A DNA stretch of 64,000 nt from Pseudomonas rhizophila (GTDB lineage Bacteria; Pseudomonadota; Gammaproteobacteria; Pseudomonadales; Pseudomonadaceae). Shown here piece by piece: positions 1 through 64,000 of this stretch. Below the pieces are notes generated by a model. The model saw only the letters and a list, made by a program, of their open reading frames with translations, did no database searches and was not told the origin of the DNA. The translations under genes were made by a program, and so were the position numbers. The stretch spans positions 2,973,462-3,037,461 of the forward strand of contig NZ_CP024081.1 in NCBI RefSeq assembly GCF_003033885.1, read 5' to 3'. Position 1 is the stretch's first letter. The number at the start of each line of letters is the position of its first letter.

Positions 1-144
1 AGTTTTCTCACCGGTCTTTTGGGCATCAACGTCGGCGGTATTCCGTTCTCCGAAAGCCCTTATGGCTTCCTGGTTGCATGCCTGTTGATGGTCGGCGTGG
101 CCCTCGGTCAGTGGTGGCTGTTCCGCCGTTTGCGCTGGGTTTGA
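1..144 (+). CDS. cmaX: CmaX, CorA/ZntB-like divalent metal transporter (3' end only)
   Basis: Only the last 47 codons are in the window; the start lies to the left. The visible tail reads FLTGLLGINVGGIP, then a hydrophobic helix (FLVACLLMVGVALGQWWLF) and a short basic end RRLRWV. A GxN loop between two C-terminal helices is the signature of the CorA/ZntB metal transporter superfamily; here it is G-I-N as in ZntB-type members rather than G-M-N. Its position directly before crfX, cmpX, sigX and oprF matches the conserved Pseudomonas locus in which this gene is called cmaX. The protein is expected in the inner membrane. The metal transported cannot be told from this fragment. Confidence 0.85.
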   Translation, partial: SFLTGLLGINVGGIPFSESPYGFLVACLLMVGVALGQWWLFRRLRWV

Positions 145-207
145 CGGGGCGCCATGTGACCTGCCGAAATTTGATCGCGTCTTTCACAGACATCACGAGA
201 GGTGCGT

Positions 208-453
208 ATGCACGATCCGTTTGAACAGTCTTTGCGCGACATGCTCAAGGCTTCGCCGTCCAGCCGGGACGACGATGCATGCCTGGGACGTGTACTGAAA
301 ACCGCCAACCGCCAGGTTGGCGCCGGCGATCTGTTCAGCCTGCTGGGCCGCTGGTTGCCCGCGCTGATGATCGCCCTGAATAACGGGTCGGCCCACGTTT
401 CGCCGGTTTCCCGTCGTAAACCTGTTACTCGCACCGCTGATAAGGCTGATTGA
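208..453 (+). CDS. crfX: CrfX, small conserved protein of the sigX locus
   Basis: This is an 81-residue protein starting MHDPFEQSLRDMLK. I chose the ATG at 208, which has GAGAGG five bases upstream, over the in-frame GTG two codons earlier. It has no signal peptide. One moderately hydrophobic stretch (LFSLLGRWLPALMIAL) lies near residues 45-60 and the tail is basic. Its biochemical function is unknown. The name follows its fixed place between cmaX and cmpX in Pseudomonas. The stop codon lies two bases before the cmpX start, so the two are surely cotranscribed. Confidence 0.8.
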   Translation: MHDPFEQSLRDMLKASPSSRDDDACLGRVLKTANRQVGAGDLFSLLGRWLPALMIALNNGSAHVSPVSRRKPVTRTADKAD

Positions 454-455
454 AT

Positions 456-1280
456 ATGGAACTTGATCTCTGGACCCAGAGCCTCGTCACGGCAATGACC
501 GCGTTGTGGACCAAGGTGGCTAATTTCATCCCCAACCTCTTCGGCGCCCTGGTGGTGCTGTTGTTGGGGTTCGTGGTGGCCAAGCTGCTGGACACCCTGC
601 TTTCAAAACTGCTCGCCAAATTGGGGCTCGACCGCCTGATGGGCGGCACCGGCCTGACCAAGCTGCTGTCGCGCGGTGGCATTCAGGTTCCGATCTCGAC
701 CTTGGTCGGCAAGATCGTCTACTGGTTCGTTCTGCTGATTTTCCTGGTTTCTGCCGCTGAATCCCTGGGCCTTGAGCGAGTTTCAGCTACGCTCGATATG
801 CTAGCGCTGTATTTGCCGAAGGTTTTCGGTGCCGCGCTGGTATTGCTGGTGGGCGTTCTGCTGGCGCAATTGGCCAACGGGCTGGTGCGCGGCGCGGCCG
901 AAGGTGTCGGGCTTGACTACGCCCAGGGCTTGGGGCGAATTGCCCAGGGCCTGGTGATCATCATCAGTATTTCGGTCGCGATCAGCCAGTTGGAGGTCAA
1001 GACTGACCTGCTCAACCATGTGATCGTCATCGTATTGATTACCGTTGGTCTGGCGGTTGCGCTGGCAATGGGGTTGGGAAGCCGGGAAATCGCCGGCCAG
1101 ATTCTTGCGGGAATCTATGTGCGTGAATTGTATGAGGTTGGGCAACAAGTGCGTGTTGGCGAGGTCGAAGGCCAGATCGAAGAGATCGGCACGGTGAAGA
1201 CCACATTGCTGACCGAGGAGGGTGAATTGGTATCGCTCTCCAATCGGATCCTACTGGAACAGCATGTGAGTAGCCGCTAA
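456..1280 (+). CDS. cmpX: CmpX, MscS-like small-conductance mechanosensitive channel
   Basis: A 274-residue inner membrane protein with four or five hydrophobic segments: about 17-43 (PNLFGALVVLLLGFVVAKLL), 80-100, 112-137 and two more between 160 and 206. These are followed by a short soluble domain with the MscS-like phrase GSREIAGQILAGIYVRELYE and VGQQVRVGEVEGQIEEIGTV. That arrangement fits the reduced MscS family with a beta domain after the pore helix. The ATG at 456 is preferred to the TTG at 450 because it aligns with the usual N-terminus MELDLWTQ. In P. aeruginosa cmpX is tied to cell-wall stress and SigX activity, which agrees with sigX lying next. Confidence 0.88.
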   Translation: MELDLWTQSLVTAMTALWTKVANFIPNLFGALVVLLLGFVVAKLLDTLLSKLLAKLGLDRLMGGTGLTKLLSRGGIQVPISTLVGKIVYWFVLLIFLVSAAESLGLERVSATLDMLALYLPKVFGAALVLLVGVLLAQLANGLVRGAAEGVGLDYAQGLGRIAQGLVIIISISVAISQLEVKTDLLNHVIVIVLITVGLAVALAMGLGSREIAGQILAGIYVRELYEVGQQVRVGEVEGQIEEIGTVKTTLLTEEGELVSLSNRILLEQHVSSR

Positions 1281-1371
1281 CCCGGCAAACCCTGCTAATG
1301 TATGCCGCCGCAAAATGCCCGTTAACGCAGGCTGCGGCGCACATTGACCTAGACTGTCGGCCCGACTTGTT

Positions 1372-1962
1372 TTGAACAAACCCCAATCGCTATCCACGCG
1401 CTACGACCCCCGTGATCTCTCCGATGAGGAGTTGGTCGCGCGCGCGCATACGGAACTTTTCCACGTAACGCGTGCTTACGAAGAATTGATGCGCCGTTAC
1501 CAGAGAACATTATTTAACGTTTGTGCGCGTTATCTGGGGAACGATCGTGATGCTGACGATGTCTGTCAGGAGGTGATGTTGAAGGTGCTGTATGGCCTGA
1601 AGAACTTCGAGGGGAAATCGAAGTTCAAGACATGGCTCTATAGCATCACGTACAACGAATGCATCACGCAGTACCGCAAGGAACGGCGAAAGCGTCGCTT
1701 GATGGATGCTTTGAGCCTGGATCCTCTGGAGGAAGCGTCTGAAGAAAAGGCGCCCAAACCAGAGGAAAAGGGTGGGCTGGATCGCTGGCTTGTCCATGTG
1801 AACCCGATCGACCGGGAAATTCTGGTGCTACGATTTGTCGCAGAGCTGGAATTCCAAGAGATCGCAGACATAATGCACATGGGGTTGAGCGCGACAAAAA
1901 TGCGTTACAAGCGCGCTCTTGATAAATTGCGTGAGAAATTTGCGGGTATTGCTGAAACTTAG
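1372..1962 (+). CDS. sigX: ECF sigma factor SigX
   Basis: A 196-residue ECF sigma factor. Region 2 is seen at DADDVCQEVMLKVLYGL with KFKTWLYSITYNE. Region 4 is DREILVLRFVAELEFQEIADI followed by the recognition helix LSATKMRYKRALDKL. The start is TTG (1372), kept because MNKPQSLSTRYDPRDLSDEE matches the known N-terminus of Pseudomonas SigX and no ATG fits. No anti-sigma gene is adjacent; control is thought to act through the membrane state and CmpX. SigX is known to drive oprF and fatty-acid synthesis genes. The 90-base gap before it holds an imperfect inverted repeat near 1303-1342. Confidence 0.95.
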   Translation: MNKPQSLSTRYDPRDLSDEELVARAHTELFHVTRAYEELMRRYQRTLFNVCARYLGNDRDADDVCQEVMLKVLYGLKNFEGKSKFKTWLYSITYNECITQYRKERRKRRLMDALSLDPLEEASEEKAPKPEEKGGLDRWLVHVNPIDREILVLRFVAELEFQEIADIMHMGLSATKMRYKRALDKLREKFAGIAET

Positions 1963-2018
1963 TTCGGCGCAAATATCTCTTACGTGTAGGCAAGTTCTGA
2001 TAGACTTGTCGCCGAGTT

Positions 2019-2037
2019 GTCCCCCGGTTTGCGGGAC
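2019..2037 (+). promoter_or_regulatory. Stem-loop in the oprF leader
   Basis: GTCCC (2019-2023) can pair with GGGAC (2033-2037) around a nine-base loop in the short gap between sigX and oprF. It lies 32 bases before the oprF ATG. It could stabilise the abundant oprF message or attenuate read-through from sigX. No function is shown by the sequence alone. Confidence 0.35.
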
Positions 2038-2069
2038 TGCTTTACAATCACCAGATGGGGATTTAACGG

Positions 2070-3104
2070 ATGAAACTGAAAAACACCTTGGGCTTTGCCA
2101 TTGGTTCTTTGATTGCTGCCACTTCGTTCGGCGCTCTGGCACAAGGCCAAGGCGCAGTTGAAATCGAAGGCTTCGCCAAGAAAGAAATGTTCGACAGCGC
2201 TCGCGACTTCAAGAACAACGGCAACCTGTTCGGCGGCTCGATTGGTTACTTCCTGACCGACGACGTAGAACTGCGTCTGGCCTACGACGAAGTGCACAAC
2301 GCACGTGCCGAAGACGGTCGTAACATCAAGGGCTCCAACACCGCTCTGGACGCTCTGTACCACTTCAACAACCCAGGCGACATGCTGCGTCCTTACGTAT
2401 CGGCTGGTTTCTCCGATCAGAGCATCGGTCAGAACGGCCGTAGCGGTCGCAACGGCTCCACCTTCGCCAACGTTGGCGGCGGTGCCAAGCTGTACTTCAC
2501 TGACAACTTCTACGCCCGTGCCGGCGTTGAAGCTCAGTACAACATCGACCAGGGCGACACCGAGTGGGCTCCAAGCGTCGGTATCGGTGTGAACTTCGGT
2601 GGCGGCTCCAAGCCTGCTGCTGCTCCAGTTCCAGCTCCGGCTGAAGTCTGCTCCGACAGCGACAACGATGGCGTGTGCGACAACGTCGACAAGTGCCCTG
2701 ACACCCCAGCCAACGTAACCGTTGACGCTGATGGCTGCCCAGCTGTTGCTGAAGTCGTACGTGTTGAGCTGGACGTCAAGTTCGACTTCGACAAGGCGGT
2801 CGTTAAAGATAACAGCTACGGCGACATCAAGAACCTGGCTGATTTCATGAAGCAGTACCCATCCACCACCACTACTGTTGAAGGTCACACTGACTCCGTC
2901 GGTCCTGACGCTTACAACCAGGCTCTGTCCGAGCGTCGTGCAAACGCCGTTAAGCAAGTCCTGACCAACCAGTACGGTGTTGAATCGTCCCGCGTTCAGT
3001 CTGTTGGCTACGGCGAATCCCGCCCAGTTGCCGACAACGCTACTGACGCTGGCCGTGCTGTTAACCGTCGCGTAGAAGCGCAGGTTGAAGCCGAAGCTAA
3101 GTAA
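2070..3104 (+). CDS. oprF: OprF, major outer membrane porin of the OmpA family
   Basis: A 344-residue protein. Residues 1-24 form a signal peptide (MKLKNTLGFAIGSLIAATSF, then GALA before Q). Residues about 25-180 form the eight-strand barrel. A GGGSKPAAAPVPAPAE linker follows, then an Asp-rich four-cysteine segment (CSDSDNDGVCDNVDKCPD and DADGCP) that resembles a calcium-binding thrombospondin type 3 repeat. The C-terminus is an OmpA peptidoglycan-binding domain (VEGHTDSVGPDAYNQALSER, GYGESRPV). OprF links outer membrane to peptidoglycan and allows slow solute diffusion. Codon use is strongly optimised compared with the neighbours, as expected for one of the most abundant proteins. It probably has its own SigX-dependent promoter in the 107-base gap upstream. 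Confidence 0.98.
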   Translation: MKLKNTLGFAIGSLIAATSFGALAQGQGAVEIEGFAKKEMFDSARDFKNNGNLFGGSIGYFLTDDVELRLAYDEVHNARAEDGRNIKGSNTALDALYHFNNPGDMLRPYVSAGFSDQSIGQNGRSGRNGSTFANVGGGAKLYFTDNFYARAGVEAQYNIDQGDTEWAPSVGIGVNFGGGSKPAAAPVPAPAEVCSDSDNDGVCDNVDKCPDTPANVTVDADGCPAVAEVVRVELDVKFDFDKAVVKDNSYGDIKNLADFMKQYPSTTTTVEGHTDSVGPDAYNQALSERRANAVKQVLTNQYGVESSRVQSVGYGESRPVADNATDAGRAVNRRVEAQVEAEAK

Positions 3105-3121
3105 TTAGCCCACAGCTTTGG

Positions 3122-3150
3122 AAAAGCCCGGCTTAGGCCGGGCTTTTCTT
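3122..3150 (+). terminator. Rho-independent terminator of oprF
   Basis: AAAAGCCCGGC (3122-3132), loop TTAG, and GCCGGGCTTTT (3137-3147) form a perfect 11-pair hairpin ending in a T-rich run, 17 bases after the oprF stop. Confidence 0.95.
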
Positions 3151-3200
3151 TGCCTGCGATTTATGAAAATCAGGGGCGGGGCTGGAGAAACACAAAAAAC

Positions 3201-3290
3201 TGTGGGAGCGAGCCTGCTCGCGATGGCGGTGTGTCAGTCAGCATCAATGTTGCTGATCCACCGCCATCGCGAGCAGGCTCGCTCCCACAG
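3201..3290. repeat. REP family A inverted pair (BIME)
   Basis: Two copies of TGTGGGAGCGAGCCTGCTCG-type sequence in inverted orientation, about 40 bases apart, lie between the convergent oprF and cobA genes. Each copy has an internal dyad GAGC..GCTC. This is the commonest REP family in fluorescent pseudomonads and is mobilised in trans by RAYT transposases. Confidence 0.95.
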
Positions 3291-3307
3291 GTTTGCTGGT
3301 GTCTGTG

Positions 3308-4063
3308 CTATAGCGCCGAAGCCTGGACCCAGGCCGGTTGCGCGCCTGCCAGCTCAGCAGCTCTGGCCACCTCGCCAATCACCAGGATCGCCGGGCTCTT
3401 GAGTTGAAATGCGCCTGCATCGGCCTCCATCGAGGTCAGGTCACTGCGACAGTCGCGCTGATGGGGCAGAGAGGCATTTTCAATCATCGCCACCGGCGTG
3501 TCCGCCGCCAGGCCTCCGGCCAGCAGTTGCTCGCGGATCTCGCTCAGTTTCGCCACCCCCATGTACACCACCAAGGTGGTCCCGCTTTGTGCCAGGGCTT
3601 GCCAGTTCAGGCTGCTACCGTCCTGGGTGTGGGCGGTGACCAGCGTCACGCCCCGGGCAATCCCACGCAGCGTCAGCGGAATATCACATTGCGTCGCACC
3701 CGCGAGGCCGGCCGTAATGCCATTGACCAGTTCCACTTCGACGCCATGCTCGCGCAGCCACTGCGCCTCTTCGCCGCCCCGGCCGAAGATGCACGGGTCG
3801 CCGCCCTTGAGGCGTACCACGCATTTGCCCTGACGGGCATAACGCAGCATCAGCCGATGGATAAAAGCCTGTGGCGTGGAACGGCATCCGCCGCGCTTGC
3901 CGACGGCGATGATCCGCGCGCCAGGGCAGTGCTCCAGCACTGCATCGTTGACCAGATCGTCGATCAACACCACGTCGGCTTCGCCCAAGGCGCGCACGGC
4001 TTTGAGGGTCAGCAATTCAGGGTCGCCAGGACCTGCACCCACCAGCCAGACTTTTGCGTTCAT
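3308..4063 (-). CDS. cobA: Uroporphyrinogen-III C-methyltransferase (SUMT)
   Basis: A 251-residue single-domain enzyme that methylates uroporphyrinogen III at C2 and C7 using S-adenosylmethionine, giving precorrin-2 for siroheme (and cobalamin). The N-terminal MNAKVWLVGAGPGDPELLTL holds the GxGxGD loop, then LIDDLV, VGKRGG, VRLKGGDPCIFGRGGEEA and the GITAGLAGAT segment typical of SUMT. It lacks the CysG oxidase/chelatase part. The ATG at 4063 has GAGGAAAAC upstream and lies 10 bases after the nasA stop, so it is the last gene of the nirBD-nasA unit. There it supplies the siroheme needed by NirB. Confidence 0.95.
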   Translation of the reverse strand: MNAKVWLVGAGPGDPELLTLKAVRALGEADVVLIDDLVNDAVLEHCPGARIIAVGKRGGCRSTPQAFIHRLMLRYARQGKCVVRLKGGDPCIFGRGGEEAQWLREHGVEVELVNGITAGLAGATQCDIPLTLRGIARGVTLVTAHTQDGSSLNWQALAQSGTTLVVYMGVAKLSEIREQLLAGGLAADTPVAMIENASLPHQRDCRSDLTSMEADAGAFQLKSPAILVIGEVARAAELAGAQPAWVQASAL

Positions 4064-4073
4064 AGTGTTTTCC

Positions 4074-6791
4074 TCACGAGACAGCGGCCACCGGTTGCGC
4101 GGTGGCAACCAGCAGGCGTTTGATTTCCGGTACACAGGAGCCGCATTGCGTGCCGCAGCCCAGTTCCTGTTTCAGCCCCTGCAAGTCCAGGCCACGTTCA
4201 ATGCCGGCGCAGATCGCACGCTGGCTGACGTTCATGCAGTTGCACAGTGTTTTGCTGCCGCCAACGGCGGCGCCGGCATTGCCTGGTGGGGCGCTCAAAG
4301 GCGCCAGCAGCCAGCGCCGCAACTGCTCATCGGCGCGGCCTTCCAGCCAGAGGTTTTGCAGCCAGTGGCGGGCCAGGGTTTCGCCGGCCAGGCGAATGGC
4401 GGTGATGCGACCGTTCTCGATTCGCACCCGTTTACCGATGGAACGACGCGGGTCGTCATAGGCCAGTACCGGCCCTTCGATCAGCCCCAATTGCTCGTCG
4501 ATCGCCTGCAGCAACTGCGGTTCGGGGGCGACGGCGCTGGCCGCGCGAATCAGCAACGCGGGACGTTCGCGCCCAGTCAGGCTCAGGCTGACGTAGGCAA
4601 ACGCCTCACACAGTGGTCGCAAAGTCTCCAAGTGCTGTTGAACATCGCCTTCGACCAGGGCGAAAAGCTGCCAGGGCAGGTTCACCGGTTCCAGGCGCAC
4701 GCCGCTGTGTTTGAGTTCCGGCTGTTTTGACAGAGGGTCGAAGGCCGGTTGAGTCAGGGTATTGACCCCACCCTTGAGAAAGCGATCGCCCCAGTGCATG
4801 GGCAGAAACGCCTGCCCGGGGCGCACGCTGTCGTCGCTGTCCACCGCCACGATCACGGCGCCACGACGGCTCTTGAGGCTGACCAGGTCGCCGGCTTGCA
4901 GGCGATGGCGAAGCAGTTCGTCAGGGTGCAGGCTGAGCACGGCTTCGTTCACATGACCGAACAATTGCGCGGCGGTGCCGGTGCGGCTCATGCCATGCCA
5001 TTGGTCCCGCAGTCGACCCGTGTTGAGGGTCAATGGGTAGCGGGCGTCGCGCAACTCTTTGGCGGCGCGATACGGTTCTGCGACAAACCGCGCGCGGCCA
5101 TTGTCGGTAGGAAAAATCCCGTCCAGATACAGGCGCGGTGTTCCGCTGCTGGCGCCTTGCGGGAAGGGCCATTGCTGAGGACCGAGTTGATCGATCAGGG
5201 CATGGCTGATACCGGACAAGTCCAGGTCGCGGCCACGGGTCAGTTGCTTGTATTCATCGAACAACTGGGCCGGGGTTTCAAAGGCGAACAGGCTGGGTTG
5301 ACCCGGGCGCAGGCGTTTCTCCAGGCGTTGGGCGAAATCCACGGTAATTGCCCAGTCCGGCCGTGCCTCACCCGGTGCGGCAATCGCCCGGCGGACGTGG
5401 GAAATACGCCGTTCAGAATTGGTCACCGACCCTTCTTTCTCGCCCCAACTGGCCGCTGGCAGCAGCAGGTCGGCAAACGCGGCGGTTTCGGTGGTCCGGA
5501 AGGCCTCTTGCAGCACCACGAATGGACAGGCTTGCAGGGCTTCCCGGACCGCCGTCTGGTCAGGCATCGACTGCGCGGGGTTGGTGCAGGCAATCCACAG
5601 TGCCTTGATCTTGCCACTGCGAACCTGTTCGAACAGTTCGATGGCGCTCAAACCCGTGGTCGCGGGCAATTGCTCAACACCCCAGTAGCGAGCGACTTCG
5701 GCGCGATGTTCGGCGTTGGCGGCGTCGCGATGACCCGGCAGCAGGTTCGACAAGCTACCGGTTTCCCGACCGCCCATGGCATTGGGCTGACCGGTCAGCG
5801 AGAAGGGCCCGGCGCCCGGCCGGCCGATTTGGCCGGTGGCCAGGTGCAGGTTGATCAACGCGCTGTTCTTCGCACTGCCGGCGGTGGACTGATTCAAGCC
5901 CATGCACCACAACGACAGGAAGCTGGGCGACGTGCCGACCCATTCGGCGCACTGGTGCAGTTGCTCGACGCTGATGCCGCAGATCTGGGCGACCATGGCC
6001 GGGGTGTAGTCGCGCACCAGGTTCTTGAGGTCCGCCAGGCCTTCGGTGTGGGCCTTGATGAAGCCGCGGTCGACCCAGTCTTCCCACAACAACAGGTGCA
6101 AAATCCCATGGAACAAGGCGACATCGGTGCCCGGCAGGATCGCCAGATGCAGGTCGGCAAGGTCGCAGGTGTCGGTACGCCGTGGGTCGATGACGATGAT
6201 TTTCATCTGTGGTCGGCGGGACTTGGCGTCCTCGAGGCGGCGAAACAGGATCGGATGGGCGTAGGCCATGTTACTGCCGACAATCATCACACAGTCGCTC
6301 AGCTCCAGGTCTTCATAGCTGCAGGGCGGGGCGTCGGCACCGAGGCTGCGCTTGTAACCCACCACCGCCGAGGACATGCACAGCCGGGAATTGCTGTCGA
6401 TGTTGTTGGTGCCCACCAGTGCCCGGGCGAGTTTGTTGAAGGCGTAGTAGTCCTCGGTCAGCAGTTGCCCGGAGATGTAGAACGCCACGCTGTCGGGGCC
6501 GTGTTCGGCGATGGTATCGGCGAAGATGCTGGCCGCGTGATCCAGCGCGCTGTCCCAATCGGTGCGGGCGCGGGACAGGCCCTTGCCCAAGCGCAGTTCG
6601 GGATACAAGGCGCGCGCGGCGAGGTCGCCGGTCAGGTGCAGGGTCGAACCCTTGCTGCACAGTTTGCCAAAGTTGGCCGGGTGAGCGGGATCGCCACTGA
6701 CGCCGAGGATACGCTCGTCGTCATGTTCGATCAGCACGCCGCAACCGACCCCGCAATAACAGCAGGTCGAGGCGGTGGTTTGACGGCTCAT
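4074..6791 (-). CDS. nasA: Assimilatory nitrate reductase, large catalytic subunit
   Basis: A 905-residue molybdopterin oxidoreductase that reduces nitrate to nitrite in the cytoplasm. The N-terminus STCCYCGVGCGV with a later LCSKG forms the Cys cluster for a [4Fe-4S] centre. The bis-MGD domain follows (NSRLCMSSAVVGYKRSLGAD, VIDPRRTDTCDLADLHL). Residues about 780-900 add a BFD-like [2Fe-2S] domain (LCNCMNVSQRAICAGIERG, CGTQCGSCVPEI), as in Klebsiella NasA. The frame could extend to 6860, but the ATG at 6791 overlaps the nirD stop by one base (TGATG) and is the natural start. No separate NasC-type NAD(P)H subunit is adjacent. The Symbol nasA is also used for the transporter in some Pseudomonas; here it means the reductase. 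Confidence 0.93.
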   Translation of the reverse strand: MSRQTTASTCCYCGVGCGVLIEHDDERILGVSGDPAHPANFGKLCSKGSTLHLTGDLAARALYPELRLGKGLSRARTDWDSALDHAASIFADTIAEHGPDSVAFYISGQLLTEDYYAFNKLARALVGTNNIDSNSRLCMSSAVVGYKRSLGADAPPCSYEDLELSDCVMIVGSNMAYAHPILFRRLEDAKSRRPQMKIIVIDPRRTDTCDLADLHLAILPGTDVALFHGILHLLLWEDWVDRGFIKAHTEGLADLKNLVRDYTPAMVAQICGISVEQLHQCAEWVGTSPSFLSLWCMGLNQSTAGSAKNSALINLHLATGQIGRPGAGPFSLTGQPNAMGGRETGSLSNLLPGHRDAANAEHRAEVARYWGVEQLPATTGLSAIELFEQVRSGKIKALWIACTNPAQSMPDQTAVREALQACPFVVLQEAFRTTETAAFADLLLPAASWGEKEGSVTNSERRISHVRRAIAAPGEARPDWAITVDFAQRLEKRLRPGQPSLFAFETPAQLFDEYKQLTRGRDLDLSGISHALIDQLGPQQWPFPQGASSGTPRLYLDGIFPTDNGRARFVAEPYRAAKELRDARYPLTLNTGRLRDQWHGMSRTGTAAQLFGHVNEAVLSLHPDELLRHRLQAGDLVSLKSRRGAVIVAVDSDDSVRPGQAFLPMHWGDRFLKGGVNTLTQPAFDPLSKQPELKHSGVRLEPVNLPWQLFALVEGDVQQHLETLRPLCEAFAYVSLSLTGRERPALLIRAASAVAPEPQLLQAIDEQLGLIEGPVLAYDDPRRSIGKRVRIENGRITAIRLAGETLARHWLQNLWLEGRADEQLRRWLLAPLSAPPGNAGAAVGGSKTLCNCMNVSQRAICAGIERGLDLQGLKQELGCGTQCGSCVPEIKRLLVATAQPVAAVS

Positions 6792-7108
6792 CAGCTTGCT
6801 TCCCGCAATGCCAGCATCACCCGGCCGTTTTCGACCCGCGCCGCATGATGATGAGCGCAACCCACATCCGGGGCCTGAGCCTGGCCGGTTTCCAGGTCGA
6901 TCTGCCAGTTGTGCAGCGGGCAGGCCACGCGCTTGCCATAGATCAACCCCTGGGACAGCGGGCCACCCTTGTGCGGGCAGCGGTCATCGAGTGCGAAAAC
7001 CTCATCGTCGCTGGTACGAAAAATCGCGATATCGCCTTTCGGGCCATTGATGATGCGCGAGCCCAGGGCGTTGATCTCTTCCAGTGCGCAGATATCCAGC
7101 CAGTTCAT
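6791..7108 (-). CDS. nirD: NADH-nitrite reductase small subunit (Rieske type)
   Basis: A 105-residue Rieske-fold subunit of assimilatory nitrite reductase. Two ligand groups of the [2Fe-2S] site are seen: CPHKGGPLSQG and CPLHNWQIDLETG, so both Cys-x-His and Cys-x-x-His pairs are intact. It partners NirB in reducing nitrite to ammonium in the cytoplasm. Its ATG overlaps the nirB stop by four bases (7105-7108) and its stop overlaps the nasA start, so translation of the three is probably coupled. Confidence 0.95.
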   Translation of the reverse strand: MNWLDICALEEINALGSRIINGPKGDIAIFRTSDDEVFALDDRCPHKGGPLSQGLIYGKRVACPLHNWQIDLETGQAQAPDVGCAHHHAARVENGRVMLALREAS

Positions 7109-9558
7109 GCCGGTACCTCCAGGTTTTTCACGGTGATGACTTCAAACTCTTTCTTCAGCTGGGGCTGTTCCAGGCGTTCTTTCCATGGGTCCTGTTCCAA
7201 CGACAGGGAGAACTTCAGGCGGTCATGCAAGGCTTTGCGTCGTTGCGGATCTTCAAGTACTGCTTTCTTGATGTGCTCCATGCCGACCCGTTGCATGTAG
7301 TGCACGGTGCGTTCGAGGTAGAAGGCTTCTTCGCGGTACAACTGCAGGAATGCGCCGTTGTATTCGCGCACTTCTTCGGCGGTCTTGAGTTTGACGAAGA
7401 ATTCGGCGACCTCAGTCTTGATCCCGCCGTTACCGCCGATGTACATCTCCCAGCCGGAATCGACGCCGATAATGCCGACATCTTTGATGCCCGCTTCCGA
7501 GCAGTTGCGGGGGCAACCGGAAACGGCCAGCTTCACTTTGTGGGGCGACCACATGTTGAAGAGGTCGTGCTCCAGCTCGATTCCCAATTGGGTGGAGTTC
7601 TGCGTGCCAAAACGGCAGAATTCGCTGCCTACGCAGGTTTTTACGGTGCGGATGGATTTGCCATAAGCGTGGCCGGACGGCATGTCCAGGTCTTTCCAGA
7701 CTCCGGGTAGATCCTGCTTTTTGATCCCTAGCAAGTCGATACGCTGGCCGCCGGTGACCTTGACCATCGGCACGTTGTATTTGTCGGCCACATCGGCAAT
7801 GCGCCGCAACTCAGACGGATTGGTCACGCCACCCCACATCCGCGGGACGACGGAGTAAGTGCCATCTTTCTGGATGTTGGCGTGGGCACGCTCGTTGATC
7901 AGGCGCGACTGCGGATCGTCGTGCGCTTCGCCGGGCCAGGTGGAAATCAGGTAGTAGTTGAGCGCCGGGCGGCAGGTGGCGCAGCCGTTTGGGGTGCGCC
8001 AGTTCAGGTAGCTCATGGTTGCGGCGATGGTCAGCAGATGCTGGTCGCGGATCGCCTGGCGAATCTGCCCATGGTTGAGATCGCTGCAACCGCAGATGGC
8101 TTTTTCGCTTTTCGGTTTGACGTCCGCCGCGCCGCCCACGGTGTTGATCAGGATCTGCTCCACCAAACCGGCGCAGGAGCCACAGGAACTGGCGGCCTTG
8201 GTGTGTTTTTTCACATCATCGACGCTGAACAGCCCATGCTCCTGGATCGCCTTGACGATGGTGCCCTTGCACACGCCGTTGCAGCCGCAGACTTCGGCGG
8301 TGTCGGCCATGTTCATGGCTTTGTCCTGGCCCTGGTGTCCTACGTCTCCCAGGGCGTTTTCCCCAAACATCAGGTGATCGCGGATCTCGCTGATGGTGTG
8401 GTTCTCACGGATCTGACGGAAATACCAGCCACCGTCTGCCGTATCGCCGTACAGACAGGCGCCGACCAGCACGTCATCCTTGATCACCAGTTTTTTGTAG
8501 ACGCCACCAATCGGGTCGGAAAGGGTGATGGTCTCGGTGCCTTCGCCGCCCATGAAGTCCCCGGCGGAGAACAGGTCGATGCCGGTGACTTTGAGTTTGG
8601 TCGAGGTCACTGACCCCTTGTAGGTGGCGAAGCCCAGTTGCGCGAGGTGGTTGGCACAGACCTTGGCTTGCTCGAACAGCGGTGCCACCAGGCCGTAGGC
8701 GGTTCCACGGTGGCTGGCGCATTCACCGATGGCATAGATGCGCGGGTCGTAGGTTTGCATCGTGTCGTTGACCAGAATCCCGCGGTTGCAAGGGATGCCG
8801 GACTTTTCCGCCAGTTCGGTATTGGGGCGGATACCGGCGGCCATCACCACCAGATCGGCCGGGATGATGTCACCGTTTTTGAATTGCACCGAGCCGACCC
8901 GGCCATTGCCGGCGTCGTGCAGGGCTTGCGTTTGTTCGCTCAGGCGGAATTTCAGCCCGCGATTTTCCAGGGCGGTTTGCAGCAACTGACCGCTGGTCTT
9001 GTCCAGCTGACGCTCCAGCAGCCATTCACCCAGGTGCACCACTGTCACGTCCATGCCCCGCAGTTTCAAGCCGTTGGCGGCTTCCAGGCCGAGCAGCCCG
9101 CCGCCGATCACCACGGCGTGTTTGTGGGTCTTGGCGGTGTTGATCATCGCCTGGGTGTCGGCGATGTCGCGGTAGCCGATGACGCCATCCAGGGTGTTGC
9201 CGGGGATCGGCAGGATGAATGGCGTGGAGCCTGTGGCGATCAGCAGACGGTCGTATTCGGCTTCGCTGCCGTCCTCGGCGATGACCCGGCGCTTGACTCG
9301 GTCGATCTCCACGACCTTGCGGTTGAGCAGCAGCTTGATGTTGTTGTCCAGGTACCAGCTCAGGTCGTTGAGCACGATCTCTTCAAACGTCTGCTCGCCG
9401 GCGAGCACGGGCGAGAGCAGGATTCGGTTGTAGTTGGTATGAGGCTCGGCGCCGAACACCGTGATGTCGTATAGCTCATTGCTCAGCTTGAGCAGTTCTT
9501 CAAGGGTTCGAACCCCGGCCATGCCGTTGCCGATCATCACCAGTTTGAGTTTCTTCAT
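7105..9558 (-). CDS. nirB: NADH-nitrite reductase large subunit
   Basis: An 817-residue cytoplasmic siroheme enzyme. The N-terminal half is an FAD/NAD(P)H oxidoreductase (MIGNGMAGVRTLEELL, VVIGGGLLGLEAANGLK, IYAIGECASHRGTAYGLVAP). The middle has BFD-like [2Fe-2S] motifs (CGCNGVCKGTIV, SCGSCAGLV, CGCSDLNHGQIRQAI). The C-terminal sulfite/nitrite reductase domain has the siroheme/[4Fe-4S] cysteines in CVGSEFCRFG and SGCPRNCSEAGIKDVG. I chose the ATG at 9558 (GGAGAACCCTG upstream) over an earlier in-frame start. It is first in nirB-nirD-nasA-cobA and is preceded by an ANTAR leader with terminator and a sigma-54 promoter. Confidence 0.97.
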   Translation of the reverse strand: MKKLKLVMIGNGMAGVRTLEELLKLSNELYDITVFGAEPHTNYNRILLSPVLAGEQTFEEIVLNDLSWYLDNNIKLLLNRKVVEIDRVKRRVIAEDGSEAEYDRLLIATGSTPFILPIPGNTLDGVIGYRDIADTQAMINTAKTHKHAVVIGGGLLGLEAANGLKLRGMDVTVVHLGEWLLERQLDKTSGQLLQTALENRGLKFRLSEQTQALHDAGNGRVGSVQFKNGDIIPADLVVMAAGIRPNTELAEKSGIPCNRGILVNDTMQTYDPRIYAIGECASHRGTAYGLVAPLFEQAKVCANHLAQLGFATYKGSVTSTKLKVTGIDLFSAGDFMGGEGTETITLSDPIGGVYKKLVIKDDVLVGACLYGDTADGGWYFRQIRENHTISEIRDHLMFGENALGDVGHQGQDKAMNMADTAEVCGCNGVCKGTIVKAIQEHGLFSVDDVKKHTKAASSCGSCAGLVEQILINTVGGAADVKPKSEKAICGCSDLNHGQIRQAIRDQHLLTIAATMSYLNWRTPNGCATCRPALNYYLISTWPGEAHDDPQSRLINERAHANIQKDGTYSVVPRMWGGVTNPSELRRIADVADKYNVPMVKVTGGQRIDLLGIKKQDLPGVWKDLDMPSGHAYGKSIRTVKTCVGSEFCRFGTQNSTQLGIELEHDLFNMWSPHKVKLAVSGCPRNCSEAGIKDVGIIGVDSGWEMYIGGNGGIKTEVAEFFVKLKTAEEVREYNGAFLQLYREEAFYLERTVHYMQRVGMEHIKKAVLEDPQRRKALHDRLKFSLSLEQDPWKERLEQPQLKKEFEVITVKNLEVPA

Positions 9559-9623
9559 CAGGGTTCTCCACAAGCTCAGGCCCGGTTCATCACGGTGCTC
9601 GGACTGGCTCGATACTTTTACGA

Positions 9624-9668
9624 AAACAAAAAAAGGCGTCCCGCTAGTTGCCTAGCGAGGACGCCTTT
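9624..9668 (-). terminator. Leader terminator before nirB
   Basis: On the minus strand AAAGGCGTCC pairs with GGACGCCTTT (9659-9668 with 9632-9641). An inner CGCTAG/CTAGCG stem (9652-9657 with 9642-9647) sits inside, and a U-rich tract follows. It lies about 65 bases before the nirB ATG with no gene in front, so it would stop transcription inside the leader unless prevented. Its 5' arm shares bases with leader hairpin P2. Confidence 0.9.
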
Positions 9669-9722
9669 GTCCTTGTCCCGTTCTCTCGGGAAGCACCGCC
9701 CTCATCGTTGGAGGCGTTGCTT
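9659..9722 (-). ncRNA. ANTAR target RNA (two hexaloop hairpins) in the nirB leader
   Basis: Read on the minus strand. Hairpin P1 (9722-9691) has 13-position arms with two mismatches around the loop AACGAT. Hairpin P2 (9672-9659) is GGAC-AAAGGC-GTCC. Both loops have six bases with A at position 1 and G at position 4, the rule published for ANTAR-protein RNA targets. The 3' arm of P2 (GUCC) is also part of the terminator's 5' arm, so P2 and terminator cannot form together. NasT, encoded at 13264-13839, is the likely binder. A third hairpin CCCG-AGAGAA-CGGG lies between P1 and P2 and also obeys the loop rule. Confidence 0.85.
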
Positions 9723-9743
9723 TATGTATGGTGAGAGAGGTTA

Positions 9744-9759
9744 TGCAGTGGTTGTGCCA
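9744..9759 (-). promoter_or_regulatory. Sigma-54 type promoter of nirB-nirD-nasA-cobA
   Basis: The minus strand reads TGGCACAACCACTGCA: a GG (-24) and a GC (-12) at the canonical spacing, close to TGGCACG-N4-TTGCA. The predicted start near 9733 puts hairpin P1 about 11 bases into the transcript. NtrC activation under nitrogen limitation is the usual arrangement. A half-site-like TGCACCG at 9824-9830 lies roughly 95 bases upstream. Confidence 0.72.
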
Positions 9760-9894
9760 ACTGGCTTGAGGGCGCGGATTTATTGGAGGGGAGGCGGGTT
9801 GTGCGGATTGGAGCGGGATTTATTGCACCGAATCAAAGCGTGTTGCCCGGTATTGGAGCGTCCCGCAGGCGCAGTTGCAGGGACCATCAGGCCG

Positions 9895-9970
9895 CCATCG
9901 CGAGCAGGCTCGCTCCCACATTGGATCTGCGGTGGACACAAAACCTGTGGGAGCGAGCCTGCTCGCGATA
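9895..9970. repeat. REP family A inverted pair
   Basis: Two inverted copies of the GTGGGAGCGAGCCTGCTCGC unit, separated by about 26 bases, lie between the nirB promoter region and the end of the phosphatase/kinase gene. Confidence 0.93.
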
Positions 9971-9984
9971 GACGCGACTGGGTT

Positions 9985-11655
9985 TCAGCCATGAAACGCT
10001 AAATACAGCAGCACCAGATTCACCACCAAAGACACCAGCGCCAATGTGCGCCAAACCTTCAGCGGCTCCCTTTCCAGTAGCGGCCGAGGCCTGACGCCCA
10101 AGCTGCGCCGTTCACCCTGTTCCAGCAGCAACAGCCATTCCTCGGCGGTTTCAAACCGTTGCCCAGGATCCGCCGCCACGGCACGCTCCAGGCTTTGCCC
10201 AAGCCATTCGGCCAGGTCCGGTCGATAGCGATGGGCACTGACCGGTATGCCAAAGCGCGGTCGCTGGAACGCCTCGATTTCGCCGTAGGGATAGTGTCCG
10301 GTGAGCAGGAAATACAAAGTCACGCCGACCGCATACAAGTCTTGTTGCGCCGTCGGCGGCGCACCCCCGAAGGCTTCCGGGGCGATATAGCTGGGCGTGC
10401 CGGGCAGCACGTTGGCCTGGTCTTCGGACAATCCCGGGCAGTACGCCAGGCCGAAATCCAGCAAGCGCAGTTCCCCATCCTCGCCCAGGTGCAGGTTCTC
10501 CGGCTTGATATCGCGGTGAAAGATCTGTCTTCGATGCAACAGGCCCACCGCGTGCACCAGCCGCTGCGCCAGATCCTGCCACTGGGGCAGAGGCAACGGG
10601 CCGCCCTGGTTGAACAGCTCGGCCAGGGTCTTGCCCGAATATTCCCGCATGACGTAGTACAAATGCTGACGCTGGGCAACGCCGTGGACTTCCGGAAACT
10701 GCCTCCCGGCGACCCGCCTGAGGAACCACTCTTCCGACAGCAACGACTGCCCGGCCTGAGTATCGTCCCGTAGATGCCCCGGCAAGGTTTTCAGCAACCA
10801 CGGTTGGCCCTGGCCATCGTGTACCCGGTAGAGCAACGATTGCTGGCTCTGGCCGAGCAGGCTTTCGATCTGCCAGCCCTCGAACACTTGCCCCGGTTTC
10901 AATGCCGGGGGAAGGGGCCATTGCTGTAACTGGGCCAGCGCATCGCCTATGCTCGCTTCACCCACCGCATCGACCCGCACCAGCAGTGCGCTGGCGTTGT
11001 CCTGGCTGCCGGCCAGGTGCGCAGCGTTGACCAGGGTTTGCGCGGCAATGTCCAGGTCCGGCTGGTCGCGAAGGATACCGGCGATGGCCGTGTCCCCCAG
11101 AACCGCCCAGACGCCATCGCTGAGCAGTACGAAGGTCTCGTCGGCGCGCAGTTCGCCATCGAGGAAGTCCAGGATCAGGTGCTGATCCAGCCCCAGGGCA
11201 CGCTTGAGCACGTGCTGCATGCCCTGTTGTTCCCAGACGTGATCCTCACTGACCCGCTGCAGATGATTGTCGTGCCAGCGGTAGACCCGGCAATCGCCCA
11301 CGTGGGCCAGGGTGAAGCGCCGGCCCCGCAGGACCAGCGCGCTGACGGTGGTGAGCAGCGGTTGCCCGCCACCGTTGGCTTGCAGCCAGCGATTCTGTGC
11401 CAATAACAGCCGGTCCAGCGCTTGGGCCACACCCCAGGTTTGCGGCGTGGAATAGTAGTCCAGGGCCAGGGCCTGCAAGGTCGAACGGGCGGCCAGCCCG
11501 CCATCGGCGCATTGGCTCACACCGTCGGCGATGGCGAACAGGTACCCCTTGCTCGCGGCCAGGGCCGGCGCCGGGGTCACCAGGCGCAGGGCGTCCTGGT
11601 TTTCTTCCCGAGGGCCAATGGCACTGGCTTCGGCAAAACTCAGTTGCAGGCTCAT
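9985..11655 (-). CDS. Bifunctional PP2C phosphatase / Ser-Thr protein kinase, membrane anchored
   Basis: A 556-residue fusion. Residues about 1-235 are a PP2C domain (IADGVSQCADGGLAA, HVGDCRVYRW, LLSDGVWAVLG, SQDNASALLVR). Residues about 265-520 are a eukaryotic-type kinase with catalytic loop HRDIKPENL (His at 380), DFG at 400-402 and YIAPEAFGG as the APE motif. The glycine-rich loop is degenerate (LGQSQQSLLYRV), but a Lys follows in LLKTLP. A C-terminal hydrophobic helix (about 535-553, LALVSLVVNLVLLYLAF) should anchor it in the inner membrane. It starts nine bases after the stop of the nitrate transporter, so the two are cotranscribed. A role in modulating nitrate uptake or its regulation is inference; the substrate is unknown. 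Confidence 0.92.
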   Translation of the reverse strand: MSLQLSFAEASAIGPREENQDALRLVTPAPALAASKGYLFAIADGVSQCADGGLAARSTLQALALDYYSTPQTWGVAQALDRLLLAQNRWLQANGGGQPLLTTVSALVLRGRRFTLAHVGDCRVYRWHDNHLQRVSEDHVWEQQGMQHVLKRALGLDQHLILDFLDGELRADETFVLLSDGVWAVLGDTAIAGILRDQPDLDIAAQTLVNAAHLAGSQDNASALLVRVDAVGEASIGDALAQLQQWPLPPALKPGQVFEGWQIESLLGQSQQSLLYRVHDGQGQPWLLKTLPGHLRDDTQAGQSLLSEEWFLRRVAGRQFPEVHGVAQRQHLYYVMREYSGKTLAELFNQGGPLPLPQWQDLAQRLVHAVGLLHRRQIFHRDIKPENLHLGEDGELRLLDFGLAYCPGLSEDQANVLPGTPSYIAPEAFGGAPPTAQQDLYAVGVTLYFLLTGHYPYGEIEAFQRPRFGIPVSAHRYRPDLAEWLGQSLERAVAADPGQRFETAEEWLLLLEQGERRSLGVRPRPLLEREPLKVWRTLALVSLVVNLVLLYLAFHG

Positions 11656-11664
11656 GGAGGCTAT

Positions 11665-12876
11665 TTATACCCGAGCCGCGGTGACAGCGGCCGAACCCCA
11701 GGTGGTCCTCCAGCGACGCTTGACGCCGTACAGGCCGAACCAAGCCAGGACGCCGAGGCTGGCGAACAACCACAGTGCCAGTTGATAGCTGCCGGTGCTT
11801 TGCTTGATCGCGCCCATGCCTGCCGCCAGGGCGAAACCGCCGATGCCGCCGGCCATGCCGATCAATCCGGTCATCACGCCGATCTCGCGACGGAAGCGTT
11901 GTGGCACCAGTTGGAATACCGCGCCGTTGCCCGCACCCAAACCGAGCATGGTGCAGACGAACAGGGCCAGGGCCGCGTAGGAGCTTGGCAGATTGAAGCC
12001 CACTGCCGCGATGCAGACAGCGGCCACGGTGTACATGCCCAACAGGGTGCGAATGCCACCGAAACGATCCGCCAGGGCGCCGCCCAGTGGACGCATCAGG
12101 CTGCCCCCGAAGACGCAAGCGGCGGTGTAGTAACCGGCGGTCACCGGGCTCAGGCCGTACTGGTCGTTGAAGTAGCCGGGCAGTGCGCTGGCCAGGCCGA
12201 TGAAGCCGCCGAAGGTGACGCTATAGAAGAACATGAACCACCAGCTGTCCCGGTCGCCCAAGGCCTTGAGGTAGTCGCCCATGGATTTGGCTTTTGGCCG
12301 CTCGGGAGCGTTCTTGGCCAGCCAGGCGAAGAGGATCAGGGTCACGATCAGCGGGATCAGCGCGAAACCGAACACGTTGCTCCAGCCGAATGCCACTGCC
12401 ATTACCGGTGCGATCAGCGCAGCCAGTACGGTGCCCGAGTTACCAGCGCCGGCAATGCCCATGGCCTTGCCCTGGTGCTGTGGCGGATACCACTGGGAGG
12501 CCAGCGGCAGGGCCACGGCGAATGACGCACCGGCCACGCCGAGGAACAGCCCCAGCAGCAAGGCTTGTTCGTAGCTGTGGATGCCCAGTTTCCAGGCACA
12601 GAACAGTGCACCGATCACAATCACCTGACCGACCATACCGGCGGTTTTCGGTGAAATCCGGTCGGCCAGCAGGCCCATGAACAAGCGCAGTACGGCACCG
12701 GCCAGGATCGGCGTAGCCACCATCAGGCCGCGTTGCTGGGTGGTCAGGTGCAGGTCGGCAGAGATCTGCACCGCCAGTGGACCGAGCAGGTACCAGACCA
12801 TGAAACTCAGGTCGAAATAGAGGAAGGCCGCGAACAGTGTCGGGGTGTGGCCGGATTTCCAGAAGCTTGAATTCAT
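11665..12876 (-). CDS. MFS nitrate/nitrite transporter (NNP family)
   Basis: A 403-residue transporter with about 12 membrane helices. Two copies of the nitrate-signature type motif are seen, GAGNSGTVLAALIAP and LGAGNGAVFQLVPQ, which identify the nitrate/nitrite porter family (NarK/NasA). The first helix region FAAFLYFDLSFMVWYLLGP is also typical. The ATG at 12876 was chosen because upstream in-frame codons would lie in the leader. It is preceded by a sigma-54 promoter and an ANTAR leader with terminator, and followed closely by the phosphatase/kinase gene. It brings nitrate to NasA. In Pseudomonas literature this transporter is sometimes itself called nasA, so I leave the symbol empty. Confidence 0.93.
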   Translation of the reverse strand: MNSSFWKSGHTPTLFAAFLYFDLSFMVWYLLGPLAVQISADLHLTTQQRGLMVATPILAGAVLRLFMGLLADRISPKTAGMVGQVIVIGALFCAWKLGIHSYEQALLLGLFLGVAGASFAVALPLASQWYPPQHQGKAMGIAGAGNSGTVLAALIAPVMAVAFGWSNVFGFALIPLIVTLILFAWLAKNAPERPKAKSMGDYLKALGDRDSWWFMFFYSVTFGGFIGLASALPGYFNDQYGLSPVTAGYYTAACVFGGSLMRPLGGALADRFGGIRTLLGMYTVAAVCIAAVGFNLPSSYAALALFVCTMLGLGAGNGAVFQLVPQRFRREIGVMTGLIGMAGGIGGFALAAGMGAIKQSTGSYQLALWLFASLGVLAWFGLYGVKRRWRTTWGSAAVTAARV

Positions 12877-12976
12877 CGCGCACCTCAGCTGTAAAAGTCT
12901 CGAGAAATGAGTCAGTGCCTTGAAGCAGTGCGCCGCCTGTGGCTGCACCACCGACCCCGGACTGTGGGATCAAAAC

Positions 12977-13027
12977 AAAAAAACGCCGCAACCCGAATCG
13001 CCAGGGGGCGAGGAGGGTGTGCGACGT
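12977..13027 (-). terminator. Leader terminator before the nitrate transporter
   Basis: On the minus strand ACGTCGCA (13027-13020) pairs with TGCGGCGT (12990-12983), one G-U pair included. GGGT/ACCC and CGCC/GGCG inner stems support it, and a seven-U tract follows (12983-12977). It ends about 100 bases before the transporter ATG. Its 5' arm overlaps leader hairpin P2. Confidence 0.88.
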
Positions 13028-13062
13028 CTTTGTCGTAGGTGGGGCAACCGCCGTTGGTTACC
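13022..13062 (-). ncRNA. ANTAR target RNA in the nitrate transporter leader
   Basis: On the minus strand P1 is GGTAACC-AACGGC-GGTTGCC (13062-13043), seven pairs with one wobble. P2 is CGAC-AAAGAC-GTCG (13035-13022). Both six-base loops have A1 and G4. The 3' arm of P2 is shared with the terminator's 5' arm. Order and spacing mirror the leaders of nirB and nasS. Confidence 0.85.
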
Positions 13063-13076
13063 TGTGGCTTTGCTAA

Positions 13077-13092
13077 AGCGAGAACTGTGCCA
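13077..13092 (-). promoter_or_regulatory. Sigma-54 type promoter of the nitrate transporter unit
   Basis: The minus strand reads TGGCACAGTTCTCGCT, with GG and GC at the -24/-12 spacing. The predicted start near 13066 falls about four bases before hairpin P1. A REP cluster begins only 20 bases further upstream. Confidence 0.68.
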
Positions 13093-13112
13093 ACAGGGGA
13101 GCAGTGTGAGAC

Positions 13113-13238
13113 CTATCGCGAGCAGGCTCGCTCCCACAGTGGATCTTCAGTGGCCATGAAACCTGTGGGAGCGGGCCTGCTCCCACATTGGAGTTCCAGT
13201 GGCCACAGGATCTGTGGGAGCGAGCCTGCTCGCGATAG
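13113..13238. repeat. REP family A cluster of three copies, the middle one truncated
   Basis: An inverted copy (13113-13139), a shortened copy in the middle (TGTGGGAGCGGGCCTGCTCCC around 13164-13187, lacking the CGCGAT end) and a third full copy (13214-13238) lie between nasT and the transporter promoter. Confidence 0.9.
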
Positions 13239-13263
13239 CGCCGGGCCAGGCGCTGCAAGGCTT

Positions 13264-13839
13264 TCAGCCGAGCAACTCATTCATCGCAATGATCTGCTCG
13301 GCCACCTGGATCAGCTTCTGCTGGCGACTCATGGCCTGGCGGCGCATCAGGGTGTAGGCCTGTTCTTCGTTGCATTCTTTCATCTTCATCAGCATGCCCT
13401 TGGCCAGTTCGATGCGTTTGCGTTCGGCCAGTTGCTGGTCCCGGGCCAGGAGCTGGGCGCGCAGGGCCTGGTCGCTTTCGAAGCGGGCCATGGCCACGTC
13501 GAGGATCGGTTGCAGGCGCGCGGCGTGGATGCCTTCGACGATGTAGGCGCTCACGCCCGACTTGATCGCCTGGCGCATTACATCCGGGTCGTGGGAGTCG
13601 GTAAACATGACGATCGGTCGTGGCTGGTCGCGGCTGACCAGCACCACTTGCTCCATGACATCGCGCCCGGGTGACTCGGTATCGATCAGGATCACGTCCG
13701 GACGCACTGTTTCGACGCGTGCCGGCAGGTCGATGGTCAATCCGGATTCATCGATGACTTCGAACCCGGCCTCAATCAGGGCCGCTTTGAGACGGCCGAC
13801 TTTTTTCGCGGTGTCGTTGATCAGCAGGATACGCAGCAT
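13264..13839 (-). CDS. nasT: NasT, ANTAR-domain transcription antiterminator
   Basis: A 191-residue response-regulator-like protein. Residues 1-120 resemble a receiver domain (MLRILLINDTAKKVGRLK, VILIDTESPGRDVMEQ), but the usual acidic cluster at the N-terminus is reduced to N-D. Residues about 130-190 are an ANTAR RNA-binding domain (RKRIELAKGMLMKMKECNEE, AYTLMRRQAMSRQQKLIQVA). NasT binds two-hairpin RNAs in nitrate leaders and prevents termination; without nitrate it is held by NasS. It lies 14 bases after nasS, in the same transcript. Three matching target leaders are found in this window. Confidence 0.96.
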   Translation of the reverse strand: MLRILLINDTAKKVGRLKAALIEAGFEVIDESGLTIDLPARVETVRPDVILIDTESPGRDVMEQVVLVSRDQPRPIVMFTDSHDPDVMRQAIKSGVSAYIVEGIHAARLQPILDVAMARFESDQALRAQLLARDQQLAERKRIELAKGMLMKMKECNEEQAYTLMRRQAMSRQQKLIQVAEQIIAMNELLG

Positions 13840-13853
13840 GGTCGTGGCTCCTG

Positions 13854-15065
13854 TCAGCGGCTGGCGAAGAGGGGAGCCGCATCGCTCAAAGCGTGCAGTT
13901 TGAAGCTTTTGGCATAAGCGGCCGGATCCGAGCCGTCCCAGATGGTGCCGTCGATCAATTGGCTGCTGCGCATGTCCTGGCGGGGGGCGGCGATGTCCAG
14001 TGCCGCGCAGGCTTGACGGTAGAGCGTGAGCTGCTGGACTTGCTGTGCCACGGCCAGATAATCCGGGTCTTCACGCAACAGGCCCCAGCGGCGGAACTGG
14101 GTCATGAACCACATGCCATCGGACAGGTAGGGCAGGTTCACTTCGCCGTTGCCGTGGAAACGCATCGCGTGAGGGTCCTGCCAGCTGTTGCCCAGCCCGT
14201 CGGCGTAAATCCCCAACAGGCGCGGCTCGATGCAATCCAGCGGTGCGTCCAGGTATTCGGGGGCACTCAATAGTTGTGCGGTGCTGCGGCGGTTCTCGGT
14301 GCTTTGCTCAATGAAGCGACTGGCTTGCAGGATCGCCATCACCAGTGCGCGGGCGGTATTGGGGTATTGCTCGACGAATGCACGGGTGCAGCCGAGGACT
14401 TTTTCCGGGTGATCGGGCCAGATGGTTTGAGTCGTCGCCAGGGTGAAGCCCAGGTTCTGTTTGACCGCACTGGCGCACCACGGCTCGCCCACGCAGAACC
14501 CGTCGATCCGTCCGGCCTGCAGGTGGGCGATCATTTGCGGCGGCGGTACCACCACACTGTCGACATCCGACAGCGGATGGATGCCTTGAGCGGCGAGCCA
14601 GTAATAGAGCCACATGGCGTGGGTGCCAGTGGGGAAGGTCTGGGCGAAAGTCAGTTTCGGGCGAGTTTGGTGCACATGCTGTTCCAGTGCCTCAGGACTG
14701 GTCACGCCTTGGGCCTGCAAGCCATGGGAAAGGTTGATGCTCTGGCCGTTCTGGTTCAGCCCCATCAACACCGCCATGTCGGTCGGCGCGACCCCGCCGA
14801 TGCCCAGGTGCACCGCGTAGATCAGGCCATAAAGGCTGTGGGCGGCATCGATTTCACCGCTGACCAGCTTGTCCCGCAGGTTGGCCCAGGACGCTTGGCG
14901 CTTGAGGTTCAAAGTCAGCCCGTAAGGCTGGGCAAAGCCCTGGGTGGCGGCCACCACCAGCGGCGCGCAGTCGCTCAAGGCCATGAAGCCAAGATTGATC
15001 GCGCTCTTTTCCGGGGCATCGCTGCCGTTGACCCAGGCCAGGGGGTTGGCTGGAATTTCATTCAT
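13854..15065 (-). CDS. nasS: NasS, cytoplasmic nitrate/nitrite sensor
   Basis: A 403-residue protein of the NrtA/NasS nitrate-binding family. Core phrases are INLGFMALSDCAPLVVAATQ, DKLVSGEIDAAHSLYGLIYA and GRIDGFCVGEPW, all typical of ABC-type nitrate-binding proteins. There is no signal peptide, which separates the cytoplasmic sensor NasS from periplasmic NrtA. Nitrate or nitrite binding should release NasT. It is the first gene of nasS-nasT and is preceded by its own terminator, ANTAR hairpins and sigma-54 promoter. Confidence 0.95.
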   Translation of the reverse strand: MNEIPANPLAWVNGSDAPEKSAINLGFMALSDCAPLVVAATQGFAQPYGLTLNLKRQASWANLRDKLVSGEIDAAHSLYGLIYAVHLGIGGVAPTDMAVLMGLNQNGQSINLSHGLQAQGVTSPEALEQHVHQTRPKLTFAQTFPTGTHAMWLYYWLAAQGIHPLSDVDSVVVPPPQMIAHLQAGRIDGFCVGEPWCASAVKQNLGFTLATTQTIWPDHPEKVLGCTRAFVEQYPNTARALVMAILQASRFIEQSTENRRSTAQLLSAPEYLDAPLDCIEPRLLGIYADGLGNSWQDPHAMRFHGNGEVNLPYLSDGMWFMTQFRRWGLLREDPDYLAVAQQVQQLTLYRQACAALDIAAPRQDMRSSQLIDGTIWDGSDPAAYAKSFKLHALSDAAPLFASR

Positions 15066-15083
15066 CGCGCATCACCTTTCCAC

Positions 15084-15131
15084 AAAAAAAGGCGCCGTAT
15101 CCGGACGCTTGCAAGGCCGGATGACGACGCC
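15084..15131 (-). terminator. Leader terminator before nasS
   Basis: On the minus strand GGCG pairs with CGCC (15131-15128 with 15094-15091) and ATCCGG with CCGGAT (15122-15117 with 15104-15099), followed by a seven-U tract (15090-15084) only 19 bases before the nasS ATG. Its 5' arm overlaps hairpin P2. Confidence 0.85.
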
Positions 15132-15182
15132 GTTGTCCTTCAAATACAGTGTGGCACTCATTCCGTCGTTGGCATGGGTGCC
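15126..15182 (-). ncRNA. ANTAR target RNA in the nasS leader
   Basis: On the minus strand P1 (15182-15153) has two 12-base arms with two mismatches around the loop AACGAC. P2 (15137-15126) is GAC-AACGGC-GTC. Both loops carry A1 and G4. P2 is the weakest of the three in this window, with only three certain pairs. It shares bases with the terminator arm at 15128-15131. Confidence 0.8.
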
Positions 15183-15197
15183 GATGAACGCAAGTGG

Positions 15198-15213
15198 TGC
15201 AAGGCATATGCCA
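15198..15213 (-). promoter_or_regulatory. Sigma-54 promoter of nasS-nasT
   Basis: The minus strand reads TGGCATATGCCTTGCA, the best match of the three nitrate promoters to TGGCAYR-N4-TTGCA. The predicted start near 15187 is five bases before P1. An NtrC-like dyad TGCA-N11-TGCA lies at 15228-15246, unusually close for an enhancer site. Confidence 0.75.
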
Positions 15214-15303
15214 TCGCCGCTGTTTTGTGCAGGCGCCTCGCGTGCATCGTCGTAGCCCGGCTATAATCGCCGCCTCATTTCGTCGCCCGAGTCCAAGCCG
15301 CCC

Positions 15304-16323
15304 ATGTACACCCTGGCCCGTGAACTGCTGTTCAAACTTTCCCCGGAAACCTCTCACGATCTGTCCCTGGACCTGATCGGCGCGGGTGGACGTTTGGGCC
15401 TCAATGGTCTGCTGTGCAAGGCGCCGGCTAAATTGCCGGTGAATGTGATGGGGCTTGAGTTCCCCAACCCGGTCGGGCTGGCGGCGGGCCTGGACAAGAA
15501 TGGCGCGGCCATCGACGGTTTTGCCCAGTTGGGGTTCGGTTTCGTCGAAATCGGCACCGTCACCCCGCGTGCCCAGCCGGGCAACCCCAAGCCACGGATT
15601 TTCCGCCTGCCGCAAGCCGAGGCGATCATCAACCGCATGGGCTTTAACAACCTGGGCGTCGACCATTTGCTGGGGCGTGTGGCTGCCGCCAAGTACAAGG
15701 GCGTGCTGGGCATCAACATCGGCAAGAACTTCGATACACCGGTGGAGCGCGCGGTCGACGATTATCTGATCTGCCTGGACAAGGTCTACGCCCACGCCAG
15801 TTATGTGACCGTCAACGTCAGTTCCCCGAACACTCCGGGGCTGCGCAGCCTGCAATTTGGTGATTCGCTCAAGCAACTGCTGGCTGACCTGGCTCGACGT
15901 CGCGCCGAATTGGCGGTGATCCATGGCAAGCATGTGCCACTGGCCATCAAGATCGCCCCGGACATGACCGACGAAGAGACCGCACAGGTGGCCCAGGCCC
16001 TGATCGACACCGGAATGGACGCGGTGATTGCCACCAACACGACGCTGGGTCGCGAAGGCGTCGAAGGGGTGGAACACGCCGACGAGGCGGGCGGGCTGTC
16101 CGGTGCGCCGGTGCGGGACAAGAGCACCCATACCGTGAAAGTGCTGGCCGCCGAACTGGCGGGGCGCTTGCCGATCATCGCGGCGGGTGGCATCACCGAG
16201 GGCAAGCATGCTGCCGAAAAAATCAGCGCAGGCGCGAGCCTGGTGCAGATTTATTCGGGCTTTATCTATAAGGGGCCGGCGTTGATTCGGGAATCGGTGG
16301 ATGCGATTGCTGCATTGCGTTGA
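15304..16323 (+). CDS. pyrD: Dihydroorotate dehydrogenase (quinone), class 2
   Basis: A 339-residue inner-membrane-associated flavoenzyme that oxidises dihydroorotate to orotate with ubiquinone in pyrimidine synthesis. The N-terminal amphipathic part [20 protein letters not shown] is the class 2 membrane/quinone extension. FMN and substrate motifs follow: [41 protein letters not shown] (with the catalytic Ser region), [18 protein letters not shown] and IIAAGGI. Length equals the family norm. It has a sigma-70 -10 element TATAAT at 15262-15267 and is divergent from nasS. Confidence 0.98.
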
Positions 16324-16348
16324 TTCTCAAGGTGCAACGCGATTCAAC

Positions 16349-16466
16349 TGTGGCGAGGGGATTTATCCCCGCTGGGGCGCGAAGCGGCCCCAAACAGCTC
16401 ACTCGTTAAACCTGACACTCTGAGGGGCTGCTGCGCAGCCCAGCGGGGATAAATCCCCTCGCCACA
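16349..16466. repeat. Repeat family B inverted pair
   Basis: TGTGGCGAGGGGATTTATCC at the left and its inverted copy at the right flank a core with CAGCGGGG and GGCTGCTGCGCAGCC. The same unit recurs near 38635 and 41244. It lies between pyrD and rmf. Confidence 0.92.
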
Positions 16467-16514
16467 ACTGTATTCACAGCCCAGCTTTTTGCAGTGTTCA
16501 TGAAACCCAGGCAT

Positions 16515-16539
16515 TAAAAAGGGCTCCTCGAAGGAGCCC
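16515..16539 (-). terminator. Rho-independent terminator of rmf
   Basis: On the minus strand GGAGCCC..GGGCTCC arms (16539-16533 with 16527-16521) around a short loop are followed by a U tract (16520-16516). It lies 92 bases after the rmf stop. Confidence 0.85.
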
Positions 16540-16630
16540 CCTGGGCCGAAGCCCGCCGTCCGGATGGGACGTGCGTGGTTAAATCGATGTGAGTATCAAA
16601 TTGTCGAGTTCTTGAGTGTTAAGCCCTGTG

Positions 16631-16846
16631 TCAGCCGACGGCGTGAAGTTCGTTGAGTCTATGGATACCCGCAGTGCCGGTCATACCGTCCCAATTGTCG
16701 CCGCGTCCTTCTCGCCAGCCATTGATCCAGGCTTGACGTACCGACGGTAGAGTAAAGGGGCAAAGCTCACGGGATTTACCACCAACGCCATATTGGTAAC
16801 CGCGTAAAAATGCTCTTTCCAACGGATCACGCTTAAGTCTTCTCAT
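16631..16846 (-). CDS. rmf: Ribosome modulation factor
   Basis: A 71-residue basic protein. The core RRLKRDPLERAFLRGYQYG and RQAWINGWREGRGDNWDG are the RMF hallmarks. RMF binds 70S ribosomes and promotes inactive 100S dimers in stationary phase. It is longer than E. coli RMF (55 residues) at the C-terminus, as usual in Pseudomonas. It is a single-gene unit with its own terminator; the leader toward 16950 is AT-richer than the coding regions. Confidence 0.95.
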   Translation of the reverse strand: MRRLKRDPLERAFLRGYQYGVGGKSRELCPFTLPSVRQAWINGWREGRGDNWDGMTGTAGIHRLNELHAVG

Positions 16847-17377
16847 AGGGTGTTGCCCTCACTTGTTGACTGTTGCTTAGCGTCGACCTCTATTGAGGCC
16901 GGGGCAGAATCATTCTGCCGTTGGTGGCTCGTTGCCGGCGTGACGAGCCGAGGTGTTGACGCCGTTGCGACGTCAACCTGTGTTGAGTTCTAACCAAAGC
17001 GTCACATGGATGGAATGATCGTTTTGTCATAAGCACGTAACAATAAAGATGTTAGGGCGATAAGTAACATGATGTTCGTCACCCGCTTTCAGGCAAGACC
17101 CCTGTATGATCGGCCCTGCATCGAAGGGTGCAGCCCTCAGGCGAATGAGAATGTCCCCCCGTTGCACTCGGGTACTATTCGACGAAAGGGTCGAGTTTTC
17201 ACAATTTGTTGCACAGAATTTTTTATCTGCCCTCGCCTCTAAGCTCTTTTAACCTGAGCGGCGAGGGTGGCACGGCACACTTTCGTGCCACACGGGTGTT
17301 CTTGAGAAAAGCACCTGATTGAACCCGGCCCGGCAATGCGTTGCCCGGTCCACTTAGCCAAAGGCTCTGGAAATCCC
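16847..17377. other. Gene-free region between rmf and rlmKL with two stem-loops
   Basis: No convincing coding frame is present in this 531-base stretch. It must hold the divergent promoters of rmf and rlmKL. Two adjacent hairpins are oriented toward rlmKL: CCCTCGCC/GGCGAGGG (17230-17237 with 17260-17267) and GTGGCACG/CGTGCCAC (17267-17274 with 17284-17291). The hairpins share base 17267. Neither is followed by a T tract, so they look like leader structure or a small RNA rather than a terminator. Confidence 0.6.
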
Positions 17378-19648
17378 ATGTCCGATCGTTTCGAACTCTT
17401 CCTCACTTGCCCCAAAGGTCTTGAAGGCCTGCTGATCGAGGAAGCCGTCGGGCTTGGCCTTGAAGAGGCGCGTGAGCACACCTCGGCCGTGCGCGGCATG
17501 GCCGACATGGAAACGGCTTATCGCCTGTGCCTGTGGTCGCGCCTGGCCAACCGCGTATTGCTGGTGCTCAAGCGCTTCCCGATGAAGGATGCCGAAGACT
17601 TGTATCACGGCGTGCTGGATGTGGATTGGCAAGACCACATGCTCGCCGATGGCACCCTGGCGGTGGAGTTCAGCGGCCACGGCTCGGGTATCGACAACAC
17701 CCACTTCGGCGCCTTGAAGGTCAAGGACGCCATTGTCGACAAGCTGCGTACCCCGACAGGCGAGCGGCCATCCATCGACAAGCTCAACCCGGACCTGCGC
17801 ATCCACCTGCGCCTGGACCGCGGCGAAGCGATCCTTTCCCTGGACCTTTCTGGCCACAGCCTGCACCAGCGCGGCTATCGCCTGCAGCAAGGCGCCGCGC
17901 CCCTGAAAGAAAACCTCGCCGCGGCCATCCTGATCCGTGCCGGCTGGCCGCGTATTGCCGCTGAAGGCGGGGCGTTGGCTGACCCGATGTGCGGCGTCGG
18001 TACCTTCCTGGTGGAAGCCGGCATGATCGCCGCCGACATGGCGCCGAACCTGCGTCGCCAGCAGTGGGGTTTTACCGCCTGGCTCGGCCATGTGCCGGCG
18101 TTGTGGAAGAAGCTCCACGAAGAAGCCACCGAGCGTGCCGCTGCCGGCCTGGCCAAGCCACCATTGTGGATTCGCGGCTACGAAGCCGACCCACGGCTGA
18201 TCCAGCCGGGCCGCAACAACGTTGAGCGGGCGGGCCTGAGCGAGTGGATCAAGATTTATCAGGGGGAAGTCGCCACGTTCGAACCCCGCCCGGACCAGAA
18301 CCAGAAAGGCCTGGTGATCTGCAACCCGCCGTACGGCGAGCGTCTGGGCGACGAAGCCAGCTTGCTCTATCTCTATCAGAACCTCGGCGAGCGCCTGCGC
18401 CAGGCCTGCCTGAACTGGGAGGCCGCAGTGTTCACCGGCGCGCCGGACCTGGGCAAGCGCATGGGCATTCGCAGTCACAAGCAGTATTCGTTCTGGAACG
18501 GCGCCTTGCCGTGCAAATTGCTGCTGATCAAGGTCCTGCCCGATCAGTTCGTCACCGGCGAGCGTCGTACCCCGGAACAGCGCCAGGCCGAGCGTGAGCA
18601 GGCTGAGTACGATCAGGCGCCGGAAGTACCGCAAGAGCGCCAGTACAACAAGAACGGTAACCCGATCAAGCCGGCACCGGCTCCGGCTCCTGTGGTCGAG
18701 CAGGCCCGTTTGAGCGAAGGCGGGCAGATGTTCGCCAATCGCCTGCAAAAAAACCTCAAGCTGCTGAGTAAATGGGCCAAGCGTGAAGGCGTGGACTGCT
18801 ACCGGGTCTACGATGCCGACATGCCGGAATACTCCATGGCCATCGACCTGTACCACGATTGGGTTCACGTCCAGGAATACGTCGCGCCAAAATCCATCGA
18901 CCCGGAAAAGGCCTCGGCCCGGCTGTTCGACGCCCTGGCGGCGATTCCCCAGGCACTGAACGTCGACAAGAGCCGCGTGGTGATCAAGCGTCGCGAGCGG
19001 CAGAGCGGCACCAAGCAGTACGAGCGCCAGAGCACCCAGGGCAAGTTCACCGAGGTCAACGAAGGCGGCGTGAAGCTGCTGGTCAACCTCACCGACTACC
19101 TGGACACCGGGCTGTTTCTCGACCACCGGCCGATGCGCCTGCGGATCCAGAAAGAGGCGGCCGGCAAGCGCTTCCTCAATCTGTTCTGCTATACCGCGAC
19201 CGCCAGTGTCCACGCTGCCAAGGGCGGTGCGCGCAGCACCACCAGTGTCGACCTGTCGAAAACCTACCTGGACTGGGCGCGGCGCAATCTGTCGCTCAAT
19301 GGTTTTTCGGACAAGAATCGCCTGGAGCAGGGCGACGTGATGGCTTGGCTTGAAGCCAGTCGTGACGAATACGACCTGATCTTCATCGATCCGCCGACAT
19401 TCTCAAATTCCAAGCGCATGGAAGGGGTGTTTGACGTGCAGCGCGACCACGTCCAACTGCTGGACCTGGCCATGGCCCGCCTGGCGCCGGGTGGTGTGCT
19501 GTACTTCTCCAACAACTTCCGCAAGTTCCAGCTCGAGGACAATCTGGCGGAGCGTTACGCGGTGGAGGAAATCACCGCCAAGACCATCGATCCGGATTTT
19601 GCCCGCAATGGCAAGATTCACCGTGCCTGGAAAATCATGGCCCGCTGA
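17378..19648 (+). CDS. rlmL: 23S rRNA (guanine) methyltransferase RlmKL
   Basis: A 756-residue two-in-one enzyme. The N-terminal half has a THUMP region (about 45-155) and an RlmL methyltransferase domain with GVGTFLVEAGMIAADMAPN and the NPPYGERLGDEAS catalytic motif (m2G2445). A linker rich in Pro/Ala (KPAPAPAPVVEQ) leads to the RlmK half, with NLFCYTATASVHAAKGGA as the SAM site and DPPTFSNSKRMEGVF (m7G2069). The ATG at 17378 starts MSDRFELFLTCPKGLEGLL, the usual N-terminus. Both active-site motifs look intact. Confidence 0.97.
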   Translation: MSDRFELFLTCPKGLEGLLIEEAVGLGLEEAREHTSAVRGMADMETAYRLCLWSRLANRVLLVLKRFPMKDAEDLYHGVLDVDWQDHMLADGTLAVEFSGHGSGIDNTHFGALKVKDAIVDKLRTPTGERPSIDKLNPDLRIHLRLDRGEAILSLDLSGHSLHQRGYRLQQGAAPLKENLAAAILIRAGWPRIAAEGGALADPMCGVGTFLVEAGMIAADMAPNLRRQQWGFTAWLGHVPALWKKLHEEATERAAAGLAKPPLWIRGYEADPRLIQPGRNNVERAGLSEWIKIYQGEVATFEPRPDQNQKGLVICNPPYGERLGDEASLLYLYQNLGERLRQACLNWEAAVFTGAPDLGKRMGIRSHKQYSFWNGALPCKLLLIKVLPDQFVTGERRTPEQRQAEREQAEYDQAPEVPQERQYNKNGNPIKPAPAPAPVVEQARLSEGGQMFANRLQKNLKLLSKWAKREGVDCYRVYDADMPEYSMAIDLYHDWVHVQEYVAPKSIDPEKASARLFDALAAIPQALNVDKSRVVIKRRERQSGTKQYERQSTQGKFTEVNEGGVKLLVNLTDYLDTGLFLDHRPMRLRIQKEAAGKRFLNLFCYTATASVHAAKGGARSTTSVDLSKTYLDWARRNLSLNGFSDKNRLEQGDVMAWLEASRDEYDLIFIDPPTFSNSKRMEGVFDVQRDHVQLLDLAMARLAPGGVLYFSNNFRKFQLEDNLAERYAVEEITAKTIDPDFARNGKIHRAWKIMAR

Positions 19649-19671
19649 CCTATAGCCGATTGGATCCATGG

Positions 19672-19704
19672 AAGCCTTGAAACTCAAGGCTTTCAGGCGT
19701 TTTT
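19672..19704 (+). terminator. Probable terminator of rlmKL
   Basis: AAGCCTTGA (19672-19680), a three-base loop, and TCAAGGCTT (19684-19692) form a perfect nine-pair hairpin. A run of five T follows after seven bases, so termination may be imperfect. Confidence 0.6.
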
Positions 19705-19753
19705 GTGCTGGTCAAAGTGATGGCTAATAGCTATAACTTAAGCCTGTGGACAG

Positions 19754-19769
19754 GGCAGTACCTACTGCC
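19754..19769. promoter_or_regulatory. Perfect dyad in front of the diguanylate cyclase gene
   Basis: GGCAGTA-CC-TACTGCC is a perfect inverted repeat. It is placed just after a possible -10 (TATAAC, 19732-19737) and 22 bases before the ATG, a position typical of a repressor operator. Confidence 0.4.
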
Positions 19770-19791
19770 TGCCCCTTTCTGAGTTGTATTT

Positions 19792-22176
19792 ATGGCATTG
19801 CATCAGGTACGCCCCAGAATCCTGGGTTTTATCAGCGAAGATGTGTCGGCCTGGCTGGTGGCTTCGCTGGTGCTGCTGGCCGGTGCGTTCCTGACCGGTT
19901 TGCTGACCTGGGCGATGGCCAATCTGTTTGACCAGCAATTGCGCCAGCGCTTTGAACTGCAAGCCGATGAACGCTTTAGCCGCATCGAGGAACGTTTTCA
20001 GGACCAGGAGCAACGTCTCGACAGCCTGAGGCGTTTCTTTGCCAACTCGGCCGGGGTTTCCGAGAGGGAATTCCATGGCTATGCCGAAGCGTTGCTGCGG
20101 CGCACCCAGGCGTTCGCCTGGGCGCCTCGGGTGCTGCGCGACGAACGATCATCGTTCGAACAACAAGCCCGCACCGAGGGGGGCGATACGTTTTCCATCC
20201 GTGAGCCCGACGACTCCGGTGGCTTGCGTCTGGCCGCCGAACGGGACGAATACGTGCCGGTGTTGTACCTCCAGAATCAACCTTCCTTCAAGGCTCCACG
20301 GGGCTTGGACCTGCTCGCCCAGCCCTTGCGCCGTGCCACCCTTGAGCGCGCTCGCCATCGGGAGACCATAGTGGTATCGCAACCTTTGGACCTGGCGGGA
20401 GAGGCCGCCACCGCCACCCGCGGGGTGTTGCTGGTCGCGCCGGTCTCCAAGGCGTGGTCCAAGGAACCTTTCGGTTACGTCGTGGCTGCCGTCAGCATGC
20501 GCCAACTGGTGGGTGATGGCCTGCCGGCGCCCGGTCAGGACAACCTTTCGATGCGGGTCATGGACCTGTCCACGGACGATCGGGAGGAAGTGCTGTTCGA
20601 GTCACTCGATCCACCGGGCGAAAGTGACTTGTCGGCGACCCGCCTGTTGCGCCTGGCCGATCGTGACTATCGGATAGAGTTGCGGCCCAGTCACATGTTC
20701 CTGTCCACCAACCCTTCCTCGGTGGCCAGCCTGGTGGTATTGGGGGGCTTGCTCAGCCTGCTCCTCAGTGCGCTGCTGTATGTGCTGGTCAGCCAGCGAC
20801 AGCGGGCCCTGCAGTTGGTCGAGCTGCGGACCCGAGAGCTGCGCGAGCGTGAGCAGGAACTGCGGGGCACTCATGGTCAGTTGCGTGGTGTGCTGAATGC
20901 CGCGACCCAGGTTGCGATCATCGCCACGGATCTTCGCGGGGTGATCACCACGTTCAATGCGGGCGCCGAGCAGATGCTTGGCTACGACAGCGGCGAGGTT
21001 CTGCACTGCATGACCCTCGAAAGCCTTCACTTGCCGCGCGAGCTCCAGGCCCGGGCCGTACAACTTGCTGCGCGTTATGGCAAACCGATTCCCACGTGCC
21101 ACGCAATGTTGGTCGAGGGCGGCGAACAGGGTGGCCAGCAGGCCCGGGAATGGACTCTGGTGCGCCGCGATGGCAGCCATCTGACCGTGAACATGCTGGC
21201 GACACCGATGCTCGATGATCAGGGGCTGTGGGTCGGGCATCTGGCGATCTGCATCGACATCACCGAACGCAAGCGCGTTCATGAGGCCTTGGCCGCCCGG
21301 GACCTGTTGCTGAAAAAACTCAGTGCCCACGTGCCTGGGGGCATCTACCAGTTCAAGATGGATTTCAATGGGCGTTTCAGCGTGATTTATGCCAGTGATG
21401 GCATTCGCGATATCTATGAACTGGAGCCCGAGACACTGGTGCGCAACGCCGAATCGATTTTCTCGCGCATCCATCCGCTGGACAGTGCGCGCGTGCGCAG
21501 ATCGATCCGCACTTCGGCCGACACCCTGAGCCCATGGCGCGAGGAGTATCGCCTGCAGCTGCCGCAGCGGGGGTTGCGTTGGGTGCGCGGCGAGGCCACG
21601 CCTGAGGAGCTGCCAGGCGGCGGGGTGTTGTGGCACGGTTATATTTCCGACATTTCCGATCTCAAGCGGGTGGAAGAAGAACTGCGAGCCTTGTCAGTGA
21701 CCGACGCCCTGACAGGTATTCGCAACCGGCGCTATTTCCAGGAGCGCCTGACCACGGAGATGGCGCGGGTGGAGCGGGGCACCGGCGAGTTGGCGGTCAT
21801 CATGCTCGACATCGATCACTTCAAGCGCATCAACGATCAGCATGGTCATGCAGTGGGCGATCGGGTGTTGCAGGCGGTTTGCCAGCGCATCACCCAGCGG
21901 CTGCGACGTACCGACGTGTTCTGTCGGCTGGGCGGTGAAGAGTTCGTAGTGTTATGCCCGGACACCGACGGCGAAAGTGCCCAGGCCTTGGCCACAGGGT
22001 TGTGGGAAGGGCTGCGCAGCGCGCCGATCGAGGACGTGGGTGTCATCACGGCCAGCTTCGGTATCGCCACCTGGCGCGTGGGGGAGGGGGCGGATGCGCT
22101 GCTGCTGCGGGCCGACTCGGGGGTGTACGCGGCCAAGCAGGCCGGACGGGATCGGGTTGAGGTGCAGTTGGGGTAG
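19792..22176 (+). CDS. Membrane CHASE-PAS-PAS-GGDEF diguanylate cyclase
   Basis: A 794-residue sensor. A TM helix at about 20-45 (VASLVLLAGAFLTGLLTWAM) is followed by a periplasmic CHASE-type domain (about 75-290) and a second TM near 305-330 (SVASLVVLGGLLSLLLSALL). Then come a PAS domain (NAATQVAIIATDLRGVITTF), a second PAS-like domain and a GGDEF domain. The catalytic motif is GGEEF (714-718), and an RxxD inhibitory site (R705-D708) sits five residues before it, so the enzyme should make cyclic di-GMP and be product-inhibited. LDIDHFKRINDQHGH is intact. No EAL domain is present. The signal sensed is unknown. Confidence 0.93.
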   Translation: MALHQVRPRILGFISEDVSAWLVASLVLLAGAFLTGLLTWAMANLFDQQLRQRFELQADERFSRIEERFQDQEQRLDSLRRFFANSAGVSEREFHGYAEALLRRTQAFAWAPRVLRDERSSFEQQARTEGGDTFSIREPDDSGGLRLAAERDEYVPVLYLQNQPSFKAPRGLDLLAQPLRRATLERARHRETIVVSQPLDLAGEAATATRGVLLVAPVSKAWSKEPFGYVVAAVSMRQLVGDGLPAPGQDNLSMRVMDLSTDDREEVLFESLDPPGESDLSATRLLRLADRDYRIELRPSHMFLSTNPSSVASLVVLGGLLSLLLSALLYVLVSQRQRALQLVELRTRELREREQELRGTHGQLRGVLNAATQVAIIATDLRGVITTFNAGAEQMLGYDSGEVLHCMTLESLHLPRELQARAVQLAARYGKPIPTCHAMLVEGGEQGGQQAREWTLVRRDGSHLTVNMLATPMLDDQGLWVGHLAICIDITERKRVHEALAARDLLLKKLSAHVPGGIYQFKMDFNGRFSVIYASDGIRDIYELEPETLVRNAESIFSRIHPLDSARVRRSIRTSADTLSPWREEYRLQLPQRGLRWVRGEATPEELPGGGVLWHGYISDISDLKRVEEELRALSVTDALTGIRNRRYFQERLTTEMARVERGTGELAVIMLDIDHFKRINDQHGHAVGDRVLQAVCQRITQRLRRTDVFCRLGGEEFVVLCPDTDGESAQALATGLWEGLRSAPIEDVGVITASFGIATWRVGEGADALLLRADSGVYAAKQAGRDRVEVQLG

Positions 22177-22196
22177 GCGTTCGCGCCGGTGATCGA

Positions 22197-22284
22197 TGTG
22201 GGAGCGAGCCTGCTCGCGATAACGGTGTGCCATTCAACATCGCTGTTCACTGGCTGACGCATCGCGAGCAGGCTCGCTCCCACA
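22197..22284. repeat. REP family A inverted pair
   Basis: Two inverted GTGGGAGCGAGCCTGCTCGC units about 45 bases apart lie between the convergent diguanylate cyclase and dacB genes. Confidence 0.95.
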
Positions 22285-22301
22285 TTCAATTTGGTACGGG
22301 T

Positions 22302-23768
22302 TTAGAGCACCGAAGCCGTCTGCGGCAGTTTCGGCTGGCGGTACAGGTCCAGCAGCACCTGGTCCAGCACCGACGAAGCGCCCCATGGCCGCGGATCGTT
22401 GAGAATCGCCACGACGGCCCAGGTGTTGCCGTTGATGTCACGGCTGTAGCCCGCGATGGCGCGAACGGTGTTCAGGGTGCCGGTCTTGACGTGCGCTTCG
22501 CCGGCCATGGCGGTGGTCTTGAGACGTTTGCGCATGGTGCCGTCGGTGCCGGCGATGGGCATCGAACTGATGAATTCGGCGGAGTACGGGCTGCGCCACG
22601 CGGCTTGCAGCATTGCCGCCATTTCCCGGGCACTCACCCTTTCGGCGCGGGACAGGCCGGAGCCGTTTTCCATGACCAGGTGCGGCGCGGTGATGCCTTT
22701 CCTGGCCAGCCACTGGCGTACCACCCGCTGTGCCGCTTTGGCGTCGTCACCGTCGGCTTCGTTGCGGAACTCTGCGCCCAGGCTCAGGAATAATTGCTGG
22801 GCCATGGTGTTGTTACTGTATTTGTTGATGTCGCGAATGATCTCCGCCAGGTCCGGCGAGAACGCCCGGGCCAGCACCTTGGCGCTGCTCGGGGTCGCCG
22901 CCAGGCGGTCCTTGCCCTGAATGCTGCCGCCCAGTTCCTTCCAGATCGCCCGCACCGCTCCGGCGGTGTAGGTGGGGTGGTCCAGCAGCGCCAGGTAAGT
23001 CTGGGAGCTGCAACCGTCACCGAGCTGGCCGCCGACGGTCACGGTCACGCTGCCGTCTGCCTGGGGCACCGGGTTGTAGCGCACGCCACCGGTGCATTGC
23101 TTGGAGTTGAGTGCCTTGACCTGGTTTTCGATGCGAATGCTGGCAATCGGCGGCTCCACCGACACCAGCACCCGGCCGGCGTCATTGCGGGCGACAAAAC
23201 GCAGGGCCTTGAGGTTGACCAGCAAGGAGTCGGGCTTGACCAGGAACGGTTTGTTCTTGTCGTTGCCGTCGTCGTTGAATTCAGGCAACTGCGGTTTGAT
23301 GAAGAAACCACGGTCCAGCACCAGGTCCCCGGTCACCTGTTGCACGCCATTGGCCCGCAGGTCGCGCATCAGCAGCCAGAGTTTTTCCATGTTCAGCTTG
23401 GGGTCGCCGCCACCCTTGAGGTACAGGTTGCCGTTGAGAATCCCGCCGCTGAGGGTGCCGTCGGTATAGAACTCGGTTTTCCACTGGTGATTGGGCCCCA
23501 GCATCTCCAGGGCGGCATAGGTGGTCACCAGCTTCATGGTGGAGGCCGGGTTCACCGAGACGTCGGCGTTGTACAGGGTCGGGGTGCCAGGGCCGTTGAG
23601 CGGGATCATCACCAGGGACAAGGCGTTGTTTTGCAGCTTGCTGTTCTTGAGGGCCTTTTGCACATTGGGCGTCAGGGCCGTGTTGATAGTGGCGGCGCTG
23701 GTGGATGCGGGCAGGGCCAGGGGAAGAAGAAGGCTGGCCAAAAGCAGTGGACGCAAAGATCTGATCAT
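22302..23768 (-). CDS. dacB: D-alanyl-D-alanine carboxypeptidase/endopeptidase (PBP4 type)
   Basis: A 488-residue periplasmic penicillin-binding protein. It has a signal peptide (MIRSLRPLLLASLLLPLALP, cleaved near STSA-A). The three active-site motifs are seen: STMK (SxxK, near residue 66), SNN (in KYSNNTMAQQ) and HVKTGTL (KTG). A long insertion between SxxK and SxN, with GGGDPKLNMEKLW, is typical of class C PBP4. The enzyme trims or cuts peptidoglycan peptides. It is a single gene with yggL divergent from it. Confidence 0.95.
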   Translation of the reverse strand: MIRSLRPLLLASLLLPLALPASTSAATINTALTPNVQKALKNSKLQNNALSLVMIPLNGPGTPTLYNADVSVNPASTMKLVTTYAALEMLGPNHQWKTEFYTDGTLSGGILNGNLYLKGGGDPKLNMEKLWLLMRDLRANGVQQVTGDLVLDRGFFIKPQLPEFNDDGNDKNKPFLVKPDSLLVNLKALRFVARNDAGRVLVSVEPPIASIRIENQVKALNSKQCTGGVRYNPVPQADGSVTVTVGGQLGDGCSSQTYLALLDHPTYTAGAVRAIWKELGGSIQGKDRLAATPSSAKVLARAFSPDLAEIIRDINKYSNNTMAQQLFLSLGAEFRNEADGDDAKAAQRVVRQWLARKGITAPHLVMENGSGLSRAERVSAREMAAMLQAAWRSPYSAEFISSMPIAGTDGTMRKRLKTTAMAGEAHVKTGTLNTVRAIAGYSRDINGNTWAVVAILNDPRPWGASSVLDQVLLDLYRQPKLPQTASVL

Positions 23769-23999
23769 TTGAAATAAAACCCTACGGGCGAGGGGGAAAA
23801 AACGAGGACATGAAAATGAACGCCCTCAACGTCATGAAAGTGTCGGCATTATGCCCCAAGGTGCAACGGCTTGTGCCGTGCCTGAGCCCTTCGGGGCGCT
23901 ATTTTTTACCGACGGTAGGCCCACACACCCGATCAGGCGGGCAAACAGTGCACCAAACTGGTAGAGTGCCGGCCGTTATTACTTATGAGGATTGTTCCA

Positions 24000-24344
24000 A
24001 TGGCGACTAACCGTTCCCAGCGTCTGCGCAAAAAACTGTGCGTGGATGAATTTCAAGAGCTGGGTTTCGAACTGAACCTGGATTTCAAAGAAGATCTGGC
24101 CGATGAGGCCGTTGACGCTTTCCTCGACGCTTTCCTGAAAGAAGCCATGGAAGCCAATGGCCTGGGCTATGTTGGCGGCGACGACTACGGTCTGGTTTGC
24201 CTGCAGAAGCGTGGCTCGGTGTCCGAAGAGCAGCGTGCGGCCGTTGAAGCCTGGCTCAAGGCGCGTCCTGAGCTGACCAGCGTTGAAGTCAGCCCGCTGA
24301 TGGACGTCTGGTACCCGGAAAAGCCGATCAATCCGGTCGCTTGA
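24000..24344 (+). CDS. yggL: YggL family 50S ribosome-binding protein (DUF469)
   Basis: A 114-residue acidic protein beginning MATNRSQRLRKKLCVDEFQE. The phrases GFELNLDFKEDL, DAFLDAFLKEAMEANGLGYV and SPLMDVWYPEKP mark the YggL/DUF469 family. E. coli YggL is reported to bind the 50S subunit. The ATG at 24000 is used; the upstream in-frame codon has poor context. A strong terminator follows at 24352. Confidence 0.9.
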   Translation: MATNRSQRLRKKLCVDEFQELGFELNLDFKEDLADEAVDAFLDAFLKEAMEANGLGYVGGDDYGLVCLQKRGSVSEEQRAAVEAWLKARPELTSVEVSPLMDVWYPEKPINPVA

Positions 24345-24351
24345 TGGTCTG

Positions 24352-24384
24352 AAACCGGCAGCCCGTTTGGGTGCCGGTTTTTTT
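24352..24384 (+). terminator. Rho-independent terminator of yggL
   Basis: AAACCGGCA (24352-24360) pairs with TGCCGGTTT (24372-24380) and is followed by TTTT. Confidence 0.93.
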
Positions 24385-24403
24385 GTGCCTGTCGGTTGGG
24401 GTT

Positions 24404-24502
24404 ATCGTTCCCACGCTCCGCGTGGGAATGCCTCTAGGGACGCTCCGCGTCCAGTGACGCGGAGCGTCACGGGTGGCATGCCCACGCAGAGCGTGGGCAC
24501 GA
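24404..24502. repeat. Repeat family C inverted pair
   Basis: Outer units CGTTCCCACGCTCCGCGTGG and its inverted, slightly diverged copy flank an inner CGCTCCGCGTCC/GACGCGGAGCG dyad. The right end touches the last bases of the BenE-like gene, whose stop is at 24503. A second copy is at 29011. Confidence 0.92.
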
Positions 24503-25693
24503 TCAATCGTTACGCCAGTTCAGGATCACTAAGGTCAACACCCCCGCGACAATCCCCCAGAACGCCGAACCGATGGAAAACAGCGTCAACCCCGATGCCG
24601 TGACCATGAAGGTGATCAGTGCTGCCTCCCGTTCCCGGGCTTCGCTCATGGCGATGCTCAAGCCATTGATGATTGAGCCGAACAGCGCCAGCGCCGCGAT
24701 GGACAGTACCAACTCCTTGGGCAGCGCCGCGAACAACGCCGCCAGTGTCGCGCCGAACACCCCGGCAAGCCCATAGAAAACCCCGCACCAGACTGCTGCC
24801 GTATAGCGTTTGTTACGATCCTCATGGGCGTGGGGCCCAGTGCAGATGGCCGCACTGATGGCCGCCAGGTTAATGCCGTGGGAGCCGAACGGTGCTAGCA
24901 GCAGCGAGGCGATGCCGGTGCTGGTGATCAGCGGCGAGGCCGGTACGTTGTAACCGTCGGCCCGCAGCACCGCGATGCCAGGCATGTTTTGCGAAGTCAT
25001 CGCCACCACGAACAATGGAATGCCGATGCTGATGGTGGCCGCCAGGGAGAAATGCGGCGTGGTCCATACCGGTGTGGCGACTTCCAGGGCAAAGCCGCTG
25101 AAGTCCAGCAGCCCCATCAAGCCTGACAAAGCTGTACCGATCAGTAACGCCGCCAGCACCGCGTAGCGCGGCGACAGGCGCTTGACGATCAGGTAGGTGA
25201 AAAACATCCCCAGCACCAGACCGGTTCGATGCTGGGCGGCGACGAAAATCTCGCTGCCGATCTTGAACAGGATCCCCGCCAGCAATGCCGCCGCCAGCGA
25301 GGCCGGAATGCGCTTGACCAGGCGCTCGAAGCTGCCGGTCAGGCCACAGATCGTCACCAGCACCGCGCAGGTGATGTAGGCGCCGATGGCCTCGCCATAA
25401 CTGACCCCGCCCAGGCTGGTGATCAGCAGCGCCGCGCCGGGTGTCGACCAGGCGATGGTGATCGGTGTGCGATACCGCAATGACAGGCCAATGGAGCACA
25501 CGGCCATGCCGATGGAAATCGCCCAGATCCACGAAGAAATCTGCCCGCTGGTCAGCCCCGCCGCCTGTCCGGCCTGGAACATCAACACCAGCGAACTGGT
25601 GTAGCCGGTCATCATGGCGATGAAACCGGCGACGATCGCCGATGGCGATGTATCGGCCAACGGACGAAGTGGCGTGGTCGTGACTTCGGTCAT
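24503..25693 (-). CDS. BenE family membrane transporter
   Basis: A 396-residue protein with about 11-12 hydrophobic helices. The N-terminal SPSAIVAGFIAMMTGYTSSL and ITIAWSTPGAALLITSLGG, and the later VLRADGYNVPASPLITSTG and FGSHGINLAAISAAICTGP, match the benzoate/H+ symporter BenE family. No benzoate catabolic genes are near. The gene is divergent from a GntR regulator and neighbours guaD-xdh, so a purine or related heterocycle is at least as likely a substrate. That is inference from context. Confidence 0.85.
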   Translation of the reverse strand: MTEVTTTPLRPLADTSPSAIVAGFIAMMTGYTSSLVLMFQAGQAAGLTSGQISSWIWAISIGMAVCSIGLSLRYRTPITIAWSTPGAALLITSLGGVSYGEAIGAYITCAVLVTICGLTGSFERLVKRIPASLAAALLAGILFKIGSEIFVAAQHRTGLVLGMFFTYLIVKRLSPRYAVLAALLIGTALSGLMGLLDFSGFALEVATPVWTTPHFSLAATISIGIPLFVVAMTSQNMPGIAVLRADGYNVPASPLITSTGIASLLLAPFGSHGINLAAISAAICTGPHAHEDRNKRYTAAVWCGVFYGLAGVFGATLAALFAALPKELVLSIAALALFGSIINGLSIAMSEAREREAALITFMVTASGLTLFSIGSAFWGIVAGVLTLVILNWRND

Positions 25694-25933
25694 GGTGGGC
25701 GGTGGTCCTTGTTGTAAATTGCAGGAGGGCGGGGGCCACAGATTCGGGGTTTAAGCCTAAACTCAACTCCGTTGCCAATTGCAATACAGCCACGTCCGTA
25801 AACAGCCGTACAGTCGTGTTGCCATCAGAGGTTGTGTACAATCGACGTATTATTTACGTGATACTTGTCAGCGACCCGCTGAGGCGTATTACAGTCACGG
25901 TCAATTCGCCGCAGTTCTCCGACTCGAGTGCCC
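25694..25933. promoter_or_regulatory. Divergent promoter region between BenE-like transporter and GntR gene
   Basis: This 240-base AT-richer region separates divergent genes. A dyad TTGTGTACAA at 25832-25841, with TGTACA core, is the best operator candidate for the adjacent FCD-type GntR regulator. GGTCAA at 25899-25904 resembles half of the palindromes before xdhA. Confidence 0.4.
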
Positions 25934-26698
25934 ATGAACGAACAGTTGCAGCCCCTCAAGAAACAACCGCGAGCAGGCAAAGCCGGCCGCAGCGGAACCC
26001 AGGACGATATTGTCTATGCGCATATTTTCGAGGCCATCCTCGAACAGCGTCTGGCGCCCGGTACAAAGTTGAGCGAAGAGGCGTTGGGGGAGATTTTCGG
26101 GGTCAGTCGCACCATCATTCGCCGCGCGTTGTCGCGCTTGGCCCATGAAGGTGTGGTGCTGTTGCGGCCCAATCGCGGCGCCGTGGTGGCCAGCCCGAGT
26201 GTTGAAGAGGCCCGCCAGGTATTCATGGCCCGGCGTCTGGTGGAGCGGGCCATCACCGAACTGGCCGTGCAGCACGCCACCGCCGAGCAGCTTGCCGAGC
26301 TGCGGCAGATGGTCAGCGACGAGCGCGACAGTTTTTCCCGTGGTGACCGTGGCGCCGGCATCCGCCTGTCAGGCGAGTTCCACCTCAAGCTGGCCGAGGC
26401 GGCGAAGAATGCCCCGCTGATCAGCTTCCAGCGCAGCCTGGTGTCGCAGACCTCGCTGATCATCGCCCAGTATGAAAGCGGCAACCGCTCCCACTGTTCC
26501 TACGACGAACACACTCAATTGATCGACGCCATCGAGGCCCGCGACGCCACCCTGGCGGTGGACCTGATGATGCACCACATGGACCACATCGACAGCAAGC
26601 TCAACCTCGACGAAGAAAGCGCGTCGGATGATTTGCATGCGGTGTTTTCGCATTTGTTGCAGAGCAAGAAGCCAGGGCGGTCGACGGCCAAGCTTTGA
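25934..26698 (+). CDS. GntR family regulator, FCD subfamily
   Basis: A 254-residue regulator. The N-terminal winged helix is at about 25-95 (IFEAILEQRLAPGTKLSEEA, FGVSRTIIRRALSRLAHEG). The all-helical FCD ligand domain is at about 100-240, with metal-binding candidates in SGEFHLKLAE and LMMHHMDHID. I use ATG 25934 over GTG 25928. The position between the BenE-like gene (divergent) and guaD (convergent) suggests control of purine uptake or breakdown. The effector is unknown. Confidence 0.9.
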   Translation: MNEQLQPLKKQPRAGKAGRSGTQDDIVYAHIFEAILEQRLAPGTKLSEEALGEIFGVSRTIIRRALSRLAHEGVVLLRPNRGAVVASPSVEEARQVFMARRLVERAITELAVQHATAEQLAELRQMVSDERDSFSRGDRGAGIRLSGEFHLKLAEAAKNAPLISFQRSLVSQTSLIIAQYESGNRSHCSYDEHTQLIDAIEARDATLAVDLMMHHMDHIDSKLNLDEESASDDLHAVFSHLLQSKKPGRSTAKL

Positions 26699-26728
26699 TG
26701 GGTTGAATCAGGCGTACCGAGTTGCCTT

Positions 26729-26804
26729 CATCGCGAGCAGGCTCGCTCCCCCAAGGGTTATGTGACTGAGACAAATCCACTGTGGGAGCGAGCCTGCTCG
26801 CGAT
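26729..26804. repeat. REP family A inverted pair
   Basis: Two inverted copies of the GAGCGAGCCTGCTCGCGAT unit lie between the convergent GntR gene and guaD. The left copy has CCC-CCAA at its end instead of CCCACA. Confidence 0.92.
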
Positions 26805-26829
26805 TGGCGGTCTGATAGGCGCTAGAAAT

Positions 26830-28134
26830 CTAGCGCTCATGCACCAACCGGCCCGCCGCAAAAGTCTGCGCCACCGTCCGATCATCCCCCAACGTCATCA
26901 ACACAAACAACTTCTCGGCAATGTCCCGGGCCTGCTTGAGGCGATAGCTCAACAGCGGCGTGGCGTTGTAGTCCAACACCAGAAAGTCCGCATCGCTGCC
27001 CGGCTGCAAGGTCCCGATCCGGTCTTCCAGGCGCAAGGCCCGGGCGCCGCCAAGCGTGGCCAGGTACAGCGACTTGAACGGGCTCAGGCGGGCGCCCTGC
27101 AACTGCATCACCTTGTAGGCTTCGTTCAGGGTTTGCAGCAGCGAAAAACTGGTGCCGCCCCCCACATCCGTACCCAACCCCACGTTCACTTTGTGCTTCT
27201 CGGCCATTGGCAGGTTGAACAGGCCGCTGCCGAGGAAAAAGTTCGAGGTCGGGCAGAACGCGATGGCCGAACCGGTCTCGGCCAGGCGCGCGCATTCGTC
27301 GTCACACAGGTGCACGCCGTGGGCGAACACCGAGCGTTCGCCGAGCAGTTGGTAGTGGTCGTAGACGTCCAGATAACCTTTGCGCTCGGGGAACAGTTCC
27401 TTGACCCATTGCACTTCCTGCAGGTTCTCACTGATGTGAGTCTGCATGTACAGGTCGGGATATTCCCCCAGCAACTGACCCGCCAGGGCCAGTTGTTCCG
27501 GCGTGCTGGTCGGCGCAAAACGCGGGGTCACGGCGTAATGCAGGCGGCCCTTGCCATGCCAGCGCTCGATCAGCGCTTTGCTTTGGGTGTAGCTGGATTC
27601 GGCGGTGTCGGTCAGGTAGTCCGGGGCGTTGCGATCCATCATCACTTTGCCGGCGATCATCCGCAGGTCGAGTTTCTCGGCCACCTCGAAAAACGCGTTC
27701 ACCGATTGCGGGTGCACACTGCCGAACACCAGCGCGGTGGTGGTGCCGTTGCGCAGCAGTTCCTTGACGAAAATATCGGCGACAGCGTCGGCATGGGCCT
27801 TGTCGGCGAACTGACTTTCGCACGGGAAGGTGTAGGTGTTGAGCCAGTCCAGCAATTGCTCGCCGTAAGCCCCGACCATGCCGGTCTGTGGCAGGTGGAT
27901 GTGGGTGTCGATGAAGCCGGGCGTGATCAGCGCGTCCTGGTAATGAGTGATCTCGATGTCGGCCTCCAGGGTCGGCAGCAACTCGCTGGCGTGGCCGATG
28001 GCGCTGATCTGGCCGTTTTCCACCACCAGCAGGCCGTCTTCAAAATATTCATAGGACGCTTCAATGCCGACTTCGGCGGGGTCGGCAAGGCTGTGGAGCA
28101 GGGCGGCGCGGTAGGCTTTACGTGTCAGGGGCAT
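26830..28134 (-). CDS. guaD: Guanine deaminase
   Basis: A 434-residue amidohydrolase that deaminates guanine to xanthine. Metal ligands are visible in GFIDTHIHLPQTGM (HxH), in the MQTHISENLQEVQWV region and in GLGTDVGGGTSFSLLQT (Asp). The substrate-pocket phrase FCPTSNFFLGSGLF is typical of GuaD. The ATG at 28134 was chosen over a longer frame because upstream residues read as xdhC antisense-like low-complexity sequence. It follows xdhC by 19 bases, so xdhC-guaD are cotranscribed and its product feeds XdhAB. Confidence 0.96.
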   Translation of the reverse strand: MPLTRKAYRAALLHSLADPAEVGIEASYEYFEDGLLVVENGQISAIGHASELLPTLEADIEITHYQDALITPGFIDTHIHLPQTGMVGAYGEQLLDWLNTYTFPCESQFADKAHADAVADIFVKELLRNGTTTALVFGSVHPQSVNAFFEVAEKLDLRMIAGKVMMDRNAPDYLTDTAESSYTQSKALIERWHGKGRLHYAVTPRFAPTSTPEQLALAGQLLGEYPDLYMQTHISENLQEVQWVKELFPERKGYLDVYDHYQLLGERSVFAHGVHLCDDECARLAETGSAIAFCPTSNFFLGSGLFNLPMAEKHKVNVGLGTDVGGGTSFSLLQTLNEAYKVMQLQGARLSPFKSLYLATLGGARALRLEDRIGTLQPGSDADFLVLDYNATPLLSYRLKQARDIAEKLFVLMTLGDDRTVAQTFAAGRLVHER

Positions 28135-28153
28135 GGGAATTCTCAACGATTGT

Positions 28154-28996
28154 TCAACGGTTCGCCTGGCTGCGGCGCGAGGCCGGCAACAGCTTGGCAA
28201 TCGGTTCGGCGCGCGTGGTGTGCTGGCCGAAATCCGCGTTATAGGTGGCGATGATTTCACCGGCGATGGAGATGGCGATTTCCACAGGCAACTTGCCTTT
28301 GACGTCGCCAATGCCCATCGGGCAGCGCATGCGCTGCAAGGTGCTGCTGTCGAAGCCGCGATCGCGCAGGCGATGTTCGAACTTGACCCGTTTGGTTTTC
28401 GAACCGATCAGGCCGAAGTAGGCGAAGTCGTTGCGCTTGAGGATCGCGGCGCTCAGTTCCAGATCGAGTTGATGGTTGTGGGTCATGACGATGCAGTAGC
28501 TGCCAGCGGGCAGCTCGTCGATTTCATCCAGCGGCTCTTCACTGACGATCTTGCGCACGCCGTGGGGCAGGTGTTCAGGAAACTCCGCTTCCCGGGAGTC
28601 GATCCAGCGCACCTTGCAGGGCAGGCTCGCCAGCAGCGGCACCAGGGCGCGGCCGACGTGGCCGGCGCCGAATACGGCGATCTGCGCCTGGACCTGGCCC
28701 ATGGGTTCGAACAGCAACACGGTCACGCCGCCGCAGCACTGGCCCAGGCTGGCACCGAGGCTGAAGCGCTCCAGATGGGTGCTTTGCTGGCCGCTGGCGA
28801 TCATCTGCCGGGCGATCTCCATGGCCTTGTATTCCAGGTGGCCGCCACCGATGGTGTCGAACGTCTGGCTGGCGCTGATCACCATTTTCGAACCGGCATT
28901 GCGCGGGGTCGAGCCGAGTTCTTCGATGATCGTCACCAGCATGCAGGGTTCACCGCGATCTTGCAGGTCGGCGAGGGCGCTGATCCAGTTGTACAT
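28154..28996 (-). CDS. xdhC: XdhC, molybdenum cofactor insertion/sulfuration chaperone
   Basis: A 280-residue protein with the XdhC/CoxI N-terminal domain (LVTIIEELGSTPRNAGSKMV, IGGGHLEYKAMEIARQM, LGQCCGGVTVLLFEP) and a Rossmann-like C-terminal half (VAVFGAGHVGRALVPLL-like sequence at about 110-126). It loads sulfurated Moco into xanthine dehydrogenase. The CGG motif in QCCGGV is intact. A 128-base gap with a family C repeat separates it from xdhB. Confidence 0.94.
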   Translation of the reverse strand: MYNWISALADLQDRGEPCMLVTIIEELGSTPRNAGSKMVISASQTFDTIGGGHLEYKAMEIARQMIASGQQSTHLERFSLGASLGQCCGGVTVLLFEPMGQVQAQIAVFGAGHVGRALVPLLASLPCKVRWIDSREAEFPEHLPHGVRKIVSEEPLDEIDELPAGSYCIVMTHNHQLDLELSAAILKRNDFAYFGLIGSKTKRVKFEHRLRDRGFDSSTLQRMRCPMGIGDVKGKLPVEIAISIAGEIIATYNADFGQHTTRAEPIAKLLPASRRSQANR

Positions 28997-29010
28997 ATTT
29001 CACCTCAACT

Positions 29011-29123
29011 GATCGTTCCCACGCTCTGCGTGGGAATGCATCTTTGGACGCTCCGCGTCCGCTCTTCAAACTTCGACGCAGAGCGTCGGGGGCTGCATTC
29101 CCACGCAGAGCGTGGGAACGATC
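29011..29123. repeat. Repeat family C inverted pair
   Basis: GATCGTTCCCACGCTCTGCG at the left and its inverted copy CGCAGAGCGTGGGAACGATC at the right flank an inner GACGC/GCGTC dyad. It sits between xdhB and xdhC inside a probable operon. Confidence 0.93.
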
Positions 29124-29124
29124 A

Positions 29125-31518
29125 TCAAATGGCTTCGGGCTCGGCTTCCTTAACCTTCGCCACCCGCAACCCACGCATCTGCTCACATCCCCACAACACC
29201 CGCTCCGGTGTCGCCGGTGCATCGATTTTCGGTTGGTGCTGGTAATCCCCCAGGCTCGCCACGGCATCCTTGATGGCGCACCACGCGGCGATGCCGAGCA
29301 TGAACGGCGGTTCGCCCACGGCTTTGGAATGGAACACCGTGTCTTCCGGGTTCTTGCGGTTTTCCACCAGCTTGACCCGCAGATCCAACGGCATGTCGGC
29401 CACCGCCGGAATCTTGTAGCTGGCCGGGCCGCAGGTCTGTAGCTTGCCTTTGTCGTTCCATACCAGCTCTTCCATGGTCAGCCAGCCCATGCCCTGGATG
29501 TAACCGCCCTCGACCTGGCCGATGTCGATGGCCGGGTTTAGCGAGGCGCCGACGTCGTGGAGGATGTCGGTGCGCAGCATCTTGTATTCGCCGGTCAGGG
29601 TGTCGACGATCACCTCGGCGCACGCCGCGCCATAGGCGTAGTAGTAGAACGGCCGCCCTCGGGCCTGGCTGCGGTCGTAGTAGATTTTCGGGGTCTTGTA
29701 GAAACCGGTGCTCGACAGCGAAACCTGGGCGAAATACGCCTGCTGCACCAGCGCCTCGAACGTCAGGATGTGATCGCGCACCCGCACATGGCCGTTGTGG
29801 AACGCCACGTCTTCTTCGCTGACCTTGTACTGCCGCGCGGCGAACTCCACCAGGCGCTGCTTGATGGTTTCGGCGGCATTCTGCGCAGCCTTGCCATTGA
29901 GGTCGGCACCGCTGGAGGCAGCGGTGGGCGAGGTGTTCGGCACCTTGTCGGTGTTGGTCGCGGTGATCTGTACCCGGTCCATTTCCACCTGGAACACTTC
30001 GGCCACCACTTGCGCGACTTTGGTGTTCAAGCCCTGGCCCATTTCCGTGCCGCCATGGTTCAGGTGGATGCTGCCGTCGGTATAGACATGAATCAGCGCC
30101 CCGGCCTGGTTGAGGAAGCTGGCGGTGAAGGAAATACCAAATTTCACCGGGGTCAGCGCCAGGCCTTTTTTCAGAATCGGGCTATTGGCGTTGTAGCGGC
30201 GGATCGCTTCGCGGCGCTCGGCATACTGGCTGCTTTGCTCGAGTTCGGCGGTCATCTCCTCGAGCATGTTGTGCTCGACGGTCTGGTAGTAGTGGGTGAC
30301 GTTACGCTCGGTCTTGCCGTAGTAGTTGGCCTTGCGCACCGCCAGCGGATCCAGCCCCAGATGCCGGGCGATGGCGTCCATCACCTCTTCGATGGCGACC
30401 ATGCCTTGCGGCCCGCCGAAGCCACGGTAAGCGGTGTTCGACGCGGTATTGGTCTTGCAACGATGGCCGTTGATGGTTGCATCGCCCAGGTAGTAGGCGT
30501 TGTCGGCATGGAACATCGCCCGGTCGACAATCGAGGCCGACAGGTCCGGCGAGCAACCGCAGTTGCCGGCCAGCTCCAGGGCAATACCGTGCAGGCGCCC
30601 GGTGCTGTCGAAGCCGACGTCGTATTCGATGTAGAAAGGGTGGCGCTTGCCGGTCATCAGCATGTCTTCGACCCGGGGCAGGCGCATCTTGGTCGGCTGG
30701 CCGGTGAGGTGGGCGATGACCGCGCACAGGCACGCCGGGCTGGCGGCCTGGGTTTCCTTGCCACCAAAGCCGCCGCCCATGCGGCGCATGTCCACCACGA
30801 CTTTGTTCATCGAAACGTCCAGCACTTCGGCCACCAGTTTCTGCACTTCGGTGGGGTTCTGTGTGGAGCAGTAGACGATCATGCCGCCGTCTTCGGTGGG
30901 CATCACCGAGGAAATCTGGGTTTCCAGGTAAAAGTGTTCCTGGCCGCCAATGTGCAGCGAGCCCTGGATACGGTGCTCGGCGCTGGCCAGTGCCGCCGCC
31001 GAATCTCCGCGCTGGTGGGTGTGGCTATCCAGCACGAAATGCCGCTTGCGCAGGGCCTCGACCACGTCCAGCACCGGTTCCAGATCTTCGTATTCGATGA
31101 TGGCCGCCATCGCTGCCTTGCGCGCGGTTTCCAGGTCCCTGGCGGCAACGGCCAGCACCGGTTGGCCGACGAACTGCACGTCATCGATGGCCAATAACGG
31201 GTCACCGGGCAGCAGCGGGCCGATGTCCTTGAGGCCGGGCACGTCTGCATGGGTGATGGCGATGCGCACGCCTTCAAAGGCGTAGCAAGGCGCGGTGTCG
31301 ATGCGCAAGATCCGGGCGTGGGCGCGGTCCGACAGGCGGGCGTAAACGTGCAACTGGTTCGGAAATTCCAGGCGATCGTCGATGTACTGGGCTTCGCCGG
31401 ATACATGCTTGGCGGCGCTGTCATGCTTGACGCTGCGGCCCACGCCGGTGGTCAGGTCGCGGGCGAACAGTTCGGCCAGCTCGGCTTGAGTCTTCTCTAC
31501 GGCGTGATGGTTAGACAT
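29125..31518 (-). CDS. xdhB: Xanthine dehydrogenase, molybdopterin-binding subunit
   Basis: A 797-residue catalytic subunit. Moco and substrate-site phrases are MGGGFGGKETQAA, RGFGGPQGMVAIEEVMDAIA, HLNHGGTEMGQGLNTKVAQV, and GEPPFMLGIAAW with the C-terminal catalytic Glu region. It oxidises hypoxanthine and xanthine to urate with XdhA. The start overlaps the end of xdhA by eight bases (31511-31518), so translation is coupled. Length matches the bacterial split XdhB. Confidence 0.97.
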   Translation of the reverse strand: MSNHHAVEKTQAELAELFARDLTTGVGRSVKHDSAAKHVSGEAQYIDDRLEFPNQLHVYARLSDRAHARILRIDTAPCYAFEGVRIAITHADVPGLKDIGPLLPGDPLLAIDDVQFVGQPVLAVAARDLETARKAAMAAIIEYEDLEPVLDVVEALRKRHFVLDSHTHQRGDSAAALASAEHRIQGSLHIGGQEHFYLETQISSVMPTEDGGMIVYCSTQNPTEVQKLVAEVLDVSMNKVVVDMRRMGGGFGGKETQAASPACLCAVIAHLTGQPTKMRLPRVEDMLMTGKRHPFYIEYDVGFDSTGRLHGIALELAGNCGCSPDLSASIVDRAMFHADNAYYLGDATINGHRCKTNTASNTAYRGFGGPQGMVAIEEVMDAIARHLGLDPLAVRKANYYGKTERNVTHYYQTVEHNMLEEMTAELEQSSQYAERREAIRRYNANSPILKKGLALTPVKFGISFTASFLNQAGALIHVYTDGSIHLNHGGTEMGQGLNTKVAQVVAEVFQVEMDRVQITATNTDKVPNTSPTAASSGADLNGKAAQNAAETIKQRLVEFAARQYKVSEEDVAFHNGHVRVRDHILTFEALVQQAYFAQVSLSSTGFYKTPKIYYDRSQARGRPFYYYAYGAACAEVIVDTLTGEYKMLRTDILHDVGASLNPAIDIGQVEGGYIQGMGWLTMEELVWNDKGKLQTCGPASYKIPAVADMPLDLRVKLVENRKNPEDTVFHSKAVGEPPFMLGIAAWCAIKDAVASLGDYQHQPKIDAPATPERVLWGCEQMRGLRVAKVKEAEPEAI

Positions 31519-32965
31519 AAGCGGTCACCCGAGTCTCGATGTGCGGCGTTTGCAGTTCGATGAAGTATTTGCGCAGCAGGTTGCGGGCGCTGAGCAGGCG
31601 GTATTCCTTGCTGGCGCGGAAGTCCGACAGCGGTGTGAAGTCCTCGGCCAGTGCGGCGCAGGCACGTTCGACGGTGTTGTCGTTCCACGCGGCACCGATC
31701 AACGCGGCTTCACAATGCTTGGCGCGCTTGGGCGTCGCGGCCATGCCACCGAAGGCCACCCGGGCGTCCTGGACCACGCCATGCTCGATACGCAGGTTGA
31801 ACGCCGCGCATACGGCGGAAATGTCATCGTCCAGGCGCTTGGAGACCTTATAGGCGCGGAACGCTTGCTCGGCGTTGGCCCGGGGCACGATGATCTTCTC
31901 GATGAATTCGCTTTCCTGGCGGGCGGTGACCCGGTAATCGATGAAATAGTCTTCCAGCGCCAGGGTGCGGCGGGTCTGGCCCTTGCACAAGACGATCTGC
32001 GCGCCGAGGGCGATCAGCAAGGGCGGCGAGTCGCCAATCGGCGAGGCGTTGCCGATGTTGCCGCCCAAGGTGCCCTGGTTGCGGATCTGCAACGAAGCGA
32101 AGCGCTGCAGCAGTTCGCCGAAGTCCGGGTATTCAGCCTGCAAGGCTTCGTAGCAGTCGGAGAGTGCGGTGGCGGCGCCAATCTCCAGGCGATCGGCGAA
32201 ACGCTCGATACGCTTGAGCTCAGCGACGTTGCCCACGTAGATCATCACCGGCAGGGTGCGATGGAACTGGGTGACTTCCAGGGCCAGGTCCGTGCCGCCG
32301 GCCAGCAGGCGCGCCTGGGGATAAGCGTCGTAAAGGTCGGCCAGGTCGGCCACGGTCAAGGGCACCAGGCAGCGTTTGTCGCCGCTGTTGAGCTCACCCG
32401 TGTCAGTCGGTGCGATGGCCTTGAGGCGAGCGATGGTCTCGGCTTCGCGGGCGTCGAACTGGTCCGCTTGCCTGGCGCAGCAGACCTGCTCGGCGGCCGC
32501 CAGAATCGGCCGGTAGCCGGTGCAGCGGCACAGATTGCCGGCCAAGGCTTCGTGGGCCTTATGGGCGTCGGGCTGTTCGCTGTTCTTTTGCAGGGCGAAC
32601 AGGGACATCACGAAGCCCGGTGTGCAGAAGCCGCATTGCGAACCGTGGCAATCGACCATCGCCTGTTGGACGCTGTGCAACTGGCCCTGGTGCTTGAGGT
32701 CTTCGACGCTGATCAACTGCTTGCCGTGCAGGGACGAGACGAAGGTCAGGCACGAATTGAGGCTGCGATAACGAATGCGTTCACGGCCGTCCTCGTCGGT
32801 CTGCAACTCGCCCACCACCACGGTGCACGCACCACAGTCGCCGCTGGCGCAGCCTTCTTTGGTGCCGGATTTGCCGAGGTGTTCGCGCAAATAGTTGAGC
32901 ACGGTCAGGTTCGGGTCCAGGGCGTGCTCGCTACGGAGTTCCTGGTTGAGTAAAAACTGGATCAC
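31511..32965 (-). CDS. xdhA: Xanthine dehydrogenase, FeS/FAD subunit
   Basis: A 484-residue subunit. Residues 1-170 carry two [2Fe-2S] clusters: CASGDCGACTVVV for the plant-type one, and QCGFCTPGFVM with LCRCTGYRPI for the second. Residues about 190-480 form the FAD domain (LLAGGTDLALEVTQ, TLGGNIGNASPIGDSPP). The start is GTG at 32965 with GAGG upstream. First gene of xdhA-xdhB (then xdhC-guaD). Two palindromes at 33022-33058 lie 57 bases upstream of the start. Confidence 0.97.
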   Translation of the reverse strand: MIQFLLNQELRSEHALDPNLTVLNYLREHLGKSGTKEGCASGDCGACTVVVGELQTDEDGRERIRYRSLNSCLTFVSSLHGKQLISVEDLKHQGQLHSVQQAMVDCHGSQCGFCTPGFVMSLFALQKNSEQPDAHKAHEALAGNLCRCTGYRPILAAAEQVCCARQADQFDAREAETIARLKAIAPTDTGELNSGDKRCLVPLTVADLADLYDAYPQARLLAGGTDLALEVTQFHRTLPVMIYVGNVAELKRIERFADRLEIGAATALSDCYEALQAEYPDFGELLQRFASLQIRNQGTLGGNIGNASPIGDSPPLLIALGAQIVLCKGQTRRTLALEDYFIDYRVTARQESEFIEKIIVPRANAEQAFRAYKVSKRLDDDISAVCAAFNLRIEHGVVQDARVAFGGMAATPKRAKHCEAALIGAAWNDNTVERACAALAEDFTPLSDFRASKEYRLLSARNLLRKYFIELQTPHIETRVTAYV

Positions 32966-33021
32966 GGAAGGCCTCGCAGACTCATTATTGTTGTATCGAC
33001 TTGGGCTGAATTTAGCAGGTC

Positions 33022-33058
33022 TGACTTTGCGGTCAACGATTTTCTGACTTAAAGGTCA
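33022..33058. promoter_or_regulatory. Two TGAC-N6-GTCA palindromes upstream of xdhA
   Basis: TGAC-TTTGCG-GTCA at 33022-33035 and TGAC-TTAAAG-GTCA at 33045-33058, with centres 23 bases apart. Both share CTGACTT and GGTCAA on the plus strand. Two like-faced dyads about two helix turns apart strongly suggest a paired operator for a dimeric regulator of xdhABC-guaD. Confidence 0.6.
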
Positions 33059-33108
33059 AGAAACTCCGCTTGGTCGATGAACAACGGTCTATAGACACTG
33101 TAGAACCC

Positions 33109-33201
33109 TGTGGGAGCCGAGCTTGCTCGCGATGACGGCGGTACATTCAGTATGGATGCATGCTGACAGACCGCTATCGCGAGCAAGCTCGGCTCCCACA
33201 G
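33109..33201. repeat. REP family A, variant inverted pair
   Basis: Both copies read GTGGGAGCCGAGCTTGCTCG (direct and inverted) instead of GAGCGAGCCTGCTCG. The changes keep the internal stem and are shared by both copies. Confidence 0.92.
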
Positions 33202-33347
33202 GTTCTTCCACAGATTCTGTTTCAGGATGAGGGCTCAAACTTTTTTGCTTGGATCGTGCCAAAAACCCGCTGCAGGCCCTGCGCCATGACGTATTGAGTG
33301 CGCTACACTGCGCCGCTTGTGCAAATCGAAGAGTTTGAAGGACAACC

Positions 33348-34007
33348 ATGACGTTCAAGGCCCCGGACAGCCTCGCCGAGCAAATCGCCCATCACCTGGC
33401 CGAGCGCATCATTCGTGGTGAAATGAAGCCGGGCGAGCGCATCCAGGAGCAGAAGGTCACGCTGGCGCTCAACGTGAGTCGCGGTTCGGTCCGTGAGGCT
33501 TTGCTGATACTGGAGCGCCGGCATCTGATCGCGATCCTGCCTCGCCGTGGTGCACACGTCACCGAATTGAGCGAACACAAGGTGCGCAGCCTCTGTGCGC
33601 TGATGAGCGAGCTGTACATCCTGCTGGGCAACGCCGTGGCTCATGGCTGGCAGGAACAGGCCGACATGGCGCCGTTCATCGAGATCCAGCAGCGTCTTCA
33701 GGACGCCTTCGCGCGCCAGGACATCCGCACCTTCGTCGATGAAAGTTTCAGCGTGATGCGCGCCGCGTATCCCTTCGCCAACAACCCGTACTTGCAGGAA
33801 ACCGTCGAGAACCTGCAACCGGCCATGAGCCGCGCCTACTTCCTGGCCCTGGAACAACGCAAGGCCGAGATGAGCGAATTCCTCGACCTGTTCCAGCGCT
33901 TGCTGACCGCCGTGCTGGCCCGTGATTTGCCGCAGATCCGCATCGTGCTGACGGCTTATGCCCAGCGCAGTTGCGATCTGGTGGTTTCTGCCCTGACGGC
34001 GGCCTGA
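33348..34007 (+). CDS. GntR family regulator, FCD subfamily
   Basis: A 219-residue protein with an N-terminal winged helix (LAERIIRGEMKPGERIQEQK, LNVSRGSVREALLILERRHL, LPRRGAHVTEL) and an FCD-like helical domain. GAAGGACAACC precedes the ATG. It is divergent from xdhA and ends two bases before the smc GTG. It is thus a candidate xdh regulator and is also cotranscribed with smc; this order is conserved in Pseudomonas. Effector unknown. Confidence 0.9.
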   Translation: MTFKAPDSLAEQIAHHLAERIIRGEMKPGERIQEQKVTLALNVSRGSVREALLILERRHLIAILPRRGAHVTELSEHKVRSLCALMSELYILLGNAVAHGWQEQADMAPFIEIQQRLQDAFARQDIRTFVDESFSVMRAAYPFANNPYLQETVENLQPAMSRAYFLALEQRKAEMSEFLDLFQRLLTAVLARDLPQIRIVLTAYAQRSCDLVVSALTAA

Positions 34008-34009
34008 AC

Positions 34010-37000
34010 GTGCGGCTCAAATGCATCAAACTGGCGGGGTTCAAATCCTTCGTCGACCCGACCACGGTGAACTTCCCCAGTAACATGGCGGCGGTGGTCG
34101 GGCCCAACGGTTGCGGCAAGTCGAACATCATCGACGCCGTACGCTGGGTGATGGGCGAGAGCTCGGCCAAGAACCTGCGCGGCGAGTCGATGACCGACGT
34201 CATCTTCAACGGCTCCACCAGTCGCAAACCGGTGAGCCAGGCGAGCATCGAGCTGGTGTTCGACAATTCCGACGGCACCCTGATTGGCGAGTACGCGGCC
34301 TACGCGGAAATCTCCATTCGCCGCAAAGTGACCCGCGACAGCCAGAACAGTTATTTCCTCAACGGCGCCAAGTGCCGACGTCGCGATATCACCGATATTT
34401 TCCTCGGCACCGGCCTCGGCCCGCGCAGCTATTCGATCATCGAGCAGGGCATGATCTCCAAGCTGATCGAGGCCAAGCCCGAAGACCTGCGCAACTTCAT
34501 CGAAGAAGCCGCCGGCATCTCCAAGTACAAGGAGCGGCGGCGCGAGACCGAAAACCGCATCCGTCGCACCCACGAAAACCTGGCCCGCCTGACCGACCTG
34601 CGCGAAGAGCTCGAACGCCAGCTCGAGCGCTTGCACCGCCAGGCCGAAGCCGCCAAGAAATATCAGGAATACAAAGGCGAAGAACGTCAGCTCAAGGCCC
34701 AGCTTTCGGCCCTGCGCTGGCAGGCGCTGAACGAGCAGGTCGGCCAGCGCGAGGCGATCATTGGCAATCAGGAAGTCAGCTTTGAAGCCCTGGTGGCCGA
34801 GCAGCGCAATGCCGACGCCGCCATCGAGCGCCTGCGTGACGGCCACCACGACCTGTCCGAACGCTTCAACCTGGTGCAAGGGCGCTTCTATTCGGTGGGT
34901 GGCGACATCGCCCGGGTCGAACAGAGCATCCAGCACGGTCAGCAACGGCTGCGCCAGCTGCAGGATGATTTGAAAGAGGCCGAGCGCGCGCGCCTGGAAA
35001 CCGAATCCCACCTGGGCCACGACCGCACGTTGCTGCTGACCCTGGGCGAAGAACTGGACCGGCTCACGCCCGAGCAGGAACTCACCAGCGCCGCCGCCGA
35101 AGAGGCTGCCGCCGCCCTGGAAGAAGCCGAGCTGAGCATGCATGGCTGGCAAGAGCAGTGGGACAGTTTCAACCTGAGCTCTGCCGAGCCGCGGCGTCAG
35201 GCCGAAGTCCAGCAGTCGCGCATCCAGCAACTGGAAGCCAGCATGGAACGCCTGGCCGAGCGTCAGCGCCGTTTGGCCGAAGAGCGCGCCTTGCTCGCGG
35301 CGGACCCTGAAGACGCGGCGATTGTCGATCTGAGCGAACAACTGGCTGCCAGCGAAGCCACCCTTGAAGACTTGCAAGCCAGCGAAGATGCCCAGGTCGA
35401 GCGGCTCGAGCAACTGCGCCAGGCCTTGCAACTGGCCCTGCAGAATCAGCAGCAGGCCCAGGGTGAATTGCAGCGCCTCAATGGCCGTCTGGCTTCGCTG
35501 GAGGCCTTGCAGCAAGCGGCGCTGGACCCCGGCACCGGCGCTGCCGAATGGCTGCGCGACCAGCATCTGGCCGAGCGTCCGCGACTGGCCGAAGGCCTGA
35601 AGGTCGATGCCGGTTGGGAACTGGCGGTGGAAACCGTGCTGGGCGCCGATCTGCAAGCGGTGCTGGTGGATGACTTCGCAGGCTTCGATCTGTCGGGCTT
35701 CACTCAGGGCGATCTGCGCCTGCTCAGCCCGCCTGGCGATGGCGTGCGGATGCCGGGCAGCTTGCTGGATAAAGTCGAGGCCCAGGTCGACCTGTCTCCC
35801 TGGTTGGGGCAGGTGAAACCGGTGGACAGCCTTGAACAGGCCTTGGCCCTGCGCGGACAACTGGCGGCCGGGGAAAGCCTGATCAGCCGGGACGGCTATT
35901 GGGTCGGTCGGCATTTCCTGCGGGTGCGCCGGGCCAGCGAAGCCGAGAGCGGCATGCTTGCCCGAGGCCAGGAAATCCAGCGCCTGAGCGCCGAGCGTGA
36001 AGAACGCGAAGCGAGCGTCGAAGCCCTGGAAACCGAATTACAGAATCTGCGGGCGCAACAGCGCCAGCAGGAGAATGGTCGCGAACACTTGCGTCGGTTG
36101 TTGCAGGACGAAGCACGCCAGCAGGGCGAGCTCAAGGCGCAGTTGTCCGCCGGCAAGGCCAAGGTTGAACAACTGGCCTTGCGCCGCACGCGCCTTGAGG
36201 AAGAAATCGCCGAGCTGGGCGAGCAGCGGGCGCTGGAGCATGAGCAGATCGGTGAAGCGCGCCTGCAACTGCAGGAAGCCCTCGATGCCATGGCCGTGGA
36301 CACCGAGCAGCGCGAGTTGCTGCTGGCTCAGCGCGACAGTCTGCGCGAACGCCTCGACCGGGTGCGCCAGGATGCCCGCCAGCATAAGGATCACGCCCAT
36401 CAGTTGGCGGTGCGCCTGGGCTCGCTCAAGGCCCAGTACGATTCCACGCGCCAAGCGTTGGAGCGGCTGGAAATGCAGTCCGAACGCCTGACCGAAAAGC
36501 GCGAGCAATTGAGCCTGAACCTGGAGGAGGGCGAAGCGCCGCTGGAAGAGTTGCGCCTCAAACTCGAAGAGTTGCTCGACAAGCGCATGAGCGTTGATGA
36601 AGAACTCAAGACTGCGCAAATTGCCCTGGAAGATGCCGACCGCGAACTGCGCGACGCCGAAAAGCGTCGTAGCCAGGCCGAACAGCAATCCCAGCTGATC
36701 CGCAGCCAGATGGAACAGCAACGCATGGAATGGCAGGCCCTGACGGTGCGCCGCAAAGCCTTGCAGGACCAATTGCTGGAAGACGGCTACGACCTCGACG
36801 GCGTGCTCGCCACGTTGGTGGCCGGGGCCAACGAGAAAGACGCCGAAGAAGAGCTGGAACGCATCGCCGCGCGCATTCAGCGTCTGGGCGCTATCAACCT
36901 GGCGGCCATCGACGAGTACCAGCAGCAGTCCGAGCGCAAGCGCTATCTGGATGCCCAGAACGACGATCTGGTGGAAGCGTTGCAGACCCTGGAAAACGTC

Positions 37001-37498
37001 ATCCGCAAGATCGACAAGGAAACCCGTAATCGCTTCAAGGATACCTTTGATCAGATCAACGGCGGTTTGCAGGCACTTTTCCCGAAAGTTTTCGGTGGCG
37101 GCAGCGCTTACTTGGAACTGACGGGCGAAGATTTACTCGATACAGGGGTGACCATCATGGCGCGTCCCCCGGGCAAGAAGAACAGCACCATCCATTTGCT
37201 CTCCGGGGGTGAAAAAGCGCTGACGGCATTGGCCCTGGTTTTTGCCATTTTCAAATTGAACCCGGCGCCGTTCTGCATGCTCGATGAGGTGGACGCGCCG
37301 CTGGACGACGCCAACGTGGGGCGTTATGCGCGGCTGGTAAAAGAGATGTCTGAGACTGTGCAGTTCATCTACATCACCCACAACAAGATCGCCATGGAAA
37401 TGGCCGACCAGTTGATGGGCGTGACCATGCATGAGCCGGGTTGCTCGCGTCTGGTGGCCGTGGATGTGGAGGAGGCGATGGCGATGGTGGACGCGTGA
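34010..37498 (+). CDS. smc: Chromosome segregation ATPase SMC
   Basis: A 1162-residue SMC protein. The Walker A motif GPNGCGKSNIIDAVRW is near residues 32-48. Long coiled coils (Glu/Gln/Arg-rich heptads) run about 170-500 and 665-1000, around a hinge at about 520-640. The C-terminal head holds the LSGGEKALTALALVFAI signature and the Walker B CMLDEVDAPLDDANV. The start is GTG (34010), three bases after the GntR stop; MRLKCIKLAGFKSFVDPTT is the standard N-terminus. It compacts and segregates the chromosome with ScpA/ScpB, which are not in this window. Confidence 0.98.
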   Translation: MRLKCIKLAGFKSFVDPTTVNFPSNMAAVVGPNGCGKSNIIDAVRWVMGESSAKNLRGESMTDVIFNGSTSRKPVSQASIELVFDNSDGTLIGEYAAYAEISIRRKVTRDSQNSYFLNGAKCRRRDITDIFLGTGLGPRSYSIIEQGMISKLIEAKPEDLRNFIEEAAGISKYKERRRETENRIRRTHENLARLTDLREELERQLERLHRQAEAAKKYQEYKGEERQLKAQLSALRWQALNEQVGQREAIIGNQEVSFEALVAEQRNADAAIERLRDGHHDLSERFNLVQGRFYSVGGDIARVEQSIQHGQQRLRQLQDDLKEAERARLETESHLGHDRTLLLTLGEELDRLTPEQELTSAAAEEAAAALEEAELSMHGWQEQWDSFNLSSAEPRRQAEVQQSRIQQLEASMERLAERQRRLAEERALLAADPEDAAIVDLSEQLAASEATLEDLQASEDAQVERLEQLRQALQLALQNQQQAQGELQRLNGRLASLEALQQAALDPGTGAAEWLRDQHLAERPRLAEGLKVDAGWELAVETVLGADLQAVLVDDFAGFDLSGFTQGDLRLLSPPGDGVRMPGSLLDKVEAQVDLSPWLGQVKPVDSLEQALALRGQLAAGESLISRDGYWVGRHFLRVRRASEAESGMLARGQEIQRLSAEREEREASVEALETELQNLRAQQRQQENGREHLRRLLQDEARQQGELKAQLSAGKAKVEQLALRRTRLEEEIAELGEQRALEHEQIGEARLQLQEALDAMAVDTEQRELLLAQRDSLRERLDRVRQDARQHKDHAHQLAVRLGSLKAQYDSTRQALERLEMQSERLTEKREQLSLNLEEGEAPLEELRLKLEELLDKRMSVDEELKTAQIALEDADRELRDAEKRRSQAEQQSQLIRSQMEQQRMEWQALTVRRKALQDQLLEDGYDLDGVLATLVAGANEKDAEEELERIAARIQRLGAINLAAIDEYQQQSERKRYLDAQNDDLVEALQTLENVIRKIDKETRNRFKDTFDQINGGLQALFPKVFGGGSAYLELTGEDLLDTGVTIMARPPGKKNSTIHLLSGGEKALTALALVFAIFKLNPAPFCMLDEVDAPLDDANVGRYARLVKEMSETVQFIYITHNKIAMEMADQLMGVTMHEPGCSRLVAVDVEEAMAMVDA

Positions 37499-37756
37499 AA
37501 CACTGCTTGTAGGGCATCTATTTAGGATGCTGTAGGATTTTTTTGAGCCTTGGGCTTGTCGTTCAATTCACAGAATGGCGCAAGCCTACGCGACAGACGG
37601 TGTAAAGTTATCTTTGGTCGTGCTAGTTTAATGTCAATTTTTCGTATGCGTGGGCAAAACGCCATTCAGAACATAGAGTTGGCGCCACGTTTTAAAGCGG
37701 TTTGCACATAGCTAAGCCCCTTATTTTTCAGCATTTTTATAGAGGCACGGGATTAC

Positions 37757-38602
37757 ATGGAAATCGGTCTGCGCGAGTGGCTGATCGTCATCGGCATTAT
37801 TGTCATTGCCGGTATTCTTTTCGACGGCTGGCGCCGCATGCGCGGCGGCAAGGGGAAACTCAAGTTTCGTCTCGACCGCAGCCTGTCGAACCTGCCGGAT
37901 GACGATGGCAATGCCGAGCTGTTGGGCCCGCCCCGGGTGCTGGATACCCATAAGGAGCCGCAACTGGATGAGCATGACCTGCCGTCGATGAGCGCGCCAG
38001 TGCGCGAGCCACGGGAAACGGGTTCCAAGCGCGGCAAGCGCAACAGCGAACCGTCCCAGGGCGACCTGAACCTCAATCTTGACCTGGACGGCGGCCCGAG
38101 CTTCAGCAGCCGCGACGACGACTTCCCGGACGAGAACAAACCCGTGCGCGGCGACAAGGACCAGGCCCAGGCCGAGGAAGTGCTGGTGATCAGCGTGATC
38201 TGCCGCGACCCGGCCGGCTTCAAGGGCCCGGCGCTGTTGCAGAACATCCTGGAGAGCGGCCTGCGTTTTGGCGAGATGGACATTTTTCACCGCCATGAAA
38301 GCATGGCCGGCAACGGCGAGGTGCTGTTCTCCATGGCCAACGCGGTCAAGCCAGGCGTGTTCGACCTGGACGACATCGACCATTTCAGCACCCCGGCGGT
38401 GAGCTTCTTCCTCGGCCTGCCCGGCCCGCGTCATCCCAAGCAGGCCTTTGACGTGATGGTGGCCGCGGCGCGCAAGCTGTCCCAGGAACTCAACGGTGAG
38501 CTGAAGGACGACCAGCGCAGCGTGCTGACCGCCCAGACCATCGAACACTACCGCCAGCGCATCGTCGAATTCGAACGCCGGGCGCTGACCCAGAAGCGCT
38601 AA
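37757..38602 (+). CDS. zipA: Cell division protein ZipA
   Basis: A 281-residue bitopic membrane protein. The N-terminal helix ([20 protein letters not shown]) is followed by a basic/charged and Pro/Asp-rich linker (about 35-135). The C-terminal FtsZ-binding domain runs about 140-275 ([55 protein letters not shown]). ZipA ties FtsZ to the inner membrane. It lies 258 bases after smc and before ligA, as in other pseudomonads. Confidence 0.96.
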
Positions 38603-38634
38603 AGTCGGCAGAATTTTTTTGGCTGAAGGGCTTT

Positions 38635-38766
38635 TGTGGCGAGGGGATTTATCCCCGCTGGGCTGCGCAGCAGCCCTAAATCCTGGCGCCTTGGCCTTAT
38701 CAGCTAGTTGAGTCGTTAGCTTTGGGACTGCTTCGCAGCCCAGCGGGGATAAATCCCCTCGCCACA
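38635..38766. repeat. Repeat family B inverted pair
   Basis: TGTGGCGAGGGGATTTATCC and its inverted copy flank GGGCTGCGCAGCAGCCC and CTGCTTCGCAGCCCAGCGG cores. It lies between zipA and its terminator. Confidence 0.93.
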
Positions 38767-38817
38767 GGTTGTATGTTCGGCGGGCTCAGGTCCGACTGCC
38801 GATGATTTCAAAAAATT

Positions 38818-41216
<2,399 letters not shown>

Positions 41217-41243
41217 TCATGTCGCCAGGAAACTCGGACCCAT

Positions 41244-41375
41244 TGTGGCGAGGGGATTTATCCCCGCTAGGCTGCGCAGCAGCCCTAAAATCTGCCATCT
41301 CGGTCTGTCTGGCTGATTGAGTCGACAGGATTGGGGCCGCTGCGCGGCCCAGCGGGGATAAATCCCCTCGCCACA
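41244..41375. repeat. Repeat family B inverted pair
   Basis: The same unit as at 38635 (TGTGGCGAGGGGATTTATCC, with inverted copy), with cores GGCTGCGCAGCAGCCC and GGGCCGCTGCGCGGCCC. It lies between the convergent ligA and DUF6124-like genes. Confidence 0.93.
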
Positions 41376-41394
41376 GGGTTATGTGGAGAGTCGG

Positions 41395-41754
41395 CTAGCG
41401 CGGGTCGACGTTATCCAGCGCCCGATTCACCAGCAACCCTCCCAGCTCAATCAACTGCTGAATACCCAGCGCAACATGCCGCCGCGAACCCTCCAGCTCG
41501 AACGCCAGATCACTGATCATGGCATCGGCTGAAGCCAGGGTTTCACTGAGGTTGGCGAGCAGGCATTCGGTGTCGATGCCGTTGATCACGGTGAAGAGCT
41601 GAGCGGGTGCGGGATCGGCTTCCGGCGTTTCCGGTTTTGGCTTCAGGTAGAAGTCGAGGGCGCGCTCGGCGGCTTCGTCGAGTTTCTTAGCGGCGGCGGT
41701 TTTGTGCGGGGATGTTGGATCGGTGTCCGGTGGGTTGGGGGTTGCTTTGAACAT
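41395..41754 (-). CDS. DUF6124-like small Pseudomonas protein
   Basis: A 119-residue protein, MFKATPNPPDTDPTS at the start, then a Lys/Ala-rich stretch (KTAAAKKLDEAAERALDFYL) and a helical C-terminal domain (ANLSETLASADAMISDLAFE, ALGIQQLIELGGLLVNRAL). No enzyme motif, signal peptide or TM helix is seen. It resembles the DUF6124/DUF3077 group of small Pseudomonas proteins present in many paralogous copies; this is from memory. GGAG lies nine bases before the ATG. Its leader contains a structured element at 41808-41880. Confidence 0.75.
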   Translation of the reverse strand: MFKATPNPPDTDPTSPHKTAAAKKLDEAAERALDFYLKPKPETPEADPAPAQLFTVINGIDTECLLANLSETLASADAMISDLAFELEGSRRHVALGIQQLIELGGLLVNRALDNVDPR

Positions 41755-41807
41755 GGTGACGCTCCTATGGGATGGAGCCACCAAGGCCGTCGCTAAACAG
41801 AAATGGT

Positions 41808-41880
41808 GGCGGCTGCACGCAGGTTAGCGAACCGGTCATAGGCACCCGGCAGACTCGAAGGTCTCCCACATACAGCCGCC
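41808..41880 (-). promoter_or_regulatory. Structured leader element upstream of the DUF6124-like gene
   Basis: On the minus strand GGCGGCTGTA (41880-41871) can pair with TGCAGCCGCC (41817-41808), ten pairs with one wobble, closing a multibranch loop. Inside are AGAC-CTTCGA-GTCT (41864-41851) and CCGG/CCGG (41849-41846 with 41835-41832). It ends about 54 bases before the gene start. No rho-independent U tract follows. A cis-regulatory RNA is the likeliest reading. Confidence 0.5.
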
Positions 41881-41940
41881 ATAACGTCATTGCAGTTAGA
41901 CCTGCAACGAAGCATGGGCCGCTTATGCACCTAGAATGAT

Positions 41941-41981
41941 CCGGGTCGCTAAACCCGATCGCTGATTCGTCAGCGACCCGG
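41941..41981. promoter_or_regulatory. Perfect 10-base inverted repeat with 21-base spacer
   Basis: CCGGGTCGCT (41941-41950) and AGCGACCCGG (41972-41981) are perfect inverted arms. It lies about 190 bases upstream of the DUF6124-like start and 190 bases before the metallopeptidase ATG, inside the 418-base divergent region. No T tract follows on either strand, so an operator or recombination-type site is more likely than a terminator. Confidence 0.45.
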
Positions 41982-42172
41982 AAACGATAAAGTCCGGCCC
42001 ATAGGCGCACAAGCCGGCGGATTCTGGCGCAGTTGTAGGCAATGGCGCAAGGCGGGGTAGCCCGACCCGGCAGCGTCCTACACAATGCTCACAATCTTCG
42101 GATGATTCGCACGCTCCTGGGAACGATCACGCACAGGAGGGGATCTAGTCTTGCAGGCCCCCGGAGATCACC

Positions 42173-43333
42173 ATGTACCGCTTCTTCGAGCAACTGAGTT
42201 CACGCATCGCCGCGCCCTTTACGGGCGATCGCTCGCGTAACAGCAAAATCTGGCCGTGTCGTTGCGGCCAGTCGCTGTTTTTTCGCAACAGCCAGTGCCT
42301 GGCCTGCCAGGCGGTGTTGGGCTATCAGCCCGAGCAAAGCCGCTTGTCGTCCCTGCAACCCGGCGAGCAGCCTGGCACCTGGACCCTGGATGCCGACCCA
42401 CAAGCCGGGTTGTTTCGCCGTTGCGCCAACCTCGACACGCCGGCGGCCTGCAATTGGCTGCTGCCGGCCAATGGGCACGACACCTTGTGCATCGCCTGTA
42501 GCTTGAACCGCACCATTCCCGACCTGTCGATCCCGGAAAACCCCGAACGCTGGTGCAAGGTCGAAACCGCCAAGCGGCGGCTGGTGGCGCAATTGATCAC
42601 CCTCGGTTTGCCTGTCATCCCAAAAACCGTCAGTGAAAGTGAGGGGCTGGCCTTCGATTTCATCGGCGTCGACCTCGATGGCACGCCTCCGACCACCGGC
42701 CACGCCAGCGGGTTGGTCACGCTCGACATCAAAGAGGCCGACGATGCCCACCGCGAGCATGTGCGCCAGCAGATGCGCGAGCCGTATCGCACTTTGCTCG
42801 GGCACTTTCGTCATGAGGTGGGGCACTACTACTGGGACCGGTTGATCGCCAACAGCCATTGGCTCGATGCATTTCGCGAGCAGTTTGGTGACGAGCGGGC
42901 CAGCTATTGCGATGCCCTGGAACGTCACTATCAGCAAGGCGCGCCGCTGGACTGGCAAACCCACTACGTCAGCGCCTACGCCACCATGCATCCTTGGGAA
43001 GACTGGGCGGAAACCTGGGCGCATTACCTGCATATGATGGACGCGGTGGACACGGCCCTGGGTTTTGGCATGAGCGCCGGGGAAATGGATTTCGACTACC
43101 AGCCGTTCCCGCCCGAGACCTTGTTCGACCCTGAACATACGGGGGGCGTGGCCTTTCTTTCGTTCGTCAACGCCTGGATCGAACTGGCCGGCATGCTCAA
43201 CGAACTGTCGCGCAGCATGGGCCAACCGGATTTCTACCCGTTCGTCGTACCCGCCGCGGTGATTACCAAGCTGCATTTCATCCATCTGGTGATTCAGGAG
43301 GAGGGCGGCCGGGCTGACGAGGTGCTGCTGTAA
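42173..43333 (+). CDS. Zinc-ribbon zincin-like metallopeptidase
   Basis: A 386-residue soluble protein. The N-terminus holds a zinc ribbon (CRCGQ near 29, CLACQ near 42) and a CIACSLNRTIPDL segment. The centre has HEVGHYYWDRL (His214-His218), an HExxH-like motif read as HExGH followed by Y/W-D. WEDWAETWAHYLHMMDAV supplies a likely third ligand. This matches the putative zinc-binding metallopeptidase family with DUF2248-type ribbon (PF10005/PF15887, from memory). There is no signal peptide. Substrate and role are unknown. It stands alone, divergent from the DUF6124-like gene. Confidence 0.82.
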   Translation: MYRFFEQLSSRIAAPFTGDRSRNSKIWPCRCGQSLFFRNSQCLACQAVLGYQPEQSRLSSLQPGEQPGTWTLDADPQAGLFRRCANLDTPAACNWLLPANGHDTLCIACSLNRTIPDLSIPENPERWCKVETAKRRLVAQLITLGLPVIPKTVSESEGLAFDFIGVDLDGTPPTTGHASGLVTLDIKEADDAHREHVRQQMREPYRTLLGHFRHEVGHYYWDRLIANSHWLDAFREQFGDERASYCDALERHYQQGAPLDWQTHYVSAYATMHPWEDWAETWAHYLHMMDAVDTALGFGMSAGEMDFDYQPFPPETLFDPEHTGGVAFLSFVNAWIELAGMLNELSRSMGQPDFYPFVVPAAVITKLHFIHLVIQEEGGRADEVLL

Positions 43334-43412
43334 CCGCCAACTTGTGGGAGCAAGCTTTGTTCTCACAGGCAAGTGCTTGAACATCTTCAGTTTTTTAATC
43401 CGGCGCGAACGG

Positions 43413-43440
43413 TTGTAACTTCTCGTCAGATAGGTACAAT
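43413..43440 (+). promoter_or_regulatory. Sigma-70 promoter of the 4.5S RNA gene
   Basis: TTGTAA (43413-43418) and TACAAT (43435-43440) are spaced by 16 bases. The predicted start near 43447 gives a short 5' leader before the mature SRP RNA. Confidence 0.65.
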
Positions 43441-43460
43441 GGCGCGGCTCGCCGTCAGGC

Positions 43461-43594
43461 GGGCGTCGTTATGGTGACCCCATCGGTCCCCCCGCAACGA
43501 TTACCCGTGAACCTGGTCAGATCCGGAAGGAAGCAGCCACAGCGGGAACATTGTGTGCCGGGGTGTGGCTGGTGGGGTTGCCTCCATAACGCCC
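43461..43594 (+). ncRNA. ffs: 4.5S signal recognition particle RNA
   Basis: The conserved domain IV apical region is present (GGTCAGATCCGGAAGGAAGC, then AGCCA), with the paired arms CGTGAACCTG and CAGCGGG around it. Outer pairing continues through GGTGACCCCA/TGGGGTTGCC (43473-43482 with 43573-43582) and GTTATGG/CCATAAC (43468-43474 with 43584-43590), then GGGC/GCCC. The mature RNA is probably about 43473-43582; the wider limits include the precursor stem. It binds Ffh for cotranslational targeting to the membrane. There is no Alu domain, as usual in Proteobacteria. Confidence 0.95.
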
Positions 43595-43834
43595 AGGCCT
43601 TCGTTCGCAAGGTTTGTCGAATTTTCTTATCTACTTTGTTTGTTGATCGATTACCGGTCGATATTTTCTGCTGCCTGATGGAAAGCAAAGAGCTCCAGTG
43701 CGTTGCTGCGCAGTGGGGCTTTTTGACTGGAGGGGGCAAAGGGTTTGCGTACGGGCCCTTGCAGTGCTCATTCTCGATATCGCACCAATAGTATGATAAT
43801 TTGCGTGAGTCGATCATTTTCCCGGAGGCTCATC

Positions 43835-44080
43835 ATGGGTACCGTTCGAAAAACCATCACCGTCACCGACCAACAAGACGGCTGGATCAAGGCTCAGATC
43901 GAAGCGGGTCACTACACCAATGATAGCGAATACATTCGCGATCTGATTCGGCGCGAGCAGGAGCGTAGCGCTGAACTTGAGGCTATCCGGTCCGCCCTGA
44001 AAGAGGGTGAATCCAGTGGAAAACCTCAACCATTCGATCCCGATGCGTTCAAGAAGAGAATGCTGACAGCGCATGGCTGA
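43835..44080 (+). CDS. parD: ParD-family antitoxin
   Basis: An 81-residue antitoxin with an N-terminal ribbon-helix-helix (MGTVRKTITVTDQQDGWIKA, IRDLIRREQERSAELEAIR) and an acidic, flexible C-terminus for toxin binding. CGGAGG precedes the ATG at 43835. A -10 like TATGAT at 43792-43797 suggests its own promoter. It overlaps parE by eight bases. ParD should neutralise ParE and repress the pair. Confidence 0.93.
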   Translation: MGTVRKTITVTDQQDGWIKAQIEAGHYTNDSEYIRDLIRREQERSAELEAIRSALKEGESSGKPQPFDPDAFKKRMLTAHG

Positions 44081-44363
44081 ATACCGCCTCACACCTGCCG
44101 CCGAGCGTGATCTTGAAATTGTCTGGACCTATACCGCCCAACGATGGGGCGTGGCGCAGGCCAATCGATACGTTGATACCATCATTGCGGCGTTTTCTGA
44201 ACTGGCGCAGCAGCCTAAGATAGCTCCAGCCTGTGACCATGTTCGAACTGGTTATCGCCGACGTAGTGTCGAACGACACATGATTTACTTTCGGATCACG
44301 GCTTATGGGATTGCGGTGATTCGTGTCTTGCATGATCGGATGGATACACTTCGGAATTTGTGA
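44073..44363 (+). CDS. parE: ParE/RelE-superfamily toxin
   Basis: A 96-residue toxin, MAEYRLTPAAERDLEIVWTY at the start, with GYRRRSVERHMIYFRI and VIRVLHDRMD near the end, all typical of ParE. ParE proteins inhibit DNA gyrase. The start codon overlaps the end of parD, so expression is coupled. Both genes are somewhat poorer in GC than the core genes around them. Confidence 0.93.
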   Translation: MAEYRLTPAAERDLEIVWTYTAQRWGVAQANRYVDTIIAAFSELAQQPKIAPACDHVRTGYRRRSVERHMIYFRITAYGIAVIRVLHDRMDTLRNL

Positions 44364-44408
44364 CAGTAGCCTTTCAATAGAGCCGGACAGCGAACAAGCA
44401 AAAAAGCC

Positions 44409-44455
44409 AAAGAGGAACCCGATCCGTCGCACACCGACAGCCCGGACTCCTCTTT
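44409..44455. terminator. Bidirectional terminator between parE and the XRE gene
   Basis: AAAGAGGA (44409-44416) pairs with TCCTCTTT (44448-44455); inner GATCCG/CGGAC-type pairing extends it. A-rich and T-rich runs flank the two sides, serving the convergent parE and XRE genes. Confidence 0.8.
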
Positions 44456-44468
44456 TTTCATGTCTGCT

Positions 44469-44783
44469 TCAAGGCTTCGACAGTGCCTGGTCTACCGCCG
44501 CAATCAGCTTCCCCAGATCCTTCGCGGTGGCTCTGTGTATGACACCAAACAGGTACGCTCGCTGTTCGTCCTCATCGTCCATGTCGGCAAAAAATGCTTT
44601 GAGCTGCACATCCAGTTTGTCGGCAAGCAAGACCAAGGCTTCCATGCTCGGGGTGTAGGTGCCGGTTTCGAAGCGGCTGATGGTTTTGGGGTCAAAACCG
44701 GTTTTTTCGCCAAGTTCAGCCTGAGTAAGCCCCGCTACTTTGCGATAGCGTCTGATGGCCGGACCCAAACTTGAAATTTGCAT
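44469..44783 (-). CDS. XRE family HTH regulator
   Basis: A 104-residue protein. The HTH covers residues about 6-62 (AIRRYRKVAGLTQAELGEKT, GFDPKTISRFETGTYTPSM). An acidic tail FADMDDEDEQRAYLFGVIHR follows. There is no partner toxin gene next to it, so it is a small DNA-binding regulator of unknown target. Confidence 0.88.
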   Translation of the reverse strand: MQISSLGPAIRRYRKVAGLTQAELGEKTGFDPKTISRFETGTYTPSMEALVLLADKLDVQLKAFFADMDDEDEQRAYLFGVIHRATAKDLGKLIAAVDQALSKP

Positions 44784-45109
44784 CGCTTAATTCCCATTTA
44801 GAATCAAGAACTTAACGATAGATTTTTGCATTAGGCAACCGCATGATCCATCACCTTGCTTTGCAAAATGTGATGTGTTTCGTAGAATCGGCCTTTGGCA
44901 CGGGCATTTGGTGACCTGCTTCAGAAGCCTGGATGTGCGAAAAAGGCGAGCCTTGCGTTTTCTTGTTGTACACAAGGCGACGCTTGGCGCCTTCAGGTAG
45001 CACCGCCACGGCCCGCGCTCCAGCGTATCTCAAGGTGTTTGAGCCTAGTTGATTTTTCGCCTGTCCTGGGGCGGTGCAACCGCGCGCGACAAATGAGCCT
45101 GACTCATGG
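44784..45109. other. Gene-free region between the XRE gene and the GGDEF/EAL gene
   Basis: Frames of 60-110 codons exist on the minus strand here, but none has family motifs or a convincing ribosome binding site. The region should hold the divergent promoters of the XRE and GGDEF/EAL genes. I see no clear repeat or terminator. Confidence 0.5.
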
Positions 45110-46864
45110 ATGACTGCTTCGATGGATAAGAAGTACCGCAGAGCCGTTGACGCCGCCGCGATTTTTTCTGAAACCGATCTGAGCGGGCGCATTACCTACG
45201 TCAACGACCAGTTCTGTAAGCTTTTTGGCTACCCGCGCGATGAGCTGTTGGGGGCTAACCATCGCCTGATCAACTCCGGCCAACACCCGGACGAGTTCTT
45301 CAGCGCCATGTGGCGCACCATCGCCCTGGGGCAGGTCTGGAAGGGTGAGATCTGCAACCGGGCCAAGGACGGTACGCTGCATTGGGTCGATACCACTCTG
45401 GTGCCGGTGATCGACGATGCGACCGGTCAGATCGAGCGCTATCTGGCGATTCGTTTTGATGTCAGCGAGAAGCGTCAGTTGTTGCATTCGCTGCAATGGC
45501 GGGTCGGTCACGACGTGTTGACCGGGTTGCCCAACCGCACCTACCTGTCCGACCTGCTGGATCAGGCCCTGGAATTTTCCAGGGCGCAGAGCTTGCCCCT
45601 GGCGGTGTGCATGCTTGACCTGGATGGCTTCAAGGCTGTGAACGACGGCCACGGCCATGCCAGTGGTGACCAGTTGCTGGTGGAGGTCGCCCGGCGTCTG
45701 CGCAGCATCGTGCGGGGGGAGGATGTGGTGGCGCGGTTGGCCGGCGATGAGTTTGTGCTGGTACTGCGCCATGTATGCGGGCTTGAGGAATTGCATGCCG
45801 CGTTGAACCGGGTGCTGATTGCCGTCTCCATGCCGTATGCCATTGATGGCAAGGCCATCAAGGTTTTCGCCAGCATTGGCGTCACCCTGTTTCCCGGTGA
45901 CAACGAAGACGCCGATACCTTGTTGCGCCACGCCGACCAGGCGATGTACGTGGCCAAGCAGAGCGGCCGCAATCGCTTTCATTTGTTCGACGTGTCCCGG
46001 GACCAGGAAGTGCGGGCCACTTACCAGACCGTCGAGCGGGTGCGGCAGGCCATGGCCGGCAACGAATTGCGCCTGCATTTTCAGCCCAAGGTCAACATGC
46101 GCCATGGCGCGGTGGTGGGGCTCGAGGCGCTGCTGCGCTGGAAACACCCCCAACGGGGCCTGGTACCGCCCCGGGAGTTCCTGCCGCTGGTGGAGGAAAC
46201 CGACCTGATCGTCGAGATCGGTGAGTGGGTCATGGAGCAGGTGCTGATTCAGTTGCAGCAATGGCAGCACGCGGGGCAAGTCTGGCCGGTGAGCATCAAT
46301 ATCTCGGCGCGGCATTTCCAGCGGGCAGATTTCGTCGAGCGGTTGCGGCAGGTGCTGCAACGGCACCCGGCGGTGTCGCCGCGCATGCTGGATCTGCAGA
46401 TCGTTGAATCCTTGGCGGTGGAAAACCTTGCCCACGTCAGCGCCTGTCTCCAGGCGTGCCAGGCCTTGGGCGTGGGGTTTTCCCTGGGCGGTTTCGGCAC
46501 GGGATACTGTTCGCTCAATGACCTCAAACACCTGCGCACGCAGACCATCAAGATCGACAAGACCTTTGTCCGCGACATACTCAATGACCGCGATGATCTG
46601 GCGCTGACCGAAGCGGTCATCGGTTTGGCCAGGGCGTTTGGGCGCCAGGTGGTGGCGGAGGGGCTGGACAGCCTGGAGCATGGTCAATTGCTGCTGCGCC
46701 TGGGCTGCGAAGTGGCCCAAGGCTATTTCATCGCCCGACCCATGCCACCCGACCAGGTGCCTGGCTGGGTGAAAGGATTTGTTTCGCCGCCGCAATGGCA
46801 GCATCAGTCGGACGTTCAGGGCGAATCGGATCCGGCTTGCGGCGACTCTTTATGTCCGGTGTAG
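45110..46864 (+). CDS. PAS-GGDEF-EAL protein with altered active-site motifs
   Basis: A 584-residue cytoplasmic protein using ATG 45110; ATG 45122 is an alternative. A PAS domain (about 10-120: ETDLSGRITYVNDQFCKLFG) is followed by a GGDEF domain with AGDEF at 211-215 and an EAL domain with GLEALLRW (Glu339). In the EAL domain the metal-binding DDFGTG is GGFGTG (Gly460-Gly461), and the usual ELTES-like strand reads LQIVES. The KID lysine, the EGLD glutamate and AQGYFIARPM remain. The DDFG loss argues against phosphodiesterase activity. AGDEF can be active in some cyclases. No RxxD site is seen before AGDEF (EDVVARL). Confidence 0.9.
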   Translation: MTASMDKKYRRAVDAAAIFSETDLSGRITYVNDQFCKLFGYPRDELLGANHRLINSGQHPDEFFSAMWRTIALGQVWKGEICNRAKDGTLHWVDTTLVPVIDDATGQIERYLAIRFDVSEKRQLLHSLQWRVGHDVLTGLPNRTYLSDLLDQALEFSRAQSLPLAVCMLDLDGFKAVNDGHGHASGDQLLVEVARRLRSIVRGEDVVARLAGDEFVLVLRHVCGLEELHAALNRVLIAVSMPYAIDGKAIKVFASIGVTLFPGDNEDADTLLRHADQAMYVAKQSGRNRFHLFDVSRDQEVRATYQTVERVRQAMAGNELRLHFQPKVNMRHGAVVGLEALLRWKHPQRGLVPPREFLPLVEETDLIVEIGEWVMEQVLIQLQQWQHAGQVWPVSINISARHFQRADFVERLRQVLQRHPAVSPRMLDLQIVESLAVENLAHVSACLQACQALGVGFSLGGFGTGYCSLNDLKHLRTQTIKIDKTFVRDILNDRDDLALTEAVIGLARAFGRQVVAEGLDSLEHGQLLLRLGCEVAQGYFIARPMPPDQVPGWVKGFVSPPQWQHQSDVQGESDPACGDSLCPV

Positions 46865-47583
46865 GACTGGATGATCGCGTCGATTTCCCCCGACGTTTTC
46901 ATCTTCAATAAGGTGCGCAGAATGCGTTGGGCCGGAATGTTTTGATCATCGCGTACATAACAGCCCAGCCCGCGCTCCTGGAGAACCGCCACGGCACGCA
47001 GTTGCCGGTCTGGGGGATGTCGTTGATTGAACCAGTCCAGCGCCCATTGATTGCTCACCGCGTAGCGATAGCGCCCGGCCAGAAGCTTGGCCAGGACTTG
47101 TTCCTGGCTGCGTGCATCGTCACGTCGCAGATGCCCGCCGTCGAATAACGGCTGCAAGGTCGGGTAGGTATAGCTGAGGACGGTCCCGACCGGCTGGTGG
47201 GGCAGGGTGGCGGGCGTCACCACCTTGGGGGAGCTGGCCGTGCCCACCAGCACGTCGCGCTGGAAAAACAGCGGGACGCTCCACAGGTAATTGCCCCCCG
47301 TATCCTTTACCCACTCGGGGGTGACATAACACCGTACGTCGACTTCGCCGTGGTTCATGGCATTGTCCAGCCGGGCGCGGGCCAGCACATGAAACTGCGC
47401 CGGCATCCCCACCTGGGCCGCCAGGCGGGTCATTACGTCGGGGATGATACCCTGGATCGGGCGACCTTCTTCAGTCTGCACCATGGGCATGGCCCAGCTA
47501 TCGGTAATGGCGAAACGCAACGGAATCTCGCCAGCAAAACACCCTGAACCCAATAACAGCAAAGCCCCCATGGCCGAACGCAT
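46816..47583 (-). CDS. Periplasmic solute-binding protein, family 3
   Basis: A 255-residue exported protein. Its signal peptide is MRSAMGALLLLGSGCFAGEI. Family 3 (amino-acid binding type) features are LRFAITDSWAMPMV, GIIPDVMTRLAAQVGM, PVGTVLSYTYPTLQ and the C-terminal LLKMKTSGEIDAIIQSY. No ABC permease or ATPase is adjacent, as is common for SBPs that work with signalling proteins. The start at 47583 has GGAG upstream. Its 3' end overlaps the convergent GGDEF/EAL gene by 49 bases. Confidence 0.88.
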   Translation of the reverse strand: MRSAMGALLLLGSGCFAGEIPLRFAITDSWAMPMVQTEEGRPIQGIIPDVMTRLAAQVGMPAQFHVLARARLDNAMNHGEVDVRCYVTPEWVKDTGGNYLWSVPLFFQRDVLVGTASSPKVVTPATLPHQPVGTVLSYTYPTLQPLFDGGHLRRDDARSQEQVLAKLLAGRYRYAVSNQWALDWFNQRHPPDRQLRAVAVLQERGLGCYVRDDQNIPAQRILRTLLKMKTSGEIDAIIQSYTGHKESPQAGSDSP

Positions 47584-47726
47584 AAACTCTCCTGATGGTG
47601 CAAAATCCTGTCGGCAACCAGGCCCCTGACCCAAGCTTAGACAGATTAGACGAGTACACCGGATGCAATTTCGCCCCTGCTCCGCTAGCATTAGCCGCTT
47701 CTGCTTCCCAGTGGCGATGGTTTTCG

Positions 47727-49787
47727 ATGAGTTATCAGGTTCTTGCACGTAAATGGCGTCCGCGCTCGTTCCGCGAAATGGTCGGCCAGACCCATGTGCT
47801 CAAGGCCCTGATCAATGCCTTGGACAGCCAGCGGCTGCATCACGCCTACCTGTTCACCGGCACGCGCGGCGTCGGCAAGACGACCATCGCGCGGATCATC
47901 GCCAAGTGCCTGAACTGTGAAACCGGTATTACCTCGACGCCGTGTGGCGAGTGCTCGGTATGCCGGGAAATCGACGAAGGCCGTTTCGTCGACCTGATCG
48001 AGATCGACGCCGCCAGCCGCACCAAGGTCGAAGACACCCGTGAACTGCTCGACAACGTGCAGTACGCGCCAAGCCGTGGGCGCTTCAAGGTCTACCTGAT
48101 CGACGAAGTGCACATGCTTTCCAGCCATTCCTTCAATGCGCTGCTCAAGACCCTCGAGGAGCCGCCGCCCTACGTCAAGTTCATCCTGGCGACCACCGAC
48201 CCGCAGAAGCTTCCTGCAACGATTTTGTCCCGCTGCCTGCAGTTCTCCCTCAAGAACATGACCCCGGAGCGGGTGGTCGAGCATCTGACCCACGTGTTGG
48301 GTGTCGAGAACGTACCGTTCGAAGACGATGCGCTGTGGCTGCTGGGTCGCGCCGCCGATGGTTCGATGCGTGACGCCATGAGCCTGACCGACCAGGCCAT
48401 TGCCTTTGGTGAAGGCAAGGTCATGGCCGCCGATGTGCGGGCCATGCTTGGCACCCTCGACCACGGCCAGGTCTACGACGTGTTGCATGCGCTGATCGAC
48501 GGTGACGCCAAGGCGTTGCTCGAAGCGGTGCGTCACCTGGCCGAGCAGGGGCCGGACTGGAATGGCGTGCTTTCGGAAATTCTCAACGTGTTGCACCGTG
48601 TCGCCATCGCCCAGGCTTTGCCCGAGGGTGTCGACAACGGTCATGGCGACCGCGATCGGGTGCTGGCACTGGCTCAGGCGCTGCCGGCCGAAGACGTGCA
48701 GTTCTACTACCAGATGGGGCTGATCGGTCGGCGCGACCTACCCCTGGCGCCGGATCCGCGCGGTGGTTTCGAAATGGTGCTGCTGCGAATGCTCGCGTTC
48801 CGGCCAGCCGACACGGACAACGCCCCGAGGCAACCGCTAAAGCCAGTGGGGATCAGCCAGGCCACAGCTGATTCCGCCAAGCCAGTGGCTGCCGCGCCCG
48901 TCGTTGCGCCGGCAGTGGCCTCTGCCCCGGCAGCGGTTGAGCAACCGGCCCCGGTGCCTGTCGTCGCGGCGCCTGAGCCCGAGCCTGTCGTCGAGGCGTT
49001 GCCGCAGCCGGTCGCTGAAGAAGTGGTCGACCTGCCCTGGAACGACCCGGTCGAGACCCAGGTCGTCCAGCAGCCTGCCGTGGAACCGGTGCTGGAAACC
49101 GTCGCCGAGCAACCCGAGTTGCCACCGATGCCTATGCCCACGCCCGACAGCGTGGTACCCGACGCGCCCGAGTGGGTGGCTGCACCGGTGCCTGAGCCCA
49201 CGGTGGCGGACGTTGATGTCGCCACGCCAGGCATGGACCTGGATGATGAGCCGCCACTGGACGAGGATTACATCGAGCCGGACATGGATTCGGCCTACAG
49301 CTATCTGGATGAACTGGCCAGCGAACACGCCGCCGAACCGGCCCCGGAGCCCGAGCCTGAACCGGCGGCGATGCCGGCTACCGGGCTGGCCCTGCAATGG
49401 CTGGAGCTGTTCCCGAAACTGCCGATTACCGGCATGACCGGCAGCATTGCCGCCAACTGCACGCTGATCTCCGTGGAGGGCGACCACTGGCTGCTGCACC
49501 TGGACCCGGCCCACAGCGCACTGTTCAACGCCACGCAGCAGCGCCGTCTCAACGATGCACTGAACCAGTATCACCAGCGCACGCTGACGCTGAGCATCGA
49601 GCTGATCAAGCCTGAGCAGGAGACGCCGGCCCAGGCTGCGTCCCGCCGCCGTGCCGACCGTCAGCGCGAAGCCGAGGAGTCGATCCACGGTGATCCGTTC
49701 ATCCAGCAAATGATGCAACAGTTCGGTGCCGTGGTCCGTCACGATACTATCGAACCTGTCGAGGCCCCGGTGACCCAGGGCTCATAA
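47727..49787 (+). CDS. dnaX: DNA polymerase III tau/gamma subunit
   Basis: A 686-residue clamp loader subunit. The Walker A motif is GTRGVGKTTIARII; a zinc module follows (CLNC...CGECSVC) and the sensor/Walker B region has YLIDEVHMLSSHSF. ATDPQKLPATILSRCLQF and the lid/collar are in place. A long Pro/Ala/Val/Glu-rich linker (about 365-540) connects to the tau C-terminus that binds the polymerase alpha subunit. I see no A-AAA-AAG slippery heptamer, so a frameshifted gamma form made the E. coli way is not supported. The ATG at 47727 gives MSYQVLARKWRPRSF. Confidence 0.97.
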   Translation: MSYQVLARKWRPRSFREMVGQTHVLKALINALDSQRLHHAYLFTGTRGVGKTTIARIIAKCLNCETGITSTPCGECSVCREIDEGRFVDLIEIDAASRTKVEDTRELLDNVQYAPSRGRFKVYLIDEVHMLSSHSFNALLKTLEEPPPYVKFILATTDPQKLPATILSRCLQFSLKNMTPERVVEHLTHVLGVENVPFEDDALWLLGRAADGSMRDAMSLTDQAIAFGEGKVMAADVRAMLGTLDHGQVYDVLHALIDGDAKALLEAVRHLAEQGPDWNGVLSEILNVLHRVAIAQALPEGVDNGHGDRDRVLALAQALPAEDVQFYYQMGLIGRRDLPLAPDPRGGFEMVLLRMLAFRPADTDNAPRQPLKPVGISQATADSAKPVAAAPVVAPAVASAPAAVEQPAPVPVVAAPEPEPVVEALPQPVAEEVVDLPWNDPVETQVVQQPAVEPVLETVAEQPELPPMPMPTPDSVVPDAPEWVAAPVPEPTVADVDVATPGMDLDDEPPLDEDYIEPDMDSAYSYLDELASEHAAEPAPEPEPEPAAMPATGLALQWLELFPKLPITGMTGSIAANCTLISVEGDHWLLHLDPAHSALFNATQQRRLNDALNQYHQRTLTLSIELIKPEQETPAQAASRRRADRQREAEESIHGDPFIQQMMQQFGAVVRHDTIEPVEAPVTQGS

Positions 49788-49851
49788 CTGAAAGCGTCAG
49801 GCCGAACGGGCCGGGCGCGGTGTTTATCCAAGTACTTTCGAGGTGATTCTC

Positions 49852-50190
49852 ATGATGAAAGGTGGCATGGCCGGCCTGATGAAGCAGGCGCAGCAGATGC
49901 AGGAAAAAATGGCCAAGATGCAGGAAGAACTGGCCAACGCCGAAGTCACCGGCAAGTCCGGCGGCGACATGGTGACCGTGGTCATGACCGGTCGCCACGA
50001 CATCAAGCGTGTCAGCATCGACCCGAGCGTGGTCGAAGGCCTGAGCGAAGACGACAAGGAAATGCTCGAAGCCCTGTTCGCCGCCGCCGTCAATGACGCA
50101 GTGCGCAAGATCGAAGCCAACAGCCAGGACAAAATGTCCGGCATGACCGCTGGCATGCAACTGCCGCCGGGCATGAAACTGCCGTTCTGA
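49852..50190 (+). CDS. ybaB: YbaB/EbfC nucleoid-associated protein
   Basis: A 112-residue protein, [20 protein letters not shown] with a heptad-rich N-terminal helix, then [18 protein letters not shown] and a Met/Pro-rich tail ([17 protein letters not shown]). It binds DNA as a dimer. The order dnaX-ybaB-recR is conserved, though here an oxidoreductase gene is inserted before recR. The ATG at 49852 fits the family; the GTG at 49843 is within the ribosome binding region GAGGTG. Confidence 0.95.
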
Positions 50191-50222
50191 CTCGCCATCC
50201 CGATCGGGATGGGCTACATACA

Positions 50223-50249
50223 ATGCCAGGCATCGCGCCTGGCATTTTT
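50223..50249 (+). terminator. Terminator of dnaX-ybaB
   Basis: ATGCCAGGC (50223-50231), a five-base loop and GCCTGGCAT (50237-50245) form a perfect nine-pair stem, followed by TTTTTG. Confidence 0.93.
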
Positions 50250-50286
50250 GTTTGTGTCACAAGGCGAGTGCGCTAGAAACTTTACC

Positions 50287-50374
50287 TGTGGGAGCAAGGC
50301 TTGCCCGCGATGGACGATGACGTGCCGCTGCGACGAACCGAGGCGTCTGCATCGCGGGCAAGCCTTGCTCCCAC
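50287..50374. repeat. REP family A, variant inverted pair
   Basis: Both arms carry GTGGGAGCAAGGCTTGCCCG (direct and inverted), a covarying variant of the common unit, between the ybaB terminator and the oxidoreductase gene. Confidence 0.93.
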
Positions 50375-50463
50375 CAGTACCCACTGAACAAACATCGAAC
50401 GCCGCCCAGCCGGCAATGGTCTGCTTCCTGTAAGTGCCACTCAACGATCAAGGAGACGCTTCC

Positions 50464-51498
50464 ATGTCACAAGCATCGACCACCCACCAGCGCATCGTCC
50501 TCGCCTCCCGCCCCACAGGTGCTCCCACCCCGGACAACTTCCGTCTGGAGCAGGTGACGTTGCCGGAGCTGCAGGAGGGGCAGATCCTGCTCAAGACGCT
50601 GTTTCTCTCATTGGACCCTTACATGCGCGGACGGATGAGCGACGCACCTTCCTACGCCGCGCCGGTGGAAATCGATGAGGTGATGACCGGTGGTGCTGTC
50701 AGCCGGGTCGAGCGTTCTATGCATCCGAAGTTTCAGGAGGGGGATCTGGTGGTGGGCGCTACGGGGTGGCAGAGCCACACTGTCAGCGATGGCCGCAATG
50801 TCATTCCGATCCCGTCCGGGCTGCCCAGCCCGTCGATGGCGCTGGGTGTGCTGGGCATGCCGGGCATGACCGCGTACATGGGCCTGATGGAGATCGGTCA
50901 GCCCAAGGCCGGGGAAACCCTGGTGGTCGCGGCGGCCTCGGGCGCAGTCGGCTCGGTGGTCGGCCAGGTGGCGAAGATCAAGGGCCTGCGGGTGGTCGGT
51001 GTGGCCGGCGGCCCCGAGAAATGCAAGTACGTGGTCGACGAGTTGGGGTTCGACGCCTGTGTCGATCACAAGCGCGATGACTTTGCCGAGGCACTGGCCC
51101 GGGCTTGCGACAAGGGCATCGACATCTATTACGAAAACGTCGGTGGCAAGGTGTTCGACGCCGTAGTGCCGCTGCTCAACGCCAAGGCGCGCATTCCCCT
51201 CTGTGGCCTGATCGCGTCCTACAACGAGCATGAAGCCCCCACTGGCCCGGATCGCTTGCCGCAATTGCAGCGCACCTTGCTGACCAAGCGCGTGCGGATC
51301 CAGGGGTTTATCGTGTTCGACGACTTCAGTGGTCGTCAGCCGGAGTTCATCAGCGCCATGGCGCCTTGGGTGCGTGACGGCAAGGTCAAGTTCCGCGAAG
51401 ACGTGGTCGATGGCCTTGAGAATGCACCACAGGCCTTTATCGGCCTGCTGGAAGGGCGCAACTTCGGCAAGCTGGTGGTGCGGGTGGCGCAGGATTGA
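50464..51498 (+). CDS. NADP-dependent oxidoreductase, MDR superfamily (CurA-like)
   Basis: A 344-residue zinc-free medium-chain reductase. The N-terminal domain has LFLSLDPYMRGRMSDAPSYA. The Rossmann domain shows VVAAASGAVGSVVGQVAKIKG and GVAGGPEKCKYVVDELGFDA, then YYENVGGKVFDAVVPLL and CGLIASYNE. These are typical of leukotriene B4 dehydrogenase / curcumin reductase / alkenal reductase enzymes. They reduce carbon-carbon double bonds of enals and enones with NADPH. The natural substrate is not deducible. It lies 66 bases before recR. Confidence 0.9.
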   Translation: MSQASTTHQRIVLASRPTGAPTPDNFRLEQVTLPELQEGQILLKTLFLSLDPYMRGRMSDAPSYAAPVEIDEVMTGGAVSRVERSMHPKFQEGDLVVGATGWQSHTVSDGRNVIPIPSGLPSPSMALGVLGMPGMTAYMGLMEIGQPKAGETLVVAAASGAVGSVVGQVAKIKGLRVVGVAGGPEKCKYVVDELGFDACVDHKRDDFAEALARACDKGIDIYYENVGGKVFDAVVPLLNAKARIPLCGLIASYNEHEAPTGPDRLPQLQRTLLTKRVRIQGFIVFDDFSGRQPEFISAMAPWVRDGKVKFREDVVDGLENAPQAFIGLLEGRNFGKLVVRVAQD

Positions 51499-51564
51499 GT
51501 ATTTGACGCTAATCGGAGGCGCGGGTATAAACCGCGTCTCGTTGTTATGTCGGACATTTCCTCC

Positions 51565-52167
51565 ATGAGCTTCAGCCCTTTGATTCGCCAACTGATCGAC
51601 GCCCTGCGAACTTTGCCGGGTGTGGGTCAGAAAACTGCTCAGCGCATGGCGTTGCAATTGCTTGAGCGTGATCGCAGCGGCGGTTCGCGTCTGGCTCTGG
51701 CCCTGAGCCAGGCCATGGAAGGGGTAGGGCATTGCCGCTTATGCCGCACCCTCACTGAAGACGACCTCTGCCCGCAATGCGCCGACCCGCGTCGGGACGA
51801 CAGCCTGCTATGCGTCGTGGAAGGACCCATGGATGTGTACGCCGTGGAGCAGACCGGTTTTCGCGGCCGTTATTTCGTGCTCAAGGGGCATTTGTCTCCG
51901 CTCGACGGCCTGGGACCGGAAGCCATCGGCATTCCGCAACTGATGGCGCGGATCGAAGAGGCCGGGACTTTCACCGAAGTCATCCTCGCCACCAACCCGA
52001 CGGTCGAAGGCGAAGCCACCGCCCACTACATCGCGCAATTGCTCAACAACAAGGGCCTGATCGCCTCACGCATCGCTCATGGCGTGCCGCTGGGCGGCGA
52101 GCTGGAACTGGTGGACGGCGGGACGCTGGCGCATTCGTTTGCCGGGCGCAAACCGATCGCTTTATAA
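51565..52167 (+). CDS. recR: Recombination mediator protein RecR
   Basis: A 200-residue protein. It has an N-terminal HhH ([20 protein letters not shown]), a C4 zinc finger (CRLCRTL...CPQCADPRR), a Toprim domain ([18 protein letters not shown]) and a Walker-like C-terminus. RecR works with RecF and RecO to load RecA at gaps. The ATG at 51565 is the family start; an in-frame ATG at 51547 is unlikely. Confidence 0.97.
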
Positions 52168-52183
52168 CTGCCACGAATAACCC

Positions 52184-52273
52184 TGTGGGAGCGAGCCTGC
52201 TCGCGATAGCGGCAGATCAGCCACCATTGATGTCGGCTGACACACCACTATCGCGAGTAGGCTCGCTCCCACA
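52184..52273. repeat. REP family A inverted pair
   Basis: Two inverted copies of GTGGGAGCGAGCCTGCTCGC lie between the convergent recR and apt. The right copy has GAGTAGGCTCG, a single change that breaks one internal pair. Confidence 0.93.
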
Positions 52274-52299
52274 TGGAGTGTGTGTGCTATTGACGGGCG

Positions 52300-52848
52300 T
52301 TATCTTTCGCTCAGCGAAAACTGCGTCAGGCAGAACGTCGGTATCCCCATGTCTTCCAGGCGCTGCGAGCCAAGCAACTCCGGCAGGTCGATGATCGCCG
52401 CGGCCTCGTGGACCTTGGCGCCCATGCGGCGGATCAGGTTGGCGGCGGCGATCAGCGTGCCGCCGGTGGCGATCAGGTCATCGAACATCACCACCGAATC
52501 ACCCTCGCACAGGCTGTCGGCGTGAACTTCAAGGAAGGCTTCGCCGTATTCGGTCTGGTAACCCTCGGCCAGCACATCCGCCGGCAGCTTGCCTTGCTTG
52601 CGGAACAGCACCAGGGGCTTGTTCAACTGATAAGCCAGGATTGAGCCGATCAGGAAGCCTCGCGCATCCATCGCGCCGATGTGGGTGAACTCGGCCTCGA
52701 CATAACGATGGGCGAAGCTGTCCATCACCAGCCGCAGCGCGGTGGGGGACTGGAACAGTGGGGTAATGTCGCGAAAGATCACGCCCGGCTTGGGGAAATC
52801 GATTACGGGGCGGATCAGGGATTTGATATCGAAGGAGTCGAAGACCAT
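52300..52848 (-). CDS. apt: Adenine phosphoribosyltransferase
   Basis: A 182-residue enzyme that makes AMP from adenine and PRPP. The hallmark phrases are [30 protein letters not shown] and the PRPP loop [36 protein letters not shown] is the standard N-terminus. It lies 75 bases downstream of anr on the same strand and probably has its own promoter. Confidence 0.97.
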
Positions 52849-52923
52849 CGTCTAGGTGTCCTGGCAGGCTGCAAACGCCGGAGTATAGCGCGGCAAGGCG
52901 AACCTGGGCCGCGCGCATGCTCA

Positions 52924-53658
52924 TCAGCCGTCGATCGAGCCACCCGCCAGGGCGCAGAGCTGGATCGGGTCGAGAATATGAATCTCCTTGCCTTCGGCGG
53001 CGATCAACTCGTTCTGTTGGAAACGGGTGAATACCCGGGACACGGTCTCCACCGCCAGGCCCAGGTAATTGCCGATTTCGTTACGCGACATGCTCAGGCG
53101 GAACTGGTTGGCCGAAAACCCGCGAGCGCGGAAACGTGCCGAGAGGTTGACCAGGAACGTGGCGATGCGTTCGTCGGCGGTTTTCTTCGAGAGCAGCAGC
53201 ATCATTTGCTGATCGTCGCGGATCTCCCGGCTCATGACTCGCATCAACTGACGACGCAGTTGCGGCAGTTGCAAGGCCAGTTCGTCCAGGCGATCGAAGG
53301 GTATCTCGCACACCGAGGTGGTTTCCAGCGCCTGGGCCGAGACCGGATGGGTTTCGGTGTCCATGCCCGACAGACCCACCAGCTCGCTGGGCAGGTGGAA
53401 GCCGGTGAGCTGTTCTTCGCCGCCATCGCTCAGATTGAAGGTTTTCAAGGCGCCCGAGCGCACGGCATAGACGGAATCGAAGGTGTCGCCCTGGCGAAAC
53501 AGGAATTCACCTTTTTTCAACGGTCGGCCCCGTTTAACGATGTCGTCCAGCGCGTCCATATCCTCCAGATTCAATGAAAGTGGCAGGCAGAGCGGAGCCA
53601 GGCTGCAATCCTTGCAATGGGCCTGGTTGTGGGCGCGCAGTTTGACTGGCTCGGACAT
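52924..53658 (-). CDS. anr: Anr, FNR-type oxygen-sensing regulator
   Basis: A 244-residue CRP/FNR regulator. The N-terminal [10 protein letters not shown] cluster plus the later Cys in [10 protein letters not shown] supply four ligands for an oxygen-labile [4Fe-4S] cluster. The cNMP-like barrel is at about 45-150, and the HTH near 190-220 carries [15 protein letters not shown] with the E-x-x-S-R recognition seen in FNR. Anr activates genes for low-oxygen life at TTGAT-N4-ATCAA boxes. Candidate boxes lie at 55197 (hemN) and 60996 (ccoG). Confidence 0.97.
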
Positions 53659-53751
53659 TTCTTAAATCCTTGTGGGAAACACACATAAGCCGTAAGGGTA
53701 ACTCAGCTAAGGTACTCCGGCCAGTGGGCTTTCATCGTCAAATTGTCGCGC

Positions 53752-55134
53752 TCAGATGACTCGGGAGAAGCGCTGTCGGTTGTGTCCTTCCAGATAGGCA
53801 TCAAAGACCATGCACACCGAGCGCACCAGCAGGCGCCCGGCGGGCAGTACCTTGATGTGGCTGCTGTCCAATTCGATCAGGCCGTCCGCAGCCATCTCTT
53901 GCAGTTGTGGCCACAACGGTGCGAAGTAACCGCGAAAATCGATGTTGAACGTTTGTTCGATGTCGGTGAATAGCAAATTGAAATGGCAGATCAACTGCTG
54001 GATCACCGCGCGCCGCAGCCGATCGTCGGCATTGCACAGCAGCCCGCGACTGGTCGCCAGTTGACCGTCGGCCAGGGTGTTCTGGTAATGGTTCAGGTCG
54101 CTGCTGTTCTGGCAGTACAAATCGCCGATCTGGCTGATGGCTGACACGCCAAGGCCGATCAGGTCGCAGTGACCATGGGTGGTATAGCCCTGGAAGTTGC
54201 GTTGCAGGGTGGCGTCTTCCTGGGCAATCGCCAGTTCGTCGTCGGGCAGGGCGAAGTGGTCCATGCCGATATAGCGATAACCCGCCGCGGTCAGTTGTTC
54301 GATGGTGCCTTGCAGCATCGCTAGTTTCTGCGCCGGGTTGGGCAGGTCCTGGCTGTTGATGCGGCGTTGGGGCATGAAGCGTTCCGGCAAGTGGGCGTAG
54401 TTGAACACCGAAAGCCGGTCCGGCTGCAGCTGGATGACTTCCTGGACCGTGCGGGCGAAATTTTCCGGGGTCTGTTTGGGCAGCCCGTAGATCAGGTCGA
54501 TGTTGATCGAACGGAACTGCAAGGTCCGGGCGGCTTCGATCACCGCGCGGGTTTCTTCCAGGCTTTGCAGGCGGTTGACGGCGCGCTGCACGGCCGGGTC
54601 AAGGTCCTGCAGGCCGATGCTGACGCGGTTAAAACCCAGTTCCCGCAACAGGCCCATGGTGGACCAGTCGGCTTCCCGGGGATCGATTTCGATCCCGTAG
54701 TCGCCGGAATCGTCCTCCAGCAGGTTGAAGTGTTGGCGCAACCTGGCCATCAACTGGCGCAGTTCGTCATGGTTGAGGAACGTCGGGGTGCCGCCGCCCA
54801 GGTGCAATTGTTCTACGCGCTGGGCCGGGTCGAGGTGGCAGCCGATCAGCTGGATTTCCTGTTCCAGGCGTTGCAGATAGGCGTGGGCGCGGCCACGGTC
54901 CTTGGTGATGACTTTGTTGCAGGCGCAGTAGTAGCAAATGTTCGCGCAGAACGGCACATGCACATACAACGACAGTGGCCTCAAGGCTTTGCGGCTGTCG
55001 CGCAGGGCGTGGAGCAGGTCGAAGGTCCCCACCTGGCTGCCAAATTGCGCCGCGGTCGGATACGAGGTGTAGCGGGGCCCCGCCAGGTCGTAACGGTGGA
55101 TCAGGTTTGAGTCCCAACGAATGGCGTCGAGCAT
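53752..55134 (-). CDS. hemN: Oxygen-independent coproporphyrinogen III oxidase
   Basis: A 460-residue radical-SAM enzyme that makes protoporphyrinogen IX under low oxygen. The cluster motif is CANICYYCAC (Cx3Cx2CxC) in YVHVPFCANICYYCACNK. LHLGGGTPTFLNHDEL, GYTTHGHCDLIGLGVSAISQ and SIGLQDLDPAVQRAVNR are the family landmarks. I chose ATG 55134 (MLDAIRWDSNLIHRYD) over 55161 because it matches the 460-residue Pseudomonas HemN. An Anr-type box lies 63 bases upstream of this ATG. Confidence 0.96.
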   Translation of the reverse strand: MLDAIRWDSNLIHRYDLAGPRYTSYPTAAQFGSQVGTFDLLHALRDSRKALRPLSLYVHVPFCANICYYCACNKVITKDRGRAHAYLQRLEQEIQLIGCHLDPAQRVEQLHLGGGTPTFLNHDELRQLMARLRQHFNLLEDDSGDYGIEIDPREADWSTMGLLRELGFNRVSIGLQDLDPAVQRAVNRLQSLEETRAVIEAARTLQFRSINIDLIYGLPKQTPENFARTVQEVIQLQPDRLSVFNYAHLPERFMPQRRINSQDLPNPAQKLAMLQGTIEQLTAAGYRYIGMDHFALPDDELAIAQEDATLQRNFQGYTTHGHCDLIGLGVSAISQIGDLYCQNSSDLNHYQNTLADGQLATSRGLLCNADDRLRRAVIQQLICHFNLLFTDIEQTFNIDFRGYFAPLWPQLQEMAADGLIELDSSHIKVLPAGRLLVRSVCMVFDAYLEGHNRQRFSRVI

Positions 55135-55196
55135 GCGGGCGTTTCCCGGATAGGCTGGCATGGGCGAGAGTTTAAGAGGGAGGGCGCGGGGCGGTT

Positions 55197-55210
55197 TTGA
55201 TTTGCGTCAA
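55197..55210 (-). promoter_or_regulatory. Anr/FNR box upstream of hemN
   Basis: TTGAT-TTGC-GTCAA matches TTGAT-N4-ATCAA at nine of ten positions. It is well placed for a class II promoter of hemN, with anr itself just downstream of hemN. Confidence 0.8.
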
Positions 55211-55237
55211 CGGGGTGTGGAGTCTGGGCGAAGGCCA

Positions 55238-55330
55238 ATCGCGAGCAAGCTCGCTCCCACATTGGATCGGGGATGTTCACAAATGCAGCATTCGCCGCAA
55301 GTCTCCTATGGGAGCGAGCCTGCTCGCGAT
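55238..55330. repeat. REP family A inverted pair
   Basis: The left copy reads CGCGAGCAAGCTCGCTCCCA and the right GGGAGCGAGCCTGCTCGCGA. It sits between hemN's promoter region and the end of the TauE-like gene (stop at 55344). Confidence 0.92.
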
Positions 55331-55343
55331 GGCGGCGACTCGG

Positions 55344-56027
55344 TCAATGCCCCATGAGCCAATGCTGATGCGGCCCTGGCAGGGTCCAGATACCAAAGAC
55401 AATCACCAACAGCCCGCCGGCCATGCGCACGCTGCGTTTGCGCAACAGGGCGGTGATGCGTTCGGCGGCCATGCCCGTGGCGAGCAACACCGGCCAGGTG
55501 CCGAGGCCGAAGGCGAGCATCAGCAACGCGCTGTCCAGCGCATCGCCCTGGCTGGCCGACCAGAGAAGGGTGCTGTAGACCAACCCGCACGGCAGCCAGC
55601 CCCAGAGCGCGCCGAGCAGCAAGGCCCTGGGCAGGCTCGACACCGGCAGCAAACGGTTGGCGACGGGCTGGATATGCCGCCACAGGCCACGACCGACGCC
55701 TTCGATGCGGGTCAGGCCGCTCCACCAGCCCGCCAGGTACAGGCCCATGGCGATCAACAGCAGGCCGGCCAACACGCGCATGACCATCGCCGCCGGACTA
55801 TTGGCCACGGCCCAACCAGCCAGGCCGATCAGCAACCCTGCGCTGGCGTAGCTCAGAATCCGCCCAACGTTGTAGGCCAGCAGCAATCGAAAGCGCCGGC
55901 TGCGCTGTTCCTTGGGGATTGCCAGGGTCAGGGCGCCCATCAGGCCGCCGCACATCCCCAGGCAATGGCCGCCGCCCAATAAACCCAGGATGAGCGCCGA
56001 GACCAACAATGGCGCCAGATCAAGCAT
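55344..56027 (-). CDS. TauE/SafE-like membrane protein of the cco assembly cluster
   Basis: A 227-residue protein with about six hydrophobic helices. LVSALILGLLGGGHCLGMCG at the N-terminus and ALLWGWLPCGLVYSTLL-like sequence mark the sulfite-exporter TauE/SafE-like group related to DsbD-type membrane domains. Conserved Cys in GHCLGMCGG and LPCGLVY could handle copper or thiols. The start overlaps the end of ccoS by eight bases, so it is part of the cco assembly operon. Its function in cbb3 maturation is inferred from context only. Confidence 0.85.
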   Translation of the reverse strand: MLDLAPLLVSALILGLLGGGHCLGMCGGLMGALTLAIPKEQRSRRFRLLLAYNVGRILSYASAGLLIGLAGWAVANSPAAMVMRVLAGLLLIAMGLYLAGWWSGLTRIEGVGRGLWRHIQPVANRLLPVSSLPRALLLGALWGWLPCGLVYSTLLWSASQGDALDSALLMLAFGLGTWPVLLATGMAAERITALLRKRSVRMAGGLLVIVFGIWTLPGPHQHWLMGH

Positions 56028-56238
56028 GGGGCGGGGCCTTGTCGTCCGGCTTGCGGGGCTCGCCGCTGGCTTCGTCCACCGCTGCCTTGTGGTTCGGATC
56101 CTGATCGTCGAACAGAATGCTGTGGGCCGGACCGTCGAGGTCATCGTACTGCCCGCTGTCCACGGCCCAGAAGAAGATGTAGACGGCAATGGCCACGATC
56201 AGCAGTGCGGCCGGGATCATCACGTAAAGAGCTGGCAT
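56020..56238 (-). CDS. ccoS: CcoS, cbb3 oxidase maturation protein
   Basis: A 72-residue single-span protein. MPALYVMIPAALLIVAIAVY is the membrane helix; FFWAVDSGQYDDLDGPAHSI is the diagnostic CcoS motif. CcoS is needed for heme/copper insertion into cytochrome cbb3 oxidase. It starts 24 bases after ccoI and overlaps the TauE-like gene. Confidence 0.93.
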   Translation of the reverse strand: MPALYVMIPAALLIVAIAVYIFFWAVDSGQYDDLDGPAHSILFDDQDPNHKAAVDEASGEPRKPDDKAPPHA

Positions 56239-56262
56239 GTCGGAACTCCATGCCCGCGCGGC

Positions 56263-58713
56263 TCAGGCCGGCAGCGGGCGGGTATCGGGCGAGGCATCGA
56301 AAACCTGCATCTTGGGCTGGCGAGTCAGCCTCAGCGCATTCAACACCACGGTCAGCGAACTGATGGACATGCCGATCGCGGCCCACACCGGCGTAATCCA
56401 GCCGAGGGCGGCGAACGGCAACATGAGGCCATTGTACAGTGCCGCCCACACCAGGTTCTCGATGATCACCCGCCGTGTGCGCCGGGCCAGGCTGAAGGCG
56501 TGGATCAGGGCGTCGAGACGGTTGGACAGCAGCACCGCATCGGCGCTGGTCTTGGCAAGATCGGTGGCCGAGCCCATGGCGACACTGATGTCCGCCGCCG
56601 CCAGCACCGGCACGTCGTTCACCCCGTCGCCGAGCATCAGCACCTTGCGGCCCTGCTGGTGCAACTGTTGCAACACGGCCAGTTTGTCGTCCGGGCGCAA
56701 ACCGCCGCGGGCCTCATCGATGCCCAGTTCGGCGGCGACACTGGCAACCATGGGCGAACTGTCGCCCGACAGCAACAGTGTGCGCCAGCCCCGCGCTTTG
56801 CAGGCGGCCAGCAATGCCGGGGCGTCGGTACGCAAGCGGTCGTCGAGGACGAACCAGGCCAACGGACCGATGTCATCACCCAGCAGCAACCATTGTCCGG
56901 GCTCATCCGGCATCACCGGCACCGCTGCGCCACTGAGTTCGCAGACAAAACCGGGTTGGCCGATGCGCAGGCGCTGGTCACCCACCAGCCCTTCCAGACC
57001 CAGCCCCGGGGTGCTTTGCACATGCTCGGCGGCCAGTGGCGCGCGGCCAAAGGCACGGGCGATGGGGTGTTCGGAGCGATTTTCCAGGGCAGCGGCCAGG
57101 CCCAGGCATTGATCACTGTCCAGGGCCGTCAGCGTTCGAATGGCGCGCAACGCCAGACGCCCTTCGGTGAGGGTGCCGGTCTTGTCGAAAATCACCGTGT
57201 CGATCTGGTTCAGGCCCTCCAGCACATGGCCGCGAGTCAGCAGCAGGCCAAGCTTGTGCAGCGTGCCGGTGGCGGCGGTAAGAGCGGTTGGCGTGGCCAG
57301 GGACAGTGCGCAAGGGCAGGTAGCGACCAGCATCGCCAGCACGATCCAGAAGGCGCGAGAGGCATCCAGTTGCCACCACAGCAGACCGATGGCCGCCGCA
57401 GCGACCAGGGAGAACAGCAGGAACCATTGCGCGGCGCGGTCGGCGATTTCCGCCAGCCGCGGCTTTTCGGCCTGGGCTCGTTCCAGCAACCGGACGATGG
57501 CCGACAGCCGGGTGTCTTGCCCCAGTGCCAACACCTGGACCGTCAATGCGCCTTCTACGTTAAGGGTGCCGGCCGTCACCGTGTCGCCCACTTGGCGAGG
57601 TTGTGGCAGGTATTCGCCGGTCAGCAGTGATTCGTCCACGCTGGACTGGCCGTCGAGGATTCTGCCGTCGGCCGGCAGAACCGCTCCGGGATGCACCAGG
57701 ACCCGGTCGCCGGTGCGCAATTCGCTGAGGAGGATTCGTTCGCTCTGGCCGTTATCCTCCAGGCGCAGGCACGAGGCCGGCAGCAGATTGACCAGTTGTG
57801 CGGTGGCGGCAGCGGTGCGCTCCCGGGCACGGCGTTCCAGGTAGCGACCGGCCAGAAGGAACAGTGCGAACATGCCCACGGCATCGAAATACAGCTCGCC
57901 CACCCCGGTGACGGACGTCCAGATCCCGGCCACGTAGGCACCGCCAATGGCCAGGGACACCGAAACGTCCATGGTCAGGTGTCGGGTGCGCAGGTCGCGC
58001 ATCGCGCCCTTGAAGAACGGCGCGCAGCTATAGAACACGATAGGTGTGGTGAGGAACAGCGCGACCCAGCGCAGGATGGTGTGCATCTCCGGGCTCAGGT
58101 CGATGTTGAATTCCGGCCAGGTGGCCATGGTCGCCATCATCGCCTGGAACCAGAGCAAACCGGCTACGCCCAATTGGCGCAGGGCCAGGCGATTTTGCGC
58201 GGCCAACTGTTCGCTGGCCTGATCGGCCTGGTAGGGATGGGCGACGTAGCCGATCTGGCGCAGTTCGGCCAGCAAGGTGCTCAGCGGCAATTGAGCGTCG
58301 GCCCAGCTCACGTGCAGGCGGTGATTGGACAGGTTCAGCCGCGCCTCGGCCACGGCCGGCAGGCTGCGCAGTTGTTTTTCGATCAGCCAGCCGCAGGCGG
58401 CGCAACTGATGCCTTCGATCAGCAGCGTGGTTTCGGCCAGCTCGCCTTCATGGCGCACGAACGACTGCTGCACGTCCGGGCGGTCGTACAGCGCCAGCTC
58501 ATCGATCAACTGGACCGGCAGGGTTTCGGGGTTGGCCGACGCTTCGCTGCGATGCTGGTAATAGCTTTCCAAACCACCAGCGACAATGGCCTCGGCCACC
58601 GCCTGGCAGCCCGGGCAGCACAGCTCACGGGTTTCACCCAGGACAACGGCGGTGAAGCGACTGCCCGGGGGGACGGGCAGGGCGCAGTGGTAGCAAGGCA
58701 GTGGGGTGGTCAT
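56263..58713 (-). CDS. ccoI: CcoI, copper-exporting P-type ATPase for cbb3 assembly
   Basis: An 816-residue heavy-metal P1B ATPase. The N-terminus has a Cys-rich module (CYHCALPVPPG, CCPGCQAVAEAIV) and a heavy-metal domain with GISCAACGWLIEKQL. The actuator TGE is in SLLTGEYLPQP, the transmembrane metal site is CPCALSLATPTAL, the phosphorylation site is DKTGTLTEG and the hinge is GDGVNDVPVLAA. It delivers copper from cytoplasm to the membrane/periplasm for CuB. Length and N-terminal metal module match CcoI/FixI rather than CopA. Confidence 0.96.
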   Translation of the reverse strand: MTTPLPCYHCALPVPPGSRFTAVVLGETRELCCPGCQAVAEAIVAGGLESYYQHRSEASANPETLPVQLIDELALYDRPDVQQSFVRHEGELAETTLLIEGISCAACGWLIEKQLRSLPAVAEARLNLSNHRLHVSWADAQLPLSTLLAELRQIGYVAHPYQADQASEQLAAQNRLALRQLGVAGLLWFQAMMATMATWPEFNIDLSPEMHTILRWVALFLTTPIVFYSCAPFFKGAMRDLRTRHLTMDVSVSLAIGGAYVAGIWTSVTGVGELYFDAVGMFALFLLAGRYLERRARERTAAATAQLVNLLPASCLRLEDNGQSERILLSELRTGDRVLVHPGAVLPADGRILDGQSSVDESLLTGEYLPQPRQVGDTVTAGTLNVEGALTVQVLALGQDTRLSAIVRLLERAQAEKPRLAEIADRAAQWFLLFSLVAAAAIGLLWWQLDASRAFWIVLAMLVATCPCALSLATPTALTAATGTLHKLGLLLTRGHVLEGLNQIDTVIFDKTGTLTEGRLALRAIRTLTALDSDQCLGLAAALENRSEHPIARAFGRAPLAAEHVQSTPGLGLEGLVGDQRLRIGQPGFVCELSGAAVPVMPDEPGQWLLLGDDIGPLAWFVLDDRLRTDAPALLAACKARGWRTLLLSGDSSPMVASVAAELGIDEARGGLRPDDKLAVLQQLHQQGRKVLMLGDGVNDVPVLAAADISVAMGSATDLAKTSADAVLLSNRLDALIHAFSLARRTRRVIIENLVWAALYNGLMLPFAALGWITPVWAAIGMSISSLTVVLNALRLTRQPKMQVFDASPDTRPLPA

Positions 58714-58755
58714 GAGGTATTCACATATCGAAACTTTCTGGCATCTGAAGGCCTT

Positions 58756-58842
58756 TTCGCGAGCAGGCTCGCTCCCACAGGTCTGCGTCGTTGTGAATTG
58801 AACCTAACGACACCTCAATGTGGGAGCGAGCCTGCTCGCGAT
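58756..58842. repeat. REP family A inverted pair
   Basis: Inverted GAGCGAGCCTGCTCGCGA units lie in the gap between ccoH and ccoI. The insertion keeps the two genes in the same orientation, so it may modulate read-through. Confidence 0.92.
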
Positions 58843-58860
58843 TGCGCGCAGCGCAGCCGT

Positions 58861-59400
58861 CTATTTCTTCAGGTCTTCAGCGCCTTGCAGCGGTTCATCG
58901 CCGAGCAGGATGGCCTGGTCATGGTTGATCTGCTCTTCTTCGAACAGGCGCCAGGTCTTGTCGTTCTCCACACCCAGCAATTCGACAAAGCGCCGGCCTT
59001 CGATCTTGTCCGTCAATTGACCGACATACCGTCCCGGCTCGCTGTCGTTGCGCGTCAGGACGATCTTGCGATCCTTCTCCGGCTGGGTGGGCGAGATCAG
59101 GCTCAGTTCCAGGGTCTGGGGCCGGCTGTCGCCGCTCAGGCGCAGGTTCACTTCGCCGGTGACGTCATCCAGTTGCACGTTGGCATGCAGTTGCAGGGTC
59201 TGGCCCAGCAGTTCGCGCTCCAGGGAGCGGTTGATGCCCTTGCCGGCTTCGTAGTAGTTGTCGTTGACCAGGTTGTCCGGATTGTTCACGGCGATGGTCA
59301 CCATGGTCAGACTCAGCGTCACCGAGCAGGCCAGGATCGCAATGATGATCCACGGCCAGAGATGCTTGTACCAGGGGCTGGTGGCGGTTGCTGCAGGCAT
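58861..59400 (-). CDS. ccoH: CcoH (FixH), cbb3 oxidase assembly protein
   Basis: A 179-residue single-span protein. The helix is WPWIIIAILACSVTLSLTMV and is followed by NNPDNLVNDNYYEAGKGINR, the FixH signature. The rest is a periplasmic domain. I use ATG 59400 (MPAATATSPWYKHLW); it lies 11 bases after the ccoG stop. Confidence 0.94.
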   Translation of the reverse strand: MPAATATSPWYKHLWPWIIIAILACSVTLSLTMVTIAVNNPDNLVNDNYYEAGKGINRSLERELLGQTLQLHANVQLDDVTGEVNLRLSGDSRPQTLELSLISPTQPEKDRKIVLTRNDSEPGRYVGQLTDKIEGRRFVELLGVENDKTWRLFEEEQINHDQAILLGDEPLQGAEDLKK

Positions 59401-59411
59401 GTTCAGTTCTC

Positions 59412-60827
59412 TCAACGAATTTGTGGGCCGATGAACCGGCTCTTGGCTTCAACATGAACGCTGTCGTCATCGGCATCCTTGAGGATGAACGTCACCTCGT
59501 TGGTGCTCGACGGCAGTTGGTCCGGTGCACTGGACAGTTCTACCGGCTGGGTGAAGATCTCACCGGCCGCGACCTTGATTTCCCGTCGTCCCTGGAGCTT
59601 GAGATCCGGCAGGCCGGAGGCCTCCAGCACGTACGTATGGTCGTGCTGGTCCTTGTTCATGATCTTGAGGCTGTAGACGTTCTCGATCCGGCCTTCGGCG
59701 TTCTCGCGGTACAGCACGCGGTCCTTGCTGACGTCGAAACCGACCAGCGAACGCATGAAGAACGCGGTCACCAGCAGACTGATCATTGCCAGCAGCACCA
59801 GGGCATAACCGATCAGGCGTGGGCGCAGTTTATGGGTTTTCTGCCCCGAGAGGTTATGTTCGGTGGTGTAACTGATCAGCCCGCGCGGATAATCCATCTT
59901 GTCCATGATGTTGTCGCAGGCGTCGATGCACGCCGCGCAGCCGATACATTCAATCTGCAGGCCATCGCGAATGTCGATACCGGTGGGGCAGACCTGGACG
60001 CACATGGTGCAGTCGATGCAGTCCCCCAGGCCCAGGGCCTTGTAGTCAACGCCCTTCTTGCGCGGGCCACGGCTTTCGCCCCGACGCGGGTCGTAGGAAA
60101 CGATCAGGGTGTCCTTGTCGAACATCACGCTCTGGAAACGGGCGTAAGGGCACATGTAGATGCACACCTGCTCGCGCAGCCAGCCGGCGTTGCCGTAGGT
60201 GGCGAGGGTAAAGAAGCCGACCCAGAAATACGACCAGCCATCGGCCTGGCCGGTAAAGAATTCGAACACCAGTTCGCGAATCGGCGTGAAATAACCGACG
60301 AAGGTCATGCCGGTCACAAAACCGATCAGCAGCCACAGGCTGTGCTTGGCCAACTTGCGCAGGAACTTGTTCCCGCTCATGGGCGCCTTGTCGAGCTTGA
60401 TGCGTTGGTTGCGGTCGCCTTCGGTGACCTTCTCGCACCACATGAAAATCCAGGTCCACACGCTTTGCGGACAGGTGTAGCCGCACCAGACCCGCCCGGC
60501 ATAGACCGTAATGAAAAACAGGCCGAAGGCGGCAATGATCAGCAGTCCGGACAGGAGGATGAAGTCCTGCGGCCAGAAGGTCGCACCGAAAATGAAGAAT
60601 TTGCGTTCGGGCAGGTTCCACCAGACGGCCTGATGCCCGCCCCAGTTCAGCCAGACCGTACCGAAATACAGCAGGAACAACACGCCACCGCCGACCATCC
60701 GCAGGTTGCGGAACAGGCCGGTGAAGGCACGGGTGTAGATTTTTTCCCGAGAGGCATACAGGTCGACGCTTTGGTTCGCGTCCTTGGCAGGCGGGGTGAC
60801 GTCATGTACCGGAATCTGGTTACTCAT
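59412..60827 (-). CDS. ccoG: CcoG (FixG/RdxA-type), cbb3 accessory ferredoxin-like membrane protein
   Basis: A 471-residue protein. Helices near 40-60, 85-110, 160-180 and 190-210 are followed by two [4Fe-4S] motifs (CIDCTMCVQVCPTGIDIRDG and CIGCAACIDACDNIMDKM). Another helix near 340-360 and a C-terminal Ig-like domain complete it. YCGYTCPQSVW-like sequence is present (VWCGYTCPQSVWTWIF). CcoG is reported to act in copper reduction for cbb3 assembly. The ATG at 60827 gives MSNQIPVHD. It leads ccoG-ccoH-ccoI-ccoS. Confidence 0.95.
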   Translation of the reverse strand: MSNQIPVHDVTPPAKDANQSVDLYASREKIYTRAFTGLFRNLRMVGGGVLFLLYFGTVWLNWGGHQAVWWNLPERKFFIFGATFWPQDFILLSGLLIIAAFGLFFITVYAGRVWCGYTCPQSVWTWIFMWCEKVTEGDRNQRIKLDKAPMSGNKFLRKLAKHSLWLLIGFVTGMTFVGYFTPIRELVFEFFTGQADGWSYFWVGFFTLATYGNAGWLREQVCIYMCPYARFQSVMFDKDTLIVSYDPRRGESRGPRKKGVDYKALGLGDCIDCTMCVQVCPTGIDIRDGLQIECIGCAACIDACDNIMDKMDYPRGLISYTTEHNLSGQKTHKLRPRLIGYALVLLAMISLLVTAFFMRSLVGFDVSKDRVLYRENAEGRIENVYSLKIMNKDQHDHTYVLEASGLPDLKLQGRREIKVAAGEIFTQPVELSSAPDQLPSSTNEVTFILKDADDDSVHVEAKSRFIGPQIR

Positions 60828-60995
60828 CAAAATGCATCCCACGGCAGTGGAAAAGTGCCGGGATCAGTACGTGCCGACCACGGTCAGAAAGGGTATTGCA
60901 GTGGTGCAATGATACGCCTGTAGGTCTAGCTCAAGGGTGCGACCTTTGGTCGCGTTGGGACTCTGCATAGAATGGTGTAGCGGATGTAACAAGTC

Positions 60996-61009
60996 ATGAC
61001 CCAGATCAA
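60996..61009 (-). promoter_or_regulatory. Candidate Anr/FNR box upstream of ccoG
   Basis: The minus strand reads TTGAT-CTGG-GTCAT: a full first half and three of five matching positions in the second half. Placed at -41.5, it predicts a start near 60961, with a -10 like TTCTAT at 60972-60967. Confidence 0.6.
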
Positions 61010-61103
61010 TTGACTATAGACATTCCATGGCGTTGGCGAAAAAACCAAGGGCCTGCCGACTCGTTCGACAGCCCCTCCTGATTGTTTTGTGCCACTATTT
61101 TTG

Positions 61104-61145
61104 GCGGCTCCGCGCCCAGCGGGGGTAAGTTCCCTCGCCACGGGG
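61104..61145. repeat. Degenerate half of repeat family B
   Basis: GGCGGCTCCGCGCCCAGCGG and the following GGGTAAGTTCCCTCGCCAC resemble the right half of the family B units, without the left half. Confidence 0.55.
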
Positions 61146-61314
61146 ATTTGCGCTTAACCTGCGCCTGGTCATTTGTTCGCAAGCGCCAGATCGAACTGCT
61201 TGTTTTCCAATTTGATCTAGCCGCCAGGGTTTTCTTGAGCACAGCCGAATCCCGGCTCTGATTATTTTTGTGCGCTGCAAAGAGAGGCGTCAGGCGCACA
61301 AATGCATCAAGTTT

Positions 61315-62325
61315 CTACCGGCGGTACAAAATGTTGTAGAACGCGGTTTGCTCATCCTTGATCAAGGACAGATCGTGCCCCGTGGGAATTTTTTCGAACA
61401 GCGCTTTGTTGACTGCCATCCGACGCATGATGATCACCTCCAGCAATTGGCCGAACAGCGCTTCATCACGGACGTGTTTTTTCAGTTTTAGAATTTCGTG
61501 AGGCTTGTCTTTCAGGACGTGAAAGGCGTAATTCATCACAACCATATTGGAGACGAACAGGTTTGCCGTTGACTGAAGCGGATTGACCGCGTCGATCAAA
61601 GCATCAAATATTTTTTGCCTGTCCTGAGCATAGGTGGGCAAAAAAACGTCGGGGTACATAAGCTCGCTGTGACGATCATTGATCGCGCAGCGGTAATGGG
61701 TATCGTCGGGCTCGCTGAGTAATCTGACTGTGCTTGTTTGAAACGTTTTCAACGTACTCAGCAGTTGATGCTCTTTCCTGCTGTCGGCCTTGATCGCTTT
61801 GTAAACCAGATCAATCACATCCAGAAAAGCCACGGACCCCAGCCCATCGGTCGCCATCATCAACTGATTGCCCTCGATGCTGAACCGACGATACGCCTCG
61901 TCATCGATGCTCAATTCGAAGAGGAGGAACCTAAGCATGTAGTTCCTGAGGCGCGCATCCGCATCCAGGGTGCTGTTCTTCAAGCTGATCAGTTGGATCA
62001 GGTAGAAGAAAATAAAATATTCCTTGTTGGTTCGTTGACGGTTGTCGATTTCAAGCAGGTAGCCAAAGCGCGACAGGACCAGGAGGAGGGCGTAGCAGTC
62101 GGGTTCCGTGAAGCCGTTCTTCAGCATGGCTTTTTCGAAAGCGCTGGTGGAAAACAAGTCCCGCCAGCGGCTAACGCTGAAGGGAGCGCCATTGTGTTTT
62201 TTTGCGACGACGTTCAGTAGCGAAGGCTCGTCTTCTTTGTAAAAAACAGCACCCAACGCCTTCGGATACGGCCGGACGTTCAGGAAGTTTTCAAGCTTGT
62301 ATGAGAGAAGATCGAATATGTCCAT
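61315..62325 (-). CDS. Unrecognised protein, candidate immunity to the RHS toxin
   Basis: A 336-residue soluble, mostly helical protein starting MDIFDLLSYKLENFLNVRPY. It has no signal peptide, TM helix or motif I can name. It is clearly richer in A/T codons (Lys, Asn, Phe, Tyr, Ile) than the core genes. It begins six bases after the stop of the RHS toxin gene on the same strand, the classic place of an immunity gene. The immunity role is inferred from position only. Confidence 0.65.
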   Translation of the reverse strand: MDIFDLLSYKLENFLNVRPYPKALGAVFYKEDEPSLLNVVAKKHNGAPFSVSRWRDLFSTSAFEKAMLKNGFTEPDCYALLLVLSRFGYLLEIDNRQRTNKEYFIFFYLIQLISLKNSTLDADARLRNYMLRFLLFELSIDDEAYRRFSIEGNQLMMATDGLGSVAFLDVIDLVYKAIKADSRKEHQLLSTLKTFQTSTVRLLSEPDDTHYRCAINDRHSELMYPDVFLPTYAQDRQKIFDALIDAVNPLQSTANLFVSNMVVMNYAFHVLKDKPHEILKLKKHVRDEALFGQLLEVIIMRRMAVNKALFEKIPTGHDLSLIKDEQTAFYNILYRR

Positions 62326-62331
62326 CTGGCT

Positions 62332-64000
62332 TTATCCGCAGGTCTTCCATTTTCCGTTCGGGCCTTTCTTCTCGACACGAAATGACGTAATGGTTTTATT
62401 GAATTTATCCAATAATCGGAAACCGATGCCTCTGGCCTTGGGCTCATTCGTCTTGGACAGCACGCCATCTTTCAGGCCCGTCTCTTTATAGTCAACGGTA
62501 GAGATGTCCTTGTGGTTATTGAGCATGCTGACCCCTTCGTTATTGACGGTGGCCACTACCCGATACTTCTCATTGCCTGGGTTGAATCCAGGGTTACTGT
62601 CCTGGTTGACCCAGACCGCTTTCTCTCCTCGGATATTCGGAACCAAGCCGCCTTTGCCTCCGTTGGCGGCCTTGGACGAGACGGTTTCGCTCTCGCCCAT
62701 GTACCGGATAATCTCATTCTCTTTAAGCCCCAGCGGGTCGATCCAGGTAAATGGATTCGGTGCGTAGCGATAAAGATTCAGGCTTGCGGCCAGGCCCAAG
62801 GGGTCGGGCGTGGTAAAGCGGCCTATGTCGGGATCATAGAAGCGGAAGGTGTTGTAGTGCAGGCCTGTTTCCCGGTCCAGGTATTGCCCCTGAAAACGCA
62901 GGTTCTGTTCTTCGATGTAGTACGGCTCACGGACTTCATCAGTGGTATTGCCCCATACCTGGTAGTGAGCGTGCCATAGCGGATGGCCGTCACTTTCCGT
63001 CAAGGCCTGTGGCTGACCATTGGGGTCGTTGTGGTAATAGCGGATGCGTTGATGTTCACCGATGCCGTCGACCCGGGCCAAGGGCTCGTGACTGTCGCCA
63101 ATATAGAGGTACAGGCTGGTCAGGCTATTTTTATGTTCCTTGAGTAATTGCAGGCCATCCCAGTCGAAACGCGTGCGGGCAATGAGATGCCCGTTGTCGT
63201 CATGTTCGGTTTTCTCAATCCTTCGACCCAACGGGTCGTAGCGCATCCTGACGACGTTTTCACCGTCGGATTTCTGGGTTCGAACTTCAACCAGCCGGTG
63301 ATCCGAGTCGTAACTGAAGCGCTGCAGGCCATGTCGCCCACTGCGCTTTTCAATCATTCGGCCAAAATCATCGTAGCGATAGTGCTTATCCTGATAGCGC
63401 TTGAGTTGGTTGTGCGTAACCCGCCCACCTGTACCAGGTGAACTGTCGAGGAGATTGGCGGCGGCATCGAAGGAAAATGTTTCATTCTGGCCTTGTCGAG
63501 TGCCCTGGCTTGCCAGGATGCGGCCGGTCACATCGTAGTGCAGCAATTGGCGTTGTTGACCTTTTGGCTGCCGTTCAAGGCGCGCCACCAGGTGGTCGCC
63601 AGGATCAAACTCAAAATGGGTTTGATCTGCGGCAGGCATCAACGACGGCTGGCTGGTATGCCGGCGTTGGCGGCTGCGTAAGCGCCCGCTACGGTCATAT
63701 TCACTCCGTGTGCTGATTTGGCCTTGGGTGCGCAGCACCTCTCGATGTAGCCGGTCGCGTTCGAAGTCGCTGATGACGTGGCCGTCGAGGTTGATTTGGT
63801 GCAGATGACCACTGCCATAGTACAGGCGGCTGACCCAACGGCCGTCGGGTAGGTGGGTCTGGATCAGGTTGCCGAGTTCGTCGTAGTGATGCTTCAGAAC
63901 GCCCGCTGAACTCTGCTCCTCAATCAGATAACCCAGCGCGTCATAAGCAAAGCCCAGTCGTTGTTCGTTGCCGTCGTTAGCGATGACGGTGGCTTCGATT
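62332..64000 (-). CDS. RHS repeat protein with C-terminal toxin tip (5' part outside the window)
   Basis: The open frame runs from the right edge to 62332, at least 556 codons, and is incomplete at its N-terminus. YD-repeats are visible throughout (FAYDALGYLIEEQ, HYDELGNLIQTH, RMRYDPLGRRIEKTEHDD). Next comes the RHS core end (RFQGQYLDRETGLHYNTFRF, DPDIGRFTTPDPLGL, then NLYRYAPNPFTWIDPLGL). After the DPLGL boundary (about 62725) the last 130 residues change in composition: IIRYMGESETVSSKAANGG, GEKAVWVNQDSN, YRVVATVNNEGV and KKGPNGKWKTCG. This is a swapped toxin tip. RYM near its start loosely recalls ADP-ribosyltransferase-like polymorphic toxins; activity is unproven. Delivery by a type VI secretion system is likely but no secretion gene is in view. 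Confidence 0.88.
   Translation of the reverse strand, partial: IEATVIANDGNEQRLGFAYDALGYLIEEQSSAGVLKHHYDELGNLIQTHLPDGRWVSRLYYGSGHLHQINLDGHVISDFERDRLHREVLRTQGQISTRSEYDRSGRLRSRQRRHTSQPSLMPAADQTHFEFDPGDHLVARLERQPKGQQRQLLHYDVTGRILASQGTRQGQNETFSFDAAANLLDSSPGTGGRVTHNQLKRYQDKHYRYDDFGRMIEKRSGRHGLQRFSYDSDHRLVEVRTQKSDGENVVRMRYDPLGRRIEKTEHDDNGHLIARTRFDWDGLQLLKEHKNSLTSLYLYIGDSHEPLARVDGIGEHQRIRYYHNDPNGQPQALTESDGHPLWHAHYQVWGNTTDEVREPYYIEEQNLRFQGQYLDRETGLHYNTFRFYDPDIGRFTTPDPLGLAASLNLYRYAPNPFTWIDPLGLKENEIIRYMGESETVSSKAANGGKGGLVPNIRGEKAVWVNQDSNPGFNPGNEKYRVVATVNNEGVSMLNNHKDISTVDYKETGLKDGVLSKTNEPKARGIGFRLLDKFNKTITSFRVEKKGPNGKWKTCG

Follow-up and report, generated by a model that had tools for sequence, protein, structure and literature searches.

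Three adjoining operons for nitrate use lie on the minus strand of the window, the 64,000-nucleotide stretch of Pseudomonas rhizophila DNA analysed here: nirB, encoding the large subunit of assimilatory nitrite reductase (7105..9561), a NarK-family nitrate/nitrite transporter gene, called narK below (11665..12876; TIGR00886 above cut-off), and nasS-nasT. Are they controlled separately or by a common device? The three operons share one RNA on/off switch. As judged by sequence, its common operator is most likely NasT, the nitrate-responsive protein encoded in the third operon (13264..13839), which has a receiver and an ANTAR domain; no other ANTAR protein was found in the genome. The product of 13854..15065, a nitrate/nitrite sensor of the NMT1-like family (PF13379, 7e-96), we take to be NasS from gene order and homology.

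Layout of the three leaders

The first-pass annotation had described one succession of elements, and it was seen on the minus strand at nirB, narK and nasS: a sigma-54-type promoter, hairpins whose hexaloops carry A at position 1 and G at position 4 (A1/G4), a terminator and the gene. The promoters TTGGCACAACCACTGCAT (9743..9760, nirB), TTGGCACAGTTCTCGCTT (13076..13093, narK) and ATGGCATATGCCTTGCAC (15197..15214, nasS-nasT) carry the GG-N10-GC of -24/-12 elements at 9758/9746, 13091/13079 and 15212/15200, respectively. The same was observed in relatives, where an element of this type also precedes nirB. With +1 placed 12 nt beyond the GC of the -12 element (9733, 13066 and 15187), hairpin P1 begins 11 nt (nirB, 9722), 4 nt (narK, 13062) and 5 nt (nasS, 15182) after starts that are predicted, not mapped, in agreement with the 4-11 nt given earlier.

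NtrC sites have the consensus GCACYN5RGTGC. Sites with up to two mismatches numbered 150 in the whole window and 157 were expected, which is chance level; upstream of the three promoters there was no convincing NtrC site, just chance-level two-mismatch matches, as at 9825-9839 upstream of nirB. Another NtrC-like match (15186-15200) runs into the -12 region of the nasS promoter. Since such sites occur only at chance level, we claim the promoter class for sigma-54 alone. The earlier proposal that NtrC sets initiation under nitrogen limitation is thus without sequence support here and rests on published work.

In the narK leader, P1 (GGTAACC[AACGGC]GGTTGCC, 13043..13062) and P2 (CGAC[AAAGAC]GTCG, 13022..13035) are 7 nt apart and are followed by an intrinsic terminator with its T-run (12977..13026, -24.2 kcal/mol). 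The nasS leader consists of P1 (15153..15182), a 15-nt gap, P2 (GAC[AACGGC]GTC, 15126..15137) and a terminator with its T-run (15084..15131, -23.5 kcal/mol). At nirB, P1 (9691..9722) and P2 (AGGAC[AAAGGC]GTCCT, 9658..9673) are separated by 17 nt, and a terminator with its T-run follows (9628..9668, -28.1 kcal/mol). As claimed, A1 and G4 are present in all six P1/P2 loops (nirB AACGAT/AAAGGC, narK AACGGC/AAAGAC, nasS AACGAC/AACGGC). This is the hexaloop pair of ANTAR-target dual-hairpin leaders, with a mismatched nirB P1 stem in this genome: a single C-G closing pair is followed by a C.A mismatch, and ViennaRNA favours an inner tetraloop. Two hairpins per leader had been reported; at nirB a middle hairpin with a third A1/G4 hexaloop (TCCCG[AGAGAA]CGGGA, 9676..9691), whose first base is the last base of P1, had been overlooked.

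A further feature of ANTAR-target leaders, the overlap of P2 with an intrinsic terminator, was also found. In all three leaders the 3' arm of P2 lies within the 5' arm of the terminator, which makes P2 and terminator mutually exclusive and bears out the earlier description. Folding of the whole leader gave P1 and the terminator, and folding of the nirB or narK leader only up to P2 gave P1 and P2.

The nirB promoter and leader match Rfam family RF00625 (P11) at 9635..9771 with 132.8 bits (gathering score 70), and the narK leader matches RF03032 (narK RNA) at 13021..13091 with 79.6 bits (gathering score 43.2). The nirB leader scores 20.9 bits against narK RNA, below gathering; the nasS leader stays below both gathering scores (26.6 for P11 and 22.2 for narK RNA).

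A scan for promoter, hexaloop pair and overlapping terminator returned exactly three matches in the window, nirB, narK and nasS, compared with 27 in 3126 first-order Markov resamplings (0.0086 per window); its criteria were set after the sites had been seen, and the nirB match is the middle hairpin with P2, not P1. The P1-P2 pattern on its own occurred at five places in the whole genome, the three leaders and two others, and its reversed control at four. The two others, being without a sigma-54 site or T-run, were rejected as leaders. When the pattern was searched in 149 genomes, the reversed control was about equally frequent in many of them and no count was taken.

Proposed operation of the switch

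These features suggest that all three leaders are, very probably, attenuators under ANTAR control, each preceded by a sigma-54 promoter. When nitrate is absent, NasS would hold NasT and RNA polymerase would halt at the intrinsic terminator, predicted to form by default. When nitrate is present, free NasT would bind the A1/G4 hexaloops and keep P2 closed; the P2 3' arm would then be unavailable to the terminator 5' arm, and transcription would read through into the gene. At nasS-nasT the sensor pair would be its own target, creating a positive loop only while the promoter is active. The nirB middle hairpin, which fills the 17-nt gap, may most likely serve as a spacer keeping P1 and P2 close, or as an extra landing site for NasT. 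Activation of the promoters by NtrC would belong to this scheme as adopted from the literature.

Conservation, losses and readers of the leaders

Covariation across Pseudomonas leaders had been named beforehand as a point on which the proposal could fail. It was found in the P1 stems and terminators but not in P2, which hardly varies, so that the P2 helices provide no covariation support of their own. Among 47 aligned nirB leaders, P1 shows changes on both sides at 9 of 11 pairs, with 80.7% of cells paired, and the pair below the closing pair, mismatched in the window, is formed in 41 of 47. The four stem pairs of the middle hairpin and the GGAC/GTCC of P2 are invariant in 47/47, the outermost A-T pair of P2 being formed in 19/46, and the terminator has 97.9% of cells paired, with both-side changes at 6 of 13 pairs. 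Of these leaders, 44 come from genomes encoding NasT; all 44 keep A1/G4 in P1 and P2, and in 37 the middle hairpin has an A1/G4 hexaloop. For narK (41 aligned leaders), 96.5% of P1 cells are paired, with three pairs changed on both sides; P2 is fully paired (100% of cells) and nearly invariant, and 84.3% of terminator cells are paired.

Paired cells and covariation score were higher in each of the six pair counts than in any slid version or any of the 500 shuffles. On a weaker measure, the number of pairs changed on both sides, 121 of the 500 shuffles equalled or exceeded the narK terminator, 44 nasS P1 and P2 together and 37 the nasS terminator; on another, the number of further pair types, 123 did so for nasS P1 and P2 together and 77 for the nirB hairpins.

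The nirB alignment (A3) omits L014, which has an altered -24 element, L022 and L039, whose stretches contain no NirB match, L056, also without a NirB match, and the other loci L051-L061, where the NirB homologues stand at 34-38%; the narK alignment (A2) omits L034, which lacks a T-run, and L038, whose upstream sequence is unrelated. For nasS, alignment A4 (22 rows) was used in place of A1 (24 rows). It leaves out L019 (insertion within the terminator stem), nasS of L035 and L050 (leader deleted), and L011 and L021, whose NasS-like proteins (62-63%) are probably paralogues although they too have hexaloop leaders; L002 was taken in (promoter reassigned).

The nasS leader is where an alternative has most to offer: the nirB and narK leaders would be NasT attenuators, and the nasS leader a relic in decay or a simple constitutive attenuator that only damps NasS-NasT supply. 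Its P2 is weak, with just 3 bp and -2.3 kcal/mol, and in the truncated nasS fold the P2 region pairs otherwise. The leader was missing or decayed in 21 of the 22 examined NasT genomes for which no nasS-model match upstream of nasT was listed, and the available parts of the account of the P. denitrificans nasT leader region give an NtrC site and mention no ANTAR leader. However, in the 22 aligned nasS leaders, P1 covaries, with both-side changes at 8 of 11 pairs and 80.2% of cells paired; the three pairs of P2 are invariant in 22/22, GAC[A..G.C]GTC being kept throughout, and 95.5% of cells are paired across the eight outer pairs of the terminator. Moreover, at least 93 of the 129 NasT genomes have a match to the nasS-leader model upstream of nasT. 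We consider this alternative unlikely and retain the reading of all three leaders as ANTAR-controlled attenuators.

Genomes that lost the nasS leader usually retain the promoter. In 16 examined NasT genomes in which the sigma-54-type site was kept and the hexaloop pair lost, the strongest terminator before a T-run was no stronger than -6.8 kcal/mol, compared with -24.9 kcal/mol in the window; hairpins and terminator were thus lost together. From these sequences, the nasS gate is not conserved among relatives.

Our sample comprised 149 genomes of the same genus, 129 with NasT and 20 without. A P11 or narK-RNA match was present in 129/129 NasT genomes versus 6/20 genomes without NasT (14/20 had none), with a Fisher p of 2.4e-15 that treats genomes as independent and overstates the evidence because they are related. 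Of the six genomes that have such leaders but no NasT, five encode NasR (NIT-ANTAR), showing that the leader outlasts a sensor swap. A looser scan of 80 NasR loci had no chance control and included rows that are not nas leaders.

That another RNA-binding protein, or nitrate itself through a riboswitch, reads the hairpins, their ANTAR resemblance being coincidental, would fit one genome (G084), in which a narK-type leader precedes a nitrate reductase gene and no ANTAR protein was found, but this is highly improbable since the leaders co-occur near-perfectly with NasT or NasR and the loops bear the A1/G4 signature known, in the published parts available, from EutV and NasR targets. It is equally hard to believe that P11 acts chiefly in trans as a small RNA, with the terminator merely setting its 3' end: RF00625 is classed as a gene in Rfam and a terminated leader would build up as a short RNA, but P11 lies directly before nirB in aligned relatives, with ANTAR hairpins, a review gives the leader of the nirBD operon as NalA, antiterminated by NasT (available text of PMC12830290), partial information on Cab57 places NalA in the same locus, and a small-RNA role could coexist with the leader role.

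The first-pass annotation had drawn from strict repetition a single AND gate of NtrC and NasS/NasT. The ANTAR-type leaders, the exclusive P2/terminator pairs, covariation in P1 and terminators, NasT as the one ANTAR protein found in the genome and co-occurrence with NasT uphold this in part; the NtrC half, the strictness and NasT as sole reader find no support in the form proposed. The repetition has exceptions, the nasS leader having been lost in many relatives, and NasT need not be the sole reader, given five relatives in which the leaders persist and NasR is encoded instead.

A broader scheme can be offered only tentatively. The promoter/hexaloop/terminator unit might be a sensor-neutral socket serving NasS/NasT or NasR, in which the nirB middle hexaloop would relay between P1 and P2 across a distance that precludes direct handover and the middle hairpin would replace P1 where P1 lacks such a hexaloop (NasR genomes G144 and G001); nasS-nasT would join or leave the circuit by gain or loss of hairpins and terminator together, toggling positive feedback in evolution.

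Comparison with known systems

The nasS-nasT leader, the third nirB A1/G4 hexaloop and the NasR swap over conserved leaders were not found in the searchable literature and look new; the search also returned no paper on the RF03032 family name, nor on P11, narK or Rfam together with NasT. P11 and narK RNA, separate Rfam families, and a nasS leader below cut-off are joined here into one circuit, which gives annotators one mechanism. The three-hairpin nirB leader offers a test of current ideas on the handover of ANTAR proteins from P1 to P2, and the NasT/NasR swap over orthologous leaders a test of a common RNA code among ANTAR proteins. Relatives that have naturally lost the nasS leader can serve for comparison when asking how self-control of the sensor affects the nitrate response.

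In Paracoccus, the accessible part of PMC3795266 reports nitrate-dependent release of NasT and its binding to leader RNA. The gate at nirB is already known: as far as the available text of review PMC12830290 goes, NasT/NalA antitermination operates with a sigma-54/NtrC promoter, and the P. aeruginosa/P. putida nirBD leader NalA, known here through parts of PMC12830290, PMC3973561 and PMC7261876, shares with the window the operon, the sigma-54 promoter, the terminator and NasT. We equate P11 with NalA on position and content. Compared with NalA as described there, the window adds the narK and nasS-nasT leaders and the third nirB hexaloop. The narK leader is a member of RF03032 by score; the model of that family starts inside the promoter, spans the sequence of P1 and P2, pairs P1 only and omits the terminator.

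The E. faecalis eut leaders controlled by EutV (Ramesh 2012, Walshe 2022, in their available portions) likewise have two A1/G4 hexaloop hairpins, with P2 overlapping the terminator. Their linker is 5-12 nt, 14 nt being already harmful (PMC3369931, in part); narK (7 nt) falls within this range, whereas nirB (17 nt, with the third hairpin inside) and nasS (15 nt) lie beyond it. Because the range was measured for EutV only, we do not treat it as defining for NasT. In the Klebsiella nasF/NasR system, as given in the accessible parts of PMC3369931 and PMC5424462, an ANTAR-domain nitrate sensor blocks leader termination and Ntr control acts at low nitrogen, the same two-signal logic, but NasR is one fused NIT-ANTAR protein where the window has the NasS/NasT pair. 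Some Pseudomonas relatives, unlike the window, pair a P11 leader with a NasR-type protein.

The leaders of nirB, narK and nasS

The minus-strand nitrate-assimilation cluster of the window comprises nasS, nasT, the gene of a NarK-family transporter, a PP2C/Ser-Thr kinase fusion, nirB, a nitrate reductase-type gene and cobA. As proposed in the first-pass annotation, nirB, narK and nasS begin alike, with a GG-N10-GC promoter, hexaloop hairpins (P1 and P2) and a T-run terminator, and in each the 3′ arm of P2 is contained in the 5′ arm of the terminator. Folding of the entire leaders gave P1 and the terminator. When ended after P2, the nirB and narK leaders folded into P1 and P2, whereas the P2 region of nasS paired differently. 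A scan for the module picked exactly these three sites in the window and gave 27 matches in 3126 Markov resamplings of it (200 Mb), with criteria set after the sites were known and a first-order control. At nirB, the middle hairpin and P2 were selected instead of P1, because the nirB P1 carries a C.A mismatch in this genome. Two extra genome matches of the P1-P2 pattern, without promoter or T-run, were rejected. The nirB leader corresponds to Rfam P11 (132.8 bits) and that of narK to Rfam narK RNA (79.6 bits), while the nasS leader falls under both cut-offs (26.6 bits for P11, 22.2 for narK RNA).

The fused PP2C phosphatase-Ser/Thr kinase gene (9985-11655, minus) lies between narK and nirB and is possibly transcribed from the narK promoter. 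Inverted repeats of TCGCGAGCAGGCTCGCTCCCACAGG type (9898-9968 and 13119-13232), which precede the nirB and narK promoters in the intergenic regions, gave sub-threshold microRNA matches in Rfam; we take them to resemble a dispersed palindromic element. An Rfam rmf RNA match is located at 16865-16997, minus (110 bits, gathering score 45).

Sixty stretches around P11 matches were fetched from 149 same-genus genomes, and leaders were aligned with the window included (nirB, 47 rows; narK, 41; nasS, 22). In all six structure tests, paired cells and covariation score were higher than in any of the 500 shuffles or any slid version. For nirB, 86.7% of cells were paired in P1, middle hairpin and P2, with 9 pairs changed on both sides, all within P1 (a count reached by 14/500 shuffles), and 97.9% in the terminator, with 6 such pairs (0/500). 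The nasS hairpins were paired in 84.7% of cells, with 8 such pairs, again all within P1 (44/500), and the 8 outer pairs of its terminator in 95.5%, with 3 (37/500). For narK, P1 and P2 reached 97.8% with 3 such pairs, and the terminator 84.3% with 5 (121/500). Covariance support across Pseudomonas leaders was thus obtained for P1 and the terminators but not for P2, which is (nearly) invariant. This invariance fits a double duty in P2 and terminator.

Retention and loss of the nasS leader

The module had been described as strictly repeated; this holds for the three operons of the window, but the nasS leader is missing or decayed in many relatives. A model built on 22 aligned leaders matched 1.0–1.7 kb upstream of nasT in at least 93 of 129 NasT genomes, a lower bound given the strict filters. 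Among the 36 without a listed match, 22 were examined. In 14 of these the sigma-54 site was kept while hexaloop pair and terminator were gone (one, L103, retains a P1 remnant), and two (L104, L114) carry a CGG promoter variant and no leader. One stretch (L111) kept P2 and terminator with a P1 lacking G4, and two leaders (L112, L117) look decayed. In the last three (L106, L115, L118), nasS lies behind another gene and a search for a sigma-54 site found none; L106 shows a T-run after a possible hairpin (-18.0) that takes in the end of the upstream gene.

T-runs were found in only three of the 16 promoter-bearing leaderless nasS regions (L035, L113, L050), with hairpins of -1.9, -1.9 and -6.8 kcal/mol; intact leaders, assessed in the same way, reached -24.9 (window) and -28.2 kcal/mol (L028). 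Joint loss of terminator and P2 would be expected if P2 is required to relieve the terminator. In another genome (G092, stretch L019), a palindromic-element-like insert of ~200 nt sits inside the nasS terminator stem, P1 and P2 being intact.

Leaders and ANTAR proteins across the genus

Counting weak matches (E up to 1e-3), P11 was found in 100/149 genomes (85 over the Rfam cut-off) and narK RNA in 131/149 (127 over it). NasT was present in 129/149 (E ≤1e-95), and is the single ANTAR protein found in the window's genome. All 129 NasT genomes carry P11 and/or narK RNA, 128 of them narK RNA. Of the 20 genomes without NasT, 14 have neither leader and six have one: P11 in G001, G018 and G144, narK RNA in G068 and G084, and a weak match (31.6 bits) in G043. 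A NasR-type NIT-ANTAR protein was found in 5/6 of these leader-bearing genomes versus 0/14 leaderless ones (Fisher p 4e-4, which overstates the evidence because the genomes are related). One leaderless genome (G051) has two ANTAR matches, not NasR, and only one NasT genome (G069) also has NasR. The search gave no ANTAR match in G084, where a narK-type leader precedes a nitrate reductase gene (L079); this is either an orphan leader or an assembly gap.

G018 is a single contig whose only ANTAR match is NasR, and P1, middle hairpin and P2 of its nirB leader are intact. P. cichorii and P. capsici records match its NasR at 95–98% identity. A contig scan with this protein gave 125 relatives; the best 80, which were retained, include P. 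cichorii, P. capsici, P. flavescens, P. daroniae and P. seleniipraecipitans. Rfam searches of 13 of these 80 loci found P11 in three (L127, L128, L130), and none inside the flanks of the P. cichorii and P. capsici NasR stretches. In a looser scan, without chance control, 47/80 loci combined a sigma-54 site with one or more A1/G4 hairpins (hexaloop with A at position 1 and G at position 4) and an overlapping terminator; in 36 of the 47 these lay no more than ~250 nt downstream of the nasR match, chiefly in Variovorax and related Burkholderiales. Directly after nasR of G018 and G144 (L101, L099), we observed a sigma-54-type site together with the hairpin GGAC[AACGGC]GTCC and a terminator overlapping it; inspection by eye of the region between nasR and a NasS-like gene revealed no clear A1/G4 P1. 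Replacement of NasTS by NasR is reported for Klebsiella in an excerpt of PMC5424462. The present analysis adds that orthologous nirB operons of one genus retain the leader despite replacement of NasT by NasR.

Further leaders were noticed in relatives. In L051-L061, a sigma-54 leader (P1 GATC[AACGGC]GATC, P2 CAGGC[AAAGGC]GCCTG, overlapping terminator) stands at a 34–38% NirB homologue, L056 having the leader without NirB match. narK RNA matches at the start of a long ORF (L061:893-4984, minus) that looks like a nitrate reductase-flavoprotein fusion and is likely another regulon member. L011 and L021 encode a 62–63% NasS-like protein, probably not a NasT partner, with its own sigma-54 leader and two hexaloops (AACGGC/AACGGT). 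The narK leader of L034 (G061) lacks the usual terminator T-run and has an exact inverted P2 copy downstream.

Proposed antitermination and the third nirB hairpin

All three operons are best explained by NasT-mediated antitermination that depends on nitrate and acts behind sigma-54 promoters: nitrate would render NasT active, which would prevent termination in the nirB, narK and nasS leaders. In Paracoccus, nitrate dissociates NasS/NasT and NasT binds a leader (excerpt of PMC3795266). The nirB switch is already known: in Pseudomonas nirBD, NasT binds NalA, a sigma-54 promoter and phosphorylated NtrC take part, and c-di-GMP weakens NasT (excerpt of PMC12830290). NtrC had also been proposed to set initiation here; NtrC-like sites occur in the window at chance level only, and the authors of PMC3973561 likewise found none before nalA of P. 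protegens Cab57. Transcripts of nasS, nasT and other nas genes are reduced in a P. stutzeri ntrC mutant (excerpt of PMC8443478). In the literature searched, neither an ANTAR leader preceding Pseudomonas nasS-nasT, nor narK RNA as a target of ANTAR proteins, nor a third hexaloop at nirB was mentioned, which is weak evidence of absence; predicted NasT hairpins before Bradyrhizobium narK are mentioned in an excerpt of PMC6759348.

CCCG/CGGG lies between P1 and P2 in 47/47 aligned nirB leaders. In NasT genomes, P1 and P2 kept A1/G4 in 44/44, versus 37/44 for the middle loop (exceptions L020, L026, L037, L040, L041, L047 and L050); P1 and P2 therefore look like the core pair, the middle loop being apparently under less constraint. 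The remaining three rows are NasR genomes: L036 retains the signature in all three loops, whereas P1 of L048 and L049 lacks it and their middle loop is AGCGAA or AACGAT. For EutV, excerpts of PMC3369931 and PMC8934654 give linkers of 5–12 nt among eut genes; induction drops drastically when the linker is 3 or 14 nt, and a 20-nt extension abolishes antitermination in vitro. In contrast to these eut leaders, the P1-P2 gap is 17 nt and hairpin-filled at nirB, and 15 nt at nasS.
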